Origin: Candidatus Nitrosopumilus sp.
Lineage (GTDB): Archaea; Thermoproteota; Nitrososphaeria; Nitrososphaerales; Nitrosopumilaceae
Reading direction: 5' to 3'
DNA: 64,000 nt
NCBI GenBank assembly: GCA_008080815.1
Contig: VMDM01000024.1
Span: 1-64,000, forward strand
In this document: positions 1-64,000 of the stretch, piece after piece
How the letters are laid out: each line of letters starts with the position of its first letter
How positions within the stretch are numbered: position 1 is the stretch's first letter
The notes under the pieces: model-generated
Databases searched by the model: none
Told to the model about the DNA's origin: nothing
The model's input: the letters and a program-made list of their open reading frames with translations, nothing else
Translations under genes and position numbers: made by a program

Positions 1-222
1 CTGAGTTTTAATAACCTCATCCATTTTTTTTGCAAATTCATTGTAGATTTTTTCTAATTCTTCAAGTGGTAATTCTATTCCTAATAGTTTCATAGTTTTG
101 TTCCAGGATTCGATATACTTTTCATCATCTAGACCTTTACCGAGTGACTCTGCAATCGAATGAACGCCTTCGGTTTTTCCTAGTGCATAAATTGCAATTT
201 CTCTATCTGAAAGCATTTTCAT
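1..222 (-). CDS. Conserved hypothetical protein, C-terminus beyond window edge
   Basis: The first 74 codons of a gene that runs off the left edge of the window. The N-terminus reads MKMLSDREIAIYALGKTEGV and continues as a charged, probably helical protein. Its ATG at 220-222 overlaps the TGA of the gene at 219-344 as ATGA, so the two are probably translated as one operon. A second ATG two codons in (214-216) could be the true start. No family was recognised and no catalytic motif is visible in the part present. Confidence 0.6.
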   Translation of the reverse strand, partial: MKMLSDREIAIYALGKTEGVHSIAESLGKGLDDEKYIESWNKTMKLLGIELPLEELEKIYNEFAKKMDEVIKTQ

Positions 223-344
223 TCTTTTTCATTGATGTAATAATGTAATTCTGTATAGCATTCTACACAATATTCTTGAAAATCTGTATGGTCACAATCA
301 TAGACTTTGGATACGTCATTTTTACATTTTGAACAGGTAGGCAT
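219..344 (-). CDS. Small CxxC zinc-binding protein (41 aa)
   Basis: A 41-residue protein starting MPTCSKCKND. It has CxxC at residues 4-7 and, after a DCDH stretch, a second CxxC at 27-30 (CVEC), which is enough to bind one zinc. Its stop overlaps the next start as ATGA, which supports real translation and coupling. Function unknown. It is one of many microproteins of this type in the window. Confidence 0.6.
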   Translation of the reverse strand: MPTCSKCKNDVSKVYDCDHTDFQEYCVECYTELHYYINEKE

Positions 345-354
345 TTGTTATATT

Positions 355-735
355 CTATGATTTTTTAATTTTAATTCCACCTAAAATTATTTGAATAATT
401 CCTGGAGCAAATAGCATAATTGATGAAGTCATTGGATCTCTTTCTGATTCTCCTGATGAGTTTCCAATAACTGCAAATCCTCCAACTAAAATCAAAATAC
501 CTGCAATGATGATCATTCCTCCAAGGCCTTTTGATGGACTCTTTAATGAAATGAAAAATGCAATAATAGGTAAAATTAATGCTGGACCTCCTAATCCTAT
601 TCCTCTCTGCATATCATCTAGAGGAAGAAATCCTTCTTGTGCATCAGAACTATACGTTACTGCAACATCAGCACCATAAATGACTAAAAGAATTATTGCA
701 ATTCCTGTAATGATGTATGATGCAGTTAGTGCCAT
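355..735 (-). CDS. Small multi-pass membrane protein, unknown function
   Basis: A 126-residue hydrophobic protein. The N-terminal helix spans about residues 5-22, followed by a short polar loop with acidic residues and then three further hydrophobic stretches at about 47-64, 72-92 and 105-121. It ends in a lysine-rich tail (GGIKIKKS), consistent with a cytoplasmic C-terminus. No transport or catalytic signature was recognised. It lies 10 bases upstream of the zinc microprotein gene on the same strand and 33 bases downstream of purK, so it may belong to the purK transcript. Judged a real gene from codon use and position. Confidence 0.65.
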   Translation of the reverse strand: MALTASYIITGIAIILLVIYGADVAVTYSSDAQEGFLPLDDMQRGIGLGGPALILPIIAFFISLKSPSKGLGGMIIIAGILILVGGFAVIGNSSGESERDPMTSSIMLFAPGIIQIILGGIKIKKS

Positions 736-768
736 GAATTTACCATTCTAAAACAACTAATAAATCTA

Positions 769-1908
769 TTAGACTGGCCTAACCACTGTTTTTTCCTTGA
801 TGACTTCAATTTTTTTTAACAAATCATCAATTGACTCATTTTCAGCAACAATATTCAAATGACCTAACTTTCGTTTTGGTTTTGAAATTTTTTTACCATA
901 CATTTTCAGAAAAATATTTTTTTCAGAAATCTCTATAGGTGCATATTCCCCTTCAAATCCTTTTGACCCTAAAATGTTGTACATTATGGTAGGATGAATC
1001 AATTCTACATCTCCTAATTCTAATCCTAAAATCGCTCTCAAGTGCTGTTGGAACTGTGATGTTTTACTAGATTGTAGAGTGTGATGTCCTGAATTATGAA
1101 CTCTTGGTGCAATTTCGTTTATCAGAATCTCGTTTTCATTTGTTACAAACATCTCAATTCCAAAAACTCCTGCCCCCTTCAAGACATTCATAGTCTCATT
1201 TGCAATTTCTTCTGCCTTCTTTGATACTTGTTCGTCAGTCCTTGCTGGTGCAATAGTTTGTCTGAGGATATTTTCTTCATGAATATTTTCTACTAGCGGA
1301 AATGATTTGATTTGACCTCCAGTATTTCTTGATGCAATTACTGATACCTCCATTTTAAATGGGACAAATCTTTCAAGCATTAGTTTTTGACCTTTAAAAT
1401 AATCCCATGCATCTTGTATCTTATTTGCTGAATCGATTTTGTAATTACCTCTGCCATCATATGCATCACGTCTAGCTTTTAGAAGTGCAGGATATCCAAA
1501 TTCTTTCAATCCTTCTTGTAAATCTGAAAAATTATTAATTTCAATAAAATCTGGAACGGGAATTTTATTTTCTCTCAAAAAGGTTTTTTGTAAAAATTTG
1601 TCCTGAATAATTCTTAATGTTTCTGGTGATGGATTAATTTCAGCAAATGATTGGGCTTCTTTTAGAACATCGCTGTCTCCAGATTCAATTTCATAAGTGA
1701 TGATATCAGATTTTTTAGCCAAATCCATAATTGCTTCTTTATCTTTAAAATCGCCTACAATTTGTTCAGCACCTACTTGTGCAGCAGGACAATTTTCAGT
1801 AGGATCTAAAACAATTATTTTTGATATTTGATCACCCATATCTTTTGCAGCCTCTGCAATCATCATACCTAATTGACCTCCTCCAATAATTCCTAAAACT
1901 TTGGTCAT
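769..1908 (-). CDS. purK: N5-carboxyaminoimidazole ribonucleotide synthase PurK
   Basis: PurK, ATP-grasp superfamily, makes N5-CAIR from AIR, bicarbonate and ATP in purine synthesis. The protein is 379 residues, normal for the family. The N-terminus shows the dinucleotide-like GIIGGGQLGMM motif, and the central ATP-grasp region carries YPALLKARRDAYDGRGNYK (about residues 140-158). The metal and ATP site lies near the NEIAPRVHNSGHHT stretch at about 263-276. The ATG at 1908 is preceded by an A+T-rich TATA-like box about 25 bases upstream. It is transcribed away from purE, whose enzyme uses its product, so the two steps share a divergent promoter region. Confidence 0.96.
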   Translation of the reverse strand: MTKVLGIIGGGQLGMMIAEAAKDMGDQISKIIVLDPTENCPAAQVGAEQIVGDFKDKEAIMDLAKKSDIITYEIESGDSDVLKEAQSFAEINPSPETLRIIQDKFLQKTFLRENKIPVPDFIEINNFSDLQEGLKEFGYPALLKARRDAYDGRGNYKIDSANKIQDAWDYFKGQKLMLERFVPFKMEVSVIASRNTGGQIKSFPLVENIHEENILRQTIAPARTDEQVSKKAEEIANETMNVLKGAGVFGIEMFVTNENEILINEIAPRVHNSGHHTLQSSKTSQFQQHLRAILGLELGDVELIHPTIMYNILGSKGFEGEYAPIEISEKNIFLKMYGKKISKPKRKLGHLNIVAENESIDDLLKKIEVIKEKTVVRPV

Positions 1909-1999
1909 ACGATTACAATTTTTCTGTAATAAAAATATCTAGTGATGATCTTTTCTATGAAACAGTTATCTTAATTACTCATGCAAATTATCTTAAATT
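1909..1999. promoter_or_regulatory. Divergent purK/purE promoter region
   Basis: A 91-base gap between two head-to-head purine genes. On the + strand, TCTTAATTAC at 1970-1979 sits about 25 bases before the purE ATG. On the - strand an ATATTTTTATTAC-type box at about 1926-1940 sits about 25 bases before the purK ATG. Both spacings match archaeal TATA boxes driving leaderless transcripts. No clear operator palindrome was seen. Confidence 0.45.
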
Positions 2000-2575
2000 A
2001 TGACTTTTACTAAAAAACCTCTTATAGGAATCATAATGGGTTCAAGCTCTGACAGTAGAATTATGAAAGGTGCTGCAGAAATTTTGGATTCATTTAAAAT
2101 TAAACATGAAGATCAAATAATCTCTGCTCATAGAACTCCAAGTAGATTAGCAGAATATGCAAATTATGCAGAAAAAAATGATTTCAAAGTGATTATTGCA
2201 GGAGCTGGTGGTGCAGCACATTTACCGGGAATGATTGCATCTCATACCATCATTCCAGTTATTGGGGTACCAATTTTGGTGTATAATGATAAACATCCTA
2301 AAAACACTGAAACAAGTAAATTCTCGGCTTTTGGAGGTTTAGATTCTTTACTCTCAATTACTGAAATGCCTTCTGGCTCTCCAGTTGTTTCAGTTGGTGT
2401 CAATAAAGCAGGAAATGCCGCGATATATGCAATGAAAATTCTGAGTAATGAGTTTCCTGAAATAAAGAAAATTCTCAAAAAACACAAATCAGAACAACAT
2501 CAATCGGTCTTAAAAGAATCAGAATTAATGAAAAAACAAGGTTTGAAAAAATTCACTCAGAAAAAATTTCAATAA
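2000..2575 (+). CDS. purE: N5-CAIR mutase PurE
   Basis: PurE converts N5-CAIR to CAIR in purine synthesis. The N-terminus carries the class I hallmark GIIMGSSSDSRIM, followed by ISAHRTPSRL (about residues 42-51) with the active-site His. A GAGGAAHLPGMIA stretch completes the substrate pocket. At 191 residues it is longer than the usual 160-170 because of a Lys/Gln-rich C-terminal tail after about residue 160. Partner enzyme PurK is divergent at 769-1908. Its TAA abuts the stop of the convergent threonine ammonia-lyase with no base between. Confidence 0.95.
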   Translation: MTFTKKPLIGIIMGSSSDSRIMKGAAEILDSFKIKHEDQIISAHRTPSRLAEYANYAEKNDFKVIIAGAGGAAHLPGMIASHTIIPVIGVPILVYNDKHPKNTETSKFSAFGGLDSLLSITEMPSGSPVVSVGVNKAGNAAIYAMKILSNEFPEIKKILKKHKSEQHQSVLKESELMKKQGLKKFTQKKFQ

Positions 2576-3784
2576 TTATGTTAATAATGTGAATTGGATA
2601 TTCTTCTTTTTTAGTGAAGCAATCAACATATCTGCCTGTTCTTTTCCTGATGTTTCCAAATTGAGAGTTACAGATGCAGAACCAGCATTAACATTGGAAC
2701 TTAATCTATCATGAACGACTTCAACAATATTTGCACTTGCCATTGTGATTTCATCCACGATTTCTTTAAATGCTCCAGGTCTGTCTGGTAAGAGAACTGA
2801 AATTTTGAGCAATCGTCCCATCGCAGCTAGCCCTTTATCCACAATTTGACCTAGCAAATACATGTCTACATTTCCACCTGCTAAAACTACAACTACTTTT
2901 TTTCCAGGTGATGGTTTTTTTGATAGGAGATATGCTAAGCCAATAGCACCTGCTGGTTCTATAACAAATTTCATTCTCTCCATAAGAAGAAACATTGTTT
3001 TTGTAATTTCTTTGTCATCCACAATAACTACATCATCCATCAACTTGTTGATAATCTCAAAAGTGATATTTCCAGGAACTTTAACTGAAATACCATCTGC
3101 AATGGTTCTTCCTCCGTCACAAGATGAAATTTTTCCATTCTTAACAGAGTCATACATTGAAGGAAATTCAGTTGATTGAACTCCAATTACTTTTACATTG
3201 GGATTTTTTTCTTTAATTGCTACTACTGTTCCTGCTGCTAATCCACCACCACCAATTGGAACATAAATTTCATCTACATCTGGAAGATCTTCTAAAATTT
3301 CCAGACCAATTACTCCTTGACCCGATATGATTTCTTCATCATCGAATGCAGGAATAATTGTTGCTCCTGTTTCTTTAGAAATTTCTTGAGCTTTTGCAAA
3401 AGATTCATCATAATTTAGACCCTCTAAAATTACATTTGCCCCATATCCTCTAGTGGCTGCAACTTTAGCAGGTGATGCATTTTTGGGCATTACAATTGTA
3501 CAGCGGATATTTTCTAAAGACGAAGCTAAAGCAACCCCTTGAGCATGATTTCCTGCAGATGCTGCAATTACTCCAAATTTCTTTTCATCTTCTGATAAGT
3601 TTTGAATTTTATAATATGCACCTCTAACTTTGAATGAACCCGTTTTTTGTCTAAACTCAGCTTTGAAAAATACATCAGAACCTGTTAGATTACTAAAAGT
3701 TCTAGAATGTATTAGAGGTGTTTTTTTAATTACATTTCCTCTTGAGGAATTTGCCTTTACTATTTTTGCATAAATTGATTCCAT
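2576..3784 (-). CDS. ilvA: Threonine ammonia-lyase with C-terminal ACT domain
   Basis: A PLP enzyme deaminating threonine to 2-oxobutanoate, the entry to isoleucine synthesis. The PLP lysine lies in TGSFKVRGAYY, the phosphate-binding glycine loop is PIGGGGLAAG, and AASAGNHAQG is also typical. The last 75 or so residues, beginning near LLKISVLLPDRPGAFKEIV, form an ACT domain that usually gives allosteric control. The open frame reaches a TTG at 3802, but the ATG at 3784 (402 residues) has a CAAATACA TATA-like box 26 bases upstream and is preferred. ilvD of the same pathway lies at 35.7 kb. Confidence 0.92.
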   Translation of the reverse strand: MESIYAKIVKANSSRGNVIKKTPLIHSRTFSNLTGSDVFFKAEFRQKTGSFKVRGAYYKIQNLSEDEKKFGVIAASAGNHAQGVALASSLENIRCTIVMPKNASPAKVAATRGYGANVILEGLNYDESFAKAQEISKETGATIIPAFDDEEIISGQGVIGLEILEDLPDVDEIYVPIGGGGLAAGTVVAIKEKNPNVKVIGVQSTEFPSMYDSVKNGKISSCDGGRTIADGISVKVPGNITFEIINKLMDDVVIVDDKEITKTMFLLMERMKFVIEPAGAIGLAYLLSKKPSPGKKVVVVLAGGNVDMYLLGQIVDKGLAAMGRLLKISVLLPDRPGAFKEIVDEITMASANIVEVVHDRLSSNVNAGSASVTLNLETSGKEQADMLIASLKKKNIQFTLLT

Positions 3785-3892
3785 TGGAATAGACTGTCTC
3801 AATAAGGTGTATTTGACTTCTTCTATACAAAATTTCTTAATTTTGTCAAATTTTGTGCGTATCTTTCAAATTTGATTGTCATTGTTAGATAT

Positions 3893-4732
3893 CTACAATG
3901 TAATTGCATTGAAAATCTCATTTATTCGTCTTGAGATATTCTCTTTTGTTTTATCTGAGATTTTTCTGGGATCAAACAATCCTTCCTTGATATTATTTTT
4001 TACAAATTCCATATCTAAAGTAATTAGACATCCTTCTTCACCGTTTACTAATTTTGCATCATCAATTATTGCAGAACTAGTCTGATAAGTTTCTATCAAT
4101 AATGAATCTAATTCTTTGAAAAGTTCATTTTTTCTTTCTGAAAATTTTTGAAAGTCCGTATCAGATTTTTTCTCTATTTCAGAAAAAATCTTCTCTCTAA
4201 ATTCATCATTATCATAAAAAATCTCAAATAATTTCTGATGATCAAGATCTTTGTATCCCATTTCTTTCAGTTTTTCTAAAACTAATTCATCACTATTGTC
4301 TGATAGCTCATTTTCTTTATTTTTTGTTAAATCAATAATTTCAGATAATTCTTTTTGAACATCAATTACTTTTTGAATTGGTTTGTAATATAATAAAACA
4401 TGAAATTGTACAGAGATATGTCCAGAAATTAGATAATTTCCTTCCATCACTTCAAATTTAAAAAAAACTCTACGTAGATCTTCGTTGTTTGAAATTGATA
4501 CATCTTGTTTATTCCAATCTGCCAAATTATCGCTAATTTTTTTAAAATAATCAAATAATATTTTCTGATCAAATGTTTTTTGATTAGTCACTGTGGCATC
4601 TCCTAACATGACCTGAATTTCAATTGGCTTTGTTTTATCTACTATATTTGATAAAAATAATTTTTTAATTTGTTCATTTTTCTCATTTAAAACACTGATG
4701 AATTCATTTTGAGTCCTTGTTCCTAGACGCAT
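3893..4732 (-). CDS. Conserved hypothetical protein (279 aa)
   Basis: Not recognised. A soluble, strongly charged protein starting MRLGTRTQNEFISVLNEK. The N-terminal half (about 35-135) looks beta-rich with an FKFEVMEGNYLISGHISVQF stretch. The middle (about 125-215) is Glu/Lys-rich and probably helical or coiled coil. The C-terminus (about 215-279) returns to a mixed fold ending FNAITL. There is no signal peptide or membrane segment. It stands alone, divergent from the zinc microprotein and cyclase genes that follow. Confidence 0.7.
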   Translation of the reverse strand: MRLGTRTQNEFISVLNEKNEQIKKLFLSNIVDKTKPIEIQVMLGDATVTNQKTFDQKILFDYFKKISDNLADWNKQDVSISNNEDLRRVFFKFEVMEGNYLISGHISVQFHVLLYYKPIQKVIDVQKELSEIIDLTKNKENELSDNSDELVLEKLKEMGYKDLDHQKLFEIFYDNDEFREKIFSEIEKKSDTDFQKFSERKNELFKELDSLLIETYQTSSAIIDDAKLVNGEEGCLITLDMEFVKNNIKEGLFDPRKISDKTKENISRRINEIFNAITL

Positions 4733-4802
4733 GATTTTTGAGAATTTTTGTAATCATTAAACCTATCATCATTCCTAAATATGATAATCTAGAAAATTTA
4801 TT

Positions 4803-4925
4803 ATGGGAAAATCAAAATTTTTGTGCAATGATTGTCATTCTGATATTGAGATCTATTATAATGAGAAATATCAAGGAGAACGCGGCAAATGCCCTAAATG
4901 TGGGCATGACTTTCCATTAGAGTAG
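4803..4925 (+). CDS. Small zinc-ribbon protein (40 aa)
   Basis: Begins MGKSKFLCNDCHSDIEI and ends KCPKCGHDFPLE, so two CxxC knuckles at residues 8-11 and 30-33 with about 18 residues between: a complete minimal zinc ribbon. The stop ends five bases before the ATG of the cyclase gene, so the two are probably co-transcribed. Function unknown; such ribbons bind nucleic acid or protein partners. Confidence 0.65.
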   Translation: MGKSKFLCNDCHSDIEIYYNEKYQGERGKCPKCGHDFPLE

Positions 4926-4929
4926 TGAA

Positions 4930-5730
4930 ATGACTGATTCAGAAAAAAACGAAATTGATGAGAATTCTACACCTTCGCAATCCGTAAATGTTGTAGATAT
5001 GTTACTTAGTACTTCTGATTCCAAAATACTTGATTCAGAAAGTATGATTCTTGAAACTCAAAAACGAGTCTGGGCTTCGCTAAAAAAAGGATATCAATAC
5101 ACAGGTGTGGTTAATGATTCTGATTCATTTCTACGTCAAAATGTTTTTTCAAAAATTAACATGGTTGTTCTCTATGTTGATTTAGTTGGTTCAACACAAA
5201 TGGCATTAGAGTTACCTGAAGAAAAAATTGCTATAATTATTAGTTGCTTTGCACAAGAAATGGCTGCTGTAATAAAACAACATCAAGGATACGTCTTAAA
5301 ATTTGTAGGTGATGCGGTAATTGCTTATTTTGATGGCACTGATAATGGTCTTATGGCCTCTGATAATGCAATTAAATGTGCAAAATCAATGTTAACTGTA
5401 ATTCAAAAAGGAATCAACCCAATTCTTAATCAATATGATTATCCTGATTTAATGGCAAAGATTGGTTTAGATTTTGGTGAAAACATCGTAGTTCGTTATG
5501 GTGCAGATGTAGAACGCTCTCAGGTTGATCTAATTGGTCCTGCGATGAACATTGCTGCAAAAATCCAAGGCATGGCAAAACCAAATCAAATTTTAGTCGG
5601 TTCTGATGTCTATGAACGTCTACACCCTTCTACAAAATCGGAATTGAAACAAATTGAATGGAAAAATAATGAGTGGAAATATCGCTCTAGACTTACAGGT
5701 GAAATTTACAAAGTCTATGAATTTATTTAA
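4930..5730 (+). CDS. Class III adenylate/guanylate cyclase domain protein
   Basis: A soluble 266-residue protein with one class III nucleotide cyclase domain at about residues 75-235. Metal-binding aspartates are visible as YVDLVGST (D84) and FVGDAV (D128). The lysine before the second (K124, LKFVGD) matches the purine-selecting lysine of adenylate cyclases. D200 precedes the catalytic asparagine in GPAMNIAAKI (N207). The residue that is normally the transition-state arginine is K211. The N-terminal 70 residues are polar with no known sensor. No membrane segment is present. It probably works as a homodimer, as the family does. An upstream zinc ribbon gene ends 4 bases before it. Confidence 0.85.
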   Translation: MTDSEKNEIDENSTPSQSVNVVDMLLSTSDSKILDSESMILETQKRVWASLKKGYQYTGVVNDSDSFLRQNVFSKINMVVLYVDLVGSTQMALELPEEKIAIIISCFAQEMAAVIKQHQGYVLKFVGDAVIAYFDGTDNGLMASDNAIKCAKSMLTVIQKGINPILNQYDYPDLMAKIGLDFGENIVVRYGADVERSQVDLIGPAMNIAAKIQGMAKPNQILVGSDVYERLHPSTKSELKQIEWKNNEWKYRSRLTGEIYKVYEFI

Positions 5731-5735
5731 AAATT

Positions 5736-5882
5736 TTATACAGTAAAATTATCTGGACACTCAACATGTTCGTAATGATGTTCTGTGAATTTTTCCCCTA
5801 CGATGTAAATGACTATTTTGTGTAGCTCATTTTCTGAGATGTCTTTTTTACACTTCATACATGATTTTTTTGTGGCATCCAT
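5736..5882 (-). CDS. Small zinc-finger-like protein (48 aa)
   Basis: Reads MDATKKSCMKCKKDISENEL and later EHHYEHVECPDN. CxxC lies at residues 8-11, and a His-rich stretch with a third Cys at 42 gives a plausible CxxC...HxxxC zinc site. Convergent with the cyclase gene (6 bases apart). Function unknown. Confidence 0.55.
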   Translation of the reverse strand: MDATKKSCMKCKKDISENELHKIVIYIVGEKFTEHHYEHVECPDNFTV

Positions 5883-6016
5883 TATTTGCGATCAAAACAT
5901 ATGTGGTATAAGGATCAGCGATCAACTCAATTTGAGTAAAAATGACTCAGAATTCACAATTGATTATATCAAACGACTAAAGCAAGGCAAAAATATAGTC
6001 AAATTTCATGTTTTTT

Positions 6017-6388
6017 ATGGAAAATCACTTGTTTGAACACCTTCAAAATCTATATGGACTCAATCCCCATATGCTTCCAACTGCATTTCAATTTCCACGA
6101 TTGCCACCAGGACTGTCTCATCCTATGTTCAAAGTAAATGGTAATCCATCAAAAGAAAAATTTCAAAATGATTTGAACACCATTAATCAAAAATTGACTG
6201 GCTTTCAACATTTGTATCAACAATATGCTGCAGGTCTATTATCTATGAATTCTTCATTTATTCCACCAGGTCATCCTCTTTACACACGTGAAAATTCACT
6301 TGAAACCTTAAAAACTGAAAATGATAAACTTGTTAAAGAAAATCTTGAACTAAAGAAAAAACTAGAACAGAAAAATCAAAAAGATTAA
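6017..6388 (+). CDS. Hypothetical protein with C-terminal coiled coil
   Basis: Not recognised. A protein of 123 residues from the ATG at 6017; an ATG three codons earlier is also possible. The N-terminal half is rich in Pro, Phe and Met (FQFPRLPPGLSHPMFKV). After a Gln-rich helix comes a clear C-terminal heptad region, LETLKTENDKLVKENLEL, ending in KNQKD. It looks like a small scaffold or adaptor rather than an enzyme. It is followed on the same strand by a DUF6659-like gene 41 bases downstream. Confidence 0.6.
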   Translation: MENHLFEHLQNLYGLNPHMLPTAFQFPRLPPGLSHPMFKVNGNPSKEKFQNDLNTINQKLTGFQHLYQQYAAGLLSMNSSFIPPGHPLYTRENSLETLKTENDKLVKENLELKKKLEQKNQKD

Positions 6389-6429
6389 TCTCTGAGAATC
6401 CTTATTAGTTGTAATTTTTTAACTCGAAC

Positions 6430-6816
6430 ATGGCAAAAACTCCCTCTGAAAATTGGAATGCTCAATTATCACAATACAGAAAAAAATGCCAATCAATAAT
6501 TCAGATTTCTAAAAAAATTCGATATGCTGGGGTGATCAATGTTTATGGGAGAACATTAACAGGGATTGTTCAACCGGGAATTAAACCTCTATTAAAATCA
6601 GAACAAGTAAAAAATGAATTTTTTATAATTTCAACACTGGTATCTCTCAGAACTGGTGTTGATGCATCAATCGGTAAATTAGAACATGTCATTTTACAAC
6701 ACCAAAAAGTTACAATCATACTCTTACAGAAAAAAAATGTCACATACTATGTATCATTAAATAAAAATGAAAAGAATCTTGATAAGATTCTGTCTCAAAT
6801 AAAAAAATTGATTTAA
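6430..6816 (+). CDS. DUF6659-like protein
   Basis: A protein of 128 residues resembling the thaumarchaeal DUF6659 family as I remember it: an N-terminal helix (CQSIIQISKKIRYAGVINVYG), a glycine-containing turn (GIVQPGIKPLL), a helix with LRTGVDASIG and a final alternating strand region (VTIILLQKKNVTYYVSL). The pattern helix-IRYAGVINxxG-strand resembles Roadblock/LC7 or PAS-like sensor folds, but that is inference. No catalytic residues are apparent. It overlaps the 3' end of the convergent VOC gene by 4 bases. Confidence 0.65.
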   Translation: MAKTPSENWNAQLSQYRKKCQSIIQISKKIRYAGVINVYGRTLTGIVQPGIKPLLKSEQVKNEFFIISTLVSLRTGVDASIGKLEHVILQHQKVTIILLQKKNVTYYVSLNKNEKNLDKILSQIKKLI

Positions 6817-7226
6817 GCTGGTGTAAAACCGATATAGCCTTTTGTTTGGGTTTCTTTATCATCGAAGTTTGGCTCAAACAATGATATAAGATAATCATCT
6901 GGATCAGAGATTACTGCATTTTTTCCTGCATCTTTTTCAACAATATCTCTATGAATTTTTACTCCTTTTTCACGAAGTTCATCAATTGCTGATTTTACAT
7001 CTCCAACTAGAAAACCGATAGTAATTCCATTCTCAAAATTTCCATTACTACCTTGTTCTGTGATTGATGCTGGATGCAGGCTTAATAGGGCTCCTGAAGT
7101 TCCTAAATCTACCCAAGTTCTTCTTTGATTTTTTATTGGCAATCCTATGATCTCGTTATAGAATTGTATCGATTTGTCTAGGTCCTTTACGGCCAAAATT
7201 ACATTCCCTACTTTTTTGATATTCAT
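6813..7226 (-). CDS. VOC (glyoxalase/bleomycin resistance fold) protein
   Basis: A protein of 137 residues with the vicinal-oxygen-chelate fold: two beta-alpha-beta-beta-beta modules, the first starting VGNVILAVKDLDKSIQFYNE and the second around GITIGFLVGDVKSAIDEL. A C-terminal SDPDDYLISLFEP motif supplies the usual Glu ligand. The first-strand metal position, often His, is Asn here (VGNVILAV), so metal use is uncertain. Substrate cannot be told from sequence; members include lyases, dioxygenases and binding proteins. No informative neighbours. Confidence 0.8.
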   Translation of the reverse strand: MNIKKVGNVILAVKDLDKSIQFYNEIIGLPIKNQRRTWVDLGTSGALLSLHPASITEQGSNGNFENGITIGFLVGDVKSAIDELREKGVKIHRDIVEKDAGKNAVISDPDDYLISLFEPNFDDKETQTKGYIGFTPA

Positions 7227-7259
7227 ACTAGGATAATGTCTAAGTTACTTAAATCATTT

Positions 7260-7478
7260 TCAGGAAACTTCAACAAGTGTTTCAGTTCTTTCCACACCAT
7301 TAATTTTTTGAATTTGAGTAGTTATGTCCTTAATTTTTATTAATTCGTCTACTTCAATTATTGCAACCGCATCAAATTGACCACTAGTAGGAAAGGAATC
7401 TGTAACATTATTCACTTTCATCAGTCTTGCAGAAATTAATTTTTTTGGTGATCTTACGAGAATTATCGCTCTTACCAT
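7260..7478 (-). CDS. Stand-alone Lrp/AsnC RAM (ligand-binding) domain, copy 2
   Basis: A protein of 72 residues forming a single RAM domain, the beta-alpha-beta-beta-alpha-beta effector and oligomerisation module of Lrp/AsnC regulators. MVRAIILVRS is the first strand, GQFDAVAIIEV the typical Gly-x-Tyr/Phe-Asp turn, and VERTETLVEVS the final strand. There is no DNA-binding helix-turn-helix. It overlaps the upstream paralogue by 7 bases and is almost certainly co-translated with it. Such stand-alone domains are thought to bind amino acids and hetero-oligomerise with full-length Lrp proteins. Confidence 0.8.
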   Translation of the reverse strand: MVRAIILVRSPKKLISARLMKVNNVTDSFPTSGQFDAVAIIEVDELIKIKDITTQIQKINGVERTETLVEVS

Positions 7479-7711
7479 CCTAAATCTACCTCCACTTCAA
7501 TCAGGGTTTCGGTGGTTACAATTTCTTTAATTTTTTTAAAATCTATCACCATGCTATTAATTTCATCAATTGATCCCTTCATGATGACACTCACGTCTGC
7601 TCTACCGGTAACCATCATTACTTGTTTTACGATTTTCTTTTTCTTCTTTAGAATTTCAACAACTGTATCCACTTTACCAGGTTTAACTGTAATGAGACAT
7701 AGAGCTCTCAT
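7472..7711 (-). CDS. Stand-alone Lrp/AsnC RAM domain, copy 1
   Basis: A protein of 79 residues: MRALCLITVKPGKV is the first strand and turn, MVTGRADVSVIM the effector turn (TGRAD in place of TGxYD), and IVTTETLIEVEVDLGW the last strand. No helix-turn-helix is encoded before it. It shares the RAM fold with the following gene and overlaps it, so the pair may form a hetero-oligomer. A run of five lysines in KKKKKIVKQ is unusual for the domain. Confidence 0.8.
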   Translation of the reverse strand: MRALCLITVKPGKVDTVVEILKKKKKIVKQVMMVTGRADVSVIMKGSIDEINSMVIDFKKIKEIVTTETLIEVEVDLGW

Positions 7712-7746
7712 AATATATCGTGAAATTTTGTAATGGATAAGGATTT

Positions 7747-8037
7747 CTAATCGAATGCTTCTTGGGATCTTGCTTCTTCAAGATATGCCCTTCTTTCTTC
7801 ATTCTCTTTCTCTTTGTCAATCTGAATATCGTCATCAACAACAACAATACCCATATCGTCACTAGGCTCTTCTCTTTTAGATTTTTTTGAGGATTTCTTT
7901 CCTTTTGTCGTAGTAGCTTTTTTTGTTGTTAATGCCTTTGTTTTAGGCGTTTTTTTATCATTTTTAGCCACTTTTTTTACTACTTTCTCTTTTGTGTCTT
8001 TTTTAGTAGTTTTCTTTGTGGTCTTTTTTTCTGCCAT
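7747..8037 (-). CDS. Lysine-rich basic protein with acidic tail
   Basis: A protein of 96 residues with a sharply two-part composition. Residues 1 to about 60 are mostly Lys, Thr, Ala and Ser (MAEKKTTKKTTKKDTKEK and similar), like bacterial and eukaryotic H1-type histone tails. The last 35 residues are acidic (IVVVDDDIQIDKEKENEE) and end helical. No zinc or catalytic motif. Nucleic-acid binding is an inference from charge alone. It is upstream of the RAM-domain pair on the same strand with 35 bases between. Confidence 0.65.
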   Translation of the reverse strand: MAEKKTTKKTTKKDTKEKVVKKVAKNDKKTPKTKALTTKKATTTKGKKSSKKSKREEPSDDMGIVVVDDDIQIDKEKENEERRAYLEEARSQEAFD

Positions 8038-8178
8038 GTTGTCGAAAATCTAGAGATTGCCTTATTTTTAAATATTTTGAAGAATCAGAATTTCGTATCA
8101 ATTTTTAAAAATCACTAATTTCTAATAATGAAAATTATTTTCCACTACCCTTAAGTTTGGCATTTTTTGAGTTATACT

Positions 8179-8412
8179 ATGCCCTTATTTTGTAAACAAT
8201 GTAATGGTAGACGTACACCTGTTTTCCAAAAAGAGGAAAATACATCACACTGGCTATGTGAGACTTGTAAAAATTATACAAATGAAAATGACGAAATTCT
8301 TAGAGAACAAACTCAAGAAGAAAGAGATGATATTAAAAAACAATCAGTAGATTTTGATAATTCCCTTACATTTACAGAAGAAAAACTTCACAGAAGAAAA
8401 GGGGTAAATTAA
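8179..8412 (+). CDS. Zinc-ribbon protein (77 aa)
   Basis: Starts MPLFCKQCNGRRTPVF and has CxxC at residues 5-8 and, after HWLCETCKNYT, a second CxxC near residues 28-31: a classic zinc ribbon. The rest is a charged helical tail (QEERDDIKKQ) ending in a basic HRRKGVN. The frame extends to a TTG at 8167, but the ATG at 8179 puts the CxxC at the usual distance from the N-terminus and is preferred. Function unknown. Confidence 0.72.
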   Translation: MPLFCKQCNGRRTPVFQKEENTSHWLCETCKNYTNENDEILREQTQEERDDIKKQSVDFDNSLTFTEEKLHRRKGVN

Positions 8413-8413
8413 T

Positions 8414-8521
8414 TCATCTTCCAAAAACATACCCCAAATAAAGTCCAATTGAAACTATTGATGATATTCCTAAAATTATCAATATTTCTTTTCTAGAAAA
8501 AACTGTTGAATTGTATGGCAT
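8414..8521 (-). CDS. Single-pass membrane microprotein (35 aa)
   Basis: Reads MPYNSTVFSRKEILIILGIS and continues through a hydrophobic helix to GYVFGR. A basic flank at SRKE before the helix suggests an N-in orientation. Convergent with the zinc-ribbon gene and followed upstream on the same strand by a second membrane microprotein. Too short for a homology claim; support is composition and clean ATG-to-stop layout. Confidence 0.4.
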   Translation of the reverse strand: MPYNSTVFSRKEILIILGISSIVSIGLYLGYVFGR

Positions 8522-8559
8522 ATGAATACAAATTAAAAATCATATAAAATTCTTGTAAA

Positions 8560-8679
8560 TTATATCAAAATTTTGAATAAAATTACTAAAACTGCAACTC
8601 CTAATAGAACCGGATAAATGAACTTGGGAAGATTTTGAGGTTTAGACGTAGAAAAAATTCCATCATTTCCTTTGGACAT
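8560..8679 (-). CDS. Single-pass membrane microprotein (39 aa)
   Basis: Reads MSKGNDGIFSTSKPQNLPKF then a 17-19 residue hydrophobic helix ending FKILI. A polar N-terminal segment with basic residues precedes the helix. Lies 38 bases upstream of the other membrane microprotein on the same strand, so the two may be co-transcribed. Function unknown. Confidence 0.4.
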   Translation of the reverse strand: MSKGNDGIFSTSKPQNLPKFIYPVLLGVAVLVILFKILI

Positions 8680-8786
8680 ATCCCCATGTATTCAGTAAAT
8701 TACTTAACACTTTCATCATTTTTCGGTTAGTGTCCAATATTGACAATTTTAGTCACTCTAATATTTGCTCTTTAAAAATTACTTTT

Positions 8787-9137
8787 ATGAATGGAAAATT
8801 CTTGACTCTAATTTTAGGTTCAATTAGTGTAGTAGGAGCAATAGGAATTCCAATGGGGGACCCTCGATTTTTTACTAATGCATTAATTCTTGAATCGTCG
8901 TTTATTACAATGACAGTTTTATCTCTCTTCAGAATAAAGTGGATTTTTGTCCCATCCATGATTATATCCATAATGGTAATAATTGCGAATACTGTATCTC
9001 CAAAACATATTGAGATTATGACAAATATGTTTCCAATTGGTAATGCATTTGTATTGATTATTGGTGGTTATGTTTTACAAATAATCCTTTTAATTTTTAG
9101 TATTAAATTTTTTAAAAATAGAAAAATGTATCATTAA
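8787..9137 (+). CDS. Small integral membrane protein
   Basis: A protein of 116 residues from the ATG at 8787; the frame is open back to a GTG at 8730. Starts MNGKFLTLILGSISVVGAIG and shows about four hydrophobic segments (near 4-22, 32-50, 53-70 and 85-108), with a basic C-terminus (KFFKNRKMYH). It contains a short GIPMGDPRFF loop. No known transporter signature. Flanked by microprotein genes. Confidence 0.55.
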   Translation: MNGKFLTLILGSISVVGAIGIPMGDPRFFTNALILESSFITMTVLSLFRIKWIFVPSMIISIMVIIANTVSPKHIEIMTNMFPIGNAFVLIIGGYVLQIILLIFSIKFFKNRKMYH

Positions 9138-9175
9138 AAAGAATTATTTTTAAATTATAAAGAATATACTATATT

Positions 9176-9274
9176 GTGGCAAGAACTTTTAGAAGAAGAA
9201 ATACAGCACATCCTACAAGAGATGGAAATCATAATCCTGTCTGTAGAGATGTTAACTGCAAAGATTGTCAATAA
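9176..9274 (+). CDS. Basic Cys microprotein (32 aa)
   Basis: Starts at GTG and reads MARTFRRRNTAHPTRDGNHN then PVCRDVNCKDCQ. The arginine-rich N-terminus and the C-x4-C-x2-C end suggest a tiny zinc or nucleic-acid-binding peptide, with a His earlier as possible fourth ligand. Support is composition only. Confidence 0.4.
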   Translation: MARTFRRRNTAHPTRDGNHNPVCRDVNCKDCQ

Positions 9275-9363
9275 TACAATCTTTTTATTATTTTAATCAT
9301 CTATATTTCTTATAATAAACTCAATATGTTAATCAATTTATTATTGAAAAAATTATTCAATTA

Positions 9364-10104
9364 ATGGACAAATATTTGTGGAATGATCTTGCATCTGACT
9401 ATGCAAAAAGTGTTGAGGATAATGATGATCAAACAATACAAAATTATTTAAAAAAAGAGATTGAAATAATATCAGAACTATGTTCTAAAAAAATTCAAGA
9501 TAAAAAAAAATTTTACATCATAGATATGGGTTCTGGGACTGGTAGAGTTTTGTTTGAACTGAACACTTTTTTTAAAAATGCTGAAATTTCATATCTGGGT
9601 ATCGAGTTATCTGAGCCCATGATAATTTTATCAGAAAAAAAGAAACTGAAATTTTCTCCTGATTCCAATATCCATTTTATAAAAATGGATTTGATGGAAT
9701 TAGATTCAAAATTGTTTGAAAAATCTTCTCCTGGAAGTGTGGTGATGTGTCTTTACAACACTATAGGTGTACTTCCTGATTCTAAGAGACCGTTTTTTGT
9801 AGAACAAATGAAAAAAATTGCTGGTCCAGAAGGTTTGGTGATTATTTCTACTTTTAATGGTGATGATTTTAAAAATATTGCACCAATTATGTATAATGCA
9901 ATGTTGCCCATGATTAAAAAAATTAATTCAGATTCATTTGATGAAAAAAATCGGGTTTTTAAAAATGAAAATGGTTTTCGGAGTCAATGGTTTCCTAAAA
10001 AACAAATCATGGAACTTTTAAAGACAGAACTTGAACCAATTCCTATAGAAATCAATTTTGATGGAAAGGTAAAGACCTTTGGCTATGTTTTTACTAATGA
10101 ATGA
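9364..10104 (+). CDS. Class I SAM-dependent methyltransferase
   Basis: A protein of 246 residues with the Rossmann methyltransferase fold. Motif I is IIDMGSGTGRVLFEL (about residues 52-66), motif II includes YLGIELSEPM, and a motif-IV-like segment is SVVMCLYNTIGVLPD. The N-terminus (MDKYLWNDLASDYAKSVED) is the helix often seen in small-molecule methyltransferases. The substrate is not apparent. It starts 89 bases after the preceding microprotein and is followed by a zinc-ribbon gene on the same strand. Confidence 0.85.
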   Translation: MDKYLWNDLASDYAKSVEDNDDQTIQNYLKKEIEIISELCSKKIQDKKKFYIIDMGSGTGRVLFELNTFFKNAEISYLGIELSEPMIILSEKKKLKFSPDSNIHFIKMDLMELDSKLFEKSSPGSVVMCLYNTIGVLPDSKRPFFVEQMKKIAGPEGLVIISTFNGDDFKNIAPIMYNAMLPMIKKINSDSFDEKNRVFKNENGFRSQWFPKKQIMELLKTELEPIPIEINFDGKVKTFGYVFTNE

Positions 10105-10145
10105 AATTTACAAAATTTTTTATTAAATTAATTTAAAATTAGATC

Positions 10146-10289
10146 ATGATTGATGATAGTAATTTTCCAAATGGTGTATGTAAAAAGTGTCATAATTCTG
10201 TTGAGGTTCTAATCAGAAAAAGTAATTTACAAACAGGTGACATTCGTTACAAATGCAGCATTTGTGGTTATGAAAGTATAAAAAAATAA
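10146..10289 (+). CDS. Zinc-ribbon microprotein (47 aa)
   Basis: MIDDSNFPNGVCKKCHNSVE with CxxC at residues 12-15, then RYKCSICGYESIKK with CxxC at about 37-40. The spacing and the C-terminal CxxCG-aromatic are those of a small rubredoxin-like or transcription-factor-like zinc ribbon. Lies 41 bases after the methyltransferase gene. Function unknown. Confidence 0.6.
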   Translation: MIDDSNFPNGVCKKCHNSVEVLIRKSNLQTGDIRYKCSICGYESIKK

Positions 10290-10300
10290 AAAAGGAAATC

Positions 10301-10885
10301 TTACAGACTGCCTAAAGATCTTGAATGTTTACTAGTGTGAGGTCTTTCTCCAGAATATCTTCTTCTCATATGTCCAGAAGGTCTTCCATCTAGTAATTCT
10401 AAGAACCATGATTCATGTTCAATTTCTTCAGCAAGAATATTGGATGCAATTTCATACGTCATTGGATCTTTTCCGTGAGTCATTTGACACACTTTATTCC
10501 AGTTAACGATTGCTCCTTGTTCAGCTTTTAGACATTTCTCTAAAATCTCATGTAATGTTGTGCTTTTGTCTGATTGCAAAAATTCTGCACCTGCTTGGTT
10601 GCAAAAATCTACAACATCCTTTGGAAATTCACCTCCTAACTGATAGATTCTATCAATACATGATTCAAAATGACTAAGATCTTCTAGTCGTGCATCTTCA
10701 ATTACTCCTTTGATGCCCTCTCCTTCCATTCCCGTACAGAATGAACGAAGGTTTGTGAAGTAATAATATGCCACAAACTCTACTGATGCATTGTATACAA
10801 GAGACTTGATCAATGCATCTACATCTACACCATTTTGTTTTAGAACCTCAACACCTACTACATGATGTGGTTTTGAATCCGACAT
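10301..10885 (-). CDS. Dps-like ferritin-family protein
   Basis: A 194-residue four-helix-bundle protein of the Dps-like (DPSL) branch of ferritins, which store iron and detoxify peroxide in cage assemblies. Likely di-iron ligands are E36 (SVEFVAYYYF), the acidic residues and His72 in LEDLSHFE, E122 (KAEQGAI) and the ExxH of EEIEHE (E154, H157). C95 and C118 are placed roughly like the conserved cysteine pair described for archaeal DPSL (thioferritin) proteins. The last 25 residues are rich in Arg, His and Ser (HMRRRYSGERPHTSKHSRS), a possible DNA-binding tail. It is monocistronic. A role in oxidative stress defence fits an aerobic ammonia oxidiser, by inference. Confidence 0.82.
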   Translation of the reverse strand: MSDSKPHHVVGVEVLKQNGVDVDALIKSLVYNASVEFVAYYYFTNLRSFCTGMEGEGIKGVIEDARLEDLSHFESCIDRIYQLGGEFPKDVVDFCNQAGAEFLQSDKSTTLHEILEKCLKAEQGAIVNWNKVCQMTHGKDPMTYEIASNILAEEIEHESWFLELLDGRPSGHMRRRYSGERPHTSKHSRSLGSL

Positions 10886-10976
10886 GTATTGAATAATAAT
10901 AGGTTATTTTTATTAATTGACAAAAAAACGCTCGAATTTTGATAATAATTGTATCTTTTTTGTGAAAATTGAAGAT

Positions 10977-11135
10977 TTAAGGAAAATTTCCTTCCTTCAT
11001 CATTTCTTTGTACATTGATTTTTCTAATCGGGTTTCAAGAGCACTACATTTTGAGCACAATCCCATATCTTCAGGATTTTCTTTCTTTTTCTTTTCACAT
11101 TCTACACATTTATGAATTCCTTTTTTAAAAGCCAA
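10977..11135 (-). CDS. Zinc-ribbon microprotein (52 aa), TTG start
   Basis: Reads MAFKKGIHKCVECEKKKKEN and later GLCSKCSALETR. CxxC lies at residues 10-13 and 27-30 with a lysine-rich linker, and a helical C-terminus ends EGNFP. No ATG lies upstream in frame, so TTG is inferred. A well-formed zinc ribbon argues that it is a real gene. Confidence 0.5.
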   Translation of the reverse strand: MAFKKGIHKCVECEKKKKENPEDMGLCSKCSALETRLEKSMYKEMMKEGNFP

Positions 11136-11271
11136 TAAATTTTAAATTATTTTTTAATATTTTAATGATTTTAAATCAAAATTTTTTATTTTTTCATAAA
11201 AATACTGTTTATTTTTATCACTAGAAATATTTTCAAATTAATTTTAAATTTTATAAAAATGAACAATAATT

Positions 11272-11412
11272 ATGACTCACACATGTTGTGACAAACCATC
11301 CAAGTATCTTGTGGAATATGATACTGGTTCTGTCTTCAAAGTATGTGAAAAATGCTTTTCAGACAAATATTGGTCAAGTTTTATTGTATCAAAGCAGGTC
11401 CTTGCACAATAA
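11272..11412 (+). CDS. Cysteine-containing microprotein (46 aa)
   Basis: Reads MTHTCCDKPSKYLVEYDTGS then VFKVCEKCFSDKYWSS. It has CC at residues 5-6 and CxxC at 28-31, a spacing like small zinc-ribbon or treble-clef proteins. Preceded by an A+T-rich 136-base gap with no other gene. Function unknown. Confidence 0.5.
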   Translation: MTHTCCDKPSKYLVEYDTGSVFKVCEKCFSDKYWSSFIVSKQVLAQ

Positions 11413-11466
11413 AACCTCCTTTTTTAAAAACTTGTATATTAAATATTAAAAAATTCTAGATATAGT

Positions 11467-11748
11467 ATGGCTGGAGTATTCATAATTCCAATTATCATTG
11501 TATCTATAATTGGATTATCCTCATATCTTATTTACAAAACTGTATTGTTAGACTATTTATCAAAAAGATCAATTAACCGAACATTGAAAAAATACGAAAT
11601 CCAAAAATCTACTTATCAAATAATTAAAGAGTATTATGAAAAATTAGAAAAACCAAAATCTAATTCAGAGATTTTAAAATTAGAAAAAATTTATCGCCAA
11701 AAAGAACCGGATAAATTTTTGGAAATGTATGACTTGATAAGAGAATGA
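11467..11748 (+). CDS. Membrane-anchored small protein (93 aa)
   Basis: A protein of 93 residues with one N-terminal membrane helix (AGVFIIPIIIVSIIGLSSY, about 2-24) followed by a positively charged, helical cytoplasmic part (KRSINRTLKKYEIQKSTYQ) ending MYDLIRE. No catalytic motif. Its stop lies 15 bases from the stop of the convergent prohibitin homologue. Confidence 0.55.
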   Translation: MAGVFIIPIIIVSIIGLSSYLIYKTVLLDYLSKRSINRTLKKYEIQKSTYQIIKEYYEKLEKPKSNSEILKLEKIYRQKEPDKFLEMYDLIRE

Positions 11749-11760
11749 AAATTTAGCCTT

Positions 11761-12624
11761 TTATGGATTCACTGGGATTTGAATGAATGGTGTTCCACCT
11801 TCACCCACTACCAGAGGAAGTTTTCCATCCCATGCTTGAGTTTTTAGCCATTCCAAGTAGTTAGGATTTTCTGCTAAAGCCTTGTTGATAATAGCTATGG
11901 CTTCGGCTTCACCTCTAGCTTCTGCGATGTTTGCATTGGCTAAACCAATGGCATTTGCCTCACGTTGTTTTGCCTCCACTTCAATCCTTCTCAAATCATT
12001 TTGTGCTTTGAGGGCTTTCTGTTCAGCCTCCACTTTTGACTCAATTGCTTGTGCAAATAATGGTGAGAATTCAAAATCTGTAATTGATATTACTTCAGTA
12101 ACAATCTCAAATTTATTTAGACGCTCTCTAATAGAACTTTCAATATCGTCTTTGACTAATGGTCTTTTGGTAATCAATTCTTCGGCATTATAATTTGCAG
12201 TTACTTGTTTAACAGTCTCTTCAATAGCTGGTTGAATGACTCTGTTTTCATAATCTAATCCAAGATTTTTGTACAATCTGTGCACAGCTTCCCTATCTGG
12301 ATAATAGTTTACTGTAACAGTGGTTTCTACAGTCTGTAAGTCTTTAGATGCACTTCTTGTCTCTTGTTCATACTTTAATGTACGAACTTCAATATTTATG
12401 ACGTCATCTTGAAATGGAACTACAAAATGTAATCCCTCATCAAGAGGAGGTTGATCAAGATCAACTGCATTCCAGTGAAGCAATACACCACGATTTCCAG
12501 CATCAACTATTTTTACAGATGCTGTGGCTACTACGCCAATAATAATTAACAAAATAATACCAACAGCGACACCTTTTGCCGCTCCAAAATTAACATTCAT
12601 TTTTGGAGACTGGTATTTTGACAT
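11761..12624 (-). CDS. Prohibitin-type SPFH/band 7 membrane protein
   Basis: A protein of 287 residues. An N-terminal membrane helix (about 17-37) is followed by the SPFH domain beginning VKIVDAGNRGVLLHWNAVD and a long Ala/Glu-rich coiled coil near residues 200-250 (QREANAIGLANANIAEARGE). The length and layout match prohibitins, which form large rings on membranes and modulate membrane proteases or respiratory complexes; the precise role in archaea is unknown. Transcribed divergently from a membrane protein with a winged helix. Confidence 0.9.
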   Translation of the reverse strand: MSKYQSPKMNVNFGAAKGVAVGIILLIIIGVVATASVKIVDAGNRGVLLHWNAVDLDQPPLDEGLHFVVPFQDDVINIEVRTLKYEQETRSASKDLQTVETTVTVNYYPDREAVHRLYKNLGLDYENRVIQPAIEETVKQVTANYNAEELITKRPLVKDDIESSIRERLNKFEIVTEVISITDFEFSPLFAQAIESKVEAEQKALKAQNDLRRIEVEAKQREANAIGLANANIAEARGEAEAIAIINKALAENPNYLEWLKTQAWDGKLPLVVGEGGTPFIQIPVNP

Positions 12625-12732
12625 TCAATAAATTAAGACATTACTACTATTATACCATGTGTAAATTTCGAAAATTTTGGCATTAGAATTTTTTTTATTA
12701 ACAAATTTAAGATAAGATGTAGTAAATATGAT

Positions 12733-13134
12733 GTGGAACCAAATTATTCCTGGATCTATTTGCTAATATTTTTGATTATTCCATTATCTAGAATAATACC
12801 ACGAATAATTGCTAATAGAAAATCAAATAATGGGAATTTTTCACAATTTGAAAACATCTCAAATTCAGGTGATGAATTTTGGAAATCCAAAATTGAATCA
12901 AGACAAAATCAAAATATTTCTGAAGATATGCAAGTTCTAGGCAGCATGCACAATGGTGCAAACACATTTGAAAAAATTCAAAAGATTACAAAAATCCCCT
13001 CTGAAGATTTGAATCGAATTCTTGAAGAACTTGAGAACAAAGAAATGATTCGTGTTGTAAAAAAATCCGGCATGTTTGGGGAAAAAATTGAACTATATTC
13101 AACTGATAAGGGTTTTAGAGCATATTATTCCTAA
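12733..13134 (+). CDS. Membrane-anchored winged-helix protein
   Basis: A protein of 133 residues starting at GTG. The N-terminus (WIYLLIFLIIPLSRIIPRII) is a single membrane helix. After a polar linker, residues about 65-130 form a winged helix: MQVLGSMHNGANTFEKIQ, then IPSEDLNRILEELENKEMIR and a wing VKKSGMFGEKIELYS. Membrane-bound transcription factors of this layout exist in archaea; its target is unknown. It faces the prohibitin gene across a 108-base divergent promoter gap, so the two may be related in regulation. ATG-initiated alternatives at 12728 and 12731 are in other frames. Confidence 0.65.
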   Translation: MEPNYSWIYLLIFLIIPLSRIIPRIIANRKSNNGNFSQFENISNSGDEFWKSKIESRQNQNISEDMQVLGSMHNGANTFEKIQKITKIPSEDLNRILEELENKEMIRVVKKSGMFGEKIELYSTDKGFRAYYS

Positions 13135-13162
13135 AATTTCTTGTTTTTAGATTAATAATGTA

Positions 13163-13236
13163 TGCCGAGGGCGGGATTTGAACGCGCGACAGATCGGTCT
13201 TCAGCCGATTGCTCTCCCGAGCTGAGCTACCCCGGC
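13163..13236 (-). tRNA. tRNA-Phe (GAA)
   Basis: A 74-base tRNA read on the minus strand. Acceptor stem GCCGGGG pairs with CCTCGGC (one G-T pair), the D arm is GCTC/GAGC, the anticodon stem ATCGG/CCGAT holds loop CTGAAGA with anticodon GAA, and the discriminator is A. No CCA is encoded and no intron is present. The T stem reads GCGCG against CCCGC with a C-C opposition at 52-62, an oddity for an otherwise perfect cloverleaf. The neighbouring + strand has the inverted repeat ATTTC-AA-GAAAT just upstream of the tRNA gene. Confidence 0.95.
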
Positions 13237-13276
13237 AATAATGCATTTCAAGAAATGAGGGATTAAAGTGTGTCTT

Positions 13277-13816
13277 TTAGTTGCCTTTCCAGAGAATATC
13301 TTTGGAGCCATTTCTCTTGTTAATCACTCTGGACATAACAAAAAACAAATCAGATAATCTATTTAGGTAAATTATACAATTTTGGTTAATCTCATCTTTT
13401 TCAGATAATTTCACTGCTAGAGTTTCAGCTCTACGGATTATTGTTCTTGATTGATGTAATAAAGAAGCAGAAAATATTCCCCCGGGAAGAATGAAATTCA
13501 TCAGCGGTTCTAATTCGATTTCAAATTTGTCGATAAAAATTTCTAAATTTTCAATCATTTCTTTTGTAACTCTATTTCGTAAATCACTTAGGTTGGGGTT
13601 AGAAAGATCTGATCCCAGAATAAATAATTCATTTTGAATTTTTTGTAAAACCTCAGAAATATCTGAATCTAATTTCTGCGACAAAATCACTCCCAATGAT
13701 GCATTAGCTTCATCAACTGCACCATATGCAAAAATTCGTTCATGTGATTTTGAAATTCTTAGATCTCCTTGAAGTCCTGTATTTCCATCATCTCCTGTTT
13801 TTGTATATATTTTCAT
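13277..13816 (-). CDS. Cob(I)alamin adenosyltransferase, PduO type
   Basis: A protein of 179 residues that transfers adenosine from ATP to cob(I)alamin, the last activation step for coenzyme B12. The N-terminal ATP loop is KIYTKTGDDGNTGLQG, followed by the AYGAVDEANASLG helix. The C-terminal RTIIRRAETLAVKL and YLNRLSDLFFVMSR helices are hallmark segments. Full length for the family, with no targeting sequence. cbtBA, linked to cobalt or B12, is at 30 kb. Ammonia-oxidising archaea make B12 themselves, from general knowledge. Confidence 0.93.
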   Translation of the reverse strand: MKIYTKTGDDGNTGLQGDLRISKSHERIFAYGAVDEANASLGVILSQKLDSDISEVLQKIQNELFILGSDLSNPNLSDLRNRVTKEMIENLEIFIDKFEIELEPLMNFILPGGIFSASLLHQSRTIIRRAETLAVKLSEKDEINQNCIIYLNRLSDLFFVMSRVINKRNGSKDILWKGN

Positions 13817-13887
13817 AAAACAACCTTAATGATTAGCCTAATATGCTTTTGAAAATTTTTAACTCCCGTTACCACTATGAAAATTAC

Positions 13888-14421
13888 ATGTCTATTGACT
13901 TTCTAAAAGATGCACAAAATTTGAAAAACATCTATCGTCAAGGTTGGATTGAAAAATTAAAAATTAGTTCTCCTGAATCTGTTGGTGATCATACCTATTT
14001 TATGGCCATCATGGGAATGATTTTCTCATCAAAAACAAACCTCAATACTGAAAAAATCTTGAAAATGATTCTAATTCATGATCTTGCTGAATCAAAAATA
14101 GGGGATATTACTCCTGAAAAATTACCATTTGATGAAAAAAGAGATTTGGAGAATTCCGCTTTTTTTAAAATATGCCAAAATCTTTCAAAAGACACACAAT
14201 TAGAATTTCTTGAACTATGGAAAGAATTCCAAGAAAATATCACTTTGGAATCAAAATTTGTCCATCAAATTGACAAACTAGAGATGGCATTTCAAGCAAA
14301 AATTTATGAAAAATCAATAGCCAATAAAGATAATATTGAAATTTTTTTGGAAACTGCTAGAAACTCAATTACTAATCAAAAATTAAAAGAAATATTATCC
14401 GAAATTGAAGAGATGAATTAG
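13888..14421 (+). CDS. HD-domain phosphohydrolase (HDDC2/YfbR-like 5'-nucleotidase)
   Basis: An HD-superfamily metal-dependent phosphohydrolase, similar in layout to the HDDC2/YfbR dNMP 5'-nucleotidases. Metal ligands are visible as ESVGDHTYFM (His), LIHDLAESKIGDITP (the HD pair) and VHQIDKLEMA (the distal Asp). The ATG at 13888 gives 177 residues (MSIDFLKDAQ); an ATG at 13843 adds 15 residues with no obvious role. The substrate is uncertain. A small coiled-coil gene starts directly at its stop codon (TAG-ATG), so the two are an operon. Confidence 0.82.
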   Translation: MSIDFLKDAQNLKNIYRQGWIEKLKISSPESVGDHTYFMAIMGMIFSSKTNLNTEKILKMILIHDLAESKIGDITPEKLPFDEKRDLENSAFFKICQNLSKDTQLEFLELWKEFQENITLESKFVHQIDKLEMAFQAKIYEKSIANKDNIEIFLETARNSITNQKLKEILSEIEEMN

Positions 14422-14649
14422 ATGATTCCTGATTCTGAAAAAGATACATTAATTGAAGCTCAAAAACAAGTAATAGGAATTTTATTTGAAGTTGTAAAAC
14501 GTTTACAATCTAATAGTGATTTGGATCAAGAATATTTTGATTTAGTTACTCATAAAGAAAAAAATCTTCAGCGTTTAGAAAAAATTATAGAGGAAAGAAC
14601 TGAAAATGCAAAAATTGTTTCTAGACTTTTATCTCAATTAGAAACTTAA
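14422..14649 (+). CDS. Small coiled-coil protein
   Basis: A protein of 75 residues, almost entirely helical: MIPDSEKDTLIEAQKQVIGI then RLQSNSDLDQEYFDLVTHKE and RLEKIIEERTENAK. Heptads of Leu/Ile fit a short coiled coil. No catalytic site. It begins immediately after the HD-domain stop, so it is co-translated with the phosphohydrolase and may be its partner; that is inference. Confidence 0.6.
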   Translation: MIPDSEKDTLIEAQKQVIGILFEVVKRLQSNSDLDQEYFDLVTHKEKNLQRLEKIIEERTENAKIVSRLLSQLET

Positions 14650-14945
14650 TGACCGCAACTACAGTCATCATCAGATATAACTCTTAGATGAGCAGTTTGT
14701 TGATATTTGTCTTGAATGTAGTTTGAAAGATTTGCAATTCTAACAATTGGTTCTTTAGAGTTCCAACTTCCTTCATTTTTAAACCAGAACTCTATTTCAT
14801 CAACATCATATCTTTCTCCACTTTTTACAATATCTTGAAAAATTGTCTTTATTTCACTAATTTCTAATTCAGATAATTTTGTTTTATCCTGAACCATCGT
14901 AGTAATTTCATTTAATTTTATGATGACGTTATTTGTTAGCGGCAT
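14646..14945 (-). CDS. Hypothetical protein with CSCGH C-terminus
   Basis: A protein of 99 residues, not recognised. Starts MPLTNNVIIKLNEITTMVQD, probably mixed alpha/beta, with FWFKNEGSWNSKEPIVRI in the middle and an acidic end DDDCSCGH. The terminal CSCGH could bind a metal or form a mixed disulphide. It overlaps the 3' end of the convergent coiled-coil gene by 4 bases. Confidence 0.6.
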   Translation of the reverse strand: MPLTNNVIIKLNEITTMVQDKTKLSELEISEIKTIFQDIVKSGERYDVDEIEFWFKNEGSWNSKEPIVRIANLSNYIQDKYQQTAHLRVISDDDCSCGH

Positions 14946-15020
14946 ATTGATGAAAAATTGTTTTTTCTATAACAATCTTTTGTAGAAATGTTATTTATAA
15001 CAAAACTAATTTGAGAAATT

Positions 15021-15368
15021 ATGCAGTATTTTCAGGCATTAAAGTTGGGACAAAAGAGAGTCGCCGAAGCTAGGGAATATCTAAATAAAATTTCAGATGG
15101 CAGAGCAATGCCTGCTTTGGCTTTATCTGATACAAAATCAAATGTATGGCAACCTGTGGGTGAAGAGAATCTTTATGCTTTTGTTGATGAATCTTCTGGA
15201 TTTGTTCTGACTGATAATAGTGGATTCATCCTCGCACTGGTTGATAAAACAGGTGCATCTAAAACAATTGTTCAAGGAGTCACTCAAGAACAAAAAGAAA
15301 AATGGGAACAAATTTTTCTAAATGATCATATTCCTAAATTTGAAGGAAAAGTAATACTTCCAGTTTAA
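15021..15368 (+). CDS. Hypothetical soluble protein (115 aa)
   Basis: Not recognised. Starts MQYFQALKLGQKRVAEAREY and contains a beta-rich middle (YAFVDESSGFVLTDNSGFIL) and an amphipathic helical end with VTQEQKEKWEQIFLNDHI. No membrane segment, signal or metal motif. It ends 54 bases before the TIGR00300 gene on the same strand, which may be co-transcribed. Confidence 0.65.
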   Translation: MQYFQALKLGQKRVAEAREYLNKISDGRAMPALALSDTKSNVWQPVGEENLYAFVDESSGFVLTDNSGFILALVDKTGASKTIVQGVTQEQKEKWEQIFLNDHIPKFEGKVILPV

Positions 15369-15422
15369 TCAGCCTCAAATTGAATCGTAAAGCTTTTGTT
15401 ATCAGTTAATTTTTAACAAATC

Positions 15423-16646
15423 ATGTCAAAATATTCTCAGGAAATTGAGGTTAGAGGACATCTTATTGATTCTTCAATTTTAACTAAAATTTTTGATAAA
15501 ATAATGGATCTACATGGTGAGTTTAAAGTTGAAGATATTGAAATTGGAAAAATGAAAAAAGATCAGTCTTATGCAAGACTATCTATTCGTGGGAAAAATC
15601 AGAAACATCTTGATGAAATTTTACAAACGGTTTATCGTTTAGGTGCAGTTTCAAAAATTCAAAAGGAAGTAAAATTGGTCAAATCTCCTAAAAATTTTGT
15701 AATGCCAGATAATTTTTACAGCACTACAAATAATCACACTCAGATTTTCCATAAAGGAAAATGGATTGAAGTAGAAAATATGATGATGGATAAATGCATT
15801 GTAGTTAAAGGTAATCGTGCTTTCTGTGTTCCATTTAGAGATGTGAAAAAAGGAGATCAAATAATAATTGGTGAAAATGGTGTAAAAATAACTCCTCCTG
15901 AAAGACCACGTGAAGGTTCAAATGTTTTTGAATTTATGAATAGTTCCAGTTCTAGTGAAAGGCCAACTCAACATATTGCAAAAAAAGTTGCTGAAGATAT
16001 AATTTCTACAAAAAAGAAAGGTGGAAAAATTGTTTTGGTAGGTGGACCGGCAATTGTTCATACTGGAGCCGCAGATTCCGTATCTGAATTGATTCGTTTG
16101 GGATTCATTGATGGAGTTTTGGCAGGTAATGCATTAGCGGTTCATGATATAGAGTATGCTACTTTGGGAACTTCACTGGGAATGAATGTCCATGATGCTT
16201 CTTTGGCATATCATGGGCATAGAAATCATATGGATACAATTAACGCCGTATTTAGAGCAGGCTCTATCTCAAATATGGTAAAAATGAAAAAACTAAACAA
16301 AGGAATTATGTATGAATGTGTAAAAAATAATGTTCCTTTTGTTCTTGCAGGTTCAATTCGTGATGATGGTCCTCTCCCAGATGTAATTACAGATGTCGCA
16401 TTAGCACAAAAAGAATACAAAAAAGTTCTCAAAGATGCAAGTATGGTGATCATGGTATCGACAATGTTACATTCAATTGCAACTGGAAATATGCTTCCAG
16501 CAAACGTCAAAGTGATTGTTGTAGATATTAGTCAACCCACAGTTACAAAACTAATGGATAGAGGAACTTGGCAGGCTCTAGGAATTGTATCTGATGTTGG
16601 TGCATTTTTGCCAATGGTGGCTAGTCAAATTAGAAAGAAAAAATAA
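15423..16646 (+). CDS. TIGR00300 family protein (archaeal ornithine cyclodeaminase type)
   Basis: A 407-residue protein of the family annotated as TIGR00300 or LOR/SDH. Members include the archaeal ornithine cyclodeaminase that makes proline from ornithine and the C-terminal part of cyanobacterial arginine dihydrolase. The N-terminal domain (1-95) has the VRGHLIDSSILTKIFDKIMD opening, the middle carries NNHTQIFHKGKWIEVENMMM, and the C-terminal NAD-binding domain has IVLVGGPAIVHTGAA and GNALAVHDIEYATLG. The family is NAD-dependent. Proline synthesis from ornithine is the best guess, not proven. Confidence 0.85.
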   Translation: MSKYSQEIEVRGHLIDSSILTKIFDKIMDLHGEFKVEDIEIGKMKKDQSYARLSIRGKNQKHLDEILQTVYRLGAVSKIQKEVKLVKSPKNFVMPDNFYSTTNNHTQIFHKGKWIEVENMMMDKCIVVKGNRAFCVPFRDVKKGDQIIIGENGVKITPPERPREGSNVFEFMNSSSSSERPTQHIAKKVAEDIISTKKKGGKIVLVGGPAIVHTGAADSVSELIRLGFIDGVLAGNALAVHDIEYATLGTSLGMNVHDASLAYHGHRNHMDTINAVFRAGSISNMVKMKKLNKGIMYECVKNNVPFVLAGSIRDDGPLPDVITDVALAQKEYKKVLKDASMVIMVSTMLHSIATGNMLPANVKVIVVDISQPTVTKLMDRGTWQALGIVSDVGAFLPMVASQIRKKK

Positions 16647-16648
16647 GT

Positions 16649-18007
16649 CTATGATGCTAATCGTAAATTATTTTTAGAATTATTTTCATTTTTTAGAAGG
16701 TCATTTTTCAAATCATTAAAAAATCTCTCAATCATTTTAATGCCATTTACTACTTTAGGAGCATTAGATTTTACAAATTCTATTTTTTCAGAATGTGTTT
16801 TTGGTTTATGTTGAATATAATTTTGATATGCCTTTGAACCATCATAATCAACATATGCAATTCTGGCACTAAAATCCGTCCTTTCAAGAACTAGACTATC
16901 CCCTCCAACGATTGCAGTATGATATGGGTGAACAATCAATGATTCAGAAAGTTTTTGCGATGTAAAGATTTTTGCTTTTTGTAATTCTGAGGAATATGAA
17001 TTAAAATCAGCTAACAGATAAAATGTTGATTCTGGTTTTGTAGCTTTAACACCATCTATTGAAATTAATTCATTGTAAGTGTAATCTCCAATTATCTGAT
17101 GAATTTTTCTGGTAACTTGAAAATATTCTTCCATCTCATTACTTATCTCAAAACCTGCAATTGCTGCGTGTTGTATTGGAGTTGATACCGCAGTATATTC
17201 AGTAGCAAGTATTTTTTTAAATTGTAATTTTAGTTCAGGTGAATGTTGAGGAAAAATCACATACCCCAGCCTATACCCTCCTGCAGCATGAGATTTAGAT
17301 AATCCGTTTGTGACAAATGTACCTTCTGGGTAAACTTTTCCCATACTCACAAATTTTGAGAAATCAAATGTTGTCTGTGCGTATATTTCATCAGAAATTA
17401 CCGTAATTTCTAACTCTCTACATACGTCTGTAATTTCTTCTAGTTCAAGTTGATCATAAATCAAACCCGTAGGATTGTTTGGATTGTTTAGAATCAAAAT
17501 TTTCTGTCTGTCATGAAGTCTTAATGCTAATTTGCGTAGATCACTAGGCGAAATTTTTCTATTTGCTCTTGTTGGAAGCATGTGGTAATTTTTTTTTAGA
17601 AAACGTATCTGAGGTAAATAACCCAACCATGCAGGAGTTGGTAAAATTACTGTACCATGTAAAATTTCTAATAAATTAAAAATCAATTCTTTAGTACCCG
17701 GACCTATGTAGATTCTTTCAGGCGCTGCATCAATGTGAAAATAATGTTTATGGTATTTTGAAATTGCATTTCTTAATTCCGTAATTCCTGAAACTGGTGC
17801 ATATGCACCCTTTCCTGCACTATCAATTAACGCATTTTGAACTGGTTTAGGTACTGCAAAAGGAGATTGACCAAAAGCAAATCCATAAAATCCAAAACTG
17901 CATTCTGGATGAGGACAATTAGAATGAAATTCTTGAAGAAATGTATTTAGTTTTAAATTTTCAGGCATTTCTATATCTTCAACTTGCTGATCAACAATGA
18001 ATTTCAT
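16649..18007 (-). CDS. Class I/II PLP-dependent aminotransferase
   Basis: A fold-type I aminotransferase of about 452 residues. The PLP ring-stacking region includes YIGPGTKELIFNLL, the PLP-anchoring motif is LNNPNNPTGLIYDQ, the Asp-binding turn is VISDEIYAQ, and the Schiff-base lysine is in TNGLSKSHAAGGYRLGY. Downstream of the core is an extra 60 or so residues (about 390-452), unlike most 400-residue members. The ATG at 18007 was chosen over the GTG at 18025. Substrate unknown. Same strand as the acyl-CoA synthetase, 69 bases apart, so possibly the same transcript. Confidence 0.87.
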   Translation of the reverse strand: MKFIVDQQVEDIEMPENLKLNTFLQEFHSNCPHPECSFGFYGFAFGQSPFAVPKPVQNALIDSAGKGAYAPVSGITELRNAISKYHKHYFHIDAAPERIYIGPGTKELIFNLLEILHGTVILPTPAWLGYLPQIRFLKKNYHMLPTRANRKISPSDLRKLALRLHDRQKILILNNPNNPTGLIYDQLELEEITDVCRELEITVISDEIYAQTTFDFSKFVSMGKVYPEGTFVTNGLSKSHAAGGYRLGYVIFPQHSPELKLQFKKILATEYTAVSTPIQHAAIAGFEISNEMEEYFQVTRKIHQIIGDYTYNELISIDGVKATKPESTFYLLADFNSYSSELQKAKIFTSQKLSESLIVHPYHTAIVGGDSLVLERTDFSARIAYVDYDGSKAYQNYIQHKPKTHSEKIEFVKSNAPKVVNGIKMIERFFNDLKNDLLKNENNSKNNLRLAS

Positions 18008-18076
18008 ATTTTTAATGAATTTCACAGAAAGTTATACCCAATTCGTAAATTTGTGGATATCAAAAAGCTAGTTTTT

Positions 18077-20005
18077 CTAAACTATTTTTTTAATTTCATC
18101 AAGTATCTGAGGATTCTCTAATGATGATAAATCTCCTAAAGGTTCTCCCAAAATTTTAGATTTTAATACTCTTCTCAAAATTTTTCCCGTTCTTGTTTTA
18201 GGCAAATCTGAGATTTCTATAATATACTTTGGTTTAGCCAATTTACCTATCTTATCTGAAATGAAACCAGTAATTTCTTCAGCAGTAGCTGTTTTTTGAT
18301 GTTTTTCAGGCACAAAAAATACTATGATTGCCTCTCCTGTTATTGAATCCGGAATTGCTATTGCTGCAGCATCTGAAATCTTTTCATGTCCAATTACAGT
18401 ATGCTCAATTTCTGCAGTGCTCATTCTATGTCCAGAAACATTAATCACATCATCAGCACGTCCCTGCATATACCATAAATCATTTTTATCGATTAACACA
18501 TAATCTCCATGAAACCAGATATCTTCAAATTTTGACCAATAAGTATCAAGAAATTTTTGATCATCATTTAACAAACTTCTTGACATTGAAGGCCAAGGTG
18601 ATTTTATCACCAAATACCCATTTTCGCCTTTAACAGATACTCCATTTTCATCAACGACATCAAGATTCATTCCTGGAACAGGCATTCCAACTGTGGACAT
18701 TTTAAGATTCATTCCTGGCAAAACAGATAACATTGCCCCTCCAATTTCTGTACCTCCAGATAAATTCATTATTGGAATTTTTTTATTTCCAATTTTTTCA
18801 AATAACCAATTCCAAGAATCTTTATCAATTGGCTCTCCTGTTGTTGGTATATTTTTGATTTTATCTAAATTGAATTTTTCTCTAGGATTGACTCCATTTT
18901 TTTTGAATGTTCTTACTGCCGTAGGAGAAATTCCAAAGATTGTAACATTGTATTTTTCTATTAATTCCCATATGTGATCATTATCTGGGTAGTCTAAAGC
19001 TCCGTCATATATGATGGAAGTTCCACCAATTAATAACAAACCATATACATTCCAAACCAGACCTGTTATCCATCCAATATCTGCAGGCCAAAATAATATG
19101 TCATTTGAATTCATATCAATAAGATATGATGATTGATGTCCTGCAAAAACTGAGAATCCTCCATGAGGCTGAATCACCCCTTTAGGTTTGCCTGTCGTGC
19201 CTGAGGTATATAAAATAAAAAGTGGATCCTCTGAATCCATTATTTCAGTTTCAACAACATCGATTTTTTCATTAATTAATGAATCAAAAAATAAAATTTT
19301 TTCATTCTCAACATACTCATCAATTTTTTGATATCTTACAATAATTGTTTTTTCTATTTTTGTATCTCTAATTGCATTCTCAATAATTTTCTTTTGAGAA
19401 ATAGGTTTTCCTTTTCTAAAAAAACCATCAGAAGCAATTAAAATTTTTGCGTTACAATCTTTTAATCGTATATGTAGTGAATCACTACTGTATCCTGAAA
19501 ATATTACCGTCTGAATGACTCCAATTTTAGCACATGCTAAAATAGAAATTATTGCTTCTTCTATCATAGGTAAAAAAATTCCAATAACATCACCTTTTTT
19601 TATGCCGATTTTTTTTAGATGTGATGCAATTTGGTTTGATTTTTTCTCTAAATCACTAAATGTAATTGAACTATTTTTTTTATTTTCAGATAAAAAATGA
19701 TAAGCAATTTTTTCAGGATTGATTTTTGCAAATTTTTCTACAGATGATTTGTAAATGTTAGTTTTCCCATCAATGAACCATTTAGAATGTGGTATTCCCA
19801 TTGAAGAATCTAAAATTTTTGAATATTTTTTATCCCATATGATCCCAATGTCTAGACTAACTTGTTCCCAAAACCATTCAATTTCAGATATGGATTTATT
19901 ATAAAAATCACGATAATTGTAAATTTGAAATTTACTCATAAATTTGTAAATGTTTGATTTTTCAAAATTTTCTTTTTCTGGTATAAAATCATAATCATTG
20001 CTCAT
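18077..20005 (-). CDS. AMP-forming acyl-CoA synthetase (acetyl-CoA synthetase type)
   Basis: A protein of 642 residues of the adenylate-forming (ANL) superfamily that activates a short carboxylic acid with ATP and CoA. The phosphate loop is ILYTSGTTGKPKGV, the aromatic/adenine region SGGTEIGG, the hinge motif GRADDVINVSGHRMSTAEIE, and the catalytic lysine of PKTRTGKILRRVLK is present. The N-terminal FWEQVSLDIGIIW segment is typical of acetyl-CoA synthetases. Known thaumarchaeal 3-hydroxypropionate and 4-hydroxybutyrate activation uses ADP-forming ligases, so this AMP-forming enzyme probably serves another acid such as acetate or propionate. Last gene of the aspS-gat cluster on this strand. 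Confidence 0.87.
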   Translation of the reverse strand: MSNDYDFIPEKENFEKSNIYKFMSKFQIYNYRDFYNKSISEIEWFWEQVSLDIGIIWDKKYSKILDSSMGIPHSKWFIDGKTNIYKSSVEKFAKINPEKIAYHFLSENKKNSSITFSDLEKKSNQIASHLKKIGIKKGDVIGIFLPMIEEAIISILACAKIGVIQTVIFSGYSSDSLHIRLKDCNAKILIASDGFFRKGKPISQKKIIENAIRDTKIEKTIIVRYQKIDEYVENEKILFFDSLINEKIDVVETEIMDSEDPLFILYTSGTTGKPKGVIQPHGGFSVFAGHQSSYLIDMNSNDILFWPADIGWITGLVWNVYGLLLIGGTSIIYDGALDYPDNDHIWELIEKYNVTIFGISPTAVRTFKKNGVNPREKFNLDKIKNIPTTGEPIDKDSWNWLFEKIGNKKIPIMNLSGGTEIGGAMLSVLPGMNLKMSTVGMPVPGMNLDVVDENGVSVKGENGYLVIKSPWPSMSRSLLNDDQKFLDTYWSKFEDIWFHGDYVLIDKNDLWYMQGRADDVINVSGHRMSTAEIEHTVIGHEKISDAAAIAIPDSITGEAIIVFFVPEKHQKTATAEEITGFISDKIGKLAKPKYIIEISDLPKTRTGKILRRVLKSKILGEPLGDLSSLENPQILDEIKKIV

Positions 20006-20032
20006 CTTTACATCTTTTAATTTCTCATCAAA

Positions 20033-20296
20033 TTATATAATTTCAATACCTAGTCTCCTAGCACACGCAATTGCAGCTTTTCCCTGATCTTCAGAAATCC
20101 CCATTTTTGTGAACTCCTCTGTCCATTTTGAGCCTATTTGTTGGGTATTTTCAATATAATATTCACGTAAAATAGGTCCTATTCTTGTCTCTAAAACCAT
20201 CATAGTACTTTCAGTCATCCCTTTTTGAATTAATGTGGAATCTGAAAATGCTAGAATTTTAATAAATTCAACATCTTCCAAGGATAATTTTTCCAT
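20033..20296 (-). CDS. Hypothetical protein in the gat operon
   Basis: A protein of 87 residues, not recognised. Helical, starting MEKLSLEDVEFIKILAFSDS and ending ARRLGIEII. The spacing to gatB upstream is one base and to the acyl-CoA synthetase downstream 27 bases, so it is an operon member. No metal or catalytic motif. Possibly a small accessory protein of the amidotransferase or of the synthetase; this is a guess from position. Confidence 0.65.
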   Translation of the reverse strand: MEKLSLEDVEFIKILAFSDSTLIQKGMTESTMMVLETRIGPILREYYIENTQQIGSKWTEEFTKMGISEDQGKAAIACARRLGIEII

Positions 20297-20297
20297 T

Positions 20298-21701
20298 TTA
20301 GATAATATTCTTTTTGAGTAATTCTAATGTTAGAGATGGGTCAGCTTTACCTTTAGTCTTCTGCATAACTTTTCCAACTAAATAATTAATTGTTTGAGGA
20401 TTACTTTTAGCTTGTTCGACTGCCTGAGGTTCCTCATTTATTACCTGAGAAATTATTTCTTGCAATTTTAATTGGTCAGTGACATTTCCTAAATCTAATT
20501 CTTTAATCACGGCATCCAACTCATTACCTGTTTTAACAATTTCATGTAATGCATTTTTTGCAGAATTTCTTGCAATCTTTCCAGAAATAATACTATTTGC
20601 TAAATTTTTCAAATGTTCTGGAGTTAATTTTGATTTTTCACGTTTTTCTCTAGTATCTACCAATCCCATTAAATCTGTAGTAATGATGTTGGCTACTTCT
20701 TTTGCATTCTCTTGAGTGAATGATTTGTCAAATAAATCTGAATAAAATTTATCTGAAGATAATACTTCTGCAACTTGACTTGGAATTTTAAATTCAGAAA
20801 TATATCGTTCTTTTTTAGAACTGATACTTTCAGGCATTTTTGATTGTAATTCATTTCTTGTATCAATTCCAATCTTTACCCAAGGAATATCTCCCTCTAA
20901 AAAATATCTGTAATCAAGATCTTCTTCTTTTGATCTTGCAGAAACAGTAATTTTACGACGATCATCCCAATGTCGTGTTTCTTGAGCAATTTCAATATCT
21001 CTTGAATTCAAACTTTCTTGACGAGTTATTTCAAAATGAACTGCTTTTTCTAAATCATGAAATGAACCAATATTTTTTATCTCTACTTTTGTTCCTCCTT
21101 CAATTGATACATTTGCATCTGCTCTCATTGCACCCTCTAATGTTGGGTCTGCTACGCCTAAATTCTCGATTAAATCGGACAGAATTTTTAGAAAATCTCT
21201 CACTTCCTTAGGATTTTCAAAATCTGGCTCTGTAACAATTTCTACCAGCGGTGTACCTGCTCGATTGTAGTCGACTAATGTAATTTGATTTTTGGATGAA
21301 CTACCTTCATAAATTAGTCTACCAGGATCTTCCTCAAGTTGAATTCTTCTAATTCTGATTTTTTTATCCCCTACTAGTATTGAACCTGTTCCACCTATCG
21401 ATGTGTCTCCATAGATATTCAATTGTGTAATTTGAAAGTTTTTTGGTAAATCTGGATAGAAATAATTTTTTCTAAAGAATGCAATTTTTTCAGGAGTTGA
21501 ACAATTCAAAGCCATTGCAATTGTGGTTGCTTTTTTTACTGCTTCCTGATTTAATCTTGGTAATGTGCCTGGAAGCCCCATGCATATTGGACAAATGTTT
21601 TCATTAATTTCAAACTCTCTGTAATTTGCTTTACAGGAACAAAATAGTTTACTTTCAAGATTTGTTAATTGACAGTGAATTTCTAAACCAATCTTTGTCA
21701 A
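20298..21701 (-). CDS. gatB: Asp/Glu-tRNA amidotransferase subunit B
   Basis: GatB, 467 residues, the kinase/tRNA-binding subunit of GatCAB. It activates and amidates Asp-tRNA(Asn), and possibly Glu-tRNA(Gln). The N-terminus (MTKIGLEIHCQLTNLESKLF) and ICPICMGLPGTLPRLN are diagnostic, and zinc cysteines lie in LFCSCK and NICPICMG. The C-terminal YqeY-like tail (about residues 330-467) binds tRNA. The start is TTG and overlaps the gatA stop as TTGA. Archaea also have GatDE for Gln; GatCAB next to aspS here points to Asn-tRNA. Confidence 0.96.
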   Translation of the reverse strand: MTKIGLEIHCQLTNLESKLFCSCKANYREFEINENICPICMGLPGTLPRLNQEAVKKATTIAMALNCSTPEKIAFFRKNYFYPDLPKNFQITQLNIYGDTSIGGTGSILVGDKKIRIRRIQLEEDPGRLIYEGSSSKNQITLVDYNRAGTPLVEIVTEPDFENPKEVRDFLKILSDLIENLGVADPTLEGAMRADANVSIEGGTKVEIKNIGSFHDLEKAVHFEITRQESLNSRDIEIAQETRHWDDRRKITVSARSKEEDLDYRYFLEGDIPWVKIGIDTRNELQSKMPESISSKKERYISEFKIPSQVAEVLSSDKFYSDLFDKSFTQENAKEVANIITTDLMGLVDTREKREKSKLTPEHLKNLANSIISGKIARNSAKNALHEIVKTGNELDAVIKELDLGNVTDQLKLQEIISQVINEEPQAVEQAKSNPQTINYLVGKVMQKTKGKADPSLTLELLKKNII

Positions 21702-23143
21702 ATTTGCACCTCTGGGAGTTTAACTGTAGATTCTAGAGCATGTGCTGCTTGAAGTAGTGCTTTATCTTGCATTGAATTTGCCATTAACTGTATTCCTATT
21801 GGTAATCCATTAGATATTGAAAAAGGAATTGAAATTGCGGGTTTTCCAGTTAGATTTGCTGTAACTGTATTTACGTCAACAAGAAATAGTGCCACAGGAT
21901 CGTTAATTTTTTCTCCTAATTTGAATGGCAAAATTGGTACCGTGGGGGACATTAACAAATCGAATTTGGTAAATGCATCATTGATTTGTTTTGTTAATTT
22001 ACTTTTGACCTTTAATGCCTTTAGAAAATATTTTCCTGCATGTCCAGCTGAAGGCACAAATCCTCCAATAATCATACGTCTAGTGACTTCTGGTCCTAAA
22101 TTTTTTCTTGATTTTGTAATGTATGAGTTGAATTCAAATCCTTCCACGGGGAACTCATAACCATATCGAAGATTATCATATCTTGCAAGATTGCTTCCAG
22201 CTTCAGTGGCAGTGATTGTATAATATGCAGCAACAGAATATTTTACCATATCTAGAGATACTTCTTCGCATTTTGCACCTAAACTCTCTAATTTTGAAAT
22301 AGCTTCATTTGTGGCAGATAAAACAGATTTGTCTATTCCTTCACCCATCATCTCTTTAATTATGCCAATCTTCTTTCCTTCTATTCCTTCATCTATCTGT
22401 GATAAATAATCCTCATTTTTGTTATCGATAGTTGTGTTGTCATTACTATCTATTCCTGAAATAATGTTCAAAAGAAATGCAGTATCTTTTACTGTTCTTG
22501 TTAATGGACCAATTTGTTCTATACTATTTGCATAGGAAATTAATCCATATCTGCTAATTAACCCATAAGTTGGTTTGTAACCAACAACTGAGCAAAAACT
22601 TGCAGGATTTCTTACTGAACCTCCAGTATCAGAACCTAATGATGCAATGCATTCAAATGCACTAACTGAGACTGCACTTCCACCTGACGAACCTCCAGGA
22701 ACATGTTCTGTATTCCATGGATTTTTACTTGGACCGTATGCACTGAACTCAGTACTAAGCCCCATTGCAAATTCATCCAAATTTACTTTACCTACAAATA
22801 TTGCATCTTGCTCTTTTAATTTTTTAATTACAGTTGCATCATATGGTGCAACAAAATTTTCTAACATTTTTGATGCACAGGTAGTTTTAGAATTTTTGAT
22901 ACAAATATTGTCTTTGATTGAAATTGGCATTCCAAAACATGAGCCTACTTTCTCTCCAGATTTAATTTTTTTATCAATTGTTCTTGCATCATCTAAAGAA
23001 TTTCTGTTAATCTCTAAAAATGCATGAAGTTTTGGTTCAACTTTATCAATATGTTCCATAGTTTTACCGATAAAATCTTCAACAGAAATATTTCCTGTTT
23101 TAACATCTTCCACAAATTGTAATGCTGAGATTTTTAAATTCAT
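21698..23143 (-). CDS. gatA: Asp/Glu-tRNA amidotransferase subunit A
   Basis: GatA, 481 residues, the amidase subunit that releases ammonia from glutamine or asparagine. The amidase-signature Ser-cisSer-Lys triad is visible: K77 in GMPISIKDN, S152 in PGGSSGGSA and S176 in SDTGGSVRNP. It overlaps gatC by 4 bases (ATGA) and gatB by 4 bases, a tightly coupled trio. Full length with no oddities. Confidence 0.96.
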   Translation of the reverse strand: MNLKISALQFVEDVKTGNISVEDFIGKTMEHIDKVEPKLHAFLEINRNSLDDARTIDKKIKSGEKVGSCFGMPISIKDNICIKNSKTTCASKMLENFVAPYDATVIKKLKEQDAIFVGKVNLDEFAMGLSTEFSAYGPSKNPWNTEHVPGGSSGGSAVSVSAFECIASLGSDTGGSVRNPASFCSVVGYKPTYGLISRYGLISYANSIEQIGPLTRTVKDTAFLLNIISGIDSNDNTTIDNKNEDYLSQIDEGIEGKKIGIIKEMMGEGIDKSVLSATNEAISKLESLGAKCEEVSLDMVKYSVAAYYTITATEAGSNLARYDNLRYGYEFPVEGFEFNSYITKSRKNLGPEVTRRMIIGGFVPSAGHAGKYFLKALKVKSKLTKQINDAFTKFDLLMSPTVPILPFKLGEKINDPVALFLVDVNTVTANLTGKPAISIPFSISNGLPIGIQLMANSMQDKALLQAAHALESTVKLPEVQI

Positions 23144-23409
23144 GATGACATCTTTGGGGCTCTAACATAGGTGCCTTTGTAGTGATTTAATTTTTCAATT
23201 AGTTTATCAGAAAAAGGTAAATGTTCATCTTTTCTTAATGCTTCAATTTCTATTTCTGGCATGGAAATCTCTTCTGATTCAACTCCGGCAGAATCTAATA
23301 CATCGAAAAAATCAATCATCTTCTGAACTTTTTCAACATACTCTATGGGATCATCTATCTCAATTTTCATTAATTTTGAAACATGTTCGATTTCTTCTTT
23401 TGATACCAA
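23140..23409 (-). CDS. gatC: Asp/Glu-tRNA amidotransferase subunit C
   Basis: GatC, 89 residues, the small stabilising subunit that wraps around GatA. It opens with MVSKEEIEHVSKLMKIEI and has VQKMIDFFDVLDSAGVESE, both typical. The start codon is TTG; no in-frame ATG is near. It lies 9 bases downstream of the aspS stop and overlaps gatA by ATGA, so the order is aspS-gatC-gatA-gatB. Confidence 0.9.
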   Translation of the reverse strand: MVSKEEIEHVSKLMKIEIDDPIEYVEKVQKMIDFFDVLDSAGVESEEISMPEIEIEALRKDEHLPFSDKLIEKLNHYKGTYVRAPKMSS

Positions 23410-23418
23410 CTATGACAC

Positions 23419-24729
23419 CTATGGTGTTAATCTGTCGACATCTCTGGGATAAAATGTTACGTCTCTGATATTCTCTGTTCCCGTTAATGCCATAATTAAT
23501 CGCTCTAACCCGATTCCACAACCTGCATGAGGTGGAACACCATAATCAAATGCACTAAGATGATACTCAAATGCATCGGAATTCATTCCTTTATTCTTCA
23601 TTCTTTCAGATAACTCGTGTCTTTTTTCAATTCTTGTACTACCTGATGATAGTTCCAAGTCTCCAAACATTAAATCAAATGATTCAGAAATTTTTGGATT
23701 AGATTTACTATCTTTAACATAGAATGGTTTTGGAGCTAATGGCCAATCTTTGATAAAATAAAATCCCTCCAATCCTATTTTTTTCAGATTTGATGGATAC
23801 AGATCATCACCCCATTCAGTTTTTGCACCTGCTTTTTGCATTTTCTCAACTAAATCATCATAAGAATATTGGGGAATGGATTCTGGAATTTCTGGAATGA
23901 TAAATTCTACATCTTGGTTTTCATTTGCATAGTTTTTTACAGTTTGAATCGATATCTTTATGATTTCTTCAATTCTTTTCATGACATCATTATAATCGAC
24001 AAACGCTTCTTCAAGATCAATAGATATAGCTTCAGCAAGATGTCTGTTAGTCCTTGATGGCTCTGCTCTAAATATTGGAGCAATTTCAAACACTTTTTCA
24101 AAACTCATAGTCAATTGTTCTTTGTACAATTGGGGACTTTGAGCCAAGAAAGCTTCCTTATTGTAATAAAATATAGGGAATAACGCTGCACCTCCTTCAG
24201 TTGCAGTAGCAATCATTTTCGGGGTATTGATTTCAGTAAAATTTTGTTCAGAAAAATAATCTCTAATTGATTTTAAAACTAAACTTCTGCATTTGAAAAT
24301 GTGTTGTAGTGTTTTTCTTCTTAAATCAATTGGTCTGACTTCTAATCGAGTATCTATATTTTTTACAGTTTTTGCAACAGGTTCAAAAGGTGGTATTTTT
24401 TCGACGTCTGAGTAAACATACAATTTTTCTGGAATTATTTCAAATCCTGTTGGTGCTTTTTCTGAAGCCTTGACTTTGCCAACAATTCCTATTGATGAAT
24501 GAGCTTTAAGAGTTGAAATTTTTTCCCTTACATCGTCAGGGCAATCGCCCTTTTTGGCAACAATTGGAATTTCACCATCTTTGTCACGAATAGTCATAAA
24601 ACTGATGTTTCCATGTCCTCTTACAGTTAACACCCATCCCATTATGGTGACCTCCTTACTGTCTAATTCCTTTGAAATTTGATTCGAATAGTGAGATCTT
24701 CTTACTGTTCCTAATTCTGTTTCAATCAT
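23419..24729 (-). CDS. aspS: Aspartyl-tRNA synthetase (archaeal, probably non-discriminating)
   Basis: A class IIb synthetase of 436 residues, archaeal/eukaryotic length without the bacterial insertion. The N-terminal OB-fold anticodon-binding domain (about 17-105) has VTIMGWVLTVRGHGNISF. Motif 2 is FEIAPIFRAEPSRTNRHL and motif 3 PPHAGCGIGLERLIMALTG. The operon with gatCAB indicates that it charges both tRNA(Asp) and tRNA(Asn) with Asp, the mischarged Asp-tRNA(Asn) then being amidated; that is inference from context. A hairpin lies about 90 bases upstream. Confidence 0.95.
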   Translation of the reverse strand: MIETELGTVRRSHYSNQISKELDSKEVTIMGWVLTVRGHGNISFMTIRDKDGEIPIVAKKGDCPDDVREKISTLKAHSSIGIVGKVKASEKAPTGFEIIPEKLYVYSDVEKIPPFEPVAKTVKNIDTRLEVRPIDLRRKTLQHIFKCRSLVLKSIRDYFSEQNFTEINTPKMIATATEGGAALFPIFYYNKEAFLAQSPQLYKEQLTMSFEKVFEIAPIFRAEPSRTNRHLAEAISIDLEEAFVDYNDVMKRIEEIIKISIQTVKNYANENQDVEFIIPEIPESIPQYSYDDLVEKMQKAGAKTEWGDDLYPSNLKKIGLEGFYFIKDWPLAPKPFYVKDSKSNPKISESFDLMFGDLELSSGSTRIEKRHELSERMKNKGMNSDAFEYHLSAFDYGVPPHAGCGIGLERLIMALTGTENIRDVTFYPRDVDRLTP

Positions 24730-24818
24730 AATTTACTTTTTTGACAATTCATGGTGTAATTAATTTTTACACTGTTCTGATAATTCCTATAAACTGTAGG
24801 ATTATGGTAAAAATTTAA

Positions 24819-24833
24819 GATAGTACTACTATC
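24819..24833. repeat. Perfect 7-bp inverted repeat upstream of aspS
   Basis: GATAGTA-C-TACTATC, a perfect palindrome overlapping the stop codon of the small acidic gene at 24832-24951 and followed on the minus strand by TTAAATTTTT. As RNA it could fold as a 5-bp stem with a 5-base loop, then U-rich sequence, so it may be the terminator of that gene. An operator for aspS is less likely since it is about 90 bases before the start. Confidence 0.4.
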
Positions 24834-24951
24834 AATCAAATTTGTCATTAATGCACTCTAAATCTTCTAATTCCTCAGCAACTGTTTTTTCATCATTCCA
24901 AATCAATTCTGATTCTTCCAATATCTCTTCCTCAGAATGGGGCATTTTCAT
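24832..24951 (-). CDS. Small acidic protein (39 aa)
   Basis: Reads MKMPHSEEEILEESELIWND and ends LECINDKFD. Strongly acidic and helical with a single Cys. ATG start with an A+T-rich upstream region. It lies upstream of aspS on the same strand with a hairpin at its stop. Function unknown; supported only by length and composition. Confidence 0.45.
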   Translation of the reverse strand: MKMPHSEEEILEESELIWNDEKTVAEELEDLECINDKFD

Positions 24952-25055
24952 AAGATCCTTGTTTTTTCTATATTTTTAATTTTAATAATTAGAATTTTCA
25001 CTGTTCTACAAGACTACATAATGCTTATAGTGGGCTCAAAATGTCTTAAATTAAG

Positions 25056-25244
25056 ATGGATATTCTAATTGGAATAGTTATCGCATTTTTCATAATTTCA
25101 GCTGTTTATGTGGGATATCATGCTTCACAGTCACCTGAAATGATGAAAGACCATGATATCAGTTTTGAAACATTTGGATTTGAATCAGATGATTTAGTTT
25201 CAAAACAATCACAAATTATGACCCCTTATCAAAAATCGTTCTAA
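25056..25244 (+). CDS. Single-pass membrane protein (62 aa)
   Basis: MDILIGIVIAFFIISAVYVG at the N-terminus is a membrane helix. The remaining 40 residues are polar, containing FETFGFESDDLVSKQSQIM, and probably cytoplasmic. No signature recognised. Next gene on the same strand 32 bases away. Confidence 0.5.
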   Translation: MDILIGIVIAFFIISAVYVGYHASQSPEMMKDHDISFETFGFESDDLVSKQSQIMTPYQKSF

Positions 25245-25276
25245 TTTATTTAATAGGACTATTTTTTTATTAATTT

Positions 25277-25489
25277 ATGAGTATGAATAATAGAGAAAAA
25301 TTAATCGCAATTATAGCAAATGGAATTTCTGTTTTTTCATTATTGCAAGAACGTGATGAAATTCCAAAAAATACAACCATGTATGATTTTGTTTTAAAAG
25401 TAATACCTGAGGATTTAAAATCAGAACTAAGCGTAGAATTAATTGATGAGATCTTTGTTTTTGTGACTTCGACACATAATAATTCATAA
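25277..25489 (+). CDS. Hypothetical protein (70 aa)
   Basis: A small helical protein, MSMNNREKLIAIIANGISVF then TMYDFVLKVIPEDLKSELSV. It has a Ser/Thr-Asn tail (TSTHNNS). No motif found. It ends 26 bases upstream of purP on the same strand and may be co-transcribed with it. Confidence 0.5.
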   Translation: MSMNNREKLIAIIANGISVFSLLQERDEIPKNTTMYDFVLKVIPEDLKSELSVELIDEIFVFVTSTHNNS

Positions 25490-25515
25490 GTAATGAAACA
25501 AGACAACTATCACAG

Positions 25516-26541
25516 ATGACATCTATAGCAACATTGGGATCTCATTGTTCATTACAGGTGCTAAAAGGTGCAAAAGATGAAGGATTCAAAACTTTACTGG
25601 TTTGTGAAAAAAAACGTGAAAAATTATACAAAAGATTTCCCTTTATCGATGAATTAATCGTAGTTGATAATTTTAAAGAAGTATTAGATTCAAAATGTCA
25701 ATCTATTCTTGAACAAAATAATGCTGTTTTGATTCCTCATGGTACTTTAATTGCCCAAATGTCTTCTGATGAAATTGAATCTATCAAGACTCCAATTTTT
25801 GGAAACAAGTGGATTTTAAGATGGGAGTCAGACCGAGAGATGAAAGAGAAATTAATGCGAGAAGCGAATCTTCCAATGCCAAAACCAGTAACTCATCCTA
25901 GTCAAATTGAAAAACTTTCAATTGTCAAAAGACAAGGAGCCGCTGGTGGAAAGGGTTACTTTATGGCTGCAAATGAAGATGATTACAATACAAAAAGAAA
26001 TCAATTAATTTCTGAAGGTATAATTTCTAAAGATGAAACTCTGTATATTCAAGAGTATGCAGCTGGCGTATTGGCATATCTAACTTTCTTCTATTCACCA
26101 CTAAAAGATGAATTAGAATTCTACGGGGTTGATCAAAGACATGAATCTGACATTGAGGGATTGGGTAGAATTCCTGCTGATCAACAAATGAAATCAAATA
26201 AAGTTCCTTCCTTTAACGTAATTGGAAATAGTCCTTTAGTTCTAAGGGAATCTCTTTTAGATGAAGTATATACAATGGGCGAAAACTTTGTTGAAGCTGC
26301 AAAAAGAATTGTTGCACCTGGAATGAATGGACCCTTTTGTATTGAAGGTGTATATGATGAAAATGCAAAATTCACATCATTTGAATTTTCAGCAAGAATT
26401 GTAGCTGGCTCAAATATCTACATGGATGGTTCCCCCTATTATTCACTTTTGTTTAATGAAACAATGAGTATGGGAAAACGAATTGCAAGAGAAATAAAAA
26501 TTGCAGATAATGAAAAACAATTAGACAAAATAACTACTTAG
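25516..26541 (+). CDS. purP: FAICAR synthetase PurP (formate-dependent)
   Basis: The archaeal ATP-grasp enzyme that formylates AICAR with free formate and ATP, replacing the bacterial PurH transformylase step. The protein is 341 residues, as usual. It opens IATLGSHCSLQVLKGAKDEG with the family's active-site region, and has SIVKRQGAAGGKGYF (ATP-grasp loop) and FCIEGVYDENAKFTSFEFSARI near the metal site. Its stop overlaps the convergent phnE gene by 8 bases. purK/purE are at 0.8-2.6 kb. Confidence 0.95.
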   Translation: MTSIATLGSHCSLQVLKGAKDEGFKTLLVCEKKREKLYKRFPFIDELIVVDNFKEVLDSKCQSILEQNNAVLIPHGTLIAQMSSDEIESIKTPIFGNKWILRWESDREMKEKLMREANLPMPKPVTHPSQIEKLSIVKRQGAAGGKGYFMAANEDDYNTKRNQLISEGIISKDETLYIQEYAAGVLAYLTFFYSPLKDELEFYGVDQRHESDIEGLGRIPADQQMKSNKVPSFNVIGNSPLVLRESLLDEVYTMGENFVEAAKRIVAPGMNGPFCIEGVYDENAKFTSFEFSARIVAGSNIYMDGSPYYSLLFNETMSMGKRIAREIKIADNEKQLDKITT

Positions 26542-27331
26542 ATTTAGTTTTAATCGACACTTCCTGACCATGTTGTGATTTGATAATGTACTTGTCTCTT
26601 ATTTTGACACTAGCCCAATCTATTGCCAAGACTGTAATCAAAACAACTATCATGAAAATTGCAGCTTTTCCATATTCGAAAAATTTGATGTAATTAATTA
26701 TGTAAAATCCAATTCCACCTGCACCAACTAATCCCAAAATACTTGTCTGTCTTACATTATAATCAAACATGTATAGAAACTGACTAAGTAAATGTGGTGC
26801 AGATTCCGGAATTACTACATACCGAATTAACTGCCATTTTGAAACACCGATTGAAGATACTGCATCAACAGGATCAGAATCTATTGTTTCTATGGACTCG
26901 TATTGTAATTTTGCTACAAATCCTATTGTGTACATAATAATGGCTAAAACTCCAGCAAAAGGTCCCAAGCCCACCATGATTACAAATAAAATTGCCCATA
27001 AAATAGATGGAAATGTTCTGATTGCTGCCAAAATTGCACGCATGGGAGCATAAACAAACTTACTGTTAAGATTCCTTGCAGCAAAAAGGCTCAGTGGTAG
27101 TGAAATTGCTACTCCTACCACAGTTCCAATAAATGCCATTTGAATTGTTTCAAACATTGCCCATAGTGCAGTAGGAACATACTTTGGATCAACTTGAACT
27201 AATTCTTCTGCAACAATTCCAAGGTTTGGTAAACCTTCAACAAATTCTATAGGATTGGCATCTACATTATATGAAGCGACTACAAGTAGTGCAATAATCA
27301 CACCAATGATAAGATTATTTTTTTGATTCAC
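26534..27331 (-). CDS. phnE: Phosphonate-type ABC transporter permease PhnE
   Basis: A permease of 265 residues. The N-terminal helix MNQKNNLIIGVIIALLVVAS and five or six further membrane segments are visible. The cytoplasmic EAA loop DAVSSIGVSKWQLIRYVVIP, which contacts the ATPase, is intact. The GTG start overlaps the end of phnC by 17 bases, so the two are coupled. It moves the substrate across the membrane with PhnC and PhnD; phosphonate, phosphite or phosphate are candidate substrates for the family. Confidence 0.9.
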   Translation of the reverse strand: MNQKNNLIIGVIIALLVVASYNVDANPIEFVEGLPNLGIVAEELVQVDPKYVPTALWAMFETIQMAFIGTVVGVAISLPLSLFAARNLNSKFVYAPMRAILAAIRTFPSILWAILFVIMVGLGPFAGVLAIIMYTIGFVAKLQYESIETIDSDPVDAVSSIGVSKWQLIRYVVIPESAPHLLSQFLYMFDYNVRQTSILGLVGAGGIGFYIINYIKFFEYGKAAIFMIVVLITVLAIDWASVKIRDKYIIKSQHGQEVSIKTKSK

Positions 27332-28145
27332 TAGAATACATCTCCATTATTTCATCGGTTGTCATATCTCCAGTTTGAAAATCAACAATTGTATCTCCTT
27401 CTACTCCAATTTCTAAAATTTTGTTACCTTCTTTAATTACTGCAACACGATTTGCATATTCTAAAGCTAATTGCATATCATGATGTACCATCACTGCAGT
27501 CAAATTCATTCTTTTTTGAGCATCTGCAACTAAATCCATAATTTCTCTAGATGTGACATGATCTAATTCAGAAACAATTTCATCTGCTAAAAGAATATGT
27601 GGTTTTTGCATTAATGCTCGTGCAATTGCCACTCTTCTTTTTTCACCTCCACTAAGCATGTATGCTTTACGATTTTCTTTTCCTTTCAATCCCACCTGTG
27701 AAATAATTTTTTTTGCCTCATTGATTTCATCTTCTGGAAATTTATTGAATAATGATTGAATTTTGTTTAATCTTGGTAATGCCCCAATCAATACATTTTG
27801 TAATACTGTACTATTTTTGATCAATCCCAAATTTTGTGGAATGTATCCTATAGTATGCATCATTTTTTTAAATTTTTTATCATTAGTATTTGGTGTTAAA
27901 TAATCGACTTTGATTGTTCCTTTACTTGATACCATCATTCCATTTAATAATTTCAATAACGTTGATTTTCCAGAACCTGATTGACCAACAATAGCATAAT
28001 TTGTTCCACGATCGATTGATAAATTCACTCCTTCTAATGCATAGCTTTTAGAATCATATGATGTCCATACATCATTCATCTGAATGATTTTTTTTGTTAA
28101 AATAAAAGAAAAATTTTGGGAATCATTTAATGATTTTTTTTCCAT
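27315..28145 (-). CDS. phnC: Phosphonate-type ABC transporter ATPase PhnC
   Basis: An ABC ATPase of 276 residues. Walker A is VGQSGSGKSTLLKL, the signature is MLSGGEKRRVAIARAL (LSGGE instead of LSGGQ), Walker B is PHILLADEIVSELD and the H-loop VMVHHDMQLAL. The family's typical PhnC C-terminus of 40 or so residues is present. Operon order is phnD-phnC-phnE. Confidence 0.92.
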   Translation of the reverse strand: MEKKSLNDSQNFSFILTKKIIQMNDVWTSYDSKSYALEGVNLSIDRGTNYAIVGQSGSGKSTLLKLLNGMMVSSKGTIKVDYLTPNTNDKKFKKMMHTIGYIPQNLGLIKNSTVLQNVLIGALPRLNKIQSLFNKFPEDEINEAKKIISQVGLKGKENRKAYMLSGGEKRRVAIARALMQKPHILLADEIVSELDHVTSREIMDLVADAQKRMNLTAVMVHHDMQLALEYANRVAVIKEGNKILEIGVEGDTIVDFQTGDMTTDEIMEMYSSESKK

Positions 28146-28160
28146 TTTAATGATACCTGT

Positions 28161-29246
28161 TTATTTACTATAGTTTGATTTATCCAGAATTACCTGATCC
28201 AAACCAGTAAGTCTATCTATGTAGGTTCCAAATTCACCAATGTGCATACTGGTTGTAGTTGGAACTAAAGCGTCAGCACCATAGAGGTTTTTTAGAATTG
28301 AATTATTTTCATCATAATTCAATTTGATCAATGCATCAACTAGTGATTGTTTGGTACCACTTGACATATCCTTGCTTACTACAAATACATGTGATGGAAC
28401 TGGACCAATAGTTGTAATTGGTTTTAGTTTCTTTTGATCCTCTAAATCCAGATATTTTTGTGGTGCAATATCTGAGCCAAATGCAACATCTACATCTCCA
28501 TTTAGTAATAATTCAAGTGCTGCTTTATAGCCGCCAGTGAATGTGTAACTTTTGAAGTTTTTAGCTAATGCTGCTTCTAATGCAACAATATCATCTCCTT
28601 CAATGTTGATATATCCTTCAGTTACCAAAGTTCCCATTGGGCGAATGAATCCTGATGAACCAGTTATGCTGGTGAATGCAACTCGTTTTCCAACAGTATC
28701 CTCTAATGTTTGAATTGAGTTATCATCAGCCAATCCCCAAACTGTTGCTTGATAATTTACTTTACCTTCAACTAATTCAGATAGTACAGCTTCTGCGCCA
28801 GTTCTTTGATGAGTAATCCAGCCAGGTCCTGTATCCATAAATGCTGCATCAATGTGTCCAAAACGCATTCCTTCAATTATTGTTTCATAATTTGTAGGAA
28901 TGACGATTTCTACATTTACACCTAATTCTGATTCTAAGAATTTCTCCAGAGTTTCAGCTTTTGATGTTAATTCATCTGCTTTTTCAACTGGAATAAAACC
29001 AATTGTGATTTTATCTACATCGACTGATTTTGAATCAGAAATTTTGATGATGTCATTTTCTACTAGAAATTTAATTCCGTTAAGAAATGTAGTATCATCA
29101 ACAGTGCCCTCTGCCCACCATCCGGCATTATTTTTAATCCATGAAGGGACTAAATCTTCTGCATAAACTGTGGGTGAAATTGCCCATACTGCAGTAACTA
29201 TAGAAAATACTGCAATAATTGCTGTCAATCTTTTCTGATTTAACAT
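28161..29246 (-). CDS. phnD: Phosphonate-type substrate-binding protein PhnD, fused to a surface domain
   Basis: A 361-residue periplasmic-type binding protein. A signal peptide (about 1-30) ends near PTVYAED. Residues about 33-69 form the thaumarchaeal surface domain with VPSWIKNNAGWWAEGTVDD. From about residue 79 the PhnD fold begins (ITIGFIPVEKADELTSKAE). The PhnD phosphate-recognising region includes FTSITGSSGFIRPMG. It delivers the substrate to PhnE/PhnC. An N-terminal ATG follows a TATA-like box AATTTAAATA about 29 bases upstream. Exact ligand unknown. Confidence 0.9.
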   Translation of the reverse strand: MLNQKRLTAIIAVFSIVTAVWAISPTVYAEDLVPSWIKNNAGWWAEGTVDDTTFLNGIKFLVENDIIKISDSKSVDVDKITIGFIPVEKADELTSKAETLEKFLESELGVNVEIVIPTNYETIIEGMRFGHIDAAFMDTGPGWITHQRTGAEAVLSELVEGKVNYQATVWGLADDNSIQTLEDTVGKRVAFTSITGSSGFIRPMGTLVTEGYINIEGDDIVALEAALAKNFKSYTFTGGYKAALELLLNGDVDVAFGSDIAPQKYLDLEDQKKLKPITTIGPVPSHVFVVSKDMSSGTKQSLVDALIKLNYDENNSILKNLYGADALVPTTTSMHIGEFGTYIDRLTGLDQVILDKSNYSK

Positions 29247-29270
29247 GTAATCGGGTTAGTCTAAGCTAAG

Positions 29271-29319
29271 TATTTAAATTAAAATTTCATTCCAAGTTGT
29301 CATTCTAAGATTATAGAAT
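29271..29319 (-). promoter_or_regulatory. phnD promoter with upstream inverted repeat
   Basis: On the minus strand AATTTAAATA (29271-29280) is a strong TATA-like box about 29 bases before the phnD ATG. Between 29302 and 29319 is ATTCTA-N6-TAGAAT, a perfect inverted repeat 20-40 bases upstream of the box and just past the stop of the wHTH gene. Its position suits an activator or repressor site for phnDCE, perhaps for one of the two wHTH proteins encoded next to it. Confidence 0.45.
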
Positions 29320-29321
29320 TA

Positions 29322-29672
29322 CTAATCAGATGATTTTGGATTCTCGGTGTTAGGATAAAGATTCAGACTAGGTTCCAGATTATCAAGTGTAATCTCTACT
29401 TTTCCAATTCTACTACGATAAAGCTTAATTTTTTTCCCCTCAGGTGAAATAATGAATTTATCTACTTCTGCTAAAGCTAATTCTTCTAAATTGGAAAGTG
29501 TTTTGTATACTGTTGAAAGAGAAATTTTTAATTCTTCAGCAATTTGTGTGGCATCTTTTGATTGAGATTTTACAGAAAAAAGTACAGAACGTGTGCATAC
29601 ATTACTCAATGTTTCAATAATTTTTTGAGTAATATCAAATTCAGATAATTGGATAATGTTTGGTTTGGCCAT
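29322..29672 (-). CDS. Winged-helix transcriptional regulator, copy 2
   Basis: A protein of 116 residues with a winged helix at about 15-80. IAEELKISLSTVYKTLSNLE is the recognition helix and LALAEVDKFIISPEGKKIKL the wing. It is a paralogue of the gene just upstream (shared YDISQK/FDITQK opening, SSVYKKLSDLEEL/STVYKTLSNLEEL core). The C-terminus is a short tail PNTENPKSSD. Its stop is close to the phnD promoter, so it may regulate the transporter; not shown. Confidence 0.75.
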   Translation of the reverse strand: MAKPNIIQLSEFDITQKIIETLSNVCTRSVLFSVKSQSKDATQIAEELKISLSTVYKTLSNLEELALAEVDKFIISPEGKKIKLYRSRIGKVEITLDNLEPSLNLYPNTENPKSSD

Positions 29673-29676
29673 GATA

Positions 29677-30009
29677 TCACTTGTTAGGTATCAATAACAA
29701 TTGAGGATCAGGTTTTTTTATAGATATATCTGCGCGACTGATTCTACTTTTGTAAACTTTGAATTTACGTCCTTTTTCAGAAATCATCCACTTTTCTACC
29801 TCTATTAGAGTCAGTTCTTCAAGATCTGAAAGTTTTTTGTAAACCGAACTTAGGGGAATTTTTAATTTTATCGATAATTCTGTTGCTGTGGCGCCTTTTT
29901 TAACTACAGAAAATAAAATCGTTCTTGATTCTGAATCAGCTAAAGCTTCGATTACTTTTTGAGATATATCGTATTTTTTTAACTGTGGTAATGATAATTT
30001 TTTTGACAT
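29677..30009 (-). CDS. Winged-helix transcriptional regulator, copy 1
   Basis: A protein of 110 residues. The winged helix (about 15-80) contains ATELSIKLKIPLSSVYKKLS and LTLIEVEKWMISEKGRKFKV. It is followed by its paralogue after 4 bases, a tandem duplication with co-translation. No sensor domain beyond the 30-residue C-terminus. The pair is placed directly upstream of phnDCE on the same strand. Confidence 0.75.
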   Translation of the reverse strand: MSKKLSLPQLKKYDISQKVIEALADSESRTILFSVVKKGATATELSIKLKIPLSSVYKKLSDLEELTLIEVEKWMISEKGRKFKVYKSRISRADISIKKPDPQLLLIPNK

Positions 30010-30085
30010 ATTTTTAAAATAGAAATTAATTATTTATACTCATTGTTCTGATTCTAGAGAATGAGAATATTAAGAAATTATTAAT

Positions 30086-30796
30086 TTATTGTTTTTTGTC
30101 TATTTTTTGCCAAAATAAACCATGAATAAATCCCAAGATAATCCAAAAACAAGTTAATGACAATGCAGAAGCAATTCTAAAATTATTCACTAATTCCATA
30201 GGGGCAAAAATCTTATCTGGATTTTCAGGCATTAAAATAAAAATAGATGCGATAAAAGCTCCAAAACCTAACAATGCAAACCATCTTTTATTTTTGAAGA
30301 GTTTTTTTGAAATTTTATAAAATCCTAATGCGCCAAAACCTGAAATTCCAATAAACATCAAATACAAAGTGGTTCTAAGAACAATTGTTTCTTCTTCACC
30401 TACCGTTGGTGGATTACTAGGATATTTTAAAAATGGAATCAAGAAAATAGTAGCCCATAAAATTCCACTCAAAATCAAACTTTTTTTCATGAAAGAATTT
30501 CCAGGTAGTGAATCTTTTGATAAACTGAAAATTATTCCAAATAAAGAACCAAACACAATCCCAAGAATTACTGACGCAAAAATCTGTCCTCCTTTTTGCC
30601 ATGTCCTATACCCTTCATATTCAATCCAAAATTGTGGGGTGTCTTCTGCCTTACCAGATTCAAATAGGTGTTGATTTTCCAATCCAATTGCTTCATCAAG
30701 AAACGGTTCTACTACAAACAAATTGATTCCGCCGTAGATTAAACCTGAAAATGCACCTGACACTAGGATAGATATTATAAAAATAGATGATTTCAT
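30086..30796 (-). CDS. cbtA: CbtA family membrane protein
   Basis: A 236-residue membrane protein with about six helices, the first being IFIISILVSGAFSGLIYGG. The glycine-rich helices and acidic loop (WIEYEGYRTWQKGG) match CbtA, which together with CbtB is predicted to transport cobalt because many members are controlled by B12 riboswitches. No such riboswitch is seen here. cbtB starts immediately upstream (9 bases), so cbtB-cbtA is an operon. Confidence 0.85.
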   Translation of the reverse strand: MKSSIFIISILVSGAFSGLIYGGINLFVVEPFLDEAIGLENQHLFESGKAEDTPQFWIEYEGYRTWQKGGQIFASVILGIVFGSLFGIIFSLSKDSLPGNSFMKKSLILSGILWATIFLIPFLKYPSNPPTVGEEETIVLRTTLYLMFIGISGFGALGFYKISKKLFKNKRWFALLGFGAFIASIFILMPENPDKIFAPMELVNNFRIASALSLTCFWIILGFIHGLFWQKIDKKQ

Positions 30797-30805
30797 GACA
30801 TTAAA

Positions 30806-31021
30806 CTAATGACAGGGAAATCCTGCAGCATGTCTCATATCATGAGTGAGTTCATGGAGAAATGAATCTGTAAATGCTTGTTCACCATAAACTAAACTAA
30901 AAACATGTCCTTGATCAAAACCTACAAGAAACAATCCTGCAACAAAGATCAAACCCAAAGCAATTAATGCTAATTTTGGAACACTGTTTTTGGAGACATT
31001 AATTTGTCTAGTTTCAGACAT
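30806..31021 (-). CDS. cbtB: CbtB family metal-binding membrane protein
   Basis: CbtB, 71 residues, with one membrane helix (about 17-34) and the conserved C-terminal histidine/cysteine sequence ELTHDMRHAAGFPCH, which is likely to bind the metal. It is a partner of CbtA in cobalt uptake by prediction. It starts at ATG 31021 with a TTAAATATA box about 25 bases upstream. Confidence 0.85.
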   Translation of the reverse strand: MSETRQINVSKNSVPKLALIALGLIFVAGLFLVGFDQGHVFSLVYGEQAFTDSFLHELTHDMRHAAGFPCH

Positions 31022-31041
31022 TACTGAATTGATATGATGAA

Positions 31042-31079
31042 TATATTTAAGCTCTTGGATGATTTATCCAATTTATAAA
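31042..31079. promoter_or_regulatory. cbtB promoter region with TTGGAT-N5-ATCCAA operator candidate
   Basis: The 71-base gap between cbtB and a divergent winged-helix gene contains a perfect inverted repeat TTGGAT-GATTT-ATCCAA (31055-31071). The repeat is flanked by a TATA box for cbtB (TTAAATATA on the minus strand, 31042-31050) and an ATTTATAAA box on the + strand (31071-31079). This arrangement suits a repressor binding site controlling both directions. Confidence 0.55.
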
Positions 31080-31092
31080 GTGAATAATTAAT

Positions 31093-31722
31093 TTGAAAGA
31101 AAAAATTCAGACACTTCAAAATATTGTCTCACGAAAGGGATCTACAAAAATTCTTAGTTTCAGCATACCGCATGTCTTCAAAGCTTTACAATTATTGTAT
31201 CGTGAATCCTATGTTAGTAGAATAAGATTTGAAAAAGAGATCCATATTGGAGCAGGTGCGGTTAAAACTTTGATCAGTCATCTAAAACAAGAAGAAATAG
31301 TAGAGTCTACAAGATCAGGTACATTTCTTACAAAAAAAGGGCTAGAATTTACCAAAAAAATATTGAATGTTTTACCTCGAGAATGTACTCTGCCAAAAAG
31401 TTCTGCGTTTCTAGGGAAATACAATCATGCAATATTAATTAAAAATTATTCTACAAGAATCAAATCTGGTATTGAACAAAGAGATTATGCTATAATGTAT
31501 GGTGCTAATGGTTGTACGACAATGGTTTTTCAGAAAAATAAATGTACTTTTCCTGGAGATGAAAAAAATTGTCTAATAAATAATAAAGATATTGAGAAAA
31601 TTATTTTAGAAAAACTATGCCCTGAAAATGGAGATGTTATTTTGGTAACTTCAGCATCGAATTTGTTTGTCGCTGAAATATCTGCAAAAAATTCAGCATT
31701 GTGGACATTGGCATCATTTTAG
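31093..31722 (+). CDS. DUF4443-like winged-helix regulator
   Basis: A protein of 209 residues starting at TTG, since no ATG lies in frame nearby. An N-terminal winged helix spans about 20-80 (FEKEIHIGAGAVKTLISHLK, then a wing with TRSGTFLTKKGLEF). The C-terminal domain (about 95-205) resembles DUF4443 and contains two cysteines in CTTMVFQKNKCTFPGDEKNC with a third, which may bind a metal. Divergent from cbtBA and separated by a palindrome, so it is probably the local regulator; the ligand could be cobalt or B12. Inference. Confidence 0.7.
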   Translation: MKEKIQTLQNIVSRKGSTKILSFSIPHVFKALQLLYRESYVSRIRFEKEIHIGAGAVKTLISHLKQEEIVESTRSGTFLTKKGLEFTKKILNVLPRECTLPKSSAFLGKYNHAILIKNYSTRIKSGIEQRDYAIMYGANGCTTMVFQKNKCTFPGDEKNCLINNKDIEKIILEKLCPENGDVILVTSASNLFVAEISAKNSALWTLASF

Positions 31723-31756
31723 ACAAGTATTTACTGTTAATTAAAAAATTGAATTT

Positions 31757-32407
31757 ATGAATAATAATGTCTTTTTTTTAGTACCAATTATCGTTGGAAT
31801 GATTTCCGGAATATTTTTGATTTATTCAATTGATGATGATGCTGAATCTCTAAAAATTACTTCAAAAGCATTAATTCAAAATGGCTCACCAATTTTAGGC
31901 AATCCTGACGCACCAATCACGATACTTGAATGGGGCGATTACCAGTGTACCTATTGTTACAAATTTCATCAAAATTCATTGAATATCATTTTTGAAGATT
32001 ACATTCAAACAGGAAAAGTTAAACTTGTTTTCAAAGATTTTCCTCTAAATGGGGACGATTCCGTTTTAGGTGCACAAGCAACACATTGTGCTAATGATCA
32101 AAACAAGTTTTGGGAATTCCATAATGAGTTATACGATAATTGGAAAGGTGAAAGAACCGGATGGATTACCAGAGAGTCATTATCTGAGTTTGCAAAAAAT
32201 ATAGAACTTGATGTGGAACAATTTGATAATTGCATTGAAGATCTAACTTATTTAGATAAAGTTTCCACCAATCATGAATTTGGTAAAGAAATTGGAATTG
32301 ATGCCACCCCATCTTTTTTGGTATTTAATGATGAAAAAATGATTAAAATTCGAGGAAATCAGCCTCTAGAGGTTTTTCTAAAAACCTTTGGAGAGTTTCA
32401 ATCATAA
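31757..32407 (+). CDS. DsbA-like thioredoxin-fold disulphide oxidoreductase
   Basis: A 216-residue protein, anchored by an N-terminal membrane helix (about 4-25) with the catalytic domain outside the cell. The active site is WGDYQCTYCYKFH (CxxC with CTYC), and the cis-Pro lies in IDATPSFLVFND. The spacing matches the DsbA/Thioredoxin_4 family, which forms or isomerises disulphide bonds in exported proteins. No DsbB or VKOR partner is in the window. It is 35 bases downstream of the DUF4443-like gene. Confidence 0.88.
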   Translation: MNNNVFFLVPIIVGMISGIFLIYSIDDDAESLKITSKALIQNGSPILGNPDAPITILEWGDYQCTYCYKFHQNSLNIIFEDYIQTGKVKLVFKDFPLNGDDSVLGAQATHCANDQNKFWEFHNELYDNWKGERTGWITRESLSEFAKNIELDVEQFDNCIEDLTYLDKVSTNHEFGKEIGIDATPSFLVFNDEKMIKIRGNQPLEVFLKTFGEFQS

Positions 32408-32448
32408 ATTGTCAAAATTAATATCGGCAATTTCTATAGATAGCACAA

Positions 32449-33729
32449 ATGGGAAAAATTGAGATTGAAAAACAAGATTCAGTAAAAATCTACAAGATCC
32501 GTAAAGTCCTCGATGAACTATCTCGTAAAGCTGGTAGAGGTACTGAATTAATCACCGTATACATACCCAAAGGAAAACAATTACATGAAATTATTGGAAC
32601 TTTGCAACAGGAACAAGGAACTGCAGACAATATCAAATCAGATCTTACTCGTTCACATGTGGTCGATTCTCTTGGAAAAGTTATTCAGAGATTGAAATTA
32701 TATAAAAAAACTCCAGACAGAGGTCTTGTCATGTTTTGTGGTGCTCTTCCTCCAGAAGAAGGTGGCCCATTAGGCAGTGAAGTGGTAAAAGTATGGGAAG
32801 TTGATCCTCCAAAAGATCTAAATCAGTATTTGTATAGGTGTGATGATCATTTTCACGTAGATATTCTAAAAGATATGCTAAAAGATGATAATCTTATCGG
32901 ATTTTTAGCAATAGATTCAAAGGATGCAGGTTGGGGATTATTACACGGTGAGAAAATTGAAGTTCTTGCCCAAACAGGTTCTGGAGTTGCAGGAAAACAT
33001 AGACAAGGAGGACAATCTGCAAAAAGATTTCAAAAATTAAGAGAGATGGAATTAACATATTATTTTAACAGAGTTGCTCAAACTACGAGAGAATATTTCA
33101 TCGATATTTATCCTGTAAAAGGACTAATTATTTCTGGACCTGGTCCAACAAAAGAAGATTTCATTAATGGAAATTATCTGGAATATAGATTACAAAACAA
33201 CATCATATCTACAATAGATTCTTCCTATTCTGGTGCAGAAGGAATTAGAGAGGCTTTTGCCAAAGCATCAGATATTTTGGGAAATTTCCGTCTAGTTGAA
33301 GAGAAAAAACTAGTAGAAGACCTATTCAGAGAAATTAACACCAATACTGGAAAAGGTTCCTATGGATTACAAGAAGTTATAGATTATCTTAAAAATAATG
33401 TAGTTGATACTTTGATTATTACTGATGATACAAATCTATTTCGTGTAGAAGGATTATGTAAAAGATGTAAAACTCTTCAAGAAGAAATTATTGAACTGCC
33501 CCAAGTAATTCCTAAAAAAACTCAATACACAACGAGTCCATGTCCTAGTTGTAATGCAATGGAAGTAGATGCTATTGAGCAAGATATAGTGGATTATTTG
33601 GAATTAATTGCATCAAAAACAGGTTCAAAGTTAGAAGTTGTTTCAGGAGCTGCTGAACATGGAAATATGTTATCTAGTTTAGGAAAAGTTGGTGCAATTT
33701 TAAGATATAATCCTGGACATGCTAAATAA
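32449..33729 (+). CDS. prf1: Peptide chain release factor aRF1
   Basis: aRF1, 426 residues, recognises all three stop codons and triggers peptide release. NIKS (residues 61-64) reads the stop codon, GGQ (187-189, in KHRQGGQSAKRF) reaches the ribosomal peptidyl-transferase centre, and the C-terminal domain carries zinc-type cysteines (CKRCKTL and CPSC). Its stop overlaps the end of the convergent HIT gene by 8 bases. Confidence 0.97.
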   Translation: MGKIEIEKQDSVKIYKIRKVLDELSRKAGRGTELITVYIPKGKQLHEIIGTLQQEQGTADNIKSDLTRSHVVDSLGKVIQRLKLYKKTPDRGLVMFCGALPPEEGGPLGSEVVKVWEVDPPKDLNQYLYRCDDHFHVDILKDMLKDDNLIGFLAIDSKDAGWGLLHGEKIEVLAQTGSGVAGKHRQGGQSAKRFQKLREMELTYYFNRVAQTTREYFIDIYPVKGLIISGPGPTKEDFINGNYLEYRLQNNIISTIDSSYSGAEGIREAFAKASDILGNFRLVEEKKLVEDLFREINTNTGKGSYGLQEVIDYLKNNVVDTLIITDDTNLFRVEGLCKRCKTLQEEIIELPQVIPKKTQYTTSPCPSCNAMEVDAIEQDIVDYLELIASKTGSKLEVVSGAAEHGNMLSSLGKVGAILRYNPGHAK

Positions 33730-34126
33730 AATTTTTAATTTTTTTAGATAGCTCTTCTAATTCCTCAGATTTTGAGATTTCTCGTTTCGTCCATATTGTT
33801 CCTTTATTTTTGTATCTTGGAATAATGTGAATGTGGACATGTGGAATTATCTGCTTGGCTTCTCGTCCATTATTTTGTGCTAAACTGAATGCATCAGCAC
33901 CAGTCGCTTCTAAAATTGCTTTGGCAATTTTTGGAACAATTGAAAATAATTTACCAACATTTTCAGATGTCATTTCTGTTATTCTTTCATGATGATTTCT
34001 TGGAATTACCAAACTATGCCCATGATCAATTGGGTACTTATCTAAAAATGCAACATGATTTTCATCTTCATATAGGAAATGCCCCTCCCTATCTCCAGAT
34101 AAAATATCACAAAAAATACACGTCAC
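33722..34126 (-). CDS. HIT family protein (nucleotide hydrolase/transferase)
   Basis: A protein of 134 residues starting at GTG. The histidine triad is HVHIHIIPRYK (His-x-His-x-His), and the N-terminus has TCIFCDILSGDREGHF with a CxxC typical of HINT-like members, which can bind zinc. The fold hydrolyses phosphoramidates or AMP-linked nucleotides. It is convergent with aRF1 and divergent from the next gene. Confidence 0.88.
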   Translation of the reverse strand: MTCIFCDILSGDREGHFLYEDENHVAFLDKYPIDHGHSLVIPRNHHERITEMTSENVGKLFSIVPKIAKAILEATGADAFSLAQNNGREAKQIIPHVHIHIIPRYKNKGTIWTKREISKSEELEELSKKIKNFI

Positions 34127-34210
34127 ACTCTTATCAAATTTTGATTTTATTTATTATTTAGCAAAATTTTCGAATGGTTAATTAGGGCTCACTTTAGAAT
34201 TTGAGCATTC

Positions 34211-34807
34211 ATGGGAAGAAAAGAGAGACGAGAGCGTGAACAAAAACGTGAAAGTTATGCAACACAACGCTCTTCAGCAAAAAGAAAGAATACCTTGATT
34301 GCAATTGGCGTTTTAGCAGTCATTGGTGCAATTGTCGCTTATGCATCATGGATGTTTGTTACCATGGATCAAAATGCACCTGGTGGTCCGGAAAATGCTG
34401 GAGCTCTAGGAAGTGCTCATTCTCATGCAGCAATCTCGGTAAAAATTTTTGGTGATGAATTTGATTTCTCATCCCCATCATATCAAATCAAATCTCCCTA
34501 TATTCACTTTGAAGGAAGAGACGGAAGTACAGTACATAAACATGCAACAGGAGTTACTCTGGGATATCTATTCGATAGTCTCAATCTCATTGTTGATGAT
34601 CAATGTTTCATTTTCCAAGATGGACGAAGTTTCTGCGATAATGAAGATTATTCAATCAAATTCTTTGTTAACAATATGGAAGTTGACGACATTAGACCTG
34701 TTGAGATTCAAGAAGATGATCGTATCTTAATTAGTTATGGTGGAGAAACTGCTGAAGAAATCAAAGAGCAACTTGAAAAAGTAAACAATCAGATAATTGT
34801 CAAGTAG
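34211..34807 (+). CDS. Membrane-anchored extracytoplasmic protein, unknown
   Basis: A protein of 198 residues. A basic N-terminal stretch (MGRKERREREQKRESYATQR) and a single membrane helix (about 29-50) place the rest outside the cell. The outer part has HSHAAISVKIFG near the membrane, then HFEGRDGSTVHKHATGVT, and a Cys pair about ten residues apart (QCFIFQDGRSFC), which could form a disulphide or bind a metal. Not recognised. A DsbA-like gene lies 1.8 kb upstream. Its last bases overlap the convergent zinc-ribbon gene by 8. Confidence 0.65.
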   Translation: MGRKERREREQKRESYATQRSSAKRKNTLIAIGVLAVIGAIVAYASWMFVTMDQNAPGGPENAGALGSAHSHAAISVKIFGDEFDFSSPSYQIKSPYIHFEGRDGSTVHKHATGVTLGYLFDSLNLIVDDQCFIFQDGRSFCDNEDYSIKFFVNNMEVDDIRPVEIQEDDRILISYGGETAEEIKEQLEKVNNQIIVK

Positions 34808-34997
34808 ACTCTTTTGTTGTGAATTGTGCCATTTTATCAAATAACATGTAAAATCCACAACCCATACATCTTAGAACTGTTAAATCAGTAGTTAGGAATT
34901 CTTTATCTTCGAATCTGCCACTGAGTTTTACATTTTCCCCTGCAATTTCAGCTTTATTGCTCTTACATATTGGACATTCTAATGCTTTTTGTTCCAT
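34800..34997 (-). CDS. Zinc-ribbon protein (65 aa)
   Basis: Begins MEQKALECPICKSNKAEIAG with CxxC at residues 8-11 and a second CxxC in LRCMGCGFYMLF at 44-47. Residues between form the strands of a classic ribbon. No C-terminal domain. Role unknown. Confidence 0.65.
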   Translation of the reverse strand: MEQKALECPICKSNKAEIAGENVKLSGRFEDKEFLTTDLTVLRCMGCGFYMLFDKMAQFTTKEST

Positions 34998-35034
34998 TGG
35001 GTTGTCTGTAATTTTTGATTTAAAATAGGTATGT

Positions 35035-35205
35035 TTAACTTAGAACAACAGCTTTGATATTACTCTCACTATCTGATATCAATTTTGCATGAATTTCACA
35101 TACTCGCATAATTTCTTTTGCAAAGGGTTTTGACGAATTATTAAAATGGTAATACATTATTCTGAAATTTGATTCAGTATTACAACCTAGAATATTACAC
35201 AGCAT
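35035..35205 (-). CDS. Small Cys/His protein (56 aa)
   Basis: Reads MLCNILGCNTESNFRIMYYH and later MRVCEIHAKLIS. C3-x4-C8 and CxxH at 36-39 could form a zinc finger. ATG start. Not seen as part of any known family. Upstream is A+T-rich. Confidence 0.5.
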   Translation of the reverse strand: MLCNILGCNTESNFRIMYYHFNNSSKPFAKEIMRVCEIHAKLISDSESNIKAVVLS

Positions 35206-35299
35206 AGAAAAATTATTTTACGATTATTGATTAAAAATTCTTGGTAATTATAAAAGAACTTCGTTTGAAAAATCAATTAGAAATCATTCATAAAAATTA

Positions 35300-35512
35300 A
35301 TGATAACTTATCTAGAAGGAGAAATAAGAAAAATCATGAGTGATGATGAAAGATTTGAGACAATAAAAATTGAATCAAAAATACGCGAGGGTGTATTTCA
35401 TCATGTGGTAAAAGATCTGAATACCGGAAAAGCTGTTTCCTGCTCATGTAAATGCTGGAGTAAAGGAAACAAACCATGCATTGGAATGAGAACTGTGGGA
35501 TATGAGATCTAA
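35300..35512 (+). CDS. Small Cys-rich protein (70 aa)
   Basis: Starts MITYLEGEIRKIMSDDERFE, and the ATG at 35336 (MSDDERFETIKIES) is an alternative. The C-terminal half has SCSCKCWSKGNKPCIGMRT, four cysteines in a tight cluster that could bind a metal. Flanked by A+T-rich DNA. Function unknown. Confidence 0.5.
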   Translation: MITYLEGEIRKIMSDDERFETIKIESKIREGVFHHVVKDLNTGKAVSCSCKCWSKGNKPCIGMRTVGYEI

Positions 35513-35550
35513 TTGATCATAGTTATATGTGAAAAAAACGGATAGTTAAT

Positions 35551-35625
35551 GTGTCTGTAGAATTTGATGATGAATTTATCGATCTAGAATTCGATGATGA
35601 TGATTATGAAGAATTTGAATTTTAA
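35551..35625 (+). CDS. Possible acidic microprotein (24 aa)
   Basis: From a GTG: MSVEFDDEFIDLEFDDDDYE then EFEF, extremely acidic. It could be a peptide gene or chance; low confidence because it is very short and lies on no obvious operon. Confidence 0.2.
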   Translation: MSVEFDDEFIDLEFDDDDYEEFEF

Positions 35626-35723
35626 AATTAAATAATTTTGAAATAGTAAGTATCGGATTCTTTAGATTTATGAATTTAAGTTGGTATCAAAGTCTAAATT
35701 ATACTAATTAAAATTTTATTCAA

Positions 35724-37406
35724 ATGGAAATTTCCAGTAGAAATGTTGTTGAAGGGACATCAAGAGCTCCACAAAGAGCAATGTACAAAGCTATGGGGCT
35801 AGATGATGGAGATTTATCTAAACAGTTTATTGGTGTATGTCATACAGGAAATGAAGCTACACCATGTAACATTCACCTTCCTAAATTGGCATTAAAAGCT
35901 AAAGAAGGAGTTATTGATGGGGGTGCAACACCAAGAGAATTTTCAACAATTGCAGTTAGTGATGGTATTGCAATGGGACATGAAGGAATGAAATCATCGC
36001 TGATTTCTAGAGAAGTAATTGCAGATTCTATTGAATTAATGGTAAGGGCACATCAATATGATGCACTAGTTGGAATAGCAGGGTGTGACAAAAGTTTACC
36101 TGGAACAATGATGGCAATGGCTAGACTAAACATTCCATCTGTCTTTGTGTATGGAGGAACAATAATGCCAGGAATTTTAGATGATCAAGAATTAACTATT
36201 GTAGATGTCTATGAAGCAGTTGGTGCATATGATTCTGGAAAACTCTCTTTAGAATCCTTAAAAAATATTGAAAATACTGCATGCCCGAGTTCTGGTTCAT
36301 GTGGAGGAATGTTTACTGCAAATACTATGGCTTCAATTTCAGAAGCAATAGGATTGGCATTACCTGGTAGTGCAAGCCCTCCTGCAGAAGATAGTAGACG
36401 TGAAAAAATGGTATATGATACAGGTCTTGCATGTGCAAAATTATTAGAAATGAATATTCGTCCAAAAGAAATTTTGACATTTGAAGCATTTGAAAATGCA
36501 ATCACCATGTTAAATTCTGTTGGAGGTTCAACAAATGGAATTTTACATTTGTTAGCATTGGCAAATGAGGTAAACATCAAATTAAATTATGATGATTTTG
36601 AAAGAATAAGAAAAAAAACTCCACATATTGCAGACATGAAACCAGGCGGTAGTTATGTCATGAATTCATTAGATAAAATCGGTGGAATTCCATTTGTAAT
36701 GAAAAAGTTACTTGATAAAGGATTACTAAATGAAAACTGTATTACAGTAACCGGAAAAACAATTAAAGAAAATCTAGGACATATTCAAATTCAAAATATT
36801 GAACAAACTATTGTAAGATCAATAGAAAATCCTATTCATCAAGTAGGCACTGCTGTAATTCTTAAGGGAAGTTTAGCTCCTGAGGGAGCTGTAATTAAAA
36901 CAGCTGGTGTTGAAATGACAAAATTTAGAGGTAAAGCTAGGGTTTTTGATAGAGAAGAATTTGCATTTGATGCCGTTTCTAAAGGTGAGATTGAAGAAGG
37001 TCATGTAGTTGTGATTAGATATGAAGGTCCTAAAGGAGGACCAGGAATGAGAGAAATGTTAGCAACAACTGCAGCATTAGTTGGTCAAGGTTTAGGTAAA
37101 AAAGTTGCAATGGTTACAGATGGAAGATTTTCTGGAGGTACTAGAGGATTTATGGTAGGACATGTCGCTCCTGAAGCATATGTTGGAGGACCAATTGCAC
37201 TAGTTGAAAATGATGATGAAATTACTATAGATACAGAAACTAATGTAATCGAATTACATGTCTCTACAGAAGAATTAGAAAATAGAAAAAAACAATGGAA
37301 AAGACCTTCTCCAAATTATACTAGCGGTGCACTAGCAAAATTTGCAACTTTAGTTGGTTCTGCAGCCGAAGGTGCAATAACAAAGCCTAATCTGGAAAGC
37401 AATTAA
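35724..37406 (+). CDS. ilvD: Dihydroxy-acid dehydratase IlvD
   Basis: IlvD, 560 residues, dehydrates 2,3-dihydroxy-acids to 2-oxo acids in isoleucine and valine synthesis. Iron-sulphur cysteines lie in [15 protein letters not shown] and [18 protein letters not shown], and [21 protein letters not shown] is the C-terminal family signature. ATG at 35724 is preceded by a TAAATTATAC box about 27 bases upstream. Threonine ammonia-lyase for the same pathway is at 2.6 kb. Confidence 0.97.
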
Positions 37407-37445
37407 TCTAAAATTTAAAAATAAAATTATCCTAATGATTGTAGT

Positions 37446-37634
37446 ATGAATTTTAAGTGTGTTTTTCAGGATTGTGGTTTAAAATTTAACAACATTACAG
37501 AAAATGTTTTCAGTAAACATCTCGATGAAGTTCATTCTGATGAATTGATTGAAAATGCAAAAAGAGAAAGCATATCAGTAGAAACTATGAAAATGATGAC
37601 TATTTCAAATTCTAAAGTTTTTATTAATTCTTAG
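37446..37634 (+). CDS. Small zinc-finger protein (62 aa)
   Basis: Starts MNFKCVFQDCGLKFNNITEN. Cys at residues 5 and 10 and His near 25 and 30 (KHLDEVH) form a C-x4-C...H-x4-H pattern, a C2H2-like finger with an unusual spacing. The rest is helical. Its last bases overlap the convergent helicase gene by 4. Confidence 0.55.
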   Translation: MNFKCVFQDCGLKFNNITENVFSKHLDEVHSDELIENAKRESISVETMKMMTISNSKVFINS

Positions 37635-39331
37635 ATGTCAATTTTAAGTACATCATAATATGATTTAGGAATCATTCTTTGTGCTTTGAATAAAACATTG
37701 TTTACGGCAGTATCTAAAACGTATGTTTTAGCCCAATCTGTCTCACTTCTAATGGATCTTCCAAATCCCTGTAGAAGTTTTGTAAGCGTTTGTGATGTAT
37801 ACCATAATGGAAATTTATCCATTTTTGCTTTGATTCTTTTTTCTTTGTAATTAGGATATGGCACTTTGGCAATGATTTGGAATCGAGATAAATCATCTTT
37901 AAGATCAACTCCTTCCCAGAGTGACGAGGATAGTAAAACACTTGCATGATCCTTTGCATGTTCCTGAATAATTTCATCCTGAGATTTTCCATCAGGGTTT
38001 GAACTGTGACAAATCTTTATTCTACGAGTATTTTTTGGGGACAAGTATCTTTGAATTAATTTACATCTGGGAATAGAAGATGTTAATATCAAACCCCGTT
38101 CATCTTTGTGCTCATCCATTATCTTATCAATAATTTTGATTACTTCTAACTCATCCTCATGTGTTGAACCGTAACTTAATCTTCGAATATTTAGAAAATC
38201 AATACTTCTATTTACTTCTGGAAAAGGAGATTTCGGAGTATCAATAAAAGCAATTTCATCTAAATCTAAACCTAAATTTTCACAAAAACTATTTTTGTCA
38301 ATTGTTGCAGACATGAAAATCTGATATTCTGTTTCAAAAAAAGTTTTAGCAAATTTTGATACATCAATTGGTTTTATTGAGACAAATTTGATTTTCCCAT
38401 CAAGATCTTTTTGAGGTTCATTTACAACAAAATTCTCTTTATCTTCAATGATGTCGATTCTAGCTTGAGCAGTTTTATCGTATCTTTTTTCTAATCTAGA
38501 TAATTGTTCAAAATCAGGATTTTTTTCAAAATTTGGATCTTCTTTAATCTGTTTAATTTTTTTTGCATACTGAAAAGCCATATCATCAGTTAAATTCACC
38601 ATAGAATCAATATCCGAATAATCATATCTGGAATAATCTAACTTGCATTCATCTATTTGTCCTCCAAAAATATCAAAACCAACAAATTGAATTATTTGAT
38701 CTTCAATCTTATGTGCTTCATCAAAAATGGATACTTTTCTATCTAAATAATCTGCAAAAAGTTTTCTATTAAATTTCATTATTTGAAAAAATGAATGATA
38801 ATTCCATAAAGAATGATTAGAAATTAATGCCAAATATTTTTGTAAATAATAATGACATGAATCAGATGAATGAGAATTTTCTTCAACTTGTTTGATTGTA
38901 GGTTTAAATTTACATATTTCTACTATTTCTTTTCCATCTTTAACTATCCTTTCTTGACATTGACCTTTTTCACAAGTCAATCCCCATCTCATAGCTTTTT
39001 TTTCATTCTCAATTTTTTCAAGTGACATTAATTTTTCACAAGGAAAATTTTGTTTTCCCTTTACAGATTTCATAAATTTTATGTCTTTCATATATTGATC
39101 CTGAAGATGTTTTGATGCTGTAATAGTAAATGAACTATTGAAATAATTTGAAATTGTAGCACCTACAAGTGATTTACCAACACCCGTAGGTGCACAAAGA
39201 ATTATTTTTTTATATCCTGAGTCAATTTTTGATTTAATTTCATTTAGGATCTCTTTTTGAATTTCTCTAGGTTGAAAATCTGTTGGAAATTTTTCTAATA
39301 AAGACAGAATGAAACTAATTTTTTCTTCAAT
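37631..39331 (-). CDS. XPD/DinG-family DNA helicase, AUU start inferred
   Basis: An ATP-dependent superfamily 2 helicase. Walker A is APTGVGKS (residues 47-54 if AUU is residue 1), DEAH is SIFDEAHKIE (204-207). Five cysteines between about residues 98 and 159 (including CEKGQC) could bind the iron-sulphur cluster seen in XPD. The C-terminal helicase domain has SSSLWEGVDL and GRSIRSETDWA. The frame is open from an upstream TAA (39350-39352) with no ATG, GTG or TTG before the Walker A. AUU at 39329-39331 lies about 26 bases after a TATATACC-like box, so it is the likely start, giving 566 residues; the first ATG (39091) would lose the Walker A. Confidence 0.8.
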   Translation of the reverse strand: MEEKISFILSLLEKFPTDFQPREIQKEILNEIKSKIDSGYKKIILCAPTGVGKSLVGATISNYFNSSFTITASKHLQDQYMKDIKFMKSVKGKQNFPCEKLMSLEKIENEKKAMRWGLTCEKGQCQERIVKDGKEIVEICKFKPTIKQVEENSHSSDSCHYYLQKYLALISNHSLWNYHSFFQIMKFNRKLFADYLDRKVSIFDEAHKIEDQIIQFVGFDIFGGQIDECKLDYSRYDYSDIDSMVNLTDDMAFQYAKKIKQIKEDPNFEKNPDFEQLSRLEKRYDKTAQARIDIIEDKENFVVNEPQKDLDGKIKFVSIKPIDVSKFAKTFFETEYQIFMSATIDKNSFCENLGLDLDEIAFIDTPKSPFPEVNRSIDFLNIRRLSYGSTHEDELEVIKIIDKIMDEHKDERGLILTSSIPRCKLIQRYLSPKNTRRIKICHSSNPDGKSQDEIIQEHAKDHASVLLSSSLWEGVDLKDDLSRFQIIAKVPYPNYKEKRIKAKMDKFPLWYTSQTLTKLLQGFGRSIRSETDWAKTYVLDTAVNNVLFKAQRMIPKSYYDVLKIDI

Positions 39332-39530
39332 ATTAAAGCAATGAGGTGATTATGGTATATTGATTTAATTCATAATTAATGGTAATTTTTTCAGAATTTA
39401 TCACCAGTAGTAAAAATCCAAAAAATTTTAAAATTAATATTTGAAAAAATTAGTAAATTATTCAAAAATTTTACTAAAAATTATTATTTTTCTAATGAAA
39501 TTATTTATTCTAGTTACGCCCATTATAGTA

Positions 39531-39665
39531 GTGCATCAATGTTACTATTGTGAGCAAATTTTTGACTCAAAAGAAAGTCTTTATGATCATGTTGAAATTC
39601 ATTCAGATACCGAGAGAAATCGTGAGATATCTGAACGTCAAAAAGCAAAAAGAAGGGCAAATTGA
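39531..39665 (+). CDS. C2H2 zinc-finger protein (44 aa)
   Basis: From the GTG at 39531 the protein reads MHQCYYCEQIFDSKESLYDH then VEIHSDTERNREISERQK. CxxC-x12-HxxxH (C4, C7, H20, H24) is a classic C2H2 finger with a basic tail (KRRAN). An open frame extends upstream to a TTG at 39441 through a hydrophobic stretch, which could instead be a membrane anchor; the short form is preferred from the zinc finger's usual position and promoter spacing. Confidence 0.5.
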   Translation: MHQCYYCEQIFDSKESLYDHVEIHSDTERNREISERQKAKRRAN

Positions 39666-39743
39666 GCCTAAATTAAAAAAAATAGATGTTTAGTCATAAT
39701 TTTTCATTTTTTGTAGTCTTATAACAATTCAGAAAAAAACATT

Positions 39744-40004
39744 ATGAATTGGGTAGATGCATTATTAAAAAAATCATGTGATAGAACACTTACTAAATCT
39801 GAGGTACTTCACAGTTTATTTCACATGATTGAAGTTAATGAGAACACACTGAATCAAATTCAATCAGATAAAACAGATTTTGGTCCAGAGTTAGAAAAAT
39901 TAAAAGAAACAGAAATTAAAGACATAGATTTTCATCTAAAATATTATCGTGGACTAGTAAATTACATTAGCAATTTGAAGGATACAAAAGTTTTAGAGAT
40001 TTGA
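39744..40004 (+). CDS. Helical hypothetical protein (86 aa)
   Basis: Starts MNWVDALLKKSCDRTLTKSE and continues as an amphipathic, mostly helical protein ending TKVLEI. No motif. First gene of the accessory block; overlaps the 3' end of the convergent DUF922-like gene by 12 bases. Confidence 0.5.
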   Translation: MNWVDALLKKSCDRTLTKSEVLHSLFHMIEVNENTLNQIQSDKTDFGPELEKLKETEIKDIDFHLKYYRGLVNYISNLKDTKVLEI

Positions 40005-40538
40005 AATTCGAAGTTTTTTAAATTCAAAGTTATATTGATTTTGTTTTTCAATATTATTTCCAAATTCAGTTAATTTTTGATATTCAGATTTTTCTTTTAA
40101 AAATAAATTTTCCAATTTTTCTATTTCTATATTTAGCATTTTTCCAGAATCTTCTCGTGCATACTGTTTATCCTGTTCTTCATTTTTACCACGTGTAGGA
40201 TAGCTTTTTCCTTCAAATATTTTTTCTATATCTCTAAAATATTTCCGTTTTACTAATTCAGCAAGATCAAAACATCCTTGTTCATGATTAAGTAATCGTT
40301 CGTTTTTTTCTGAAATTCTTACAGAAGAAAGTGTCGGAAAAAATTGTGGGAAAATTTTTATATTTTTTATAGAAAAAATCACCTCCTTTCCAATTTTTTC
40401 TGAATCAACAGTCCAAGTGAATCCATATTTAATAACACTAAATGCATCTTCAAATTTTGCTACATGATGTTCAGCTTTGAAATCAAACCATGACAAAATA
40501 ACTGAATTATCCCAAGTAATTGGCTCATTATCTGTCAT
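39993..40538 (-). CDS. DUF922-like protein with altered metal motif
   Basis: A protein of 181 residues from the ATG at 40538. It resembles DUF922 zinc-peptidase-like proteins: it has ILSWFDFKAEHHVAKFED near the N-terminus (family: LxWxDFKG), a Tyr/Phe strand region (AFSVIKYGFTW) and the core LLNHEQGCFDLAEL. The family's usual HEQGHFD would supply HxxxH; here it is H85-EQG-C89-F90-D91, so the second His is Cys. It has no signal peptide, unlike many secreted members. After the core the C-terminus is charged and probably helical. It may be inactive or use a Cys ligand. TATA-like sequence lies about 26 bases before the ATG. Confidence 0.6.
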   Translation of the reverse strand: MTDNEPITWDNSVILSWFDFKAEHHVAKFEDAFSVIKYGFTWTVDSEKIGKEVIFSIKNIKIFPQFFPTLSSVRISEKNERLLNHEQGCFDLAELVKRKYFRDIEKIFEGKSYPTRGKNEEQDKQYAREDSGKMLNIEIEKLENLFLKEKSEYQKLTEFGNNIEKQNQYNFEFKKLRISNL

Positions 40539-40900
40539 AATATAATTCAAATATTTTTATCCAAATATTAGATTAGTGATTAATTTTTATTTTTATATAG
40601 AAAAACACAGAATTGTATTTTCAATTAAATTTTGAATAGAGATTTTTTTGATAATTTTTTAATAACTAGGCACATTAATTATTCATAAAAAAAGGTAAAT
40701 TTTTCAACGTTTTTTGATCAAAAATAACGACTTGTTTTATTTTATGAATTTTTGACAATAATTTATCAAGTAATAGAACAGCAAGATAGTTTGCCTGTTT
40801 GATATCTGGTCGTAACTCCCAAAGAGTCGAGGATTAAAAGGGTGTCAAACTTGCTTGCTTTCTATTCAAACTATTAATTTTAGAAAAATATCATATTTTT
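40539..40900. other. 362-base gene-free stretch
   Basis: No credible protein gene was found here. The left 230 bases (to about 40770) are A+T-rich and hold only the promoter of the DUF922-like gene. From about 40781 a less A+T-rich segment begins that folds well and is given as a separate candidate RNA. No repeat, att site or transposon end was seen. Confidence 0.6.
40781..40858. ncRNA. Candidate structured RNA (strand undecided)
   Basis: Sequence-pairing analysis by eye gives a compact fold read here on the + strand. GCAAG (40781-40785) pairs with CTTGC (40854-40858), then a 2x2 internal loop, then AGTTTG (40788-40793) pairs with CAAACT (40846-40851). Inside, TCG(TA)ACTC pairs with GAGTCGA around a CCAAA loop (40810-40830), with ATC/GAT (40804-40806/40832-40834) extending it. 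An alternative pairing GTTTGAT/GTCAAAC competes with the outer helix. Not a tRNA, RNase P or SRP RNA by inspection. Confidence 0.45.
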
Positions 40901-40978
40901 ATGAATAGCCGTTTTTATGTATGGATGGGAGTATCAGTAGTTGCACTTGCAGTAGGTTTTCTTTTACTTTATTCATAA
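40901..40978 (+). CDS. Possible membrane microprotein (25 aa)
   Basis: MNSRFYVWMGVSVVALAVGF then LLLYS, a single hydrophobic helix. ATG start just after the candidate RNA. Small size keeps confidence low. Its stop codon overlaps the 3' end of the next gene by 6 bases on the opposite strand. Confidence 0.35.
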   Translation: MNSRFYVWMGVSVVALAVGFLLLYS

Positions 40979-41227
40979 ATGAGAATTTTTAGAATATTCC
41001 AAGATTTCATTTTCCGATAAAAGATTCAAATTTTCATGAACTAATTTTTTGATACTGTTGAATGCCACGCACTCAGTATCTATCGTAAAAAGTTCTTGAC
41101 ATGTGGGACATTGAATTATAGTATGCGTTCCCCAATCACATTCTACTGAATCAATATATTCAAAATACACAAAATTTTTACAAATACATTTTACTTTATT
41201 CCTGAATTTATCATTTAATTCAAACAT
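40973..41227 (-). CDS. Zinc-ribbon-like protein (84 aa)
   Basis: From the ATG at 41227 the protein starts MFELNDKFRNKVKCICKNFV. It has CxC at 14-16 (KCICK), a single Cys in SVECDWGTHT and CxxC in IIQCPTCQELF, followed by an acidic C-terminus. The zinc-binding set is plausible but incomplete in standard form. A TTG three codons upstream is also in frame. Function unknown. Confidence 0.5.
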   Translation of the reverse strand: MFELNDKFRNKVKCICKNFVYFEYIDSVECDWGTHTIIQCPTCQELFTIDTECVAFNSIKKLVHENLNLLSENEILEYSKNSHL

Positions 41228-41273
41228 GATAATCAAGGAAATAACTTATTACTAAAGAATTTAATTATGTTTT

Positions 41274-41480
41274 GTGAATTACTGCCCAACATGTAATTTA
41301 TTGATGGAATCTCATTCAACTTCTGAATTAATGGAATGTTGTATGAAACAAGTTGACAATAACATTACAGAATTTAAAGATGGGATTTGTCCAAACTGTC
41401 AACATGATATTTCAATTCATTCTGATGGGGATTTGGCCGAATGTACAATTGCATTCTTAAAATCAACATCAATCAGTTAA
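41274..41480 (+). CDS. Double CxxC zinc protein (68 aa)
   Basis: GTG start, MNYCPTCNLLMESHSTSELM, then ECCMKQ and later ICPNCQHDISIHSDGDLAEC. It looks like two repeats of a CPxC-x6-SHS/IHS-x8-EC unit (residues 4-23 and 39-57), an internal duplication, each probably binding zinc with Cys and His. Function unknown. Confidence 0.55.
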   Translation: MNYCPTCNLLMESHSTSELMECCMKQVDNNITEFKDGICPNCQHDISIHSDGDLAECTIAFLKSTSIS

Positions 41481-41508
41481 AATAAACACTCAATTTTTAA
41501 TAATTATA

Positions 41509-42099
41509 ATGAATGAGCATACAAGAAAATTAATTCAAGATTTCTCTCCAATGTGGACAAATAAACAAATTTGGGAATTTGATCAAATTAATGAGGAATT
41601 AAGATTTGATTTATGCTATGTAGAGCCTAAAATGTATACTGAGGAACTATGGAAATCTAAATTTGCCTACAAAGATTCGGAATTGAGAGATACTATTGTT
41701 AGAACATTTGATAATCTTTTTGATGGTAAAGAATTGTATATTTCAAATGTAAATCAAATGAGATTAAATGGAAAATTTATTCCTTATCTCATGGCTGTCA
41801 TAGTAGACTTGACAATTGATGAAGAAATTTGTTTAAATTTCAAACTTGAAGACAATTTTCTAGTTGTCAGCATAGATGAAAAAGCTGATCTGATTGATTG
41901 TAAAGAATTTTTTGAAGAATTTTATCATCTTGCAACAGGATTTAACTATAATGAATATACTGGAATCCCCGATGATGAAACTGAAGCAGAGTTGTATTTA
42001 ACCCGATTACAAGAGGAATTTGACGAAAAAATGAAATTAAAATTGGGAAACAACTATCTTCCAGGTAATAATGACCCTGATTCACTACATTCCAAATAA
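41509..42099 (+). CDS. Acidic hypothetical protein (196 aa)
   Basis: Not recognised. Starts MNEHTRKLIQDFSPMWTNKQ; it has an acidic, mixed alpha/beta composition with AVIVDLTIDEEICLNFKLED and VVSIDEKADLIDC strand-like segments and an acidic, Asn-rich end (GNNDPDSLHSK). No membrane segment. It is one of the larger unrecognised genes in the accessory block. Confidence 0.55.
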   Translation: MNEHTRKLIQDFSPMWTNKQIWEFDQINEELRFDLCYVEPKMYTEELWKSKFAYKDSELRDTIVRTFDNLFDGKELYISNVNQMRLNGKFIPYLMAVIVDLTIDEEICLNFKLEDNFLVVSIDEKADLIDCKEFFEEFYHLATGFNYNEYTGIPDDETEAELYLTRLQEEFDEKMKLKLGNNYLPGNNDPDSLHSK

Positions 42100-42133
42100 A
42101 TTATCTAAAATATTGGTAACTAGTTGAATATTC

Positions 42134-42469
42134 ATGAGTCAAAATAAATCATATAGAAAATTTCAAAAAAGAGGTCCAGTGTTAACAACTGAACAAAAAA
42201 TAGAAAAATTCATCTTACGAAATTCTAAAAGTGGTTTTTTTACAAAATTTTCAACAATACCCTACAAATTTGAAATCTCAAATGATCAAGCATGGAATAT
42301 TATAGGTGATTTATTAGCTGATGGAAAAATTGAATCCAGTCACGATTTAAACACAGGGGAGATGAAATTATGTGAAATTGATAAAATGTACGAGGTTCTT
42401 AATTCAGAGAATTCCAGAAAGATGAAGTTTAAAAAATCAGAAAAAAATTTCAAAAAGAAAGTTAACTAA
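42134..42469 (+). CDS. Basic hypothetical protein, possible winged helix (111 aa)
   Basis: Starts MSQNKSYRKFQKRGPVLTTE. Residues about 20-75 (EQKIEKFILRNSKSGFFTKF, then WNIIGDLLADGKIESSHDLN) have a helix-turn-helix-and-wing look. The C-terminus is lysine-rich (KMKFKKSEKNFKKKVN), so nucleic-acid binding is likely but not shown. Confidence 0.5.
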   Translation: MSQNKSYRKFQKRGPVLTTEQKIEKFILRNSKSGFFTKFSTIPYKFEISNDQAWNIIGDLLADGKIESSHDLNTGEMKLCEIDKMYEVLNSENSRKMKFKKSEKNFKKKVN

Positions 42470-42512
42470 AAATTTTATATTCAAAATTATTCAAATAATT
42501 CATAGTGAGAAA

Positions 42513-42668
42513 ATGATACAATGTAAATTATGTGGAACCCCTTTAGGTAAAAATCCAACAGTTGAAGAATTAGAAAACCATTGGAAAAAACATCACCATT
42601 GGCATTGGGAAGAGAATCAAGATAAAACAGTGCACGAGGCTATTTTAAAAAATTTTGATAAAATTTAG
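42513..42668 (+). CDS. Cys/His-rich microprotein (51 aa)
   Basis: MIQCKLCGTPLGKNPTVEEL then ENHWKKHHHWHWEENQ. CxxC at residues 4-7 and a His cluster at 23-31 fit a zinc finger of CxxC-HxxxH type. It lies 44 bases downstream of the basic protein gene. Function unknown. Confidence 0.5.
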   Translation: MIQCKLCGTPLGKNPTVEELENHWKKHHHWHWEENQDKTVHEAILKNFDKI

Positions 42669-42747
42669 CCTCAATGGATTAAATTAGATTTCAAGATAAG
42701 AATTTTTTAACATTGATTTTGTTAATAGGATTTTTTCATAAAATTCA

Positions 42748-42981
42748 ATGTCAAATATTAAAGCATATGACATCAAAGCAAAAAAAATTGTTTCAATGAA
42801 AAACCCACAGCCATATTTGATGAAGAATGGTTCATGGGCACTCAGAGGAACAAGTGCAGAAACGGGAATAAATTTATTCAAAATTGTTGGAAAAAATAAA
42901 CCAGAAATTCATAATTCTCGTTTTGATGTTTTTAGAAATATCTTCATCAGTAGAACATGCGAATGTAGCAAAGAGTGCTAA
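42748..42981 (+). CDS. DUF5679-like protein lacking the zinc cysteines
   Basis: A protein of 77 residues. Residues about 5-48 follow the small archaeal DUF5679 pattern as I know it (KxAYCVKC...KNPxxxxxKNGRxAxxGxCPxCG): here KAYDIKAKKIVSMKNPQPYL, then MKNGSWALRGTSAETGINLF. Both CxxC pairs are replaced (DxxA and SxxT), so the fold has apparently lost zinc. The C-terminal 25 residues add a different Cys cluster (RTCECSKEC). Function unknown; loss of metal suggests a different role or decay. Confidence 0.5.
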   Translation: MSNIKAYDIKAKKIVSMKNPQPYLMKNGSWALRGTSAETGINLFKIVGKNKPEIHNSRFDVFRNIFISRTCECSKEC

Positions 42982-43033
42982 TTCGTGTATTTTTTTTAGA
43001 AAGCATTAATTTGTGTTTTAGTTAAAAATAATT

Positions 43034-43498
43034 ATGTCTTATCAAATTGATTGGCGAAAAAATTTTTATGGGATTTCTTGGGCACATGAAAAAGATCGAC
43101 TAGTCCTGTCTTTAGTTTTTGAAGATAAGATTGAATCAAAAGAAATTTCAAATAATATTGAAAAATGGAGTGATAAATTTACACGATTAACAATAATTGA
43201 AAAAGTAGATGATGAATTTGCCATATGTTGTTATCAAGATCCACAAGTATCAAAAACTGAAAAACATATTGGATTATTTAGAACTGGTATGAGACAAAGT
43301 GGTGGATATCAACAAGTAAAACCCTTTTTTAAAGAGAAATCCCCAATGATACAAATTGCTTTTGCAGCAGATGCCATAGATATTACTACATATGAAGAGA
43401 TATCCAGACTTATCCCCATTAGAAAATTTAGAATAATTAATGAAAGAGATTTGAAAAAACAGGAATTTTTCTATGAAAAAACTGCTAATTCCAGCTAA
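43034..43498 (+). CDS. Hypothetical protein (154 aa)
   Basis: Not recognised. Starts MSYQIDWRKNFYGISWAHEK, beta-rich with VLSLVFEDKIESKEISNNIE and RLTIIEKVDDEFAICCYQ, then a helical end with LIPIRKFRIINERDL. It contains a CC pair. Soluble. Nothing about its context points to a role. Confidence 0.5.
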   Translation: MSYQIDWRKNFYGISWAHEKDRLVLSLVFEDKIESKEISNNIEKWSDKFTRLTIIEKVDDEFAICCYQDPQVSKTEKHIGLFRTGMRQSGGYQQVKPFFKEKSPMIQIAFAADAIDITTYEEISRLIPIRKFRIINERDLKKQEFFYEKTANSS

Positions 43499-43554
43499 CT
43501 GGAAAAAGACAAATCATTCATTCTTTTTAAATATAAAAATTGTTTAACACCATT

Positions 43555-43626
43555 ATGAATGAAAGTAACTCTAAAAATGATTGGGAAGAAGTAATAGGAT
43601 TATCATGGTTAATATCTGAAGAGTGA
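43555..43626 (+). CDS. Possible microprotein (23 aa)
   Basis: Reads MNESNSKNDWEEVIGLSWLI then SEE. Short acidic helical peptide, ATG start, with no known relatives. Kept only as a possibility because it sits in a gap between two genes. Confidence 0.2.
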   Translation: MNESNSKNDWEEVIGLSWLISEE

Positions 43627-43649
43627 TTAATTAAAAGAAAAAATTACAC

Positions 43650-43874
43650 TCAGTCATTTTTTTGGAAATCATAATTATTGATAATCTCATCAACAGAACT
43701 CTTGATTGTTTTTTTAATATCTTCAGGCATCATACCAGAAAACTGCATGAATTTGATTTGATCTAATATTGAAAAATGAACTCTACCTTGAAGATAATCT
43801 ATTATGGAATAGCCCTTTTTTGGAAATTCGGTGGTAAACAATTCTTTATCTGAAATATCTTTATCATCCAACAT
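43650..43874 (-). CDS. Hypothetical protein (74 aa)
   Basis: Reads MLDDKDISDKELFTTEFPKK then GYSIIDYLQGRVHFSILDQI and ends DFQKND. Small, soluble, probably helical, with no motif recognised. Flanked by genes on the other strand. Confidence 0.45.
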   Translation of the reverse strand: MLDDKDISDKELFTTEFPKKGYSIIDYLQGRVHFSILDQIKFMQFSGMMPEDIKKTIKSSVDEIINNYDFQKND

Positions 43875-43940
43875 AATTCATTGTAAAAACCCCCTATTAA
43901 ATTCCAAATATTGATTAAAGTGAAAAAACTGTAAAAAACT

Positions 43941-44291
43941 ATGACTGAATTTGTTAGTAAACCTTATGATAAAATCTATGTAAGAGACATGATCAAACTA
44001 GACCTAGATGATTTAATCGCAATGATGTCTTCTCTAGAATCTGCAAATGCATATTGGGTAGATGGTGTACTTTTTGCAAGTTTTGCAATGACTGAATCTG
44101 AAGAATTAGCTAAAAAAGAAATGGAGAATGAGATGTATCTTGATAAAATAATTTTTGCAAAATATGAAAAATATACTAAAACAGTCAAATCTTCTATTAA
44201 TTTAGAAATCGGAGTTCTTAATATGCAAAAAAGTAAATTATATCGAGAATTAATACAATGGTTAAAACAACAATCAATATGGAATGAGTGA
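43941..44291 (+). CDS. Helical hypothetical protein (116 aa)
   Basis: Starts MTEFVSKPYDKIYVRDMIKL; long helical middle with FAMTESEELAKKEMENEMYL and a Lys-rich end (LYRELIQWLKQQSIWNE). No catalytic or metal motif. Convergent with the next gene. Function unknown. Confidence 0.5.
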   Translation: MTEFVSKPYDKIYVRDMIKLDLDDLIAMMSSLESANAYWVDGVLFASFAMTESEELAKKEMENEMYLDKIIFAKYEKYTKTVKSSINLEIGVLNMQKSKLYRELIQWLKQQSIWNE

Positions 44292-44295
44292 ATTT

Positions 44296-44685
44296 TTAAT
44301 CATTTGAATTTTCAAAAAACTTTTTTTGGAATTCAAAAAGTGTAGAACTGTTAGAATTCCACAATTTGAAGGAATTTTTATAAAATTCTAAAACTGAAAT
44401 TATATTATTATGGATATTTTTTCTAAACTTAGAATATTCTTCTGATTGTAATTCAAAAATTTGTGCTAAAATTTTAAATGCATCATCGCTAAATCCGATT
44501 TTTTTATAATAATTTCTATTAATGTTATAATTATGAAAAAAAGCATCTTTCATGGCTTTATAGGATTCATTTTGTAGATCAAATAGTGTTTGTTGAAAAT
44601 GTGGAACAAAGTATTCTGTTTCTGAAAAATTTTTCTGAAAGACTTTAGATAAAGTTTCAAAATAGTCATCGCTGTTTTCAGCCAT
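44296..44685 (-). CDS. Helical protein, possibly phasin-like (129 aa)
   Basis: Starts MAENSDDYFETLSKVFQKNF, all-helical with FHNYNINRNYYKKIGF and a repeating aromatic-polar pattern. This resembles phasins (polyhydroxyalkanoate granule coats) in composition only; no signature was identified. It is on the minus strand, convergent with the preceding gene. Confidence 0.45.
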   Translation of the reverse strand: MAENSDDYFETLSKVFQKNFSETEYFVPHFQQTLFDLQNESYKAMKDAFFHNYNINRNYYKKIGFSDDAFKILAQIFELQSEEYSKFRKNIHNNIISVLEFYKNSFKLWNSNSSTLFEFQKKFFENSND

Positions 44686-44841
44686 AATTTACTCGTAAAA
44701 TTATGGAATATAAGGGATCAATTAGATACCTGTGTTTCTATTTTCATATTTTAATTAAAAAAATTATAAAAAAATCTAAAAAAATTTGAAAATATTACCA
44801 ATTAAAAAATTACTTTTATACCACATTTTGAATAAATTGTT

Positions 44842-44952
44842 ATGAATCAAGTACCTAATCACAAGTTACTTGAAGAAAGTATGAAAGAATTTGACAGATT
44901 GAAAAGAAGTATTGAAAATATTGAAAAACTCTCAAAAGATTTTGATAATTAA
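44842..44952 (+). CDS. Possible helical microprotein (36 aa)
   Basis: MNQVPNHKLLEESMKEFDRL then KRSIENIEKLSKDFDN, an amphipathic coiled-coil-like helix. ATG start, 33 bases before the next zinc gene. The long A+T-rich stretch before it (44686-44841) holds no other gene. Confidence 0.4.
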   Translation: MNQVPNHKLLEESMKEFDRLKRSIENIEKLSKDFDN

Positions 44953-44984
44953 AAAATTATAAAATTTCAAATTACAAATAAAAA

Positions 44985-45191
44985 ATGATCCCTATGGACA
45001 ATCCTAAAGAAATTAACACAGTGTATTGGGATGAATCATCCAAATCATGGAAATTCAAACTAGTCAAAGTTGATGAATATTTTGGATTCACGACTTGCCA
45101 ACGATGTCAAAAACCCATGTCTCACAATATTAAATCAAATAATGAGTATCAAGTGGTGTATGTTCAATGTGGTTGTTCAAAAAATAGATGA
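44985..45191 (+). CDS. Zinc-ribbon-like protein (68 aa)
   Basis: Starts MIPMDNPKEINTVYWDESSK (or at the second Met). CxxC at 38-41 (TCQRCQKP) and CxC in VQCGCSKNR near the C-terminus could hold a zinc ion with the nearby His47. No family was recognised. Confidence 0.5.
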   Translation: MIPMDNPKEINTVYWDESSKSWKFKLVKVDEYFGFTTCQRCQKPMSHNIKSNNEYQVVYVQCGCSKNR

Positions 45192-45192
45192 A

Positions 45193-45267
45193 CTAGAAAA
45201 AATTCATGTAAACTAGGATACCAGAAAGAATTACAATTAAAATTGATGGTGGAATCCAGGATTTCAT
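45193..45267 (-). CDS. Possible membrane microprotein (24 aa)
   Basis: MKSWIPPSILIVILSGILVY then MNFF, a single hydrophobic helix. It overlaps the 3' end of the nuclease gene by 4 bases (45264-45267), which is a typical operon coupling. Low confidence because it is so short. Confidence 0.35.
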   Translation of the reverse strand: MKSWIPPSILIVILSGILVYMNFF

Positions 45268-45929
45268 AATTGTGAGTCTAAATAATATTTTTCAATTCTC
45301 TCATGTAAATCTTCCACATATTCATTGGGTGATTTAATAAATTCTTGACGCGTATTTTTTTCACTACTAACAAGAATAACAATTTGATCTATTTTTTGAC
45401 CCGTGATCTCTTGAAACATTAATGAATAACAGGTAGTTTGTAAATAGTATTCATACATGTATTCATCATATACGGGTTTTCTTTTTGTTTTATAATCAAT
45501 GATTGATAATTTGCCATTATATTTTGCAATAAGATCACTAGTTCCAGCCACTCGCAATTTATCAGAATACATTTTTTGTTCAATTCCAACCACCTCAGAA
45601 ATATTTTGTAAAAATGATTTTAGATTATGAAAGTGGGCAATAGGTAGTAAATCAAATTCTTCCAAGTATAACTGATTTTTAAGATAATCCTCAATTATTT
45701 TATGAGATTGTGTACCAATGTGTTGAGCTTGTTCAGTAATGAATTTATGAGCAGGTTCATTTTCTTTCCAATTTTGTAGACTCTGTTTTTTTTCATCAGA
45801 TGAAGTTTTAGATAAAATTGTGCTAATTGATGGATATATTTCATCAAATTTTGTTTTATACCAATGTCCATCTTCTCTGTCTAAAAGAACAGGCGTTCTT
45901 GCAGTTAGCATTTCGTTCAGGGTGACCAT
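45264..45929 (-). CDS. PD-(D/E)XK nuclease, MGME1/RecB-like
   Basis: A nuclease of 221 residues from the ATG at 45929 (a TTG at 45938 is in frame). It has IGTQSHKIIEDYL with the leading His (H76), the acidic VVGIEQKMYS (E117), and the core LRVAGTSDLIAKYNGKLSII then DYKTKRK: D132, D145 and K147 give the PD-(D/E)XK motif. The layout is close to MGME1 and RecB-family exonucleases, which trim single-stranded DNA ends. No helicase is fused. Neighbours are unrecognised, but an AlkA-type repair gene is 0.8 kb further on. Confidence 0.72.
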   Translation of the reverse strand: MVTLNEMLTARTPVLLDREDGHWYKTKFDEIYPSISTILSKTSSDEKKQSLQNWKENEPAHKFITEQAQHIGTQSHKIIEDYLKNQLYLEEFDLLPIAHFHNLKSFLQNISEVVGIEQKMYSDKLRVAGTSDLIAKYNGKLSIIDYKTKRKPVYDEYMYEYYLQTTCYSLMFQEITGQKIDQIVILVSSEKNTRQEFIKSPNEYVEDLHERIEKYYLDSQL

Positions 45930-45954
45930 AGACTTCAATTATAATTTACATATA

Positions 45955-46347
45955 TCAAGACATCATTTCTTGAAATTTATTGAATTCAGATTTTGTTTTA
46001 ACAAACTGATCAGTATGTACTAAAAAAGAGAGTTTTATTTCAAAATTTTTGCTTATTATGAAAATTTTTTCTGTAAAAATAAGAGATTCAATGAATTCAT
46101 CATTAGGATAAATTACATATTTCAAATTTTGTTTATCAATTAAAATATTCAGGGTGAAACCAAATAGAAGCCCATTTTTTTCATCTTTATTTAAGAACCC
46201 CCTTAAAGTAACATGATGAATTTTCTTATTGTCACCAAAAAAGTCATCATCAAGAATACAACATGCAGGCATTCCTTTGATATGTAAAATTATTGATTCG
46301 TGTGTTTTTTGGTAATCTTCAACATTTGTCATTTTATCTAAAGGCAT
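45955..46347 (-). CDS. Hypothetical protein (130 aa)
   Basis: From the ATG at 46347 (a TTG at 46356 is in frame). Starts MPLDKMTNVEDYQKTHESII. It has LHIKGMPACCILDDDFFGDN with a CC pair, then beta-rich FGFTLNILIDKQNLKYVIYP, ending EFNKFQEMMS. No motif recognised. Adjacent to the nuclease gene on the same strand, 25 bases upstream of it, so they may be one transcript. Confidence 0.5.
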   Translation of the reverse strand: MPLDKMTNVEDYQKTHESIILHIKGMPACCILDDDFFGDNKKIHHVTLRGFLNKDEKNGLLFGFTLNILIDKQNLKYVIYPNDEFIESLIFTEKIFIISKNFEIKLSFLVHTDQFVKTKSEFNKFQEMMS

Positions 46348-46392
46348 TGATTTCAAACATATTGTTAAGTAACAGTATTTGAAAATTTACTT

Positions 46393-46539
46393 ATGGATGA
46401 TTTAGATGAATCAATTGGAAAAATTTTACTAGAACTACAAAAAGATGACCCTGATCTATTTTTAGAGATTCTTAAGAAAACAAAAGAGGGAGATATGGAA
46501 TTACTAGATGAGTTTCAAAAAAATGAATTTACAGAATAA
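46393..46539 (+). CDS. Small acidic helical protein (48 aa)
   Basis: MDDLDESIGKILLELQKDDP then DLFLEILKKTKEGDMELLDE. Acidic and helical, no motif. ATG start. Next gene on the strand 21 bases on, so it may be in the same operon as the glycosylase. Confidence 0.45.
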   Translation: MDDLDESIGKILLELQKDDPDLFLEILKKTKEGDMELLDEFQKNEFTE

Positions 46540-46560
46540 GTCAATTTCATCAGTACAATA

Positions 46561-46776
46561 ATGAATTTTTTATCTAAAAAAGTATTAGAGATTCAAAAAA
46601 GAAAACTTGATGAATCAGAAAAAAAATTATTAGAAATTAGAATTAAAATTAAAAGACTTGAAGAAAATAATGATGAAATTTCTATAATAAATAATGAAAA
46701 AAAATTAGAAAAAATTTGGGAATCAAACATAATAAAAATAAAAAAAGAGATAGATAAAATTGAGAAACATGGTTGA
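46561..46776 (+). CDS. Coiled-coil protein overlapping alkA (71 aa)
   Basis: MNFLSKKVLEIQKRKLDESE and a long heptad helix (LLEIRIKIKRLEENNDEISI) with many Lys and Glu. Its 3' end overlaps the start of the glycosylase gene, so the two are coupled. Function unknown; a structural or partner protein is possible. Confidence 0.5.
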   Translation: MNFLSKKVLEIQKRKLDESEKKLLEIRIKIKRLEENNDEISIINNEKKLEKIWESNIIKIKKEIDKIEKHG

Positions 46777-47371
46777 AGATTATATCAAAATTCTTCAAAA
46801 AGATAGAATTATGAAAAAAATAATACAAAATGTAGGTCCATGCACTATACGAAAAATACCAAACCCCTTTGAAGCATTAATTGATGGGATAATTACGCAG
46901 CAAATTTCAGATAGTGCAGGTCAGGCTATAGCATTAAGATTTAGACAATTCTTCAATGGTAAATTTCCTACTCCTCAAATGATTTTAGAGCATAATGAAA
47001 TTGAATTAAAAAGTGTGGGATTATCTAGAATGAAATCACAGTATATTTTAGATATTTCACAAAAAGTCATTAATGGTGAATTAAATTTTAAAAAATTTAC
47101 TAAACTTGAAGACGAAGAAATAATTTCAGAATTAATAAAAATACGAGGTATAGGAAGATGGACTGCAGAAATGTATTTAATTTTTGGGTTAGGTAGAAAA
47201 GACATTTTCCCATTAGGAGATTTAGGATTGATCAACGGAATTAAGAAAATTTATTCATTAAACAATCCTGATATTTCAGACATCAAAAATATTTCAAACA
47301 AATGGAAACCATATAGAACTTTTGGTACATGGTATATTTGGAAAGGAGTGAAAAATTTCCAATACGTATGA
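46769..47371 (+). CDS. AlkA-type DNA-3-methyladenine glycosylase
   Basis: A 200-residue HhH-GPD enzyme (an ATG at 46760, three codons earlier, is an alternative start). GIITQQISDSAGQAIA is the N-terminal wedge region, LKSVGLSRMKSQYILDIS is a helix and the hairpin is IKIRGIGRWTAEMYL. The catalytic Asp lies in FPLGDLGL. It lacks the extra N-terminal domain of E. coli AlkA, as archaeal and Mag1-like members do. It excises alkylated bases. It overlaps the coiled-coil gene at 46561-46776. Confidence 0.85.
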   Translation: MVEDYIKILQKDRIMKKIIQNVGPCTIRKIPNPFEALIDGIITQQISDSAGQAIALRFRQFFNGKFPTPQMILEHNEIELKSVGLSRMKSQYILDISQKVINGELNFKKFTKLEDEEIISELIKIRGIGRWTAEMYLIFGLGRKDIFPLGDLGLINGIKKIYSLNNPDISDIKNISNKWKPYRTFGTWYIWKGVKNFQYV

Positions 47372-47428
47372 TTGGCATTAGAAGATTTAATGGATTTTAT
47401 TTAAATACATATTTTCTTCATTTCAAAT

Positions 47429-47596
47429 ATGAGCTATAATGATATTTCTGACATGTTTGGCGAATACACAAAATCCAATTCAAAAAATTGTCAGCACTTG
47501 AAAGAGTTGTTTGAGCAAGCAATTGTTCAAATGATTGATGAGGGTGAAATTGAAGTTCAAGAAATCATCATCAAAAATAAACAAGTTAAAAAATAA
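47429..47596 (+). CDS. Hypothetical protein (55 aa)
   Basis: MSYNDISDMFGEYTKSNSKN then CQHLKELFEQAIVQMIDEGE, a small helical protein with a single Cys. ATG start. It lies 57 bases past the glycosylase. No motif; low information. Confidence 0.4.
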   Translation: MSYNDISDMFGEYTKSNSKNCQHLKELFEQAIVQMIDEGEIEVQEIIIKNKQVKK

Positions 47597-47608
47597 TCAA
47601 TTTTCTTA

Positions 47609-47818
47609 CTAGAGATTATTTTTAACTAAATTTTGTTGTGAAAAATGTATTTGACAAAATAGTACTGTTCCATGAGCAAATGTTTTTGCTGAGATTGATA
47701 ATCCATCTTCTAGTCCTTTTCCACACACATAACACTCTACTTTGGAAACAGATGTTTTTTTGGTAGATAGGTTATGAAATTCAAAATCATGAATTATTGT
47801 TTGTTTGAGCTCCTGCAT
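47609..47818 (-). CDS. Zinc-finger protein (69 aa)
   Basis: From the ATG at 47818 (frame open to a TTG at 47836). It has VECYVCGKGLEDGL (CxxC) and LFCQIHFSQQ (CxxH), a CxxC-CxxH treble-clef-like set. It is divergent from trpE with its start about 50 bases from it. Function unknown. Confidence 0.5.
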   Translation of the reverse strand: MQELKQTIIHDFEFHNLSTKKTSVSKVECYVCGKGLEDGLSISAKTFAHGTVLFCQIHFSQQNLVKNNL

Positions 47819-47840
47819 TAACTCTAGACCGATCAACTTT

Positions 47841-47866
47841 CATTTAAAGGTACCGTACTTTACGGT
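47841..47866. promoter_or_regulatory. trpE promoter with ACCGTA-CTT-TACGGT palindrome
   Basis: CATTTAAAGG (47841-47850) is a TATA-like box centred 25 bases before the trpE ATG at 47871. Just downstream of it lies ACCGTA-CTT-TACGGT (47852-47866), a perfect 6-bp inverted repeat with a 3-base centre, ending 4 bases before the ATG. The site overlaps the region where RNA polymerase would start, so it is a natural repressor operator. The regulator is not known. Confidence 0.6.
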
Positions 47867-47870
47867 TATT

Positions 47871-49295
47871 ATGCGTAAATTATTAAAAAATAAGAAAATT
47901 CAACATCTACCATTAAATATTAAGCCTCTAAAATTTTCTTTATGGGTGGACACCTTTGGAGAAAAATCAGTAAAGATAATTCCTTTAGATTTATCTGAAA
48001 ATCAATTTGAAATTTATAATAAAATATCACGAAATTATTCACATTCATTTCTATTCGAATCCCTTACAGGACCTGAAGAATTAGCCGAAACTTCTGTAAT
48101 GGGATTTGACCCAAAAATAATTTTTAGAGGATACAAAGATCATGTTGAAATTATAGAAAATGATTCTATAACAAAAATCAATTCCTCCAACCCTTTTCTT
48201 GAATTAAAAAAAATCTTACCTGTAACAGAGGAGCAGAAGTATAGATATCTAGGAGGAGCAGTAGGAGTAGTAAATTATGATGCAATTAGATTAGTAGAAC
48301 AAATTCCAGATACTCATGATTCACCAGAAATTCTGATGGAGTTTGGAATATTTGATGATGGTTTATTGTATGATAATCAAAAAAATAAATTATTTTATTT
48401 TTATCATGAAAAAAATCGTTTTGATCAATTAAAAATTAAAGATGAAAGTTATGGAAAATTTGAATCATCGGAAATAATACCCAATATGAATAAAGAAGAA
48501 TTTACCAAAATTGTGAATATAGCAAAAAAATACATTCATGATGGTGATATTTTTCAAGCTGTATTATCTAGAAAATTTGAATTTACAGTAAAAGGAGATA
48601 ATTTATCATTATATAGAACATTAAGAAATCTCAATCCTTCACCATACATGTACCATCTAAAACAAGCAAACAAAACTCTAATTGGAGCATCTCCTGAAAT
48701 GCTAGTAAGAATCACTGGAAAAAAAGTTGAGACTTTTCCAATTGCTGGAACAAGAAAAATTACAGATGATGAAGAAAAAAACTCACTACTAGCTACAGAA
48801 TTAATTGAGGATGAAAAAGAATTAGCAGAACATACAATGCTTGTGGATTTAGGAAGAAATGATATTGGAAGAGTATGCGAATATGGAAGTGTCCATCCTG
48901 AATCATTAATGAAAATTAAACGATTTAGTCATGTTCAGCATATTGTCAGTCACATCGTGGGCAATCTTGATGAAAAGAATGACATGTTTGATGCATTTCA
49001 GGCAGTCTTTCCTGCAGGAACTGTTTCTGGTGCACCCAAAGTTAGAGCCATGGAAATAATCGAGGAATTAGAGCCTGATTTCAGAGGACCTTATGCAGGT
49101 GCAGTAGGGTATTTTTCATCTAATGGGTGTTGTGATTTTGCAATTGCAATTAGAAGTATTTTCATAGAAAATGACAAAGGATTTGTTCAATCAGGTGCAG
49201 GAATTGTTTCTGATTCAATTGCAGAGAATGAATTTAAAGAGACGGAGCACAAAGCCAACGCCATGTTAGAGGCATTAAAGGAGACATCAAAATGA
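47871..49295 (+). CDS. trpE: Anthranilate synthase component I
   Basis: TrpE makes anthranilate from chorismate with ammonia from TrpG. The family feedback motif LLES appears as LFES (SFLFESLTGPEELAE). The catalytic core includes AVLSRKFEF, AGTRKITDDEEKN, LVDLGRNDIGRVC and FPAGTVSGAPKVRAMEIIEE. The open frame extends to a GTG at 47805, but the ATG at 47871 has the TATA box and gives 474 residues, typical. Overlaps trpG by 4 bases. Confidence 0.95.
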   Translation: MRKLLKNKKIQHLPLNIKPLKFSLWVDTFGEKSVKIIPLDLSENQFEIYNKISRNYSHSFLFESLTGPEELAETSVMGFDPKIIFRGYKDHVEIIENDSITKINSSNPFLELKKILPVTEEQKYRYLGGAVGVVNYDAIRLVEQIPDTHDSPEILMEFGIFDDGLLYDNQKNKLFYFYHEKNRFDQLKIKDESYGKFESSEIIPNMNKEEFTKIVNIAKKYIHDGDIFQAVLSRKFEFTVKGDNLSLYRTLRNLNPSPYMYHLKQANKTLIGASPEMLVRITGKKVETFPIAGTRKITDDEEKNSLLATELIEDEKELAEHTMLVDLGRNDIGRVCEYGSVHPESLMKIKRFSHVQHIVSHIVGNLDEKNDMFDAFQAVFPAGTVSGAPKVRAMEIIEELEPDFRGPYAGAVGYFSSNGCCDFAIAIRSIFIENDKGFVQSGAGIVSDSIAENEFKETEHKANAMLEALKETSK

Positions 49296-49891
49296 GATTT
49301 TTAATTATTGACAATTATGATTCGTTTGTCTACAATATTGCACAGTATCTTGGAGAATTAAATGTGGATTGCGAAGTTATTCGTAATGATAAAATCACTT
49401 TACAGGAAATTCAAGAAAAAAATTATGATGGAATTATAATTTCACCAGGTCCTGGAACTCCAGAAGATAAAAAATATTTTGGAATATGTAGTGATGTAAT
49501 TAAAAAATTAGGATCAACCGTTCCTATTTTTGGTGTGTGTTTAGGACATCAAGGAATAATTGATGCATTTGGAGGTAAGGTGACTAATGCAGGATGTGTC
49601 AGACATGGAAAAACTAGCCAAGTAAATTATGTTGAATCTAAATTATTCAAGAATGTAAAAAATCCATTTAGAGCCACTAGATACCATAGTTTAGTTGGTG
49701 AAAAAACAAAAATTCCAGATGTTCTAAATGTTATTGCCACAGCAAATGACGATGGAGAAGTGATGGCAATAGAACATAAAGAATTTCTTATTCAAGGAGT
49801 TCAATTTCACCCAGAATCAATAATGACAGAAGATGGAAAAAAAATTCTAGATAATTTTGTTCAACAAGTTAAGGAGAGAAAAAATGTTTGA
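49292..49891 (+). CDS. trpG: Anthranilate synthase component II (glutamine amidotransferase)
   Basis: TrpG, 199 residues, a class I glutamine amidotransferase. The active-site Cys lies in FGVCLGHQGI, and the catalytic His and Glu in GVQFHPESIMTEDG. Its start codon is part of ATGA shared with the trpE stop, and its 3' end overlaps trpD by 8 bases. It supplies ammonia to TrpE. Confidence 0.95.
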   Translation: MRFLIIDNYDSFVYNIAQYLGELNVDCEVIRNDKITLQEIQEKNYDGIIISPGPGTPEDKKYFGICSDVIKKLGSTVPIFGVCLGHQGIIDAFGGKVTNAGCVRHGKTSQVNYVESKLFKNVKNPFRATRYHSLVGEKTKIPDVLNVIATANDDGEVMAIEHKEFLIQGVQFHPESIMTEDGKKILDNFVQQVKERKNV

Positions 49892-50927
49892 GGAGTATAT
49901 TGAAAAAATAAAAAATAAGCAGAATTTATCGTATGAAGAAATGTCAGATGGAATGTCTGAACTTTTTTCTGGAAAAACATCAGATATTCAAAATCTAGAA
50001 TTTTTATCCAGCCTTACTACCAAAGGTGAAACCGATGATGAGTTATTAGGCATGCTTGATAAAATGAATGAATTTTCATTAAAAATACACCTAAAAGATG
50101 TAGAAAATACTATAGATATGTGTGGAACTGGAGGAGATGGATTATCTACATTTAACATTTCTACAGCAGCATCATTTGTTGTTGCATCCTGTGGAGGAAA
50201 AGTTGCTAAACATGGAAATCGTTCTTCAGGGATTTCAGGAAGTGCAGATATTTTTGAATATTTTGGATATGATTTAGATGCTGATCCATCACAAATTGAA
50301 AAAATTTTAGATACACACAATATTTGCTTCATTTTTGCCCAAAAATTTCATCCAGCAATGAAAAAAGTTGCTAATGCAAGAAAACAATTTGGAAAAAGAA
50401 CCGCCTTTAATCTTCTTGGTCCATTAAGTAATCCTGCAGGTGTCAAAAATCAAATGATAGGAGTTTTTTCTTCAGAATACCTTGAACGACTTCCCAATTT
50501 ACTCTTAAAGAGGGGCGCAAAAAATATCATGACTGTTAGATCTGATGATGGATTAGATGAATTTTCAACATCATCATCAAATAGAATCTGTCTTACAAAA
50601 AATAATAAAATATTGATGAATTCAATTAATCCAGAAGTAATAGGATTACATAAATCAAAACTTGAAGAAATACAAATTAATTCAAAAAAAGATGCAATTA
50701 ATTCCTTCATTGGAGTTTTGAACAATACTGCAAATCAATCAATGATTGAGACTACCGCATTGAATGCCGCAGGAGGTTTGATTGTTGCAAATAAAGCAAA
50801 GAATTTTGATGATGCTTTAGAAATGTCACTAAATTCAATAAAAGAACAAAAAGCGTTTAATTTATTCAAAGAGTTTGTAGAAGATACAGGAGACATACAA
50901 AAAATTAGGGAGATAACTAATGGCTGA
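49884..50927 (+). CDS. trpD: Anthranilate phosphoribosyltransferase
   Basis: TrpD, 347 residues, transfers phosphoribosyl from PRPP to anthranilate. CGTGGDGLSTFNIST is the PRPP/glycine loop, and AKHGNRSSGISGSAD and RSDDGLDEFS are further family signatures. The ATG at 49884 overlaps trpG by 8 bases and is chosen over an earlier frame extension. It ends overlapping trpC by 8 bases. Confidence 0.93.
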   Translation: MFEEYIEKIKNKQNLSYEEMSDGMSELFSGKTSDIQNLEFLSSLTTKGETDDELLGMLDKMNEFSLKIHLKDVENTIDMCGTGGDGLSTFNISTAASFVVASCGGKVAKHGNRSSGISGSADIFEYFGYDLDADPSQIEKILDTHNICFIFAQKFHPAMKKVANARKQFGKRTAFNLLGPLSNPAGVKNQMIGVFSSEYLERLPNLLLKRGAKNIMTVRSDDGLDEFSTSSSNRICLTKNNKILMNSINPEVIGLHKSKLEEIQINSKKDAINSFIGVLNNTANQSMIETTALNAAGGLIVANKAKNFDDALEMSLNSIKEQKAFNLFKEFVEDTGDIQKIREITNG

Positions 50928-51696
50928 AAATATTCTTAAAAAATTAGTTGAAAACTCAAAACGTGCAATTGACGATGGAGTGTATGAAATTAATGAACAA
51001 TTAGAAAAATCCAACTATGATTTTATAGATATAATCAATACTAATTCTCATCCCACTCTATTAACTGAAGTTAAATTTTCATCACCTTCACTGGGTAAAA
51101 TTAGAACAATATCGGATCCACTTAAAATTGCAAAGCAAATGATTGATGGTGGTTCAAGAGCTCTATCTGTACTTACTCAGCCACATTTGTTTAATGGGTC
51201 ACCAGAATTTTTTATGGCAATTAGAAGAGAGGTTAAAGTTCCAATGCTGATGAAAGATATTGTCGTAGATAAGATTCAGATTGAAGCAGGTAGAAAAATA
51301 GGAGCCGATTTCATGTTATTGATTCAGTCATTATTTGATAAAAAATTTTTAGATGATATTGATGAATTTGTTGAATTCGGACACAAAAATGGATTAAAAG
51401 TACTACTAGAAGTTCACACACTAGATGAATTCAATAATGCACTTAAAACAAATGCAGATTTGATTGGAATCAATAATAGAAATCTAGATACTTTGGAGAT
51501 AGATTTGACAACTACCGAAAAAATTCTTAAGAATTTTGATTCTAGTCGTCCAATTATCTCTGAAAGTGGAATTGAATCTCCAGATCATATTAAATTTTTG
51601 AAAGAAAGTGGAGCTAGTGCATTCCTAATAGGTTCAAGTATTATGAAAAGTCAAAATATAGAGGAACATGTTAAAAAATTGGTGAGTGCGTATTGA
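50920..51696 (+). CDS. trpC: Indole-3-glycerol phosphate synthase
   Basis: TrpC, 258 residues, a TIM barrel. Active-site residues appear in [49 protein letters not shown] and [12 protein letters not shown]. It is not fused with TrpF. trpF, the phosphoribosylanthranilate isomerase that makes its substrate, is missing from the cluster. It overlaps trpB by 4 bases as TTGA. Confidence 0.94.
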
Positions 51697-52880
51697 AATA
51701 TCCTAAAAATGGTAAATTCGGAGAGTTTGGAGGAAAATATATTCCTGAAACACTAGTTCCTGCAATCGAGGAATTAGAAGAAAATTATCTTAAATTTAAA
51801 AATAACAAAGAATTCAAAAAAGAATTCAATTATTATCTTAAAGTATATGCTGGAAGACCAACCCCACTCTATTACGCAAAAAATTTATCTGAAAAAATAG
51901 GAGGAGGGAAAATTTTCCTGAAACGAGAAGATTTGTTACATGGTGGAGCCCATAAAATTAACAACACCATAGGCCAAGCACTACTAGCAAAAAAAATGAA
52001 AAAAAAGAGAATAATTGCTGAAACAGGTGCAGGACAACATGGAGTTGCAACTGCCATGGCTTGTGCTGCTCTTGGTATGAAAGCCGAAGTCTACATGGGT
52101 TACAAAGATACGGTCAGACAAAAACTCAATGTATACAGAATGAACATGTTGGGCTCTAAAGTTCATCCAGTAATGTCAGGTTCAAAAACTCTGAAAGATG
52201 CAATTAATGAAGCAATAAGAGATTGGATTACTAATGTTGAAAATACATACTATCTTCTTGGTTCTGCAGTAGGCCCTCATCCATATCCCGTAATGGTGAG
52301 AGATTTTCAAAGTGTTATTGGCAAAGAAATTAAATCTCAAATGAAAAAGATGAATAAAAAATTGGATACTGTGATTGCCTGTGTCGGTGGAGGGTCTAAC
52401 GCCATTGGAACTTTTTATCCGTTAGTTGATACTGATGCTGAAATTATAGGGGTTGAAGCTGGCGGTCATGGATTAAAAACTAAAAAACATTCTGCGACAC
52501 TATCTGGAGGTAGTAAAGGAATTTTACATGGAATGATGACATATTTACTTCAAGATGATGAGGGTCAAATTACTGAAACACATAGTATTTCAGCAGGATT
52601 GGATTATCCAGGAGTTGGACCAGAACATGCATTTTTCAAGGACATTAATCGAATAAAATATCATTCTGCAACAGATAAGGAAGTAATTGATGCGTTTTTG
52701 ATGTTAACGCAAACTGAAGGCATTATTCCTGCTTTAGAATCAGCACATGCAATATCTGAAGCAATTAAAATTGCTAGAAAATCTAAAACTTCTGAATCAA
52801 TTGTAGTGACTTTATCTGGAAGAGGAGATAAAGATGTTGAAGAGGTTCAAAATTATCTGAGTAGAAATGTCAAGAATTAA
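51693..52880 (+). CDS. trpB: Tryptophan synthase beta subunit
   Basis: TrpB, 395 residues, TrpB1 type. The PLP lysine lies in [16 protein letters not shown] and the phosphate loop [12 protein letters not shown]. It starts with a TTG that overlaps the trpC stop. It forms an alpha2-beta2 complex with TrpA, whose gene overlaps it by 14 bases. Full length, no oddities. Confidence 0.95.
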
Positions 52881-53670
52881 AGAAAAATTTATTGAACTTA
52901 AAGCGTCTAACCAACGAGCATTAATTTCATATATCATGGCAGGATTTCCCAATGAAAAATCAACACTGTCAGTCATCAGAGGATTAGTCAAAGGTGGGGT
53001 AGACATAATAGAACTAGGTTTTCCATTTTCAGATCCTTTAGCAGATGGACCCACAATTCAAAATGCAAGTACTATTTCATTAGAAAAAGGAACAAAAATT
53101 TCAAGATTTTTTAATTTAGTAAAACAAATCAGAAAAGAGACAGATACACCATTAATTCTAATGACATATTCAAATATTCTATACCATAAAGGGTTTTCAA
53201 AATTTATTCAAGATGCAAAAAAAGTGGGAATTGATGGATTTATTTTGCCTGATATGTCTGTAGAAGAATCAAAAGAGTATATTCATTCAGCAAAGAATTT
53301 TGCAGATACAATATTTTTAGTATCTCCAAACACCAGTAATAAGCGAATAAATAAAATTTCTAATGTGTCCACAGGTTTTCTTTATCTTGTTGCAGTGTTT
53401 GGAACTACTGGAGTTAAAAGTGAAATTAAAAGTTATACCATTGATGCTATAAAGAACATTAAAAAAATTAATAAAAATAAAATTCCTTTATGTGTAGGAT
53501 TTGGAGTTTCTACTCCAGATGATGTTAAACGCTATGTTAAAGCTGGAGCTGATGGAGTAATTGTCGGAAGTGCATTTTTAAAAATAATTGAAAAAACACC
53601 ACAAGATCAATTACAAACAAAAATTGAAAAATTTACAAAATCATTGAAAAAAGAAACTTTAAGAAAATAA
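52867..53670 (+). CDS. trpA: Tryptophan synthase alpha subunit
   Basis: TrpA, 267 residues, a TIM-barrel aldolase that releases indole for TrpB. Catalytic Glu lies in [17 protein letters not shown], and [20 protein letters not shown] and [10 protein letters not shown] bind phosphate. It opens [20 protein letters not shown]. Last gene of the operon, followed by a minus-strand microprotein. Confidence 0.95.
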
Positions 53671-53689
53671 ACCAGAAATTACTTAAAGA

Positions 53690-53797
53690 TTAGTTAGAAT
53701 CTTCAGGTTCGTTTGCTTTATCCCTTACTTTTTTCATTATGCAAAATTTTGCAAGTGTTTTTTTTAAACCCACAAAAAATATTGGCAGTACTCCCAA
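53690..53797 (-). CDS. Possible small basic protein (35 aa)
   Basis: From a TTG, MGVLPIFFVGLKKTLAKFCI then MKKVRDKANEPEDSN: an amphipathic N-terminal helix followed by a charged tail. A longer frame with a GTG start at 53911 is open through it, but the first part overlaps a better small zinc gene (53823-53927), so the short form is given. Low confidence. Confidence 0.3.
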   Translation of the reverse strand: MGVLPIFFVGLKKTLAKFCIMKKVRDKANEPEDSN

Positions 53798-53822
53798 ATT
53801 AAGCGTATTGCTATAATTCGAT

Positions 53823-53927
53823 TTACCTATTATCAAAACTAGTAGATTCAAAAATATCCTGTCCGCAATGTATGCAAAAATATGACCCGTTTTGAGGCCA
53901 ATAATGCTCACATTTAGTTTCAGCCAT
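53823..53927 (-). CDS. Cys/His microprotein (34 aa)
   Basis: MAETKCEHYWPQNGSYFCIH then CGQDIFESTSFDNR. CEH (6-8) and CIHC (18-21) make a small metal site of the type C-x-H...C-x2-C. ATG start. It resembles the small zinc protein at 54171-54302 in having Cys clusters after an MAE opening. Confidence 0.45.
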   Translation of the reverse strand: MAETKCEHYWPQNGSYFCIHCGQDIFESTSFDNR

Positions 53928-54010
53928 AGGCTGGTTTCAGTATTTTAGTTAATTTCAGGCATGTTTAAGATCATTATCGCCCATAGTAAATCAATTTGAC
54001 AATTATTAGA

Positions 54011-54118
54011 AAGTAGGTTTTTCATTCCGTATGGAGTTACCAACTAGGTTTTGCCTACAAACCTTTTGACGGCGTTGCAATTTGGCATTATGTGGATTTA
54101 AACTAGACGAATAAATCA
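54011..54118. ncRNA. Candidate structured RNA or 3-way junction (strand undecided)
   Basis: AGGTTT (54015-54020) pairs with AAACCT (54059-54064), enclosing two hairpins: ATTCC-GTAT-GGAGT (54024-54037) and TAGG-TTTTG-CCTA (54045-54057). This is a small three-way junction. Further downstream GGATTTA pairs partly with TAAATCATCC up to 54121. It is less A+T-rich than its neighbourhood, and no protein gene reads through it. Weaker than the RNA at 40.8 kb. Confidence 0.3.
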
Positions 54119-54170
54119 TCCTTGTTACTCAGATAAAAAATTAAAATATCGGATTTTTAGAAAATAAAAA

Positions 54171-54302
54171 ATGGCAGAAGGAAAAGGTTGTAAAGAATGC
54201 GATTCAGTTCATGATGGAGATTTTTACAATATTTGTAGATGCACTTGCCATGATAAAATTGCAAGAGAGATAGTTGGGGAATTTTACAAAGAATATTGTT
54301 AA
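54171..54302 (+). CDS. Cys-rich microprotein (43 aa)
   Basis: MAEGKGCKECDSVHDGDFYN then ICRCTCHDKIAREIVGEF. CxxC at 7-10 and C-x-C-x-CH at 23-28 form a zinc-binding cluster. ATG start. Downstream of the candidate RNA. Function unknown. Confidence 0.5.
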   Translation: MAEGKGCKECDSVHDGDFYNICRCTCHDKIAREIVGEFYKEYC

Positions 54303-54304
54303 TT

Positions 54305-54469
54305 TTAAAAAAGATTTGAATTTTTTAATTTTTTTTGATTTCGATAAACTATTACATGATAGCGTATAATTTGTTTCAATTTATCCTCTACACTTAATTC
54401 ATCATTTAGTGAAATAGATAAAAAATCCAGATATTCTTTATCAGTAATTTTTAGATTTATTTCTCTCAT
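54305..54469 (-). CDS. Hypothetical protein (54 aa)
   Basis: From the ATG at 54469: MREINLKITDKEYLDFLSIS then LNDELSVEDKLKQIIRYHVI. It is basic and helical, resembling a ribbon-helix-helix-like opening (MREINLKI), a small DNA-binding fold, but this is weak. Convergent with the Cys-rich gene (2 bases apart). Confidence 0.45.
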   Translation of the reverse strand: MREINLKITDKEYLDFLSISLNDELSVEDKLKQIIRYHVIVYRNQKKLKNSNLF

Positions 54470-54505
54470 AAAGAAGATAATAGACAATAATCATAAAAGA
54501 GGAGG

Positions 54506-55321
54506 TTATTGTGATAATCCATTAAGACGAAGTTTACCTTTAACGGAAAACAACACAATGAAAATAAAAGAAAAGAGCATCACGATTATAGATAAGGAAC
54601 CAAATTCAGGGATCACATAAGTGCCAGATATAGTGATAAGTTTTGATTCAGAATTAATTGGAATAGTAACTTTGGAAAATTCTAAATTTTCCTCTAAGAT
54701 ATAATCTACAATTTCATCATTTACCAGAACTGTTTGAATGGATTTAATCAATGATGTTGGAAGGATTAGAACGACCTCAGAGTCATTGCTGAATTCCTCT
54801 AAAGAAAACGAAATCAGGTTATTTTGAGGATCAATGAATACAGAATCACTCAAGTTTACATCAAGATAATATTTGATATCGATTAGAGAAGATTCACTAG
54901 TATATTCAGAAGCAACATTAGACAGAAGTTTTAATGATTCCCTGTCTTCAACATGAACGATCCCTTTCATGAAAGGATGAATATCACAATAATAGTAGTA
55001 GTCACCAGCCTCATTGAAAGTGTATTTGAAAGTTTTACCGGGGGAAAATAAACTACTGTTAAAGAGTCCATCTTCCTCAAAATCATAACTAATTGAAACT
55101 ATAGAATGAAATGCATTATCCGTGTTATACCATTTTACAGTATCGCCGATGTTGATAGTGATAGTACCGGTTGTCTCCCCTGTTGAATCCTCATGCCAAA
55201 AAATTCCAGAATTAGTATCAGAGGCACCGGGTGGGATCTTGATTTCAAAGGTTTCTGCAAAGGCATTTGGAACCAAAAAAACAGTCAAAAGAAATGCTGA
55301 AATAAAAAATAATGGTTTCAT
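54506..55321 (-). CDS. Membrane-anchored plastocyanin-type cupredoxin
   Basis: A secreted copper protein of 271 residues. An N-terminal signal (FFISAFLLTVFLVPNAFAET) is followed by a cupredoxin domain (about 25-125) with type 1 copper ligands H72 (FHSIVSIS), C112, H115 and M118 (YYCDIHPFMKG). The middle (125-235) is beta-rich and unassigned. A C-terminal membrane helix (SLSIIVMLFSFIFIVLFSV) and basic tail anchor it. Copper proteins of this kind carry electrons in ammonia-oxidising archaea. The ATG at 55321 was chosen; an upstream extension reaches 55378. Confidence 0.88.
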   Translation of the reverse strand: MKPLFFISAFLLTVFLVPNAFAETFEIKIPPGASDTNSGIFWHEDSTGETTGTITINIGDTVKWYNTDNAFHSIVSISYDFEEDGLFNSSLFSPGKTFKYTFNEAGDYYYYCDIHPFMKGIVHVEDRESLKLLSNVASEYTSESSLIDIKYYLDVNLSDSVFIDPQNNLISFSLEEFSNDSEVVLILPTSLIKSIQTVLVNDEIVDYILEENLEFSKVTIPINSESKLITISGTYVIPEFGSLSIIVMLFSFIFIVLFSVKGKLRLNGLSQ

Positions 55322-55402
55322 AAAACTACTAAGAACATACAATATTTCAAAGATTCGTGATAAGCCAAAAACATTCAAAAATAAGATATGTTTTACATAA
55401 AT

Positions 55403-57001
55403 GTGCAGACAAAATTTATTTTTGTTACCGGAGGCGTAATGTCAGGACTTGGTAAAGGCGTTACAACATCTTCAATTGCAAAATTATTACAGTTATCAGA
55501 TCACAAAGTTTCTTGTGTCAAAATAGATCCCTATCTAAATTATGATGCAGGTACAATGAATCCTGTAGCTCATGGTGAAGTATTTGTCACAGATGATGGC
55601 GGAGAGTGTGACATGGACATAGGCAACTATGAAAGATTTCTAAATCAAAACATTCTCAAAAGTCACAACATTACAACGGCACAGGTATATTCATCAGTTA
55701 TTGAAGCAGAAAGACGTGGAGAATATTTAGGAGCATGTGTTCAAATAATTCCACATGTCACAGATGAAATCAAAAATAGAATTAGAAATATAGCTCGTGA
55801 TGAAGAATTAGATTTTCTAATTGTAGAATGTGGTGGAACAGTTGGAGATATTGAATCACTTCCATTTTTGGAGGCACTAAGACAAATGAAAGTTGAAGAA
55901 GGAAATCAAGTAGTTTTTGTACATGTCACTTTAGCACCATCTCTTGATGTAGTAGGAGAGCAGAAAACAAAACCAACTCAACACAGTGCTCAAGAATTAA
56001 GAAGGATTGGAATTCAACCTGATTTTCTTGCAGTAAGATGCACACTGCCACTAGAAGAAAAAACCAAACAAAAAATTGCCATGTTTACAAATGTAACACC
56101 AAAAGACGTACTGTCATGCCATGATGCAAAATCAATTTTTGAAGTTCCACAAATGATTTACGAACAAGGATTCATGGACTCATTATTTACAAAATTTGGA
56201 ATTGTCGGCATGGTCAATGCTTCTGCAAATTGGGATAAATGGAACAAAATTACTGAAAAGATGAATCAAAGTGATGAAAATCACGTAAAAATAGCAATGG
56301 TTGGAAAATATGTCACCCTAACTGATAGCTACGTTAGTGTTAATCATGCATTGAAACATGCAGGAGCAGAAATTGGTAAAGATGTCAAAATAGATTGGAT
56401 TGATTCAGAATCAATAGAAGATTATAAGATATTGTCAAATTATGATGGGGTGTTAGTACCTGGAGGATTTGGAACAAGAGGTTCTGAAGGAATTATAGAA
56501 ACAGCAAATTATGCAAGAGAAAAAAACATACCATATCTGGGAATATGTTTTGGTTTTCAATTAGCAGCTATTGCATTTGGTAGAAATGTTCTAAAATTAG
56601 AAGATGCAAATTCTACAGAAATAAAAAATGATGCAAAAAATCCAATTGTAGATTTATTGCCTGAGCAAAAAGACGTATTAGATATGGGAGGTTCATTAAG
56701 ACTCGGAGCAAATGATGTATTAATTAAAGAAAATACAAATGCTGAAAAAATATATCATTCATCAAAAATTTCAAAAAGACACAGACACAGATATGAAATT
56801 AATAAACAATACATAGCAGAATTTGAAAAAAATGGATTAATTTTTTCTGCAGATAGTGATTCTGGAAAAAGAATGGAAATATTAGAAATTCCATCACATA
56901 AATTCTATTTAGGAGTACAATATCACCCTGAATTCAATAGCAGACCAGGATATCCTGAAGAATCATTCTTATCTTTTGTAAAAGCTGCATCCCAAAAATA
57001 A
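55403..57001 (+). CDS. pyrG: CTP synthase
   Basis: PyrG, 532 residues from the GTG at 55403 (MQTKFIFVTGGVMSGLGKG), which fits the family start; an ATG at 55388 adds five residues. The amidoligase part has DPYLNYDAGTMNPVAHGEVF and the ATP loop. The glutamine amidotransferase part has the nucleophile YLGICFGFQLAA and the triad VQYHPEFNSRPG. It makes CTP from UTP and glutamine. Convergent with the NAD kinase gene. Confidence 0.95.
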   Translation: MQTKFIFVTGGVMSGLGKGVTTSSIAKLLQLSDHKVSCVKIDPYLNYDAGTMNPVAHGEVFVTDDGGECDMDIGNYERFLNQNILKSHNITTAQVYSSVIEAERRGEYLGACVQIIPHVTDEIKNRIRNIARDEELDFLIVECGGTVGDIESLPFLEALRQMKVEEGNQVVFVHVTLAPSLDVVGEQKTKPTQHSAQELRRIGIQPDFLAVRCTLPLEEKTKQKIAMFTNVTPKDVLSCHDAKSIFEVPQMIYEQGFMDSLFTKFGIVGMVNASANWDKWNKITEKMNQSDENHVKIAMVGKYVTLTDSYVSVNHALKHAGAEIGKDVKIDWIDSESIEDYKILSNYDGVLVPGGFGTRGSEGIIETANYAREKNIPYLGICFGFQLAAIAFGRNVLKLEDANSTEIKNDAKNPIVDLLPEQKDVLDMGGSLRLGANDVLIKENTNAEKIYHSSKISKRHRHRYEINKQYIAEFEKNGLIFSADSDSGKRMEILEIPSHKFYLGVQYHPEFNSRPGYPEESFLSFVKAASQK

Positions 57002-58000
57002 TTATTCAATTTTTGAAATTTCATAAATTTTTTGTCTTGCATCACGGATAGAAATTTTTTTCTTGACATATCCTTTTTTTAATAAATGACTCAGAGCTAA
57101 ACGAACCGTTCTATCAGGCAGTAATGTTTTGTTAACCAGATCCTTTTGAGTTAATGCTCCCTCATACTCCAATGTCTTTAGAAGTAATTTTGAACTTGGA
57201 GGCATGCTAAGTAATTCCTCAGCCAAATGAACTTTTTTTGCCAAAGCAGAAATAGCTGTAGAATCCTTTTTCAAACGAATAATTTTTGCAGGAGGAAAGA
57301 ATTGGGTACACTCTACTGTTTTGTTAACCTTGTATCTATCTAGACCATCTAAAACTACTTCACAATGTAATCTAGCAGAAATGTCATCAATTTCAATTGA
57401 ACTAGAATTAGAAACTATAATTGGACGTCTAGTAACATCTAATGAGTTCACAGAAATTATTTCAAAAACTGCAGAATCCTGAAATAACATTGGACCACCA
57501 GCAGACATAGAGTATGCCGATGAACCAATTGGTGTAGATACAATAATTCCATCACTATTATCATGCCATACTTCATCACCATTGACTCTCAGAGTATGTT
57601 CCATTAACATAGCACTTCGAGATGAAAAAACGGCAACATCATTTAAAACCGGATAGACACTTTTTCCATCAATTTTTACACCCAATCGAGGAACTTCTTC
57701 AACTGAAAACTTTTCTTTTTTAAATAAACTTGCATAGGATGAAAATTCTTTCAAATCAATTTGAGCCAAAAAACCACTTGATTCACCTTCATTAATTCCC
57801 AAAATTGGTAAAGTTGAATCAAAAGTTCGATGAAAATAATTTCTTACTCCTTTATCACCTCCAAGAACAATTACGTAATCCATTTGTTTATTTTTAGATT
57901 TAGAAATACTAAATGATTCAATTCCATTCATATCTAAAATGGATTTTACAGTTTTAGTTGCAGTACTTGTTGTTCCAAAACTATAGATGCCTACTTGCAC
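57002..58000 (-). CDS. nadK: NAD kinase with fused C-terminal winged helix
   Basis: A 332-residue protein starting at GTG. NAD kinase part, about 1-255: the glycine loop reads VLGGDKGVRNYF (GGD at 47-49, with a K before the next Gly compared with the usual GGDG), plus LNDVAVFS and NSDGIIVSTPIGSSAYSMSA. The remaining 75 residues are a winged helix (LLLKTLEYEGALTQKDLVNK, then DRTVRLALSHLLKKGYVKKK). The fusion suggests DNA binding or regulation tied to NADP. Stop abuts the end of pyrG. Confidence 0.87.
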   Translation of the reverse strand: MQVGIYSFGTTSTATKTVKSILDMNGIESFSISKSKNKQMDYVIVLGGDKGVRNYFHRTFDSTLPILGINEGESSGFLAQIDLKEFSSYASLFKKEKFSVEEVPRLGVKIDGKSVYPVLNDVAVFSSRSAMLMEHTLRVNGDEVWHDNSDGIIVSTPIGSSAYSMSAGGPMLFQDSAVFEIISVNSLDVTRRPIIVSNSSSIEIDDISARLHCEVVLDGLDRYKVNKTVECTQFFPPAKIIRLKKDSTAISALAKKVHLAEELLSMPPSSKLLLKTLEYEGALTQKDLVNKTLLPDRTVRLALSHLLKKGYVKKKISIRDARQKIYEISKIE

Positions 58001-58069
58001 AAATCAATAAAATTTAGGAGTCTAATAAAAGAATATTTCAATCTAAATAATGATTGTTTTAATTTGTGC

Positions 58070-58939
58070 CTAAATATCTCTGAATTTTACTAAATTATAA
58101 AAATATGAAGCATTATTTTGAATAGTTCCTTTTTTAGGAATTTTTAACAAACCAACATTTTTTGAGTCCAATGCAGCCTGAGCAGCACCACCTGCAAAAC
58201 AAAATGCCCACAAAAAGTCTTTTTCCTTTAACATTGTAGACACAAATGCAGAACAAAAGATATCTCCAATTCCAGTGGTGTCATGAATTTCTTTATTTGG
58301 AAGTGTGATTGAATATATTTTATTTTTGACAAGTAATGAAACATCAACCTTATTTGTATAGAGAACATACTCTACTCCTTTTTTCTGTAGTGCCATCATT
58401 TTTTCATCAGGTGTGCCAGAAACAATTTGATCTGATTCTTCTGGATTTACTTTAATGGCATTAACATTAGATAAATCTAAACTGGTTTTATCTAAAAAGA
58501 CATTTCCTTGTTGATCTTTTTTTCTAAGAAATCCCTGAGGATCCACCAATAAGAAATTAGAATCATTTTTTATTTTTGAAAGTGAATCACTACTAATTTC
58601 ATTGAAAATAGGACTAACTAAGTGACCATCACATTTACTGGATTGATATTCAATATCTTCACAGAAATTTTCTAAAATCAATTTTCTATCACTGCCATTG
58701 ATTTCAATTTTAAAATGTGTAGTATTATTTTCAGATTCTGAATTTATGAATTTAATTTTATTATCTGATAAATACTGTTTTGGAAAATCTTTACCGAATT
58801 TTGTTTGTAATTCTACATCAAATCCAAATTGTCTTGCAGTTAATCCACAATAACATGCAGAACCACCGATTTGTTCGTATTGTGAATCTTCGATTTTAAT
58901 GGTGTCAATTGCACAATGACCCACTACACAAATTTTCAT
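58070..58939 (-). CDS. PfkB-family sugar kinase
   Basis: A ribokinase-like kinase of 289 residues. The N-terminal MKICVVGHCAIDTIKIED is typical, and the C-terminal motif IHDTTGIGDIFCSAFVSTML is the DTxGxGD signature (with IGDIF instead of the usual AGDAF), the Asp being the catalytic base. GGSACYCGLTARQFG binds the sugar. Substrate unknown (ribose, adenosine or other). Transcribed in the same direction as nadK. Confidence 0.85.
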   Translation of the reverse strand: MKICVVGHCAIDTIKIEDSQYEQIGGSACYCGLTARQFGFDVELQTKFGKDFPKQYLSDNKIKFINSESENNTTHFKIEINGSDRKLILENFCEDIEYQSSKCDGHLVSPIFNEISSDSLSKIKNDSNFLLVDPQGFLRKKDQQGNVFLDKTSLDLSNVNAIKVNPEESDQIVSGTPDEKMMALQKKGVEYVLYTNKVDVSLLVKNKIYSITLPNKEIHDTTGIGDIFCSAFVSTMLKEKDFLWAFCFAGGAAQAALDSKNVGLLKIPKKGTIQNNASYFYNLVKFRDI

Positions 58940-58964
58940 TTACTTTAATTGAATTTCAGTAAAT

Positions 58965-59114
58965 TTAGTCATTTGTGTTTAATTTTTCAAGGCAATTTTT
59001 GCAAAGTACCTTACCTTTCTTAGAAAATACTTCTACTCCAGAACTGTAACAATCATGACAGAGACCTATCACTTCAATATTGCTAGACAGATCTTTAATT
59101 AAAACTTGGATCAA
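58965..59114 (-). CDS. Zinc-ribbon microprotein (49 aa), TTG start
   Basis: From a TTG, MIQVLIKDLSSNIEVIGLCH then DCYSSGVEVFSKKGKVLCKN. CxxC at residues 19-22 (LCHDCYS) and near 38-41 (LCKNCLEK) is a complete zinc ribbon. No in-frame ATG upstream, so the TTG is inferred. Lies 25 bases upstream of the PfkB kinase start on the same strand. Confidence 0.5.
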   Translation of the reverse strand: MIQVLIKDLSSNIEVIGLCHDCYSSGVEVFSKKGKVLCKNCLEKLNTND

Positions 59115-59186
59115 AAATGAGGCTAAAATGAGGTTTTTTTGGATTTAACATACAAGAATATAAGTAGGATAATTAGGGTTAACCAC

Positions 59187-59474
59187 ATGCCACTTAAACG
59201 AGCCAGTAGAGGTAGAACAAAAGGCGGTAAAGGTTCATCAGGAGTTATCCAATGTACCAATTGCGGTCAAACGGTTCCAAAAGATAAAGCAAAAAAAGTT
59301 ACTTCCAAACTAAATTTGGTAGAACATACATTAGCTAAAGAGTTAAGGGCTCAAGGTGCATACATTGCTTCACCAACAGTTCTCAAATGGTATTGTATCT
59401 CATGTGCAATTCATTTCAAAATTCTAAAAATCAGATCTGCAGATAGTAGAAGAAAACGCGGTAAATTACGTTAG
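59187..59474 (+). CDS. rps26e: 30S ribosomal protein S26e
   Basis: S26e, 95 residues. Opens MPLKRASRGRTKGGKGSSGV with the basic N-terminal tail, and has zinc-binding C23/C26 (QCTNCG) and C70/C73 (WYCISCAI). S26e is found in eukaryotes and some archaea only. The frame extends upstream to 59139, but the ATG at 59187 fits the family and has an AATATAAGTA box about 26 bases before it. Its stop overlaps the convergent phosphotransferase gene by 4 bases. Confidence 0.96.
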   Translation: MPLKRASRGRTKGGKGSSGVIQCTNCGQTVPKDKAKKVTSKLNLVEHTLAKELRAQGAYIASPTVLKWYCISCAIHFKILKIRSADSRRKRGKLR

Positions 59475-60046
59475 TCTTCAACAATATTTTTGCTAGTTAC
59501 AATCATTCTTTGAATTAGAGTAATTGCAGCTATAATTACTACAATGATTACAGCATAATCCATAAATCCAATAATTCCAATTATTGCAATTACTAACAAA
59601 CGCTCAGCTCTTTCGCCAATACCTACTCCCTGTAATTTTACATTTAGTGCATCAGATTTAGCTCTTGCATAACTTACCAATAATGACAAGGTAATGGCCA
59701 AAAATACAAGGTATGGTTCAGCATATCCTCCAATTAAAATTCCAAGAAAAATTACAGTTTCTGCAATTTTATCAAACATTGAATCCAAATAGGATCCTTT
59801 CTTGGAGGTTTTTCCAGTAACTCGAGCAACCTGCCCATCTACCATATCAAAAAATCCTGAAATAAGTAATACAATACCACCAATAATTAATCCATATTCA
59901 ATTCCTAATCCATAAATTATTCCAGAGAGAATCGCAAATCCTAATCCAACAGATGTCCAAAAATTTGGTGATAACCCTGTCGAGGCAAAAACTTTTCCCG
60001 TTTTTTCTAAAGTGGGTTTTAATGATTCTCTTAGATTGTTTAACAC
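59471..60046 (-). CDS. CDP-alcohol phosphatidyltransferase (archaeal lipid type)
   Basis: A protein of 191 residues with about five membrane helices, starting at GTG. The CDP-alcohol motif DMVDGQVARVTGKTSKKGSY then LDSMFDKIAE shows DGxxAR...GxxxDxxxD and is intact. Family members join CDP-archaeol to inositol phosphate, glycerol phosphate or serine; archaetidylinositol phosphate synthase is the best guess. Confidence 0.88.
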   Translation of the reverse strand: MLNNLRESLKPTLEKTGKVFASTGLSPNFWTSVGLGFAILSGIIYGLGIEYGLIIGGIVLLISGFFDMVDGQVARVTGKTSKKGSYLDSMFDKIAETVIFLGILIGGYAEPYLVFLAITLSLLVSYARAKSDALNVKLQGVGIGERAERLLVIAIIGIIGFMDYAVIIVVIIAAITLIQRMIVTSKNIVED

Positions 60047-60106
60047 GAATAAATCACCAATGTCCTGTTAATAAGTAAAATGACAATTTGAGCCTGAATA
60101 ATTTAT

Positions 60107-60979
60107 TTATTTTTTAGATAGATTGATTGCAATTAGTGTAGACATGATTTTTGCAGCTAATGAAGCAGTAGCGCCATTATCATGATATGGATTTAACTCA
60201 ACAATATCCACACCGGTTACTTTGGTATTTTGTAGAACATGAATCATATCAAATAATTCTCTAGATGTAATTCCAACTGCTTCTGGATTTCCTACGCCTG
60301 GAGCAAATGCAGGATCTAGTACATCTAAATCAAAAGAGGCATACATTTTTTCAAAACCTGATACGAATGCTTTGAGAAGTTCAGGACCTTTTCCTTGTCT
60401 TATATCAGAGTCAGTAATTGTTTTAATATTATTTTCTTTTAGAAATTCAAGTTCTTCTTTTACAAATGCACGTGCTCCTACGTGGAGAATATTTTCTGAA
60501 CCTCTTTCCTCAACAATTCTTCTGAGATATGATGCATGACTCAAGTTAATATCTGCAAATTCATTTCTTAAATCATAATGTGCATCAAAAACAACATATC
60601 CTGTATCTTTTGGAAAACTACAATACGTTCCATATGTGATAGAGTGTTCTCCGCCTAAAATGAATAGTTGTTTTTGTTTAGAAACAAGTTCTGTGGTAAT
60701 TTTTTTTACCATATCAATCATTTCTGATGCAACAACAGTATGTCTGGTGTTTCCAAGATCCTCAATATTTACAGTTTCTAAATCTACACCTAGTGAGGGA
60801 TGGAATATCTCAATATTGTTAAAAGAATCACGAATGGCATCTGCTCCGAATCTACATCCAGGTTTGTATGAATGTGTGGCATCAAAAGGAATACCGAAAA
60901 CCGTTGCTACTGGTTCTTCTCCATCATCAGATGAGGTGATTAAAGGATTCTTGTTAAGATACAAATCTAGAAAACTCAT
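60107..60979 (-). CDS. speB: Agmatinase/ureohydrolase
   Basis: A 290-residue binuclear manganese ureohydrolase. Ligands lie in ILGGEHSITYG (His), FDAHYDLRNEF (Asp, His, Asp) and ASFDLDVLDPAFAPG (two Asp). It most likely hydrolyses agmatine to putrescine and urea, although members for guanidinobutyrate and similar compounds exist. The stop of thrS lies two bases upstream of its start (same strand), so the two genes are an operon. Confidence 0.88.
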   Translation of the reverse strand: MSFLDLYLNKNPLITSSDDGEEPVATVFGIPFDATHSYKPGCRFGADAIRDSFNNIEIFHPSLGVDLETVNIEDLGNTRHTVVASEMIDMVKKITTELVSKQKQLFILGGEHSITYGTYCSFPKDTGYVVFDAHYDLRNEFADINLSHASYLRRIVEERGSENILHVGARAFVKEELEFLKENNIKTITDSDIRQGKGPELLKAFVSGFEKMYASFDLDVLDPAFAPGVGNPEAVGITSRELFDMIHVLQNTKVTGVDIVELNPYHDNGATASLAAKIMSTLIAINLSKK

Positions 60980-60981
60980 AT

Positions 60982-62844
60982 CTACACCATCAGATTAGGT
61001 CGTTTTGAAAGAAATGTTGATTGGTTCAGAGACGTAAATGGTTTATTTTGTGTTTGAGTCTGAATTTCTTGAATAAAATCATCAAAGCTCAATTCTCTCA
61101 TAGAACCAGTTTGTCTGTCGCGTATACTAAGGTTTGTTGAATTAACTTCTTTATCACCAATTACTAGAATATACTGAATCCATTCTTTTTCAGCATCCCG
61201 TATTCTTTTTCCAATACTTTCATTGCGATCATCAACATCAACACGAACATTTTCTAAAGAAATTTTCTTTTGAAGTGATATGCAGTGTTCATTAAAATTT
61301 TCTTTAATGGGAATTATTCGAACCTGTGTTGGAGCTAACCATAATGGTAGTTGTGGTTTTTTACCTTCTTGAGAATCTTTTGCAGCTTTTTCTAGTAGAG
61401 CATAAATTATTCGTTCAATTGCACCACTGGGAGAGTTATGTAAAATAATTGGATTTTTTTCAGAATTATTTTCATCAATATATGAAATATCATAACGCTT
61501 TCCGTTTTCAACATCAATTTGATCTGTAGATAATGCTGAAGCTTTTCCAAGATTATCTACAAAATTAAATTCCCATTTCAGAACAAAGTAAAAGAATTTT
61601 TCTTTCCACATCTCCACGAGTACTGGTCTTCCATGTTTTCTTACAATATCTTCAATTGAATTTTTATTTTCATTGTAGAAATCTTCTGTAAATCTTATTG
61701 CCATTTCATAATCAGAGGTTTCAATGCCTAATTCCTGTAAGACACTTTGAGATAAATCAAATCGAACTTTAATTTCATCAACAGCTTGTGGTATATCTTT
61801 ACAAAATGCATGACAATCAGGCATAGTGAATGCACGTAATCTCCTCAATCCAACTAGTTCTCCTGATTGTTCTCTACGAAAACTGTAACGCGTTAACTCA
61901 TAGAGTCTGTAAGGTAAGTTTTTGTGTGATAGTTGGAAATGGTTAGCCATTAAAAATTGTCCAAAACATGCTGCAAATCTTAAAAATAATTTTTTACCTT
62001 CGGAATCAATATTGTACTGACGTGCAGGAAATCTATTGAAGTAACTAACCATACTAGGATGTTCTGAATCATACATGATTGGTGTTTCAACTTCATTTCC
62101 ACCATATTCTTTTACTCTTTCAGTGACATATCTCTCAATTAGTGATTTGATCAATCTACCATTTGGAAAAAATCTCATATTTCCAGAATCAGATGCAGGT
62201 TCATAATCTGCAATACCTAATTTTTTCATTAAAGCTACATGTGGTGGAGGTTCATCAACTTGTCTTTGTTTTGCGGATTCATATTTTGCCAGAATTTCTA
62301 ATTTTTTATAATTTTTAAAATCAAAATCACCAATATTTGTCATAGTTCCATCTGGAGACATTATTTTCCAATATGATCTAATTGTAGATTCACCTTTCAG
62401 AGCTTCAGATGTAATCTCATTTGTTTTAGATTCAGAGTCTTTCGTAATTACTTTAGAACTCTCTGCAAGAGGATGACCTTTTACTTTAACATTATACGAT
62501 TTTGTCCAACCAAAGGGGGAATGTGAAACATCCAAATTAGTAGCTAGAGATTCCATTTCTTTTAAAATCGACATAGCAGTAGTAGGCCTTGCAAGATTTG
62601 CACTTAGGTGTGCATATGGGTATAGAAGTAATTTTTTACATCCAATTTTCTCCATTGAATTTTGTATTTGTGAAATAGCATTTTTTGCAACTGAAGAATC
62701 ATCGCCTTCTTCAATTGCAATGAAAGCGACAACCAATTCTTCTAATTTAACGGTTGAAGGATTTTCAATATTCTCAGCTGACTGAATTTCTTTTTTTGTT
62801 GGAGTATATTCAATACTATCACAATGAAGTTGCAATATTCGCAT
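60982..62844 (-). CDS. thrS: Threonyl-tRNA synthetase, archaeal type
   Basis: ThrRS, 620 residues. N-terminal archaeal editing domain (about 1-140, related to D-aminoacyl-tRNA deacylase) begins MRILQLHCDSIEYTPTKKEI. The catalytic core has motif 2 around YELTRYSFRREQSGELVGLR, and CAAC-like zinc ligands in AACFGQFLMANHF and MPDCHAFCKD. The C-terminal anticodon-binding domain has PLWLAPTQVRIIPIKENFNE. It is upstream of agmatinase with 2 bases between. Confidence 0.95.
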   Translation of the reverse strand: MRILQLHCDSIEYTPTKKEIQSAENIENPSTVKLEELVVAFIAIEEGDDSSVAKNAISQIQNSMEKIGCKKLLLYPYAHLSANLARPTTAMSILKEMESLATNLDVSHSPFGWTKSYNVKVKGHPLAESSKVITKDSESKTNEITSEALKGESTIRSYWKIMSPDGTMTNIGDFDFKNYKKLEILAKYESAKQRQVDEPPPHVALMKKLGIADYEPASDSGNMRFFPNGRLIKSLIERYVTERVKEYGGNEVETPIMYDSEHPSMVSYFNRFPARQYNIDSEGKKLFLRFAACFGQFLMANHFQLSHKNLPYRLYELTRYSFRREQSGELVGLRRLRAFTMPDCHAFCKDIPQAVDEIKVRFDLSQSVLQELGIETSDYEMAIRFTEDFYNENKNSIEDIVRKHGRPVLVEMWKEKFFYFVLKWEFNFVDNLGKASALSTDQIDVENGKRYDISYIDENNSEKNPIILHNSPSGAIERIIYALLEKAAKDSQEGKKPQLPLWLAPTQVRIIPIKENFNEHCISLQKKISLENVRVDVDDRNESIGKRIRDAEKEWIQYILVIGDKEVNSTNLSIRDRQTGSMRELSFDDFIQEIQTQTQNKPFTSLNQSTFLSKRPNLMV

Positions 62845-62888
62845 AATTTGAGACAGAAATTATAATTGAAATAAGTGTTTTCAAAGTT

Positions 62889-63227
62889 TCATTCAGATTT
62901 CTTCTCACGCATGGATATTGTTGACCTTAAAATCAAACCTGAGATCCCTAAATTTGAAGTCAAAAATTGAACAGTTCTCTCAAGGCTATTTTCTCCCCTA
63001 AAACCTTCATCATAAATCATCTCAATAGAATCATTTTCAGTTTCAACAAATGAAGTAATTAGAGAGTAATCACCCAGATTATCATCATGTCTTTCGATAT
63101 ACAGCCTCATTTCAACTCTAGTTATAGTGAATTCATCCTGAATGAATGTGCCGCCTGAAAAGAGAACTTGTACTTGAGAAGGCAGTTCATTTACTCTGGA
63201 GGGATCATGCATATCTACAAATTTCAT
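62889..63227 (-). CDS. Hypothetical protein (112 aa)
   Basis: Not recognised. Starts MKFVDMHDPSRVNELPSQVQ; beta-rich with FTITRVEMRLYIERHDDNLG and SLITSFVETENDSIEMIYDE, ending SMREKKSE. No Cys, metal or membrane motif. It lies 44 bases upstream of thrS on the same strand. Could be an operon member, otherwise unknown. Confidence 0.55.
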   Translation of the reverse strand: MKFVDMHDPSRVNELPSQVQVLFSGGTFIQDEFTITRVEMRLYIERHDDNLGDYSLITSFVETENDSIEMIYDEGFRGENSLERTVQFLTSNLGISGLILRSTISMREKKSE

Positions 63228-63309
63228 AATTTCAAATTAAAACTCAGTATTAATTAAACATCTTCAAAAATTTCGCAAATATTATTTACTGTTAAAATTT
63301 CTTTTTTTC

Positions 63310-64000
63310 GTGGATCCTCATAAATTTCATGGAAAAGATATTCCGCATATCAAATTAGATTCTAAAATGGGAATTGAAGAATTAGTTGAAGTCTTTGCAA
63401 GTTCAGGATATAATGGAAGGCAATTAGGAGAGGCTGCAAAATTATATGCAAAAATGATTGAAAATGATGCAACTATTTGCCTTACTGTTGCAGGTGCAAT
63501 GACCCCCGTAGGATTTGGAGGAATTATCAAATCATTAATTGAACGAGGTTTTGTGGATTGGATAATCACTACTGGAGCCAATGTATATCATGAAGATCAT
63601 TTTGCCTGGGGTTTACCAGTGAAACAAGGAAGTTTTGATGTAGATGATATGAAATTATATGAAAATGAAATTGTCAGAATAAGAGATGTCTACATCAAAT
63701 ATTCTCAAACATTAGAAGCACAAGATAAAATTGTTCAAAAAATGTTTGAAGATAAATTTACAAATCAATCATTTACAACCGCAGAATTTTGTAATTTAAT
63801 GGGAAAAATTAGTAAGGAGAAATCCGCACATCCAGAAAAAAGTTTTGTAACGACAGCATATGATTATGATGTTCCAGTATACATTTCAACTATAAAGGAT
63901 TCATCTTTAGCACTTAATTTGGCAGTTCATAGACTTCAAGATAAAGAATATCAATTAGATTTTGTCAGAGAAATTTTAGAACAAGCTTCCATTTTGTATA
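63310..64000 (+). CDS. Deoxyhypusine synthase-family protein, N-terminal part
   Basis: Runs off the right edge; 230 residues are present from a GTG start (MDPHKFHGKDIPHIKLDSKM). NAD-binding features typical of deoxyhypusine synthase and relatives are seen: CLTVAGAMTPVGFGGIIKSL, then DWIITTGANVYHEDHFAWGL and ISTIKDSSLAL. The catalytic Lys region lies beyond the window. Deoxyhypusine synthase modifies aIF5A using spermidine; some homologues make other polyamine products. Agmatinase lies 2.3 kb away on the other strand, a loose polyamine link. Confidence 0.82.
   Translation, partial: MDPHKFHGKDIPHIKLDSKMGIEELVEVFASSGYNGRQLGEAAKLYAKMIENDATICLTVAGAMTPVGFGGIIKSLIERGFVDWIITTGANVYHEDHFAWGLPVKQGSFDVDDMKLYENEIVRIRDVYIKYSQTLEAQDKIVQKMFEDKFTNQSFTTAEFCNLMGKISKEKSAHPEKSFVTTAYDYDVPVYISTIKDSSLALNLAVHRLQDKEYQLDFVREILEQASILY

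Follow-up and report, generated by a model that had tools for sequence, protein, structure and literature searches.

A probable CUG start codon at or near the mRNA 5' end of an XPD/DinG-type helicase gene, kept across Nitrosopumilus

A gene for an XPD/DinG-type helicase, an enzyme of the DNA-repair kind, in Candidatus Nitrosopumilus sp., one of the marine ammonia-oxidising archaea, lacks a canonical start codon in front of its Walker A motif, which raises the question of where its translation begins. The window, meaning the whole stretch of 64,000 nucleotides that was analysed (contig VMDM01000024.1 of assembly GCA_008080815.1), carries the helicase frame on its minus strand from 39349 to 37631, a length of 572 codons. 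As stated in the original prediction, the frame is open after a TAA at 39352-39350 and contains no ATG, GTG or TTG before Walker A; the first canonical codon in frame is the ATG at 39091-39089, which is codon 87 and lies past the motif. The frame terminates at the TAA at 37633-37631. The features that bear on the question are:

39350..39352, minus strand: upstream in-frame stop TAA that closes the helicase frame
39331..39337, minus strand: TATA box TTTAATA of the helicase promoter, at a position conserved in the orthologues
39329..39331, minus strand: ATT proposed earlier as the start and rejected here, overlapping the last base of TTTAATA (39337-39331)
39308..39310, minus strand: ATT directly before the CTG, a minor rival start in a variable column
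39305..39307, minus strand: proposed start codon CTG, from the orthologue alignment and the gene tree
37631..39307, minus strand: helicase CDS from CTG to TAA, 558 aa, XPD/DinG-type superfamily 2, from Pfam matches
39170..39193, minus strand: Walker A motif APTGVGKS, read from the translation, where it covers residues 39-46 with the CTG as codon 1

The absence of a canonical start is real and not due to chance, because among the 82 non-overlapping ORFs of the window that are conserved in the relative G036, the helicase has conservation extending 73 codons 5' of its first canonical start (48 in G036) compared to 13 codons for the runner-up, which makes it a clear outlier. Judging from the related genomes it is not an assembly error either, because the comparison with relatives that had been suggested along with the original prediction found about 50 other species without a canonical start in the same place.

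The predicted protein is matched by the Pfam families Helicase_C_2 (1.9e-24), ResIII and DEAD_2, with the PF13307 and PF06733 matches exceeding their curated cut-offs. Its matches to the YoaA/DinG/rad3 models are distant and its similarity to XPD chains of PDB entries is weak; no solved structure is close to it. Invariant cysteines at positions 90, 112, 117, 132 and 151 are located between Walker A and Walker B, in the region where XPD-type enzymes have the four cysteines of their iron-sulphur cluster. The protein thus resembles other XPD/DinG-type superfamily 2 helicases in its Helicase_C_2 and DEAD_2 domains, its Walker A motif and its conserved cysteines in the expected cluster region, and only its start codon is unusual. 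A protein search of 100 genomes recovered orthologues at 72-77% identity in most of 59 species of the same genus as well as deeper relatives, so that the gene occurs throughout the genus; one copy was found in the window's own genome, which is 87% complete. Fifty-two distinct sequences from the genus could be aligned without gaps from Walker A back to the column of the CTG at 39307-39305, which is located 38 codons before the alanine of APTGVGKS. More divergent helicase relatives show TTG in this column in L048 and L050 and possess a longer N-terminal region with cysteine pairs in L051-L053.

In the 52 orthologues this column reads CTG in 46, TTG in five and ATG in one, the outgroup-like L044. 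It changed only three times on the gene tree, two of the changes leading to TTG and the third separating the outgroup with its ATG, and there is no replacement of CTG by ATG within the crown genus. By comparison, 34 conserved leucine columns of the same gene changed between 4 and 27 times with a median near 18, and in each of them the share of CTG is at most 22%; CTG makes up 7.0% (147/2099) of the internal leucine codons. The codons that replace CTG, namely TTG and ATG, are themselves established starts, and the pattern is that of a start codon and not that of an internal leucine. No other column between codons -9 and +7 has a near-cognate of ATG in every one of the 50 full-length sequences, as this one does. 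Upstream of the CTG the frame is closed in 47 of the 52 orthologues by a TAA at codon -9, which forms part of a TTTTAATA block, and 32 have an in-frame TGA at codon -7, and the stretch from the upstream stop down to the conserved domain contains no canonical start common to the orthologues. Eight orthologues (L009, L010, L023, L027, L032, L037, L040 and L065) have an ATG or TTG in frame a few codons upstream of the CTG, none of which is conserved, and those that form part of the TATA box cannot be included in a transcript that this box directs. On these grounds it is nearly certain that translation of the helicase gene begins at a CUG, a rare start codon, located at the 5' end of the mRNA or close to it. 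Some fifty species of the genus retain this start, which gene-finding programs easily miss.

The promoter places this codon at the position expected of a leaderless start. The first T of TTTAATA is located at -29 from the CTG in 47 of the 52 orthologues, at -28 in three and at -30 in the window. As a yardstick serve 541 ATG genes of G036, a complete relative, with a start shared with a further relative, G006; before these genes the motif TTTA[AT] peaks at -29 (31 cases) and -30 (25 cases), so that the CTG occupies the position that the ATG has in a leaderless gene. A Shine-Dalgarno-like word precedes only 90 of the 541 ATG genes, and none was found in 45 of the 52 helicase orthologues. The helicase gene thus combines a TATA spacing that is typical of leaderless genes in the genus with a mostly absent Shine-Dalgarno sequence, and both suggest a leaderless mRNA whose near-cognate start is conserved. 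The spacer of the window is one base longer than in most relatives, and as the extra base is situated in untranslated DNA, no read error need be invoked. Conservation in the relatives reaches well beyond the TATA box in the upstream direction (AACC..CAT.CTTTTAATA). When G036 was searched with the conserved element AAGAACCTTCATGCTTTTAATA, the helicase promoter (with three mismatches) was the only convincing match. The conserved stretch, at 39337-39353 and further upstream on the minus strand of the window, is possibly a BRE or a binding site for a regulator.

In the original prediction, the core idea of a non-AUG start on a leaderless mRNA is supported, but not its choice of codon, its promoter box or the alternative it offered. 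Its start was an AUU (39331-39329) with a TATATACC-like box 26 bases upstream. The frame is indeed open there in the window, yet this AUU can hardly be the start: the ATT overlaps the conserved TTTAATA, so that it is located at the TATA box, its spacing is off by one base, and in the relatives the corresponding position is out of frame or interrupted by stops, most of them having both the TAA and the TGA in frame here. The proposed box, which in fact has the sequence AATATACC, is unconserved, and EEKISF, the proposed N-terminus of the protein, which the same stops (TAA in 47/52, TGA in 32/52) interrupt, is absent from the other sequences. The alternative of a one-base homopolymer error in the A6 run has become moot, because the run is situated in the untranslated spacer between box and start, where its length is irrelevant to the frame. 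Both the AUU and the homopolymer error are ruled out by the sequences of the relatives. It is highly improbable that translation starts from an upstream ATG or TTG in another frame and then shifts frame, or that the A6 run contains a sequencing error. Many relatives do have ATGCTTTTAATATTG upstream in another frame, but the ATG is absent in the window, L010, L015, L021, L024 and others; where it is present it sits in the TATA box, and the spacer sequence is unconserved with no shared slippery run. A sequencing error would have to account for a canonical start that is likewise missing in about 50 independent genomes, several of them complete. The frame-shift was rejected with the ATG being unconserved and at the box.

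The codon that directly precedes the CTG is a minor rival as the start of a strictly leaderless mRNA (ATT at 39310-39308 in the window, ATC or ATT in most species). It has an A at its first position in most species and reads ATN in 37 of 50, and the box would then be 26-27 bases upstream, inside the range of the ATG genes. Against this stand 17 changes on the tree compared to three for the CTG column, near-cognate codons in only those 37 of 50 sequences with ACC, TCC, TGC, AGC or others elsewhere, and the fact that the replacements by TTG and ATG occur at the CTG column and not at the codon before it; the codon is too variable and a start at this position is very unlikely. Finally, the chance that the gene is a pseudogene, or that it truly starts at an internal ATG such as 39091, is vanishingly small. 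The ATG at 39091 is the first canonical one and a forced choice for any gene caller restricted to ATG, GTG and TTG, but 50 species have an uninterrupted frame with every motif, and the part of the protein encoded ahead of this ATG, including Walker A, is conserved.

The best explanation, and very probably the correct one, is that the gene has its own TATA box, a leaderless or near-leaderless transcript and initiation on the CUG at 39307-39305. The helicase would be transcribed from TTTAATA at 39337-39331, and the transcript would start at the CTG or within a few bases of it, with its 5' end perhaps 1-4 bases upstream since a start exactly on the C would be unusual. A ribosome carrying initiator tRNA-Met would then initiate on this CUG, directly at the 5' end or close to it and unaided by a Shine-Dalgarno sequence. 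The product would have 558 residues and begin Met-Ser-Leu-Leu-Glu-Lys-Phe-Pro. The conservation of codon, box and spacing and the lack of a shared canonical start can be read from the alignment itself, from which we infer the exact end of the transcript and the insertion of Met at the CUG. The weak codon may have been retained to keep helicase expression low or regulated, because CTG has persisted for so long in the crown genus without being replaced by ATG. In this the helicase would be reminiscent of infC and pcnB of Escherichia coli, which have AUU starts, in that selection keeps a weak start codon to limit or regulate expression. The mRNAs of infC and pcnB, unlike that of the helicase, are leadered and bacterial, and their regulation has been demonstrated.

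Starts at CUG are otherwise extremely rare, with two switches to CUG among 61,358 ancestral AUG starts (Belinky et al. 2017, PMC5622118), and another study cites CUG starts for 20 ORFs in 69 genomes (PMC9845219). With these rare prokaryotic CUG and AUU starts (PMC5622118, PMC9845219) the helicase shares a near-cognate codon that would be read by the initiator tRNA; unlike those scattered cases, its CUG is orthologous across some 50 species and in a leaderless position. Leaderless translation is thought to be strongly AUG-dependent, at least in E. coli, where leaderless mRNAs appear to require AUG (PMC5622118), which counts against a CUG start. The leaderless initiation complexes described for Saccharolobus, a TACK archaeon, contained AUG or GUG and did not include CUG (PMC11698992). 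The helicase is like the archaeal leaderless mRNAs in that a TATA-spaced transcript is expected to begin at the start codon with no Shine-Dalgarno sequence, and unlike them in its proposed CUG. A search of the literature on CUG or leaderless starts in Nitrosopumilus, with most subscription journals outside its reach, found nothing on the helicase case. A conserved CUG at the predicted 5' end of an mRNA in a globally abundant archaeal genus would constitute a natural test of start choice by archaeal ribosomes on mRNAs that lack a leader.

Further near-cognate starts were surveyed by comparing G036 (1.585 Mb, one contig) with 0.8 Mb of G006, which yielded 993 non-overlapping conserved ORFs. Each candidate with conservation extending 10 codons or more 5' of any canonical start was checked by eye, and RNA genes, shadow frames and ORFs reaching an obvious canonical start were excluded. 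This left three cases, the helicase and the following two genes:

L209-L238 and L269-L284, for example L159:17515-17979, plus strand: Lrp/AsnC regulator
L239-L268, for example L142:4148-5317, minus strand: carA, carbamoyl-phosphate synthase small subunit, named from sequence

Of the Nitrosopumilus loci of the Lrp/AsnC regulator, 37 have ACG as first codon and seven, including that of the window's own genome (L284), have ATG; this codon directly follows an in-frame stop (TAG, TAA or TGA) and is located 6 bases after a conserved AGGTG. In G036 and G006 the first 54 codons of carA include no ATG, GTG or TTG; the gene's likely but less certain start is an ATT (ATA in three loci) that follows a conserved GAGGGTNACA and is located 37 bases after a TTAAATT box. 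Near-cognate starts are thus infrequent in the genus, with about 3 in 1000 detectable, yet they recur and are conserved. The chances are roughly even that they are stable and selected in Nitrosopumilus, with CUG on the leaderless helicase mRNA, ACG with a Shine-Dalgarno-like sequence in the Lrp/AsnC regulator and AUU or AUA in carA. If so, start-codon selection would be less strict than in well-studied bacteria, and ordinary gene callers would truncate or miss a set of conserved genes that are held at weak initiation. Programs that accept only ATG, GTG and TTG would drop the Walker A region of the helicase and truncate the two other conserved genes genus-wide. For all three genes the codons are named exactly and can be tested. 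In the window the helicase gene is flanked by small ORFs with C2H2-like Cys/His patterns (39441-39665 and 37446-37634, both on the plus strand), the one upstream being divergent; on that side the relatives have another neighbour.
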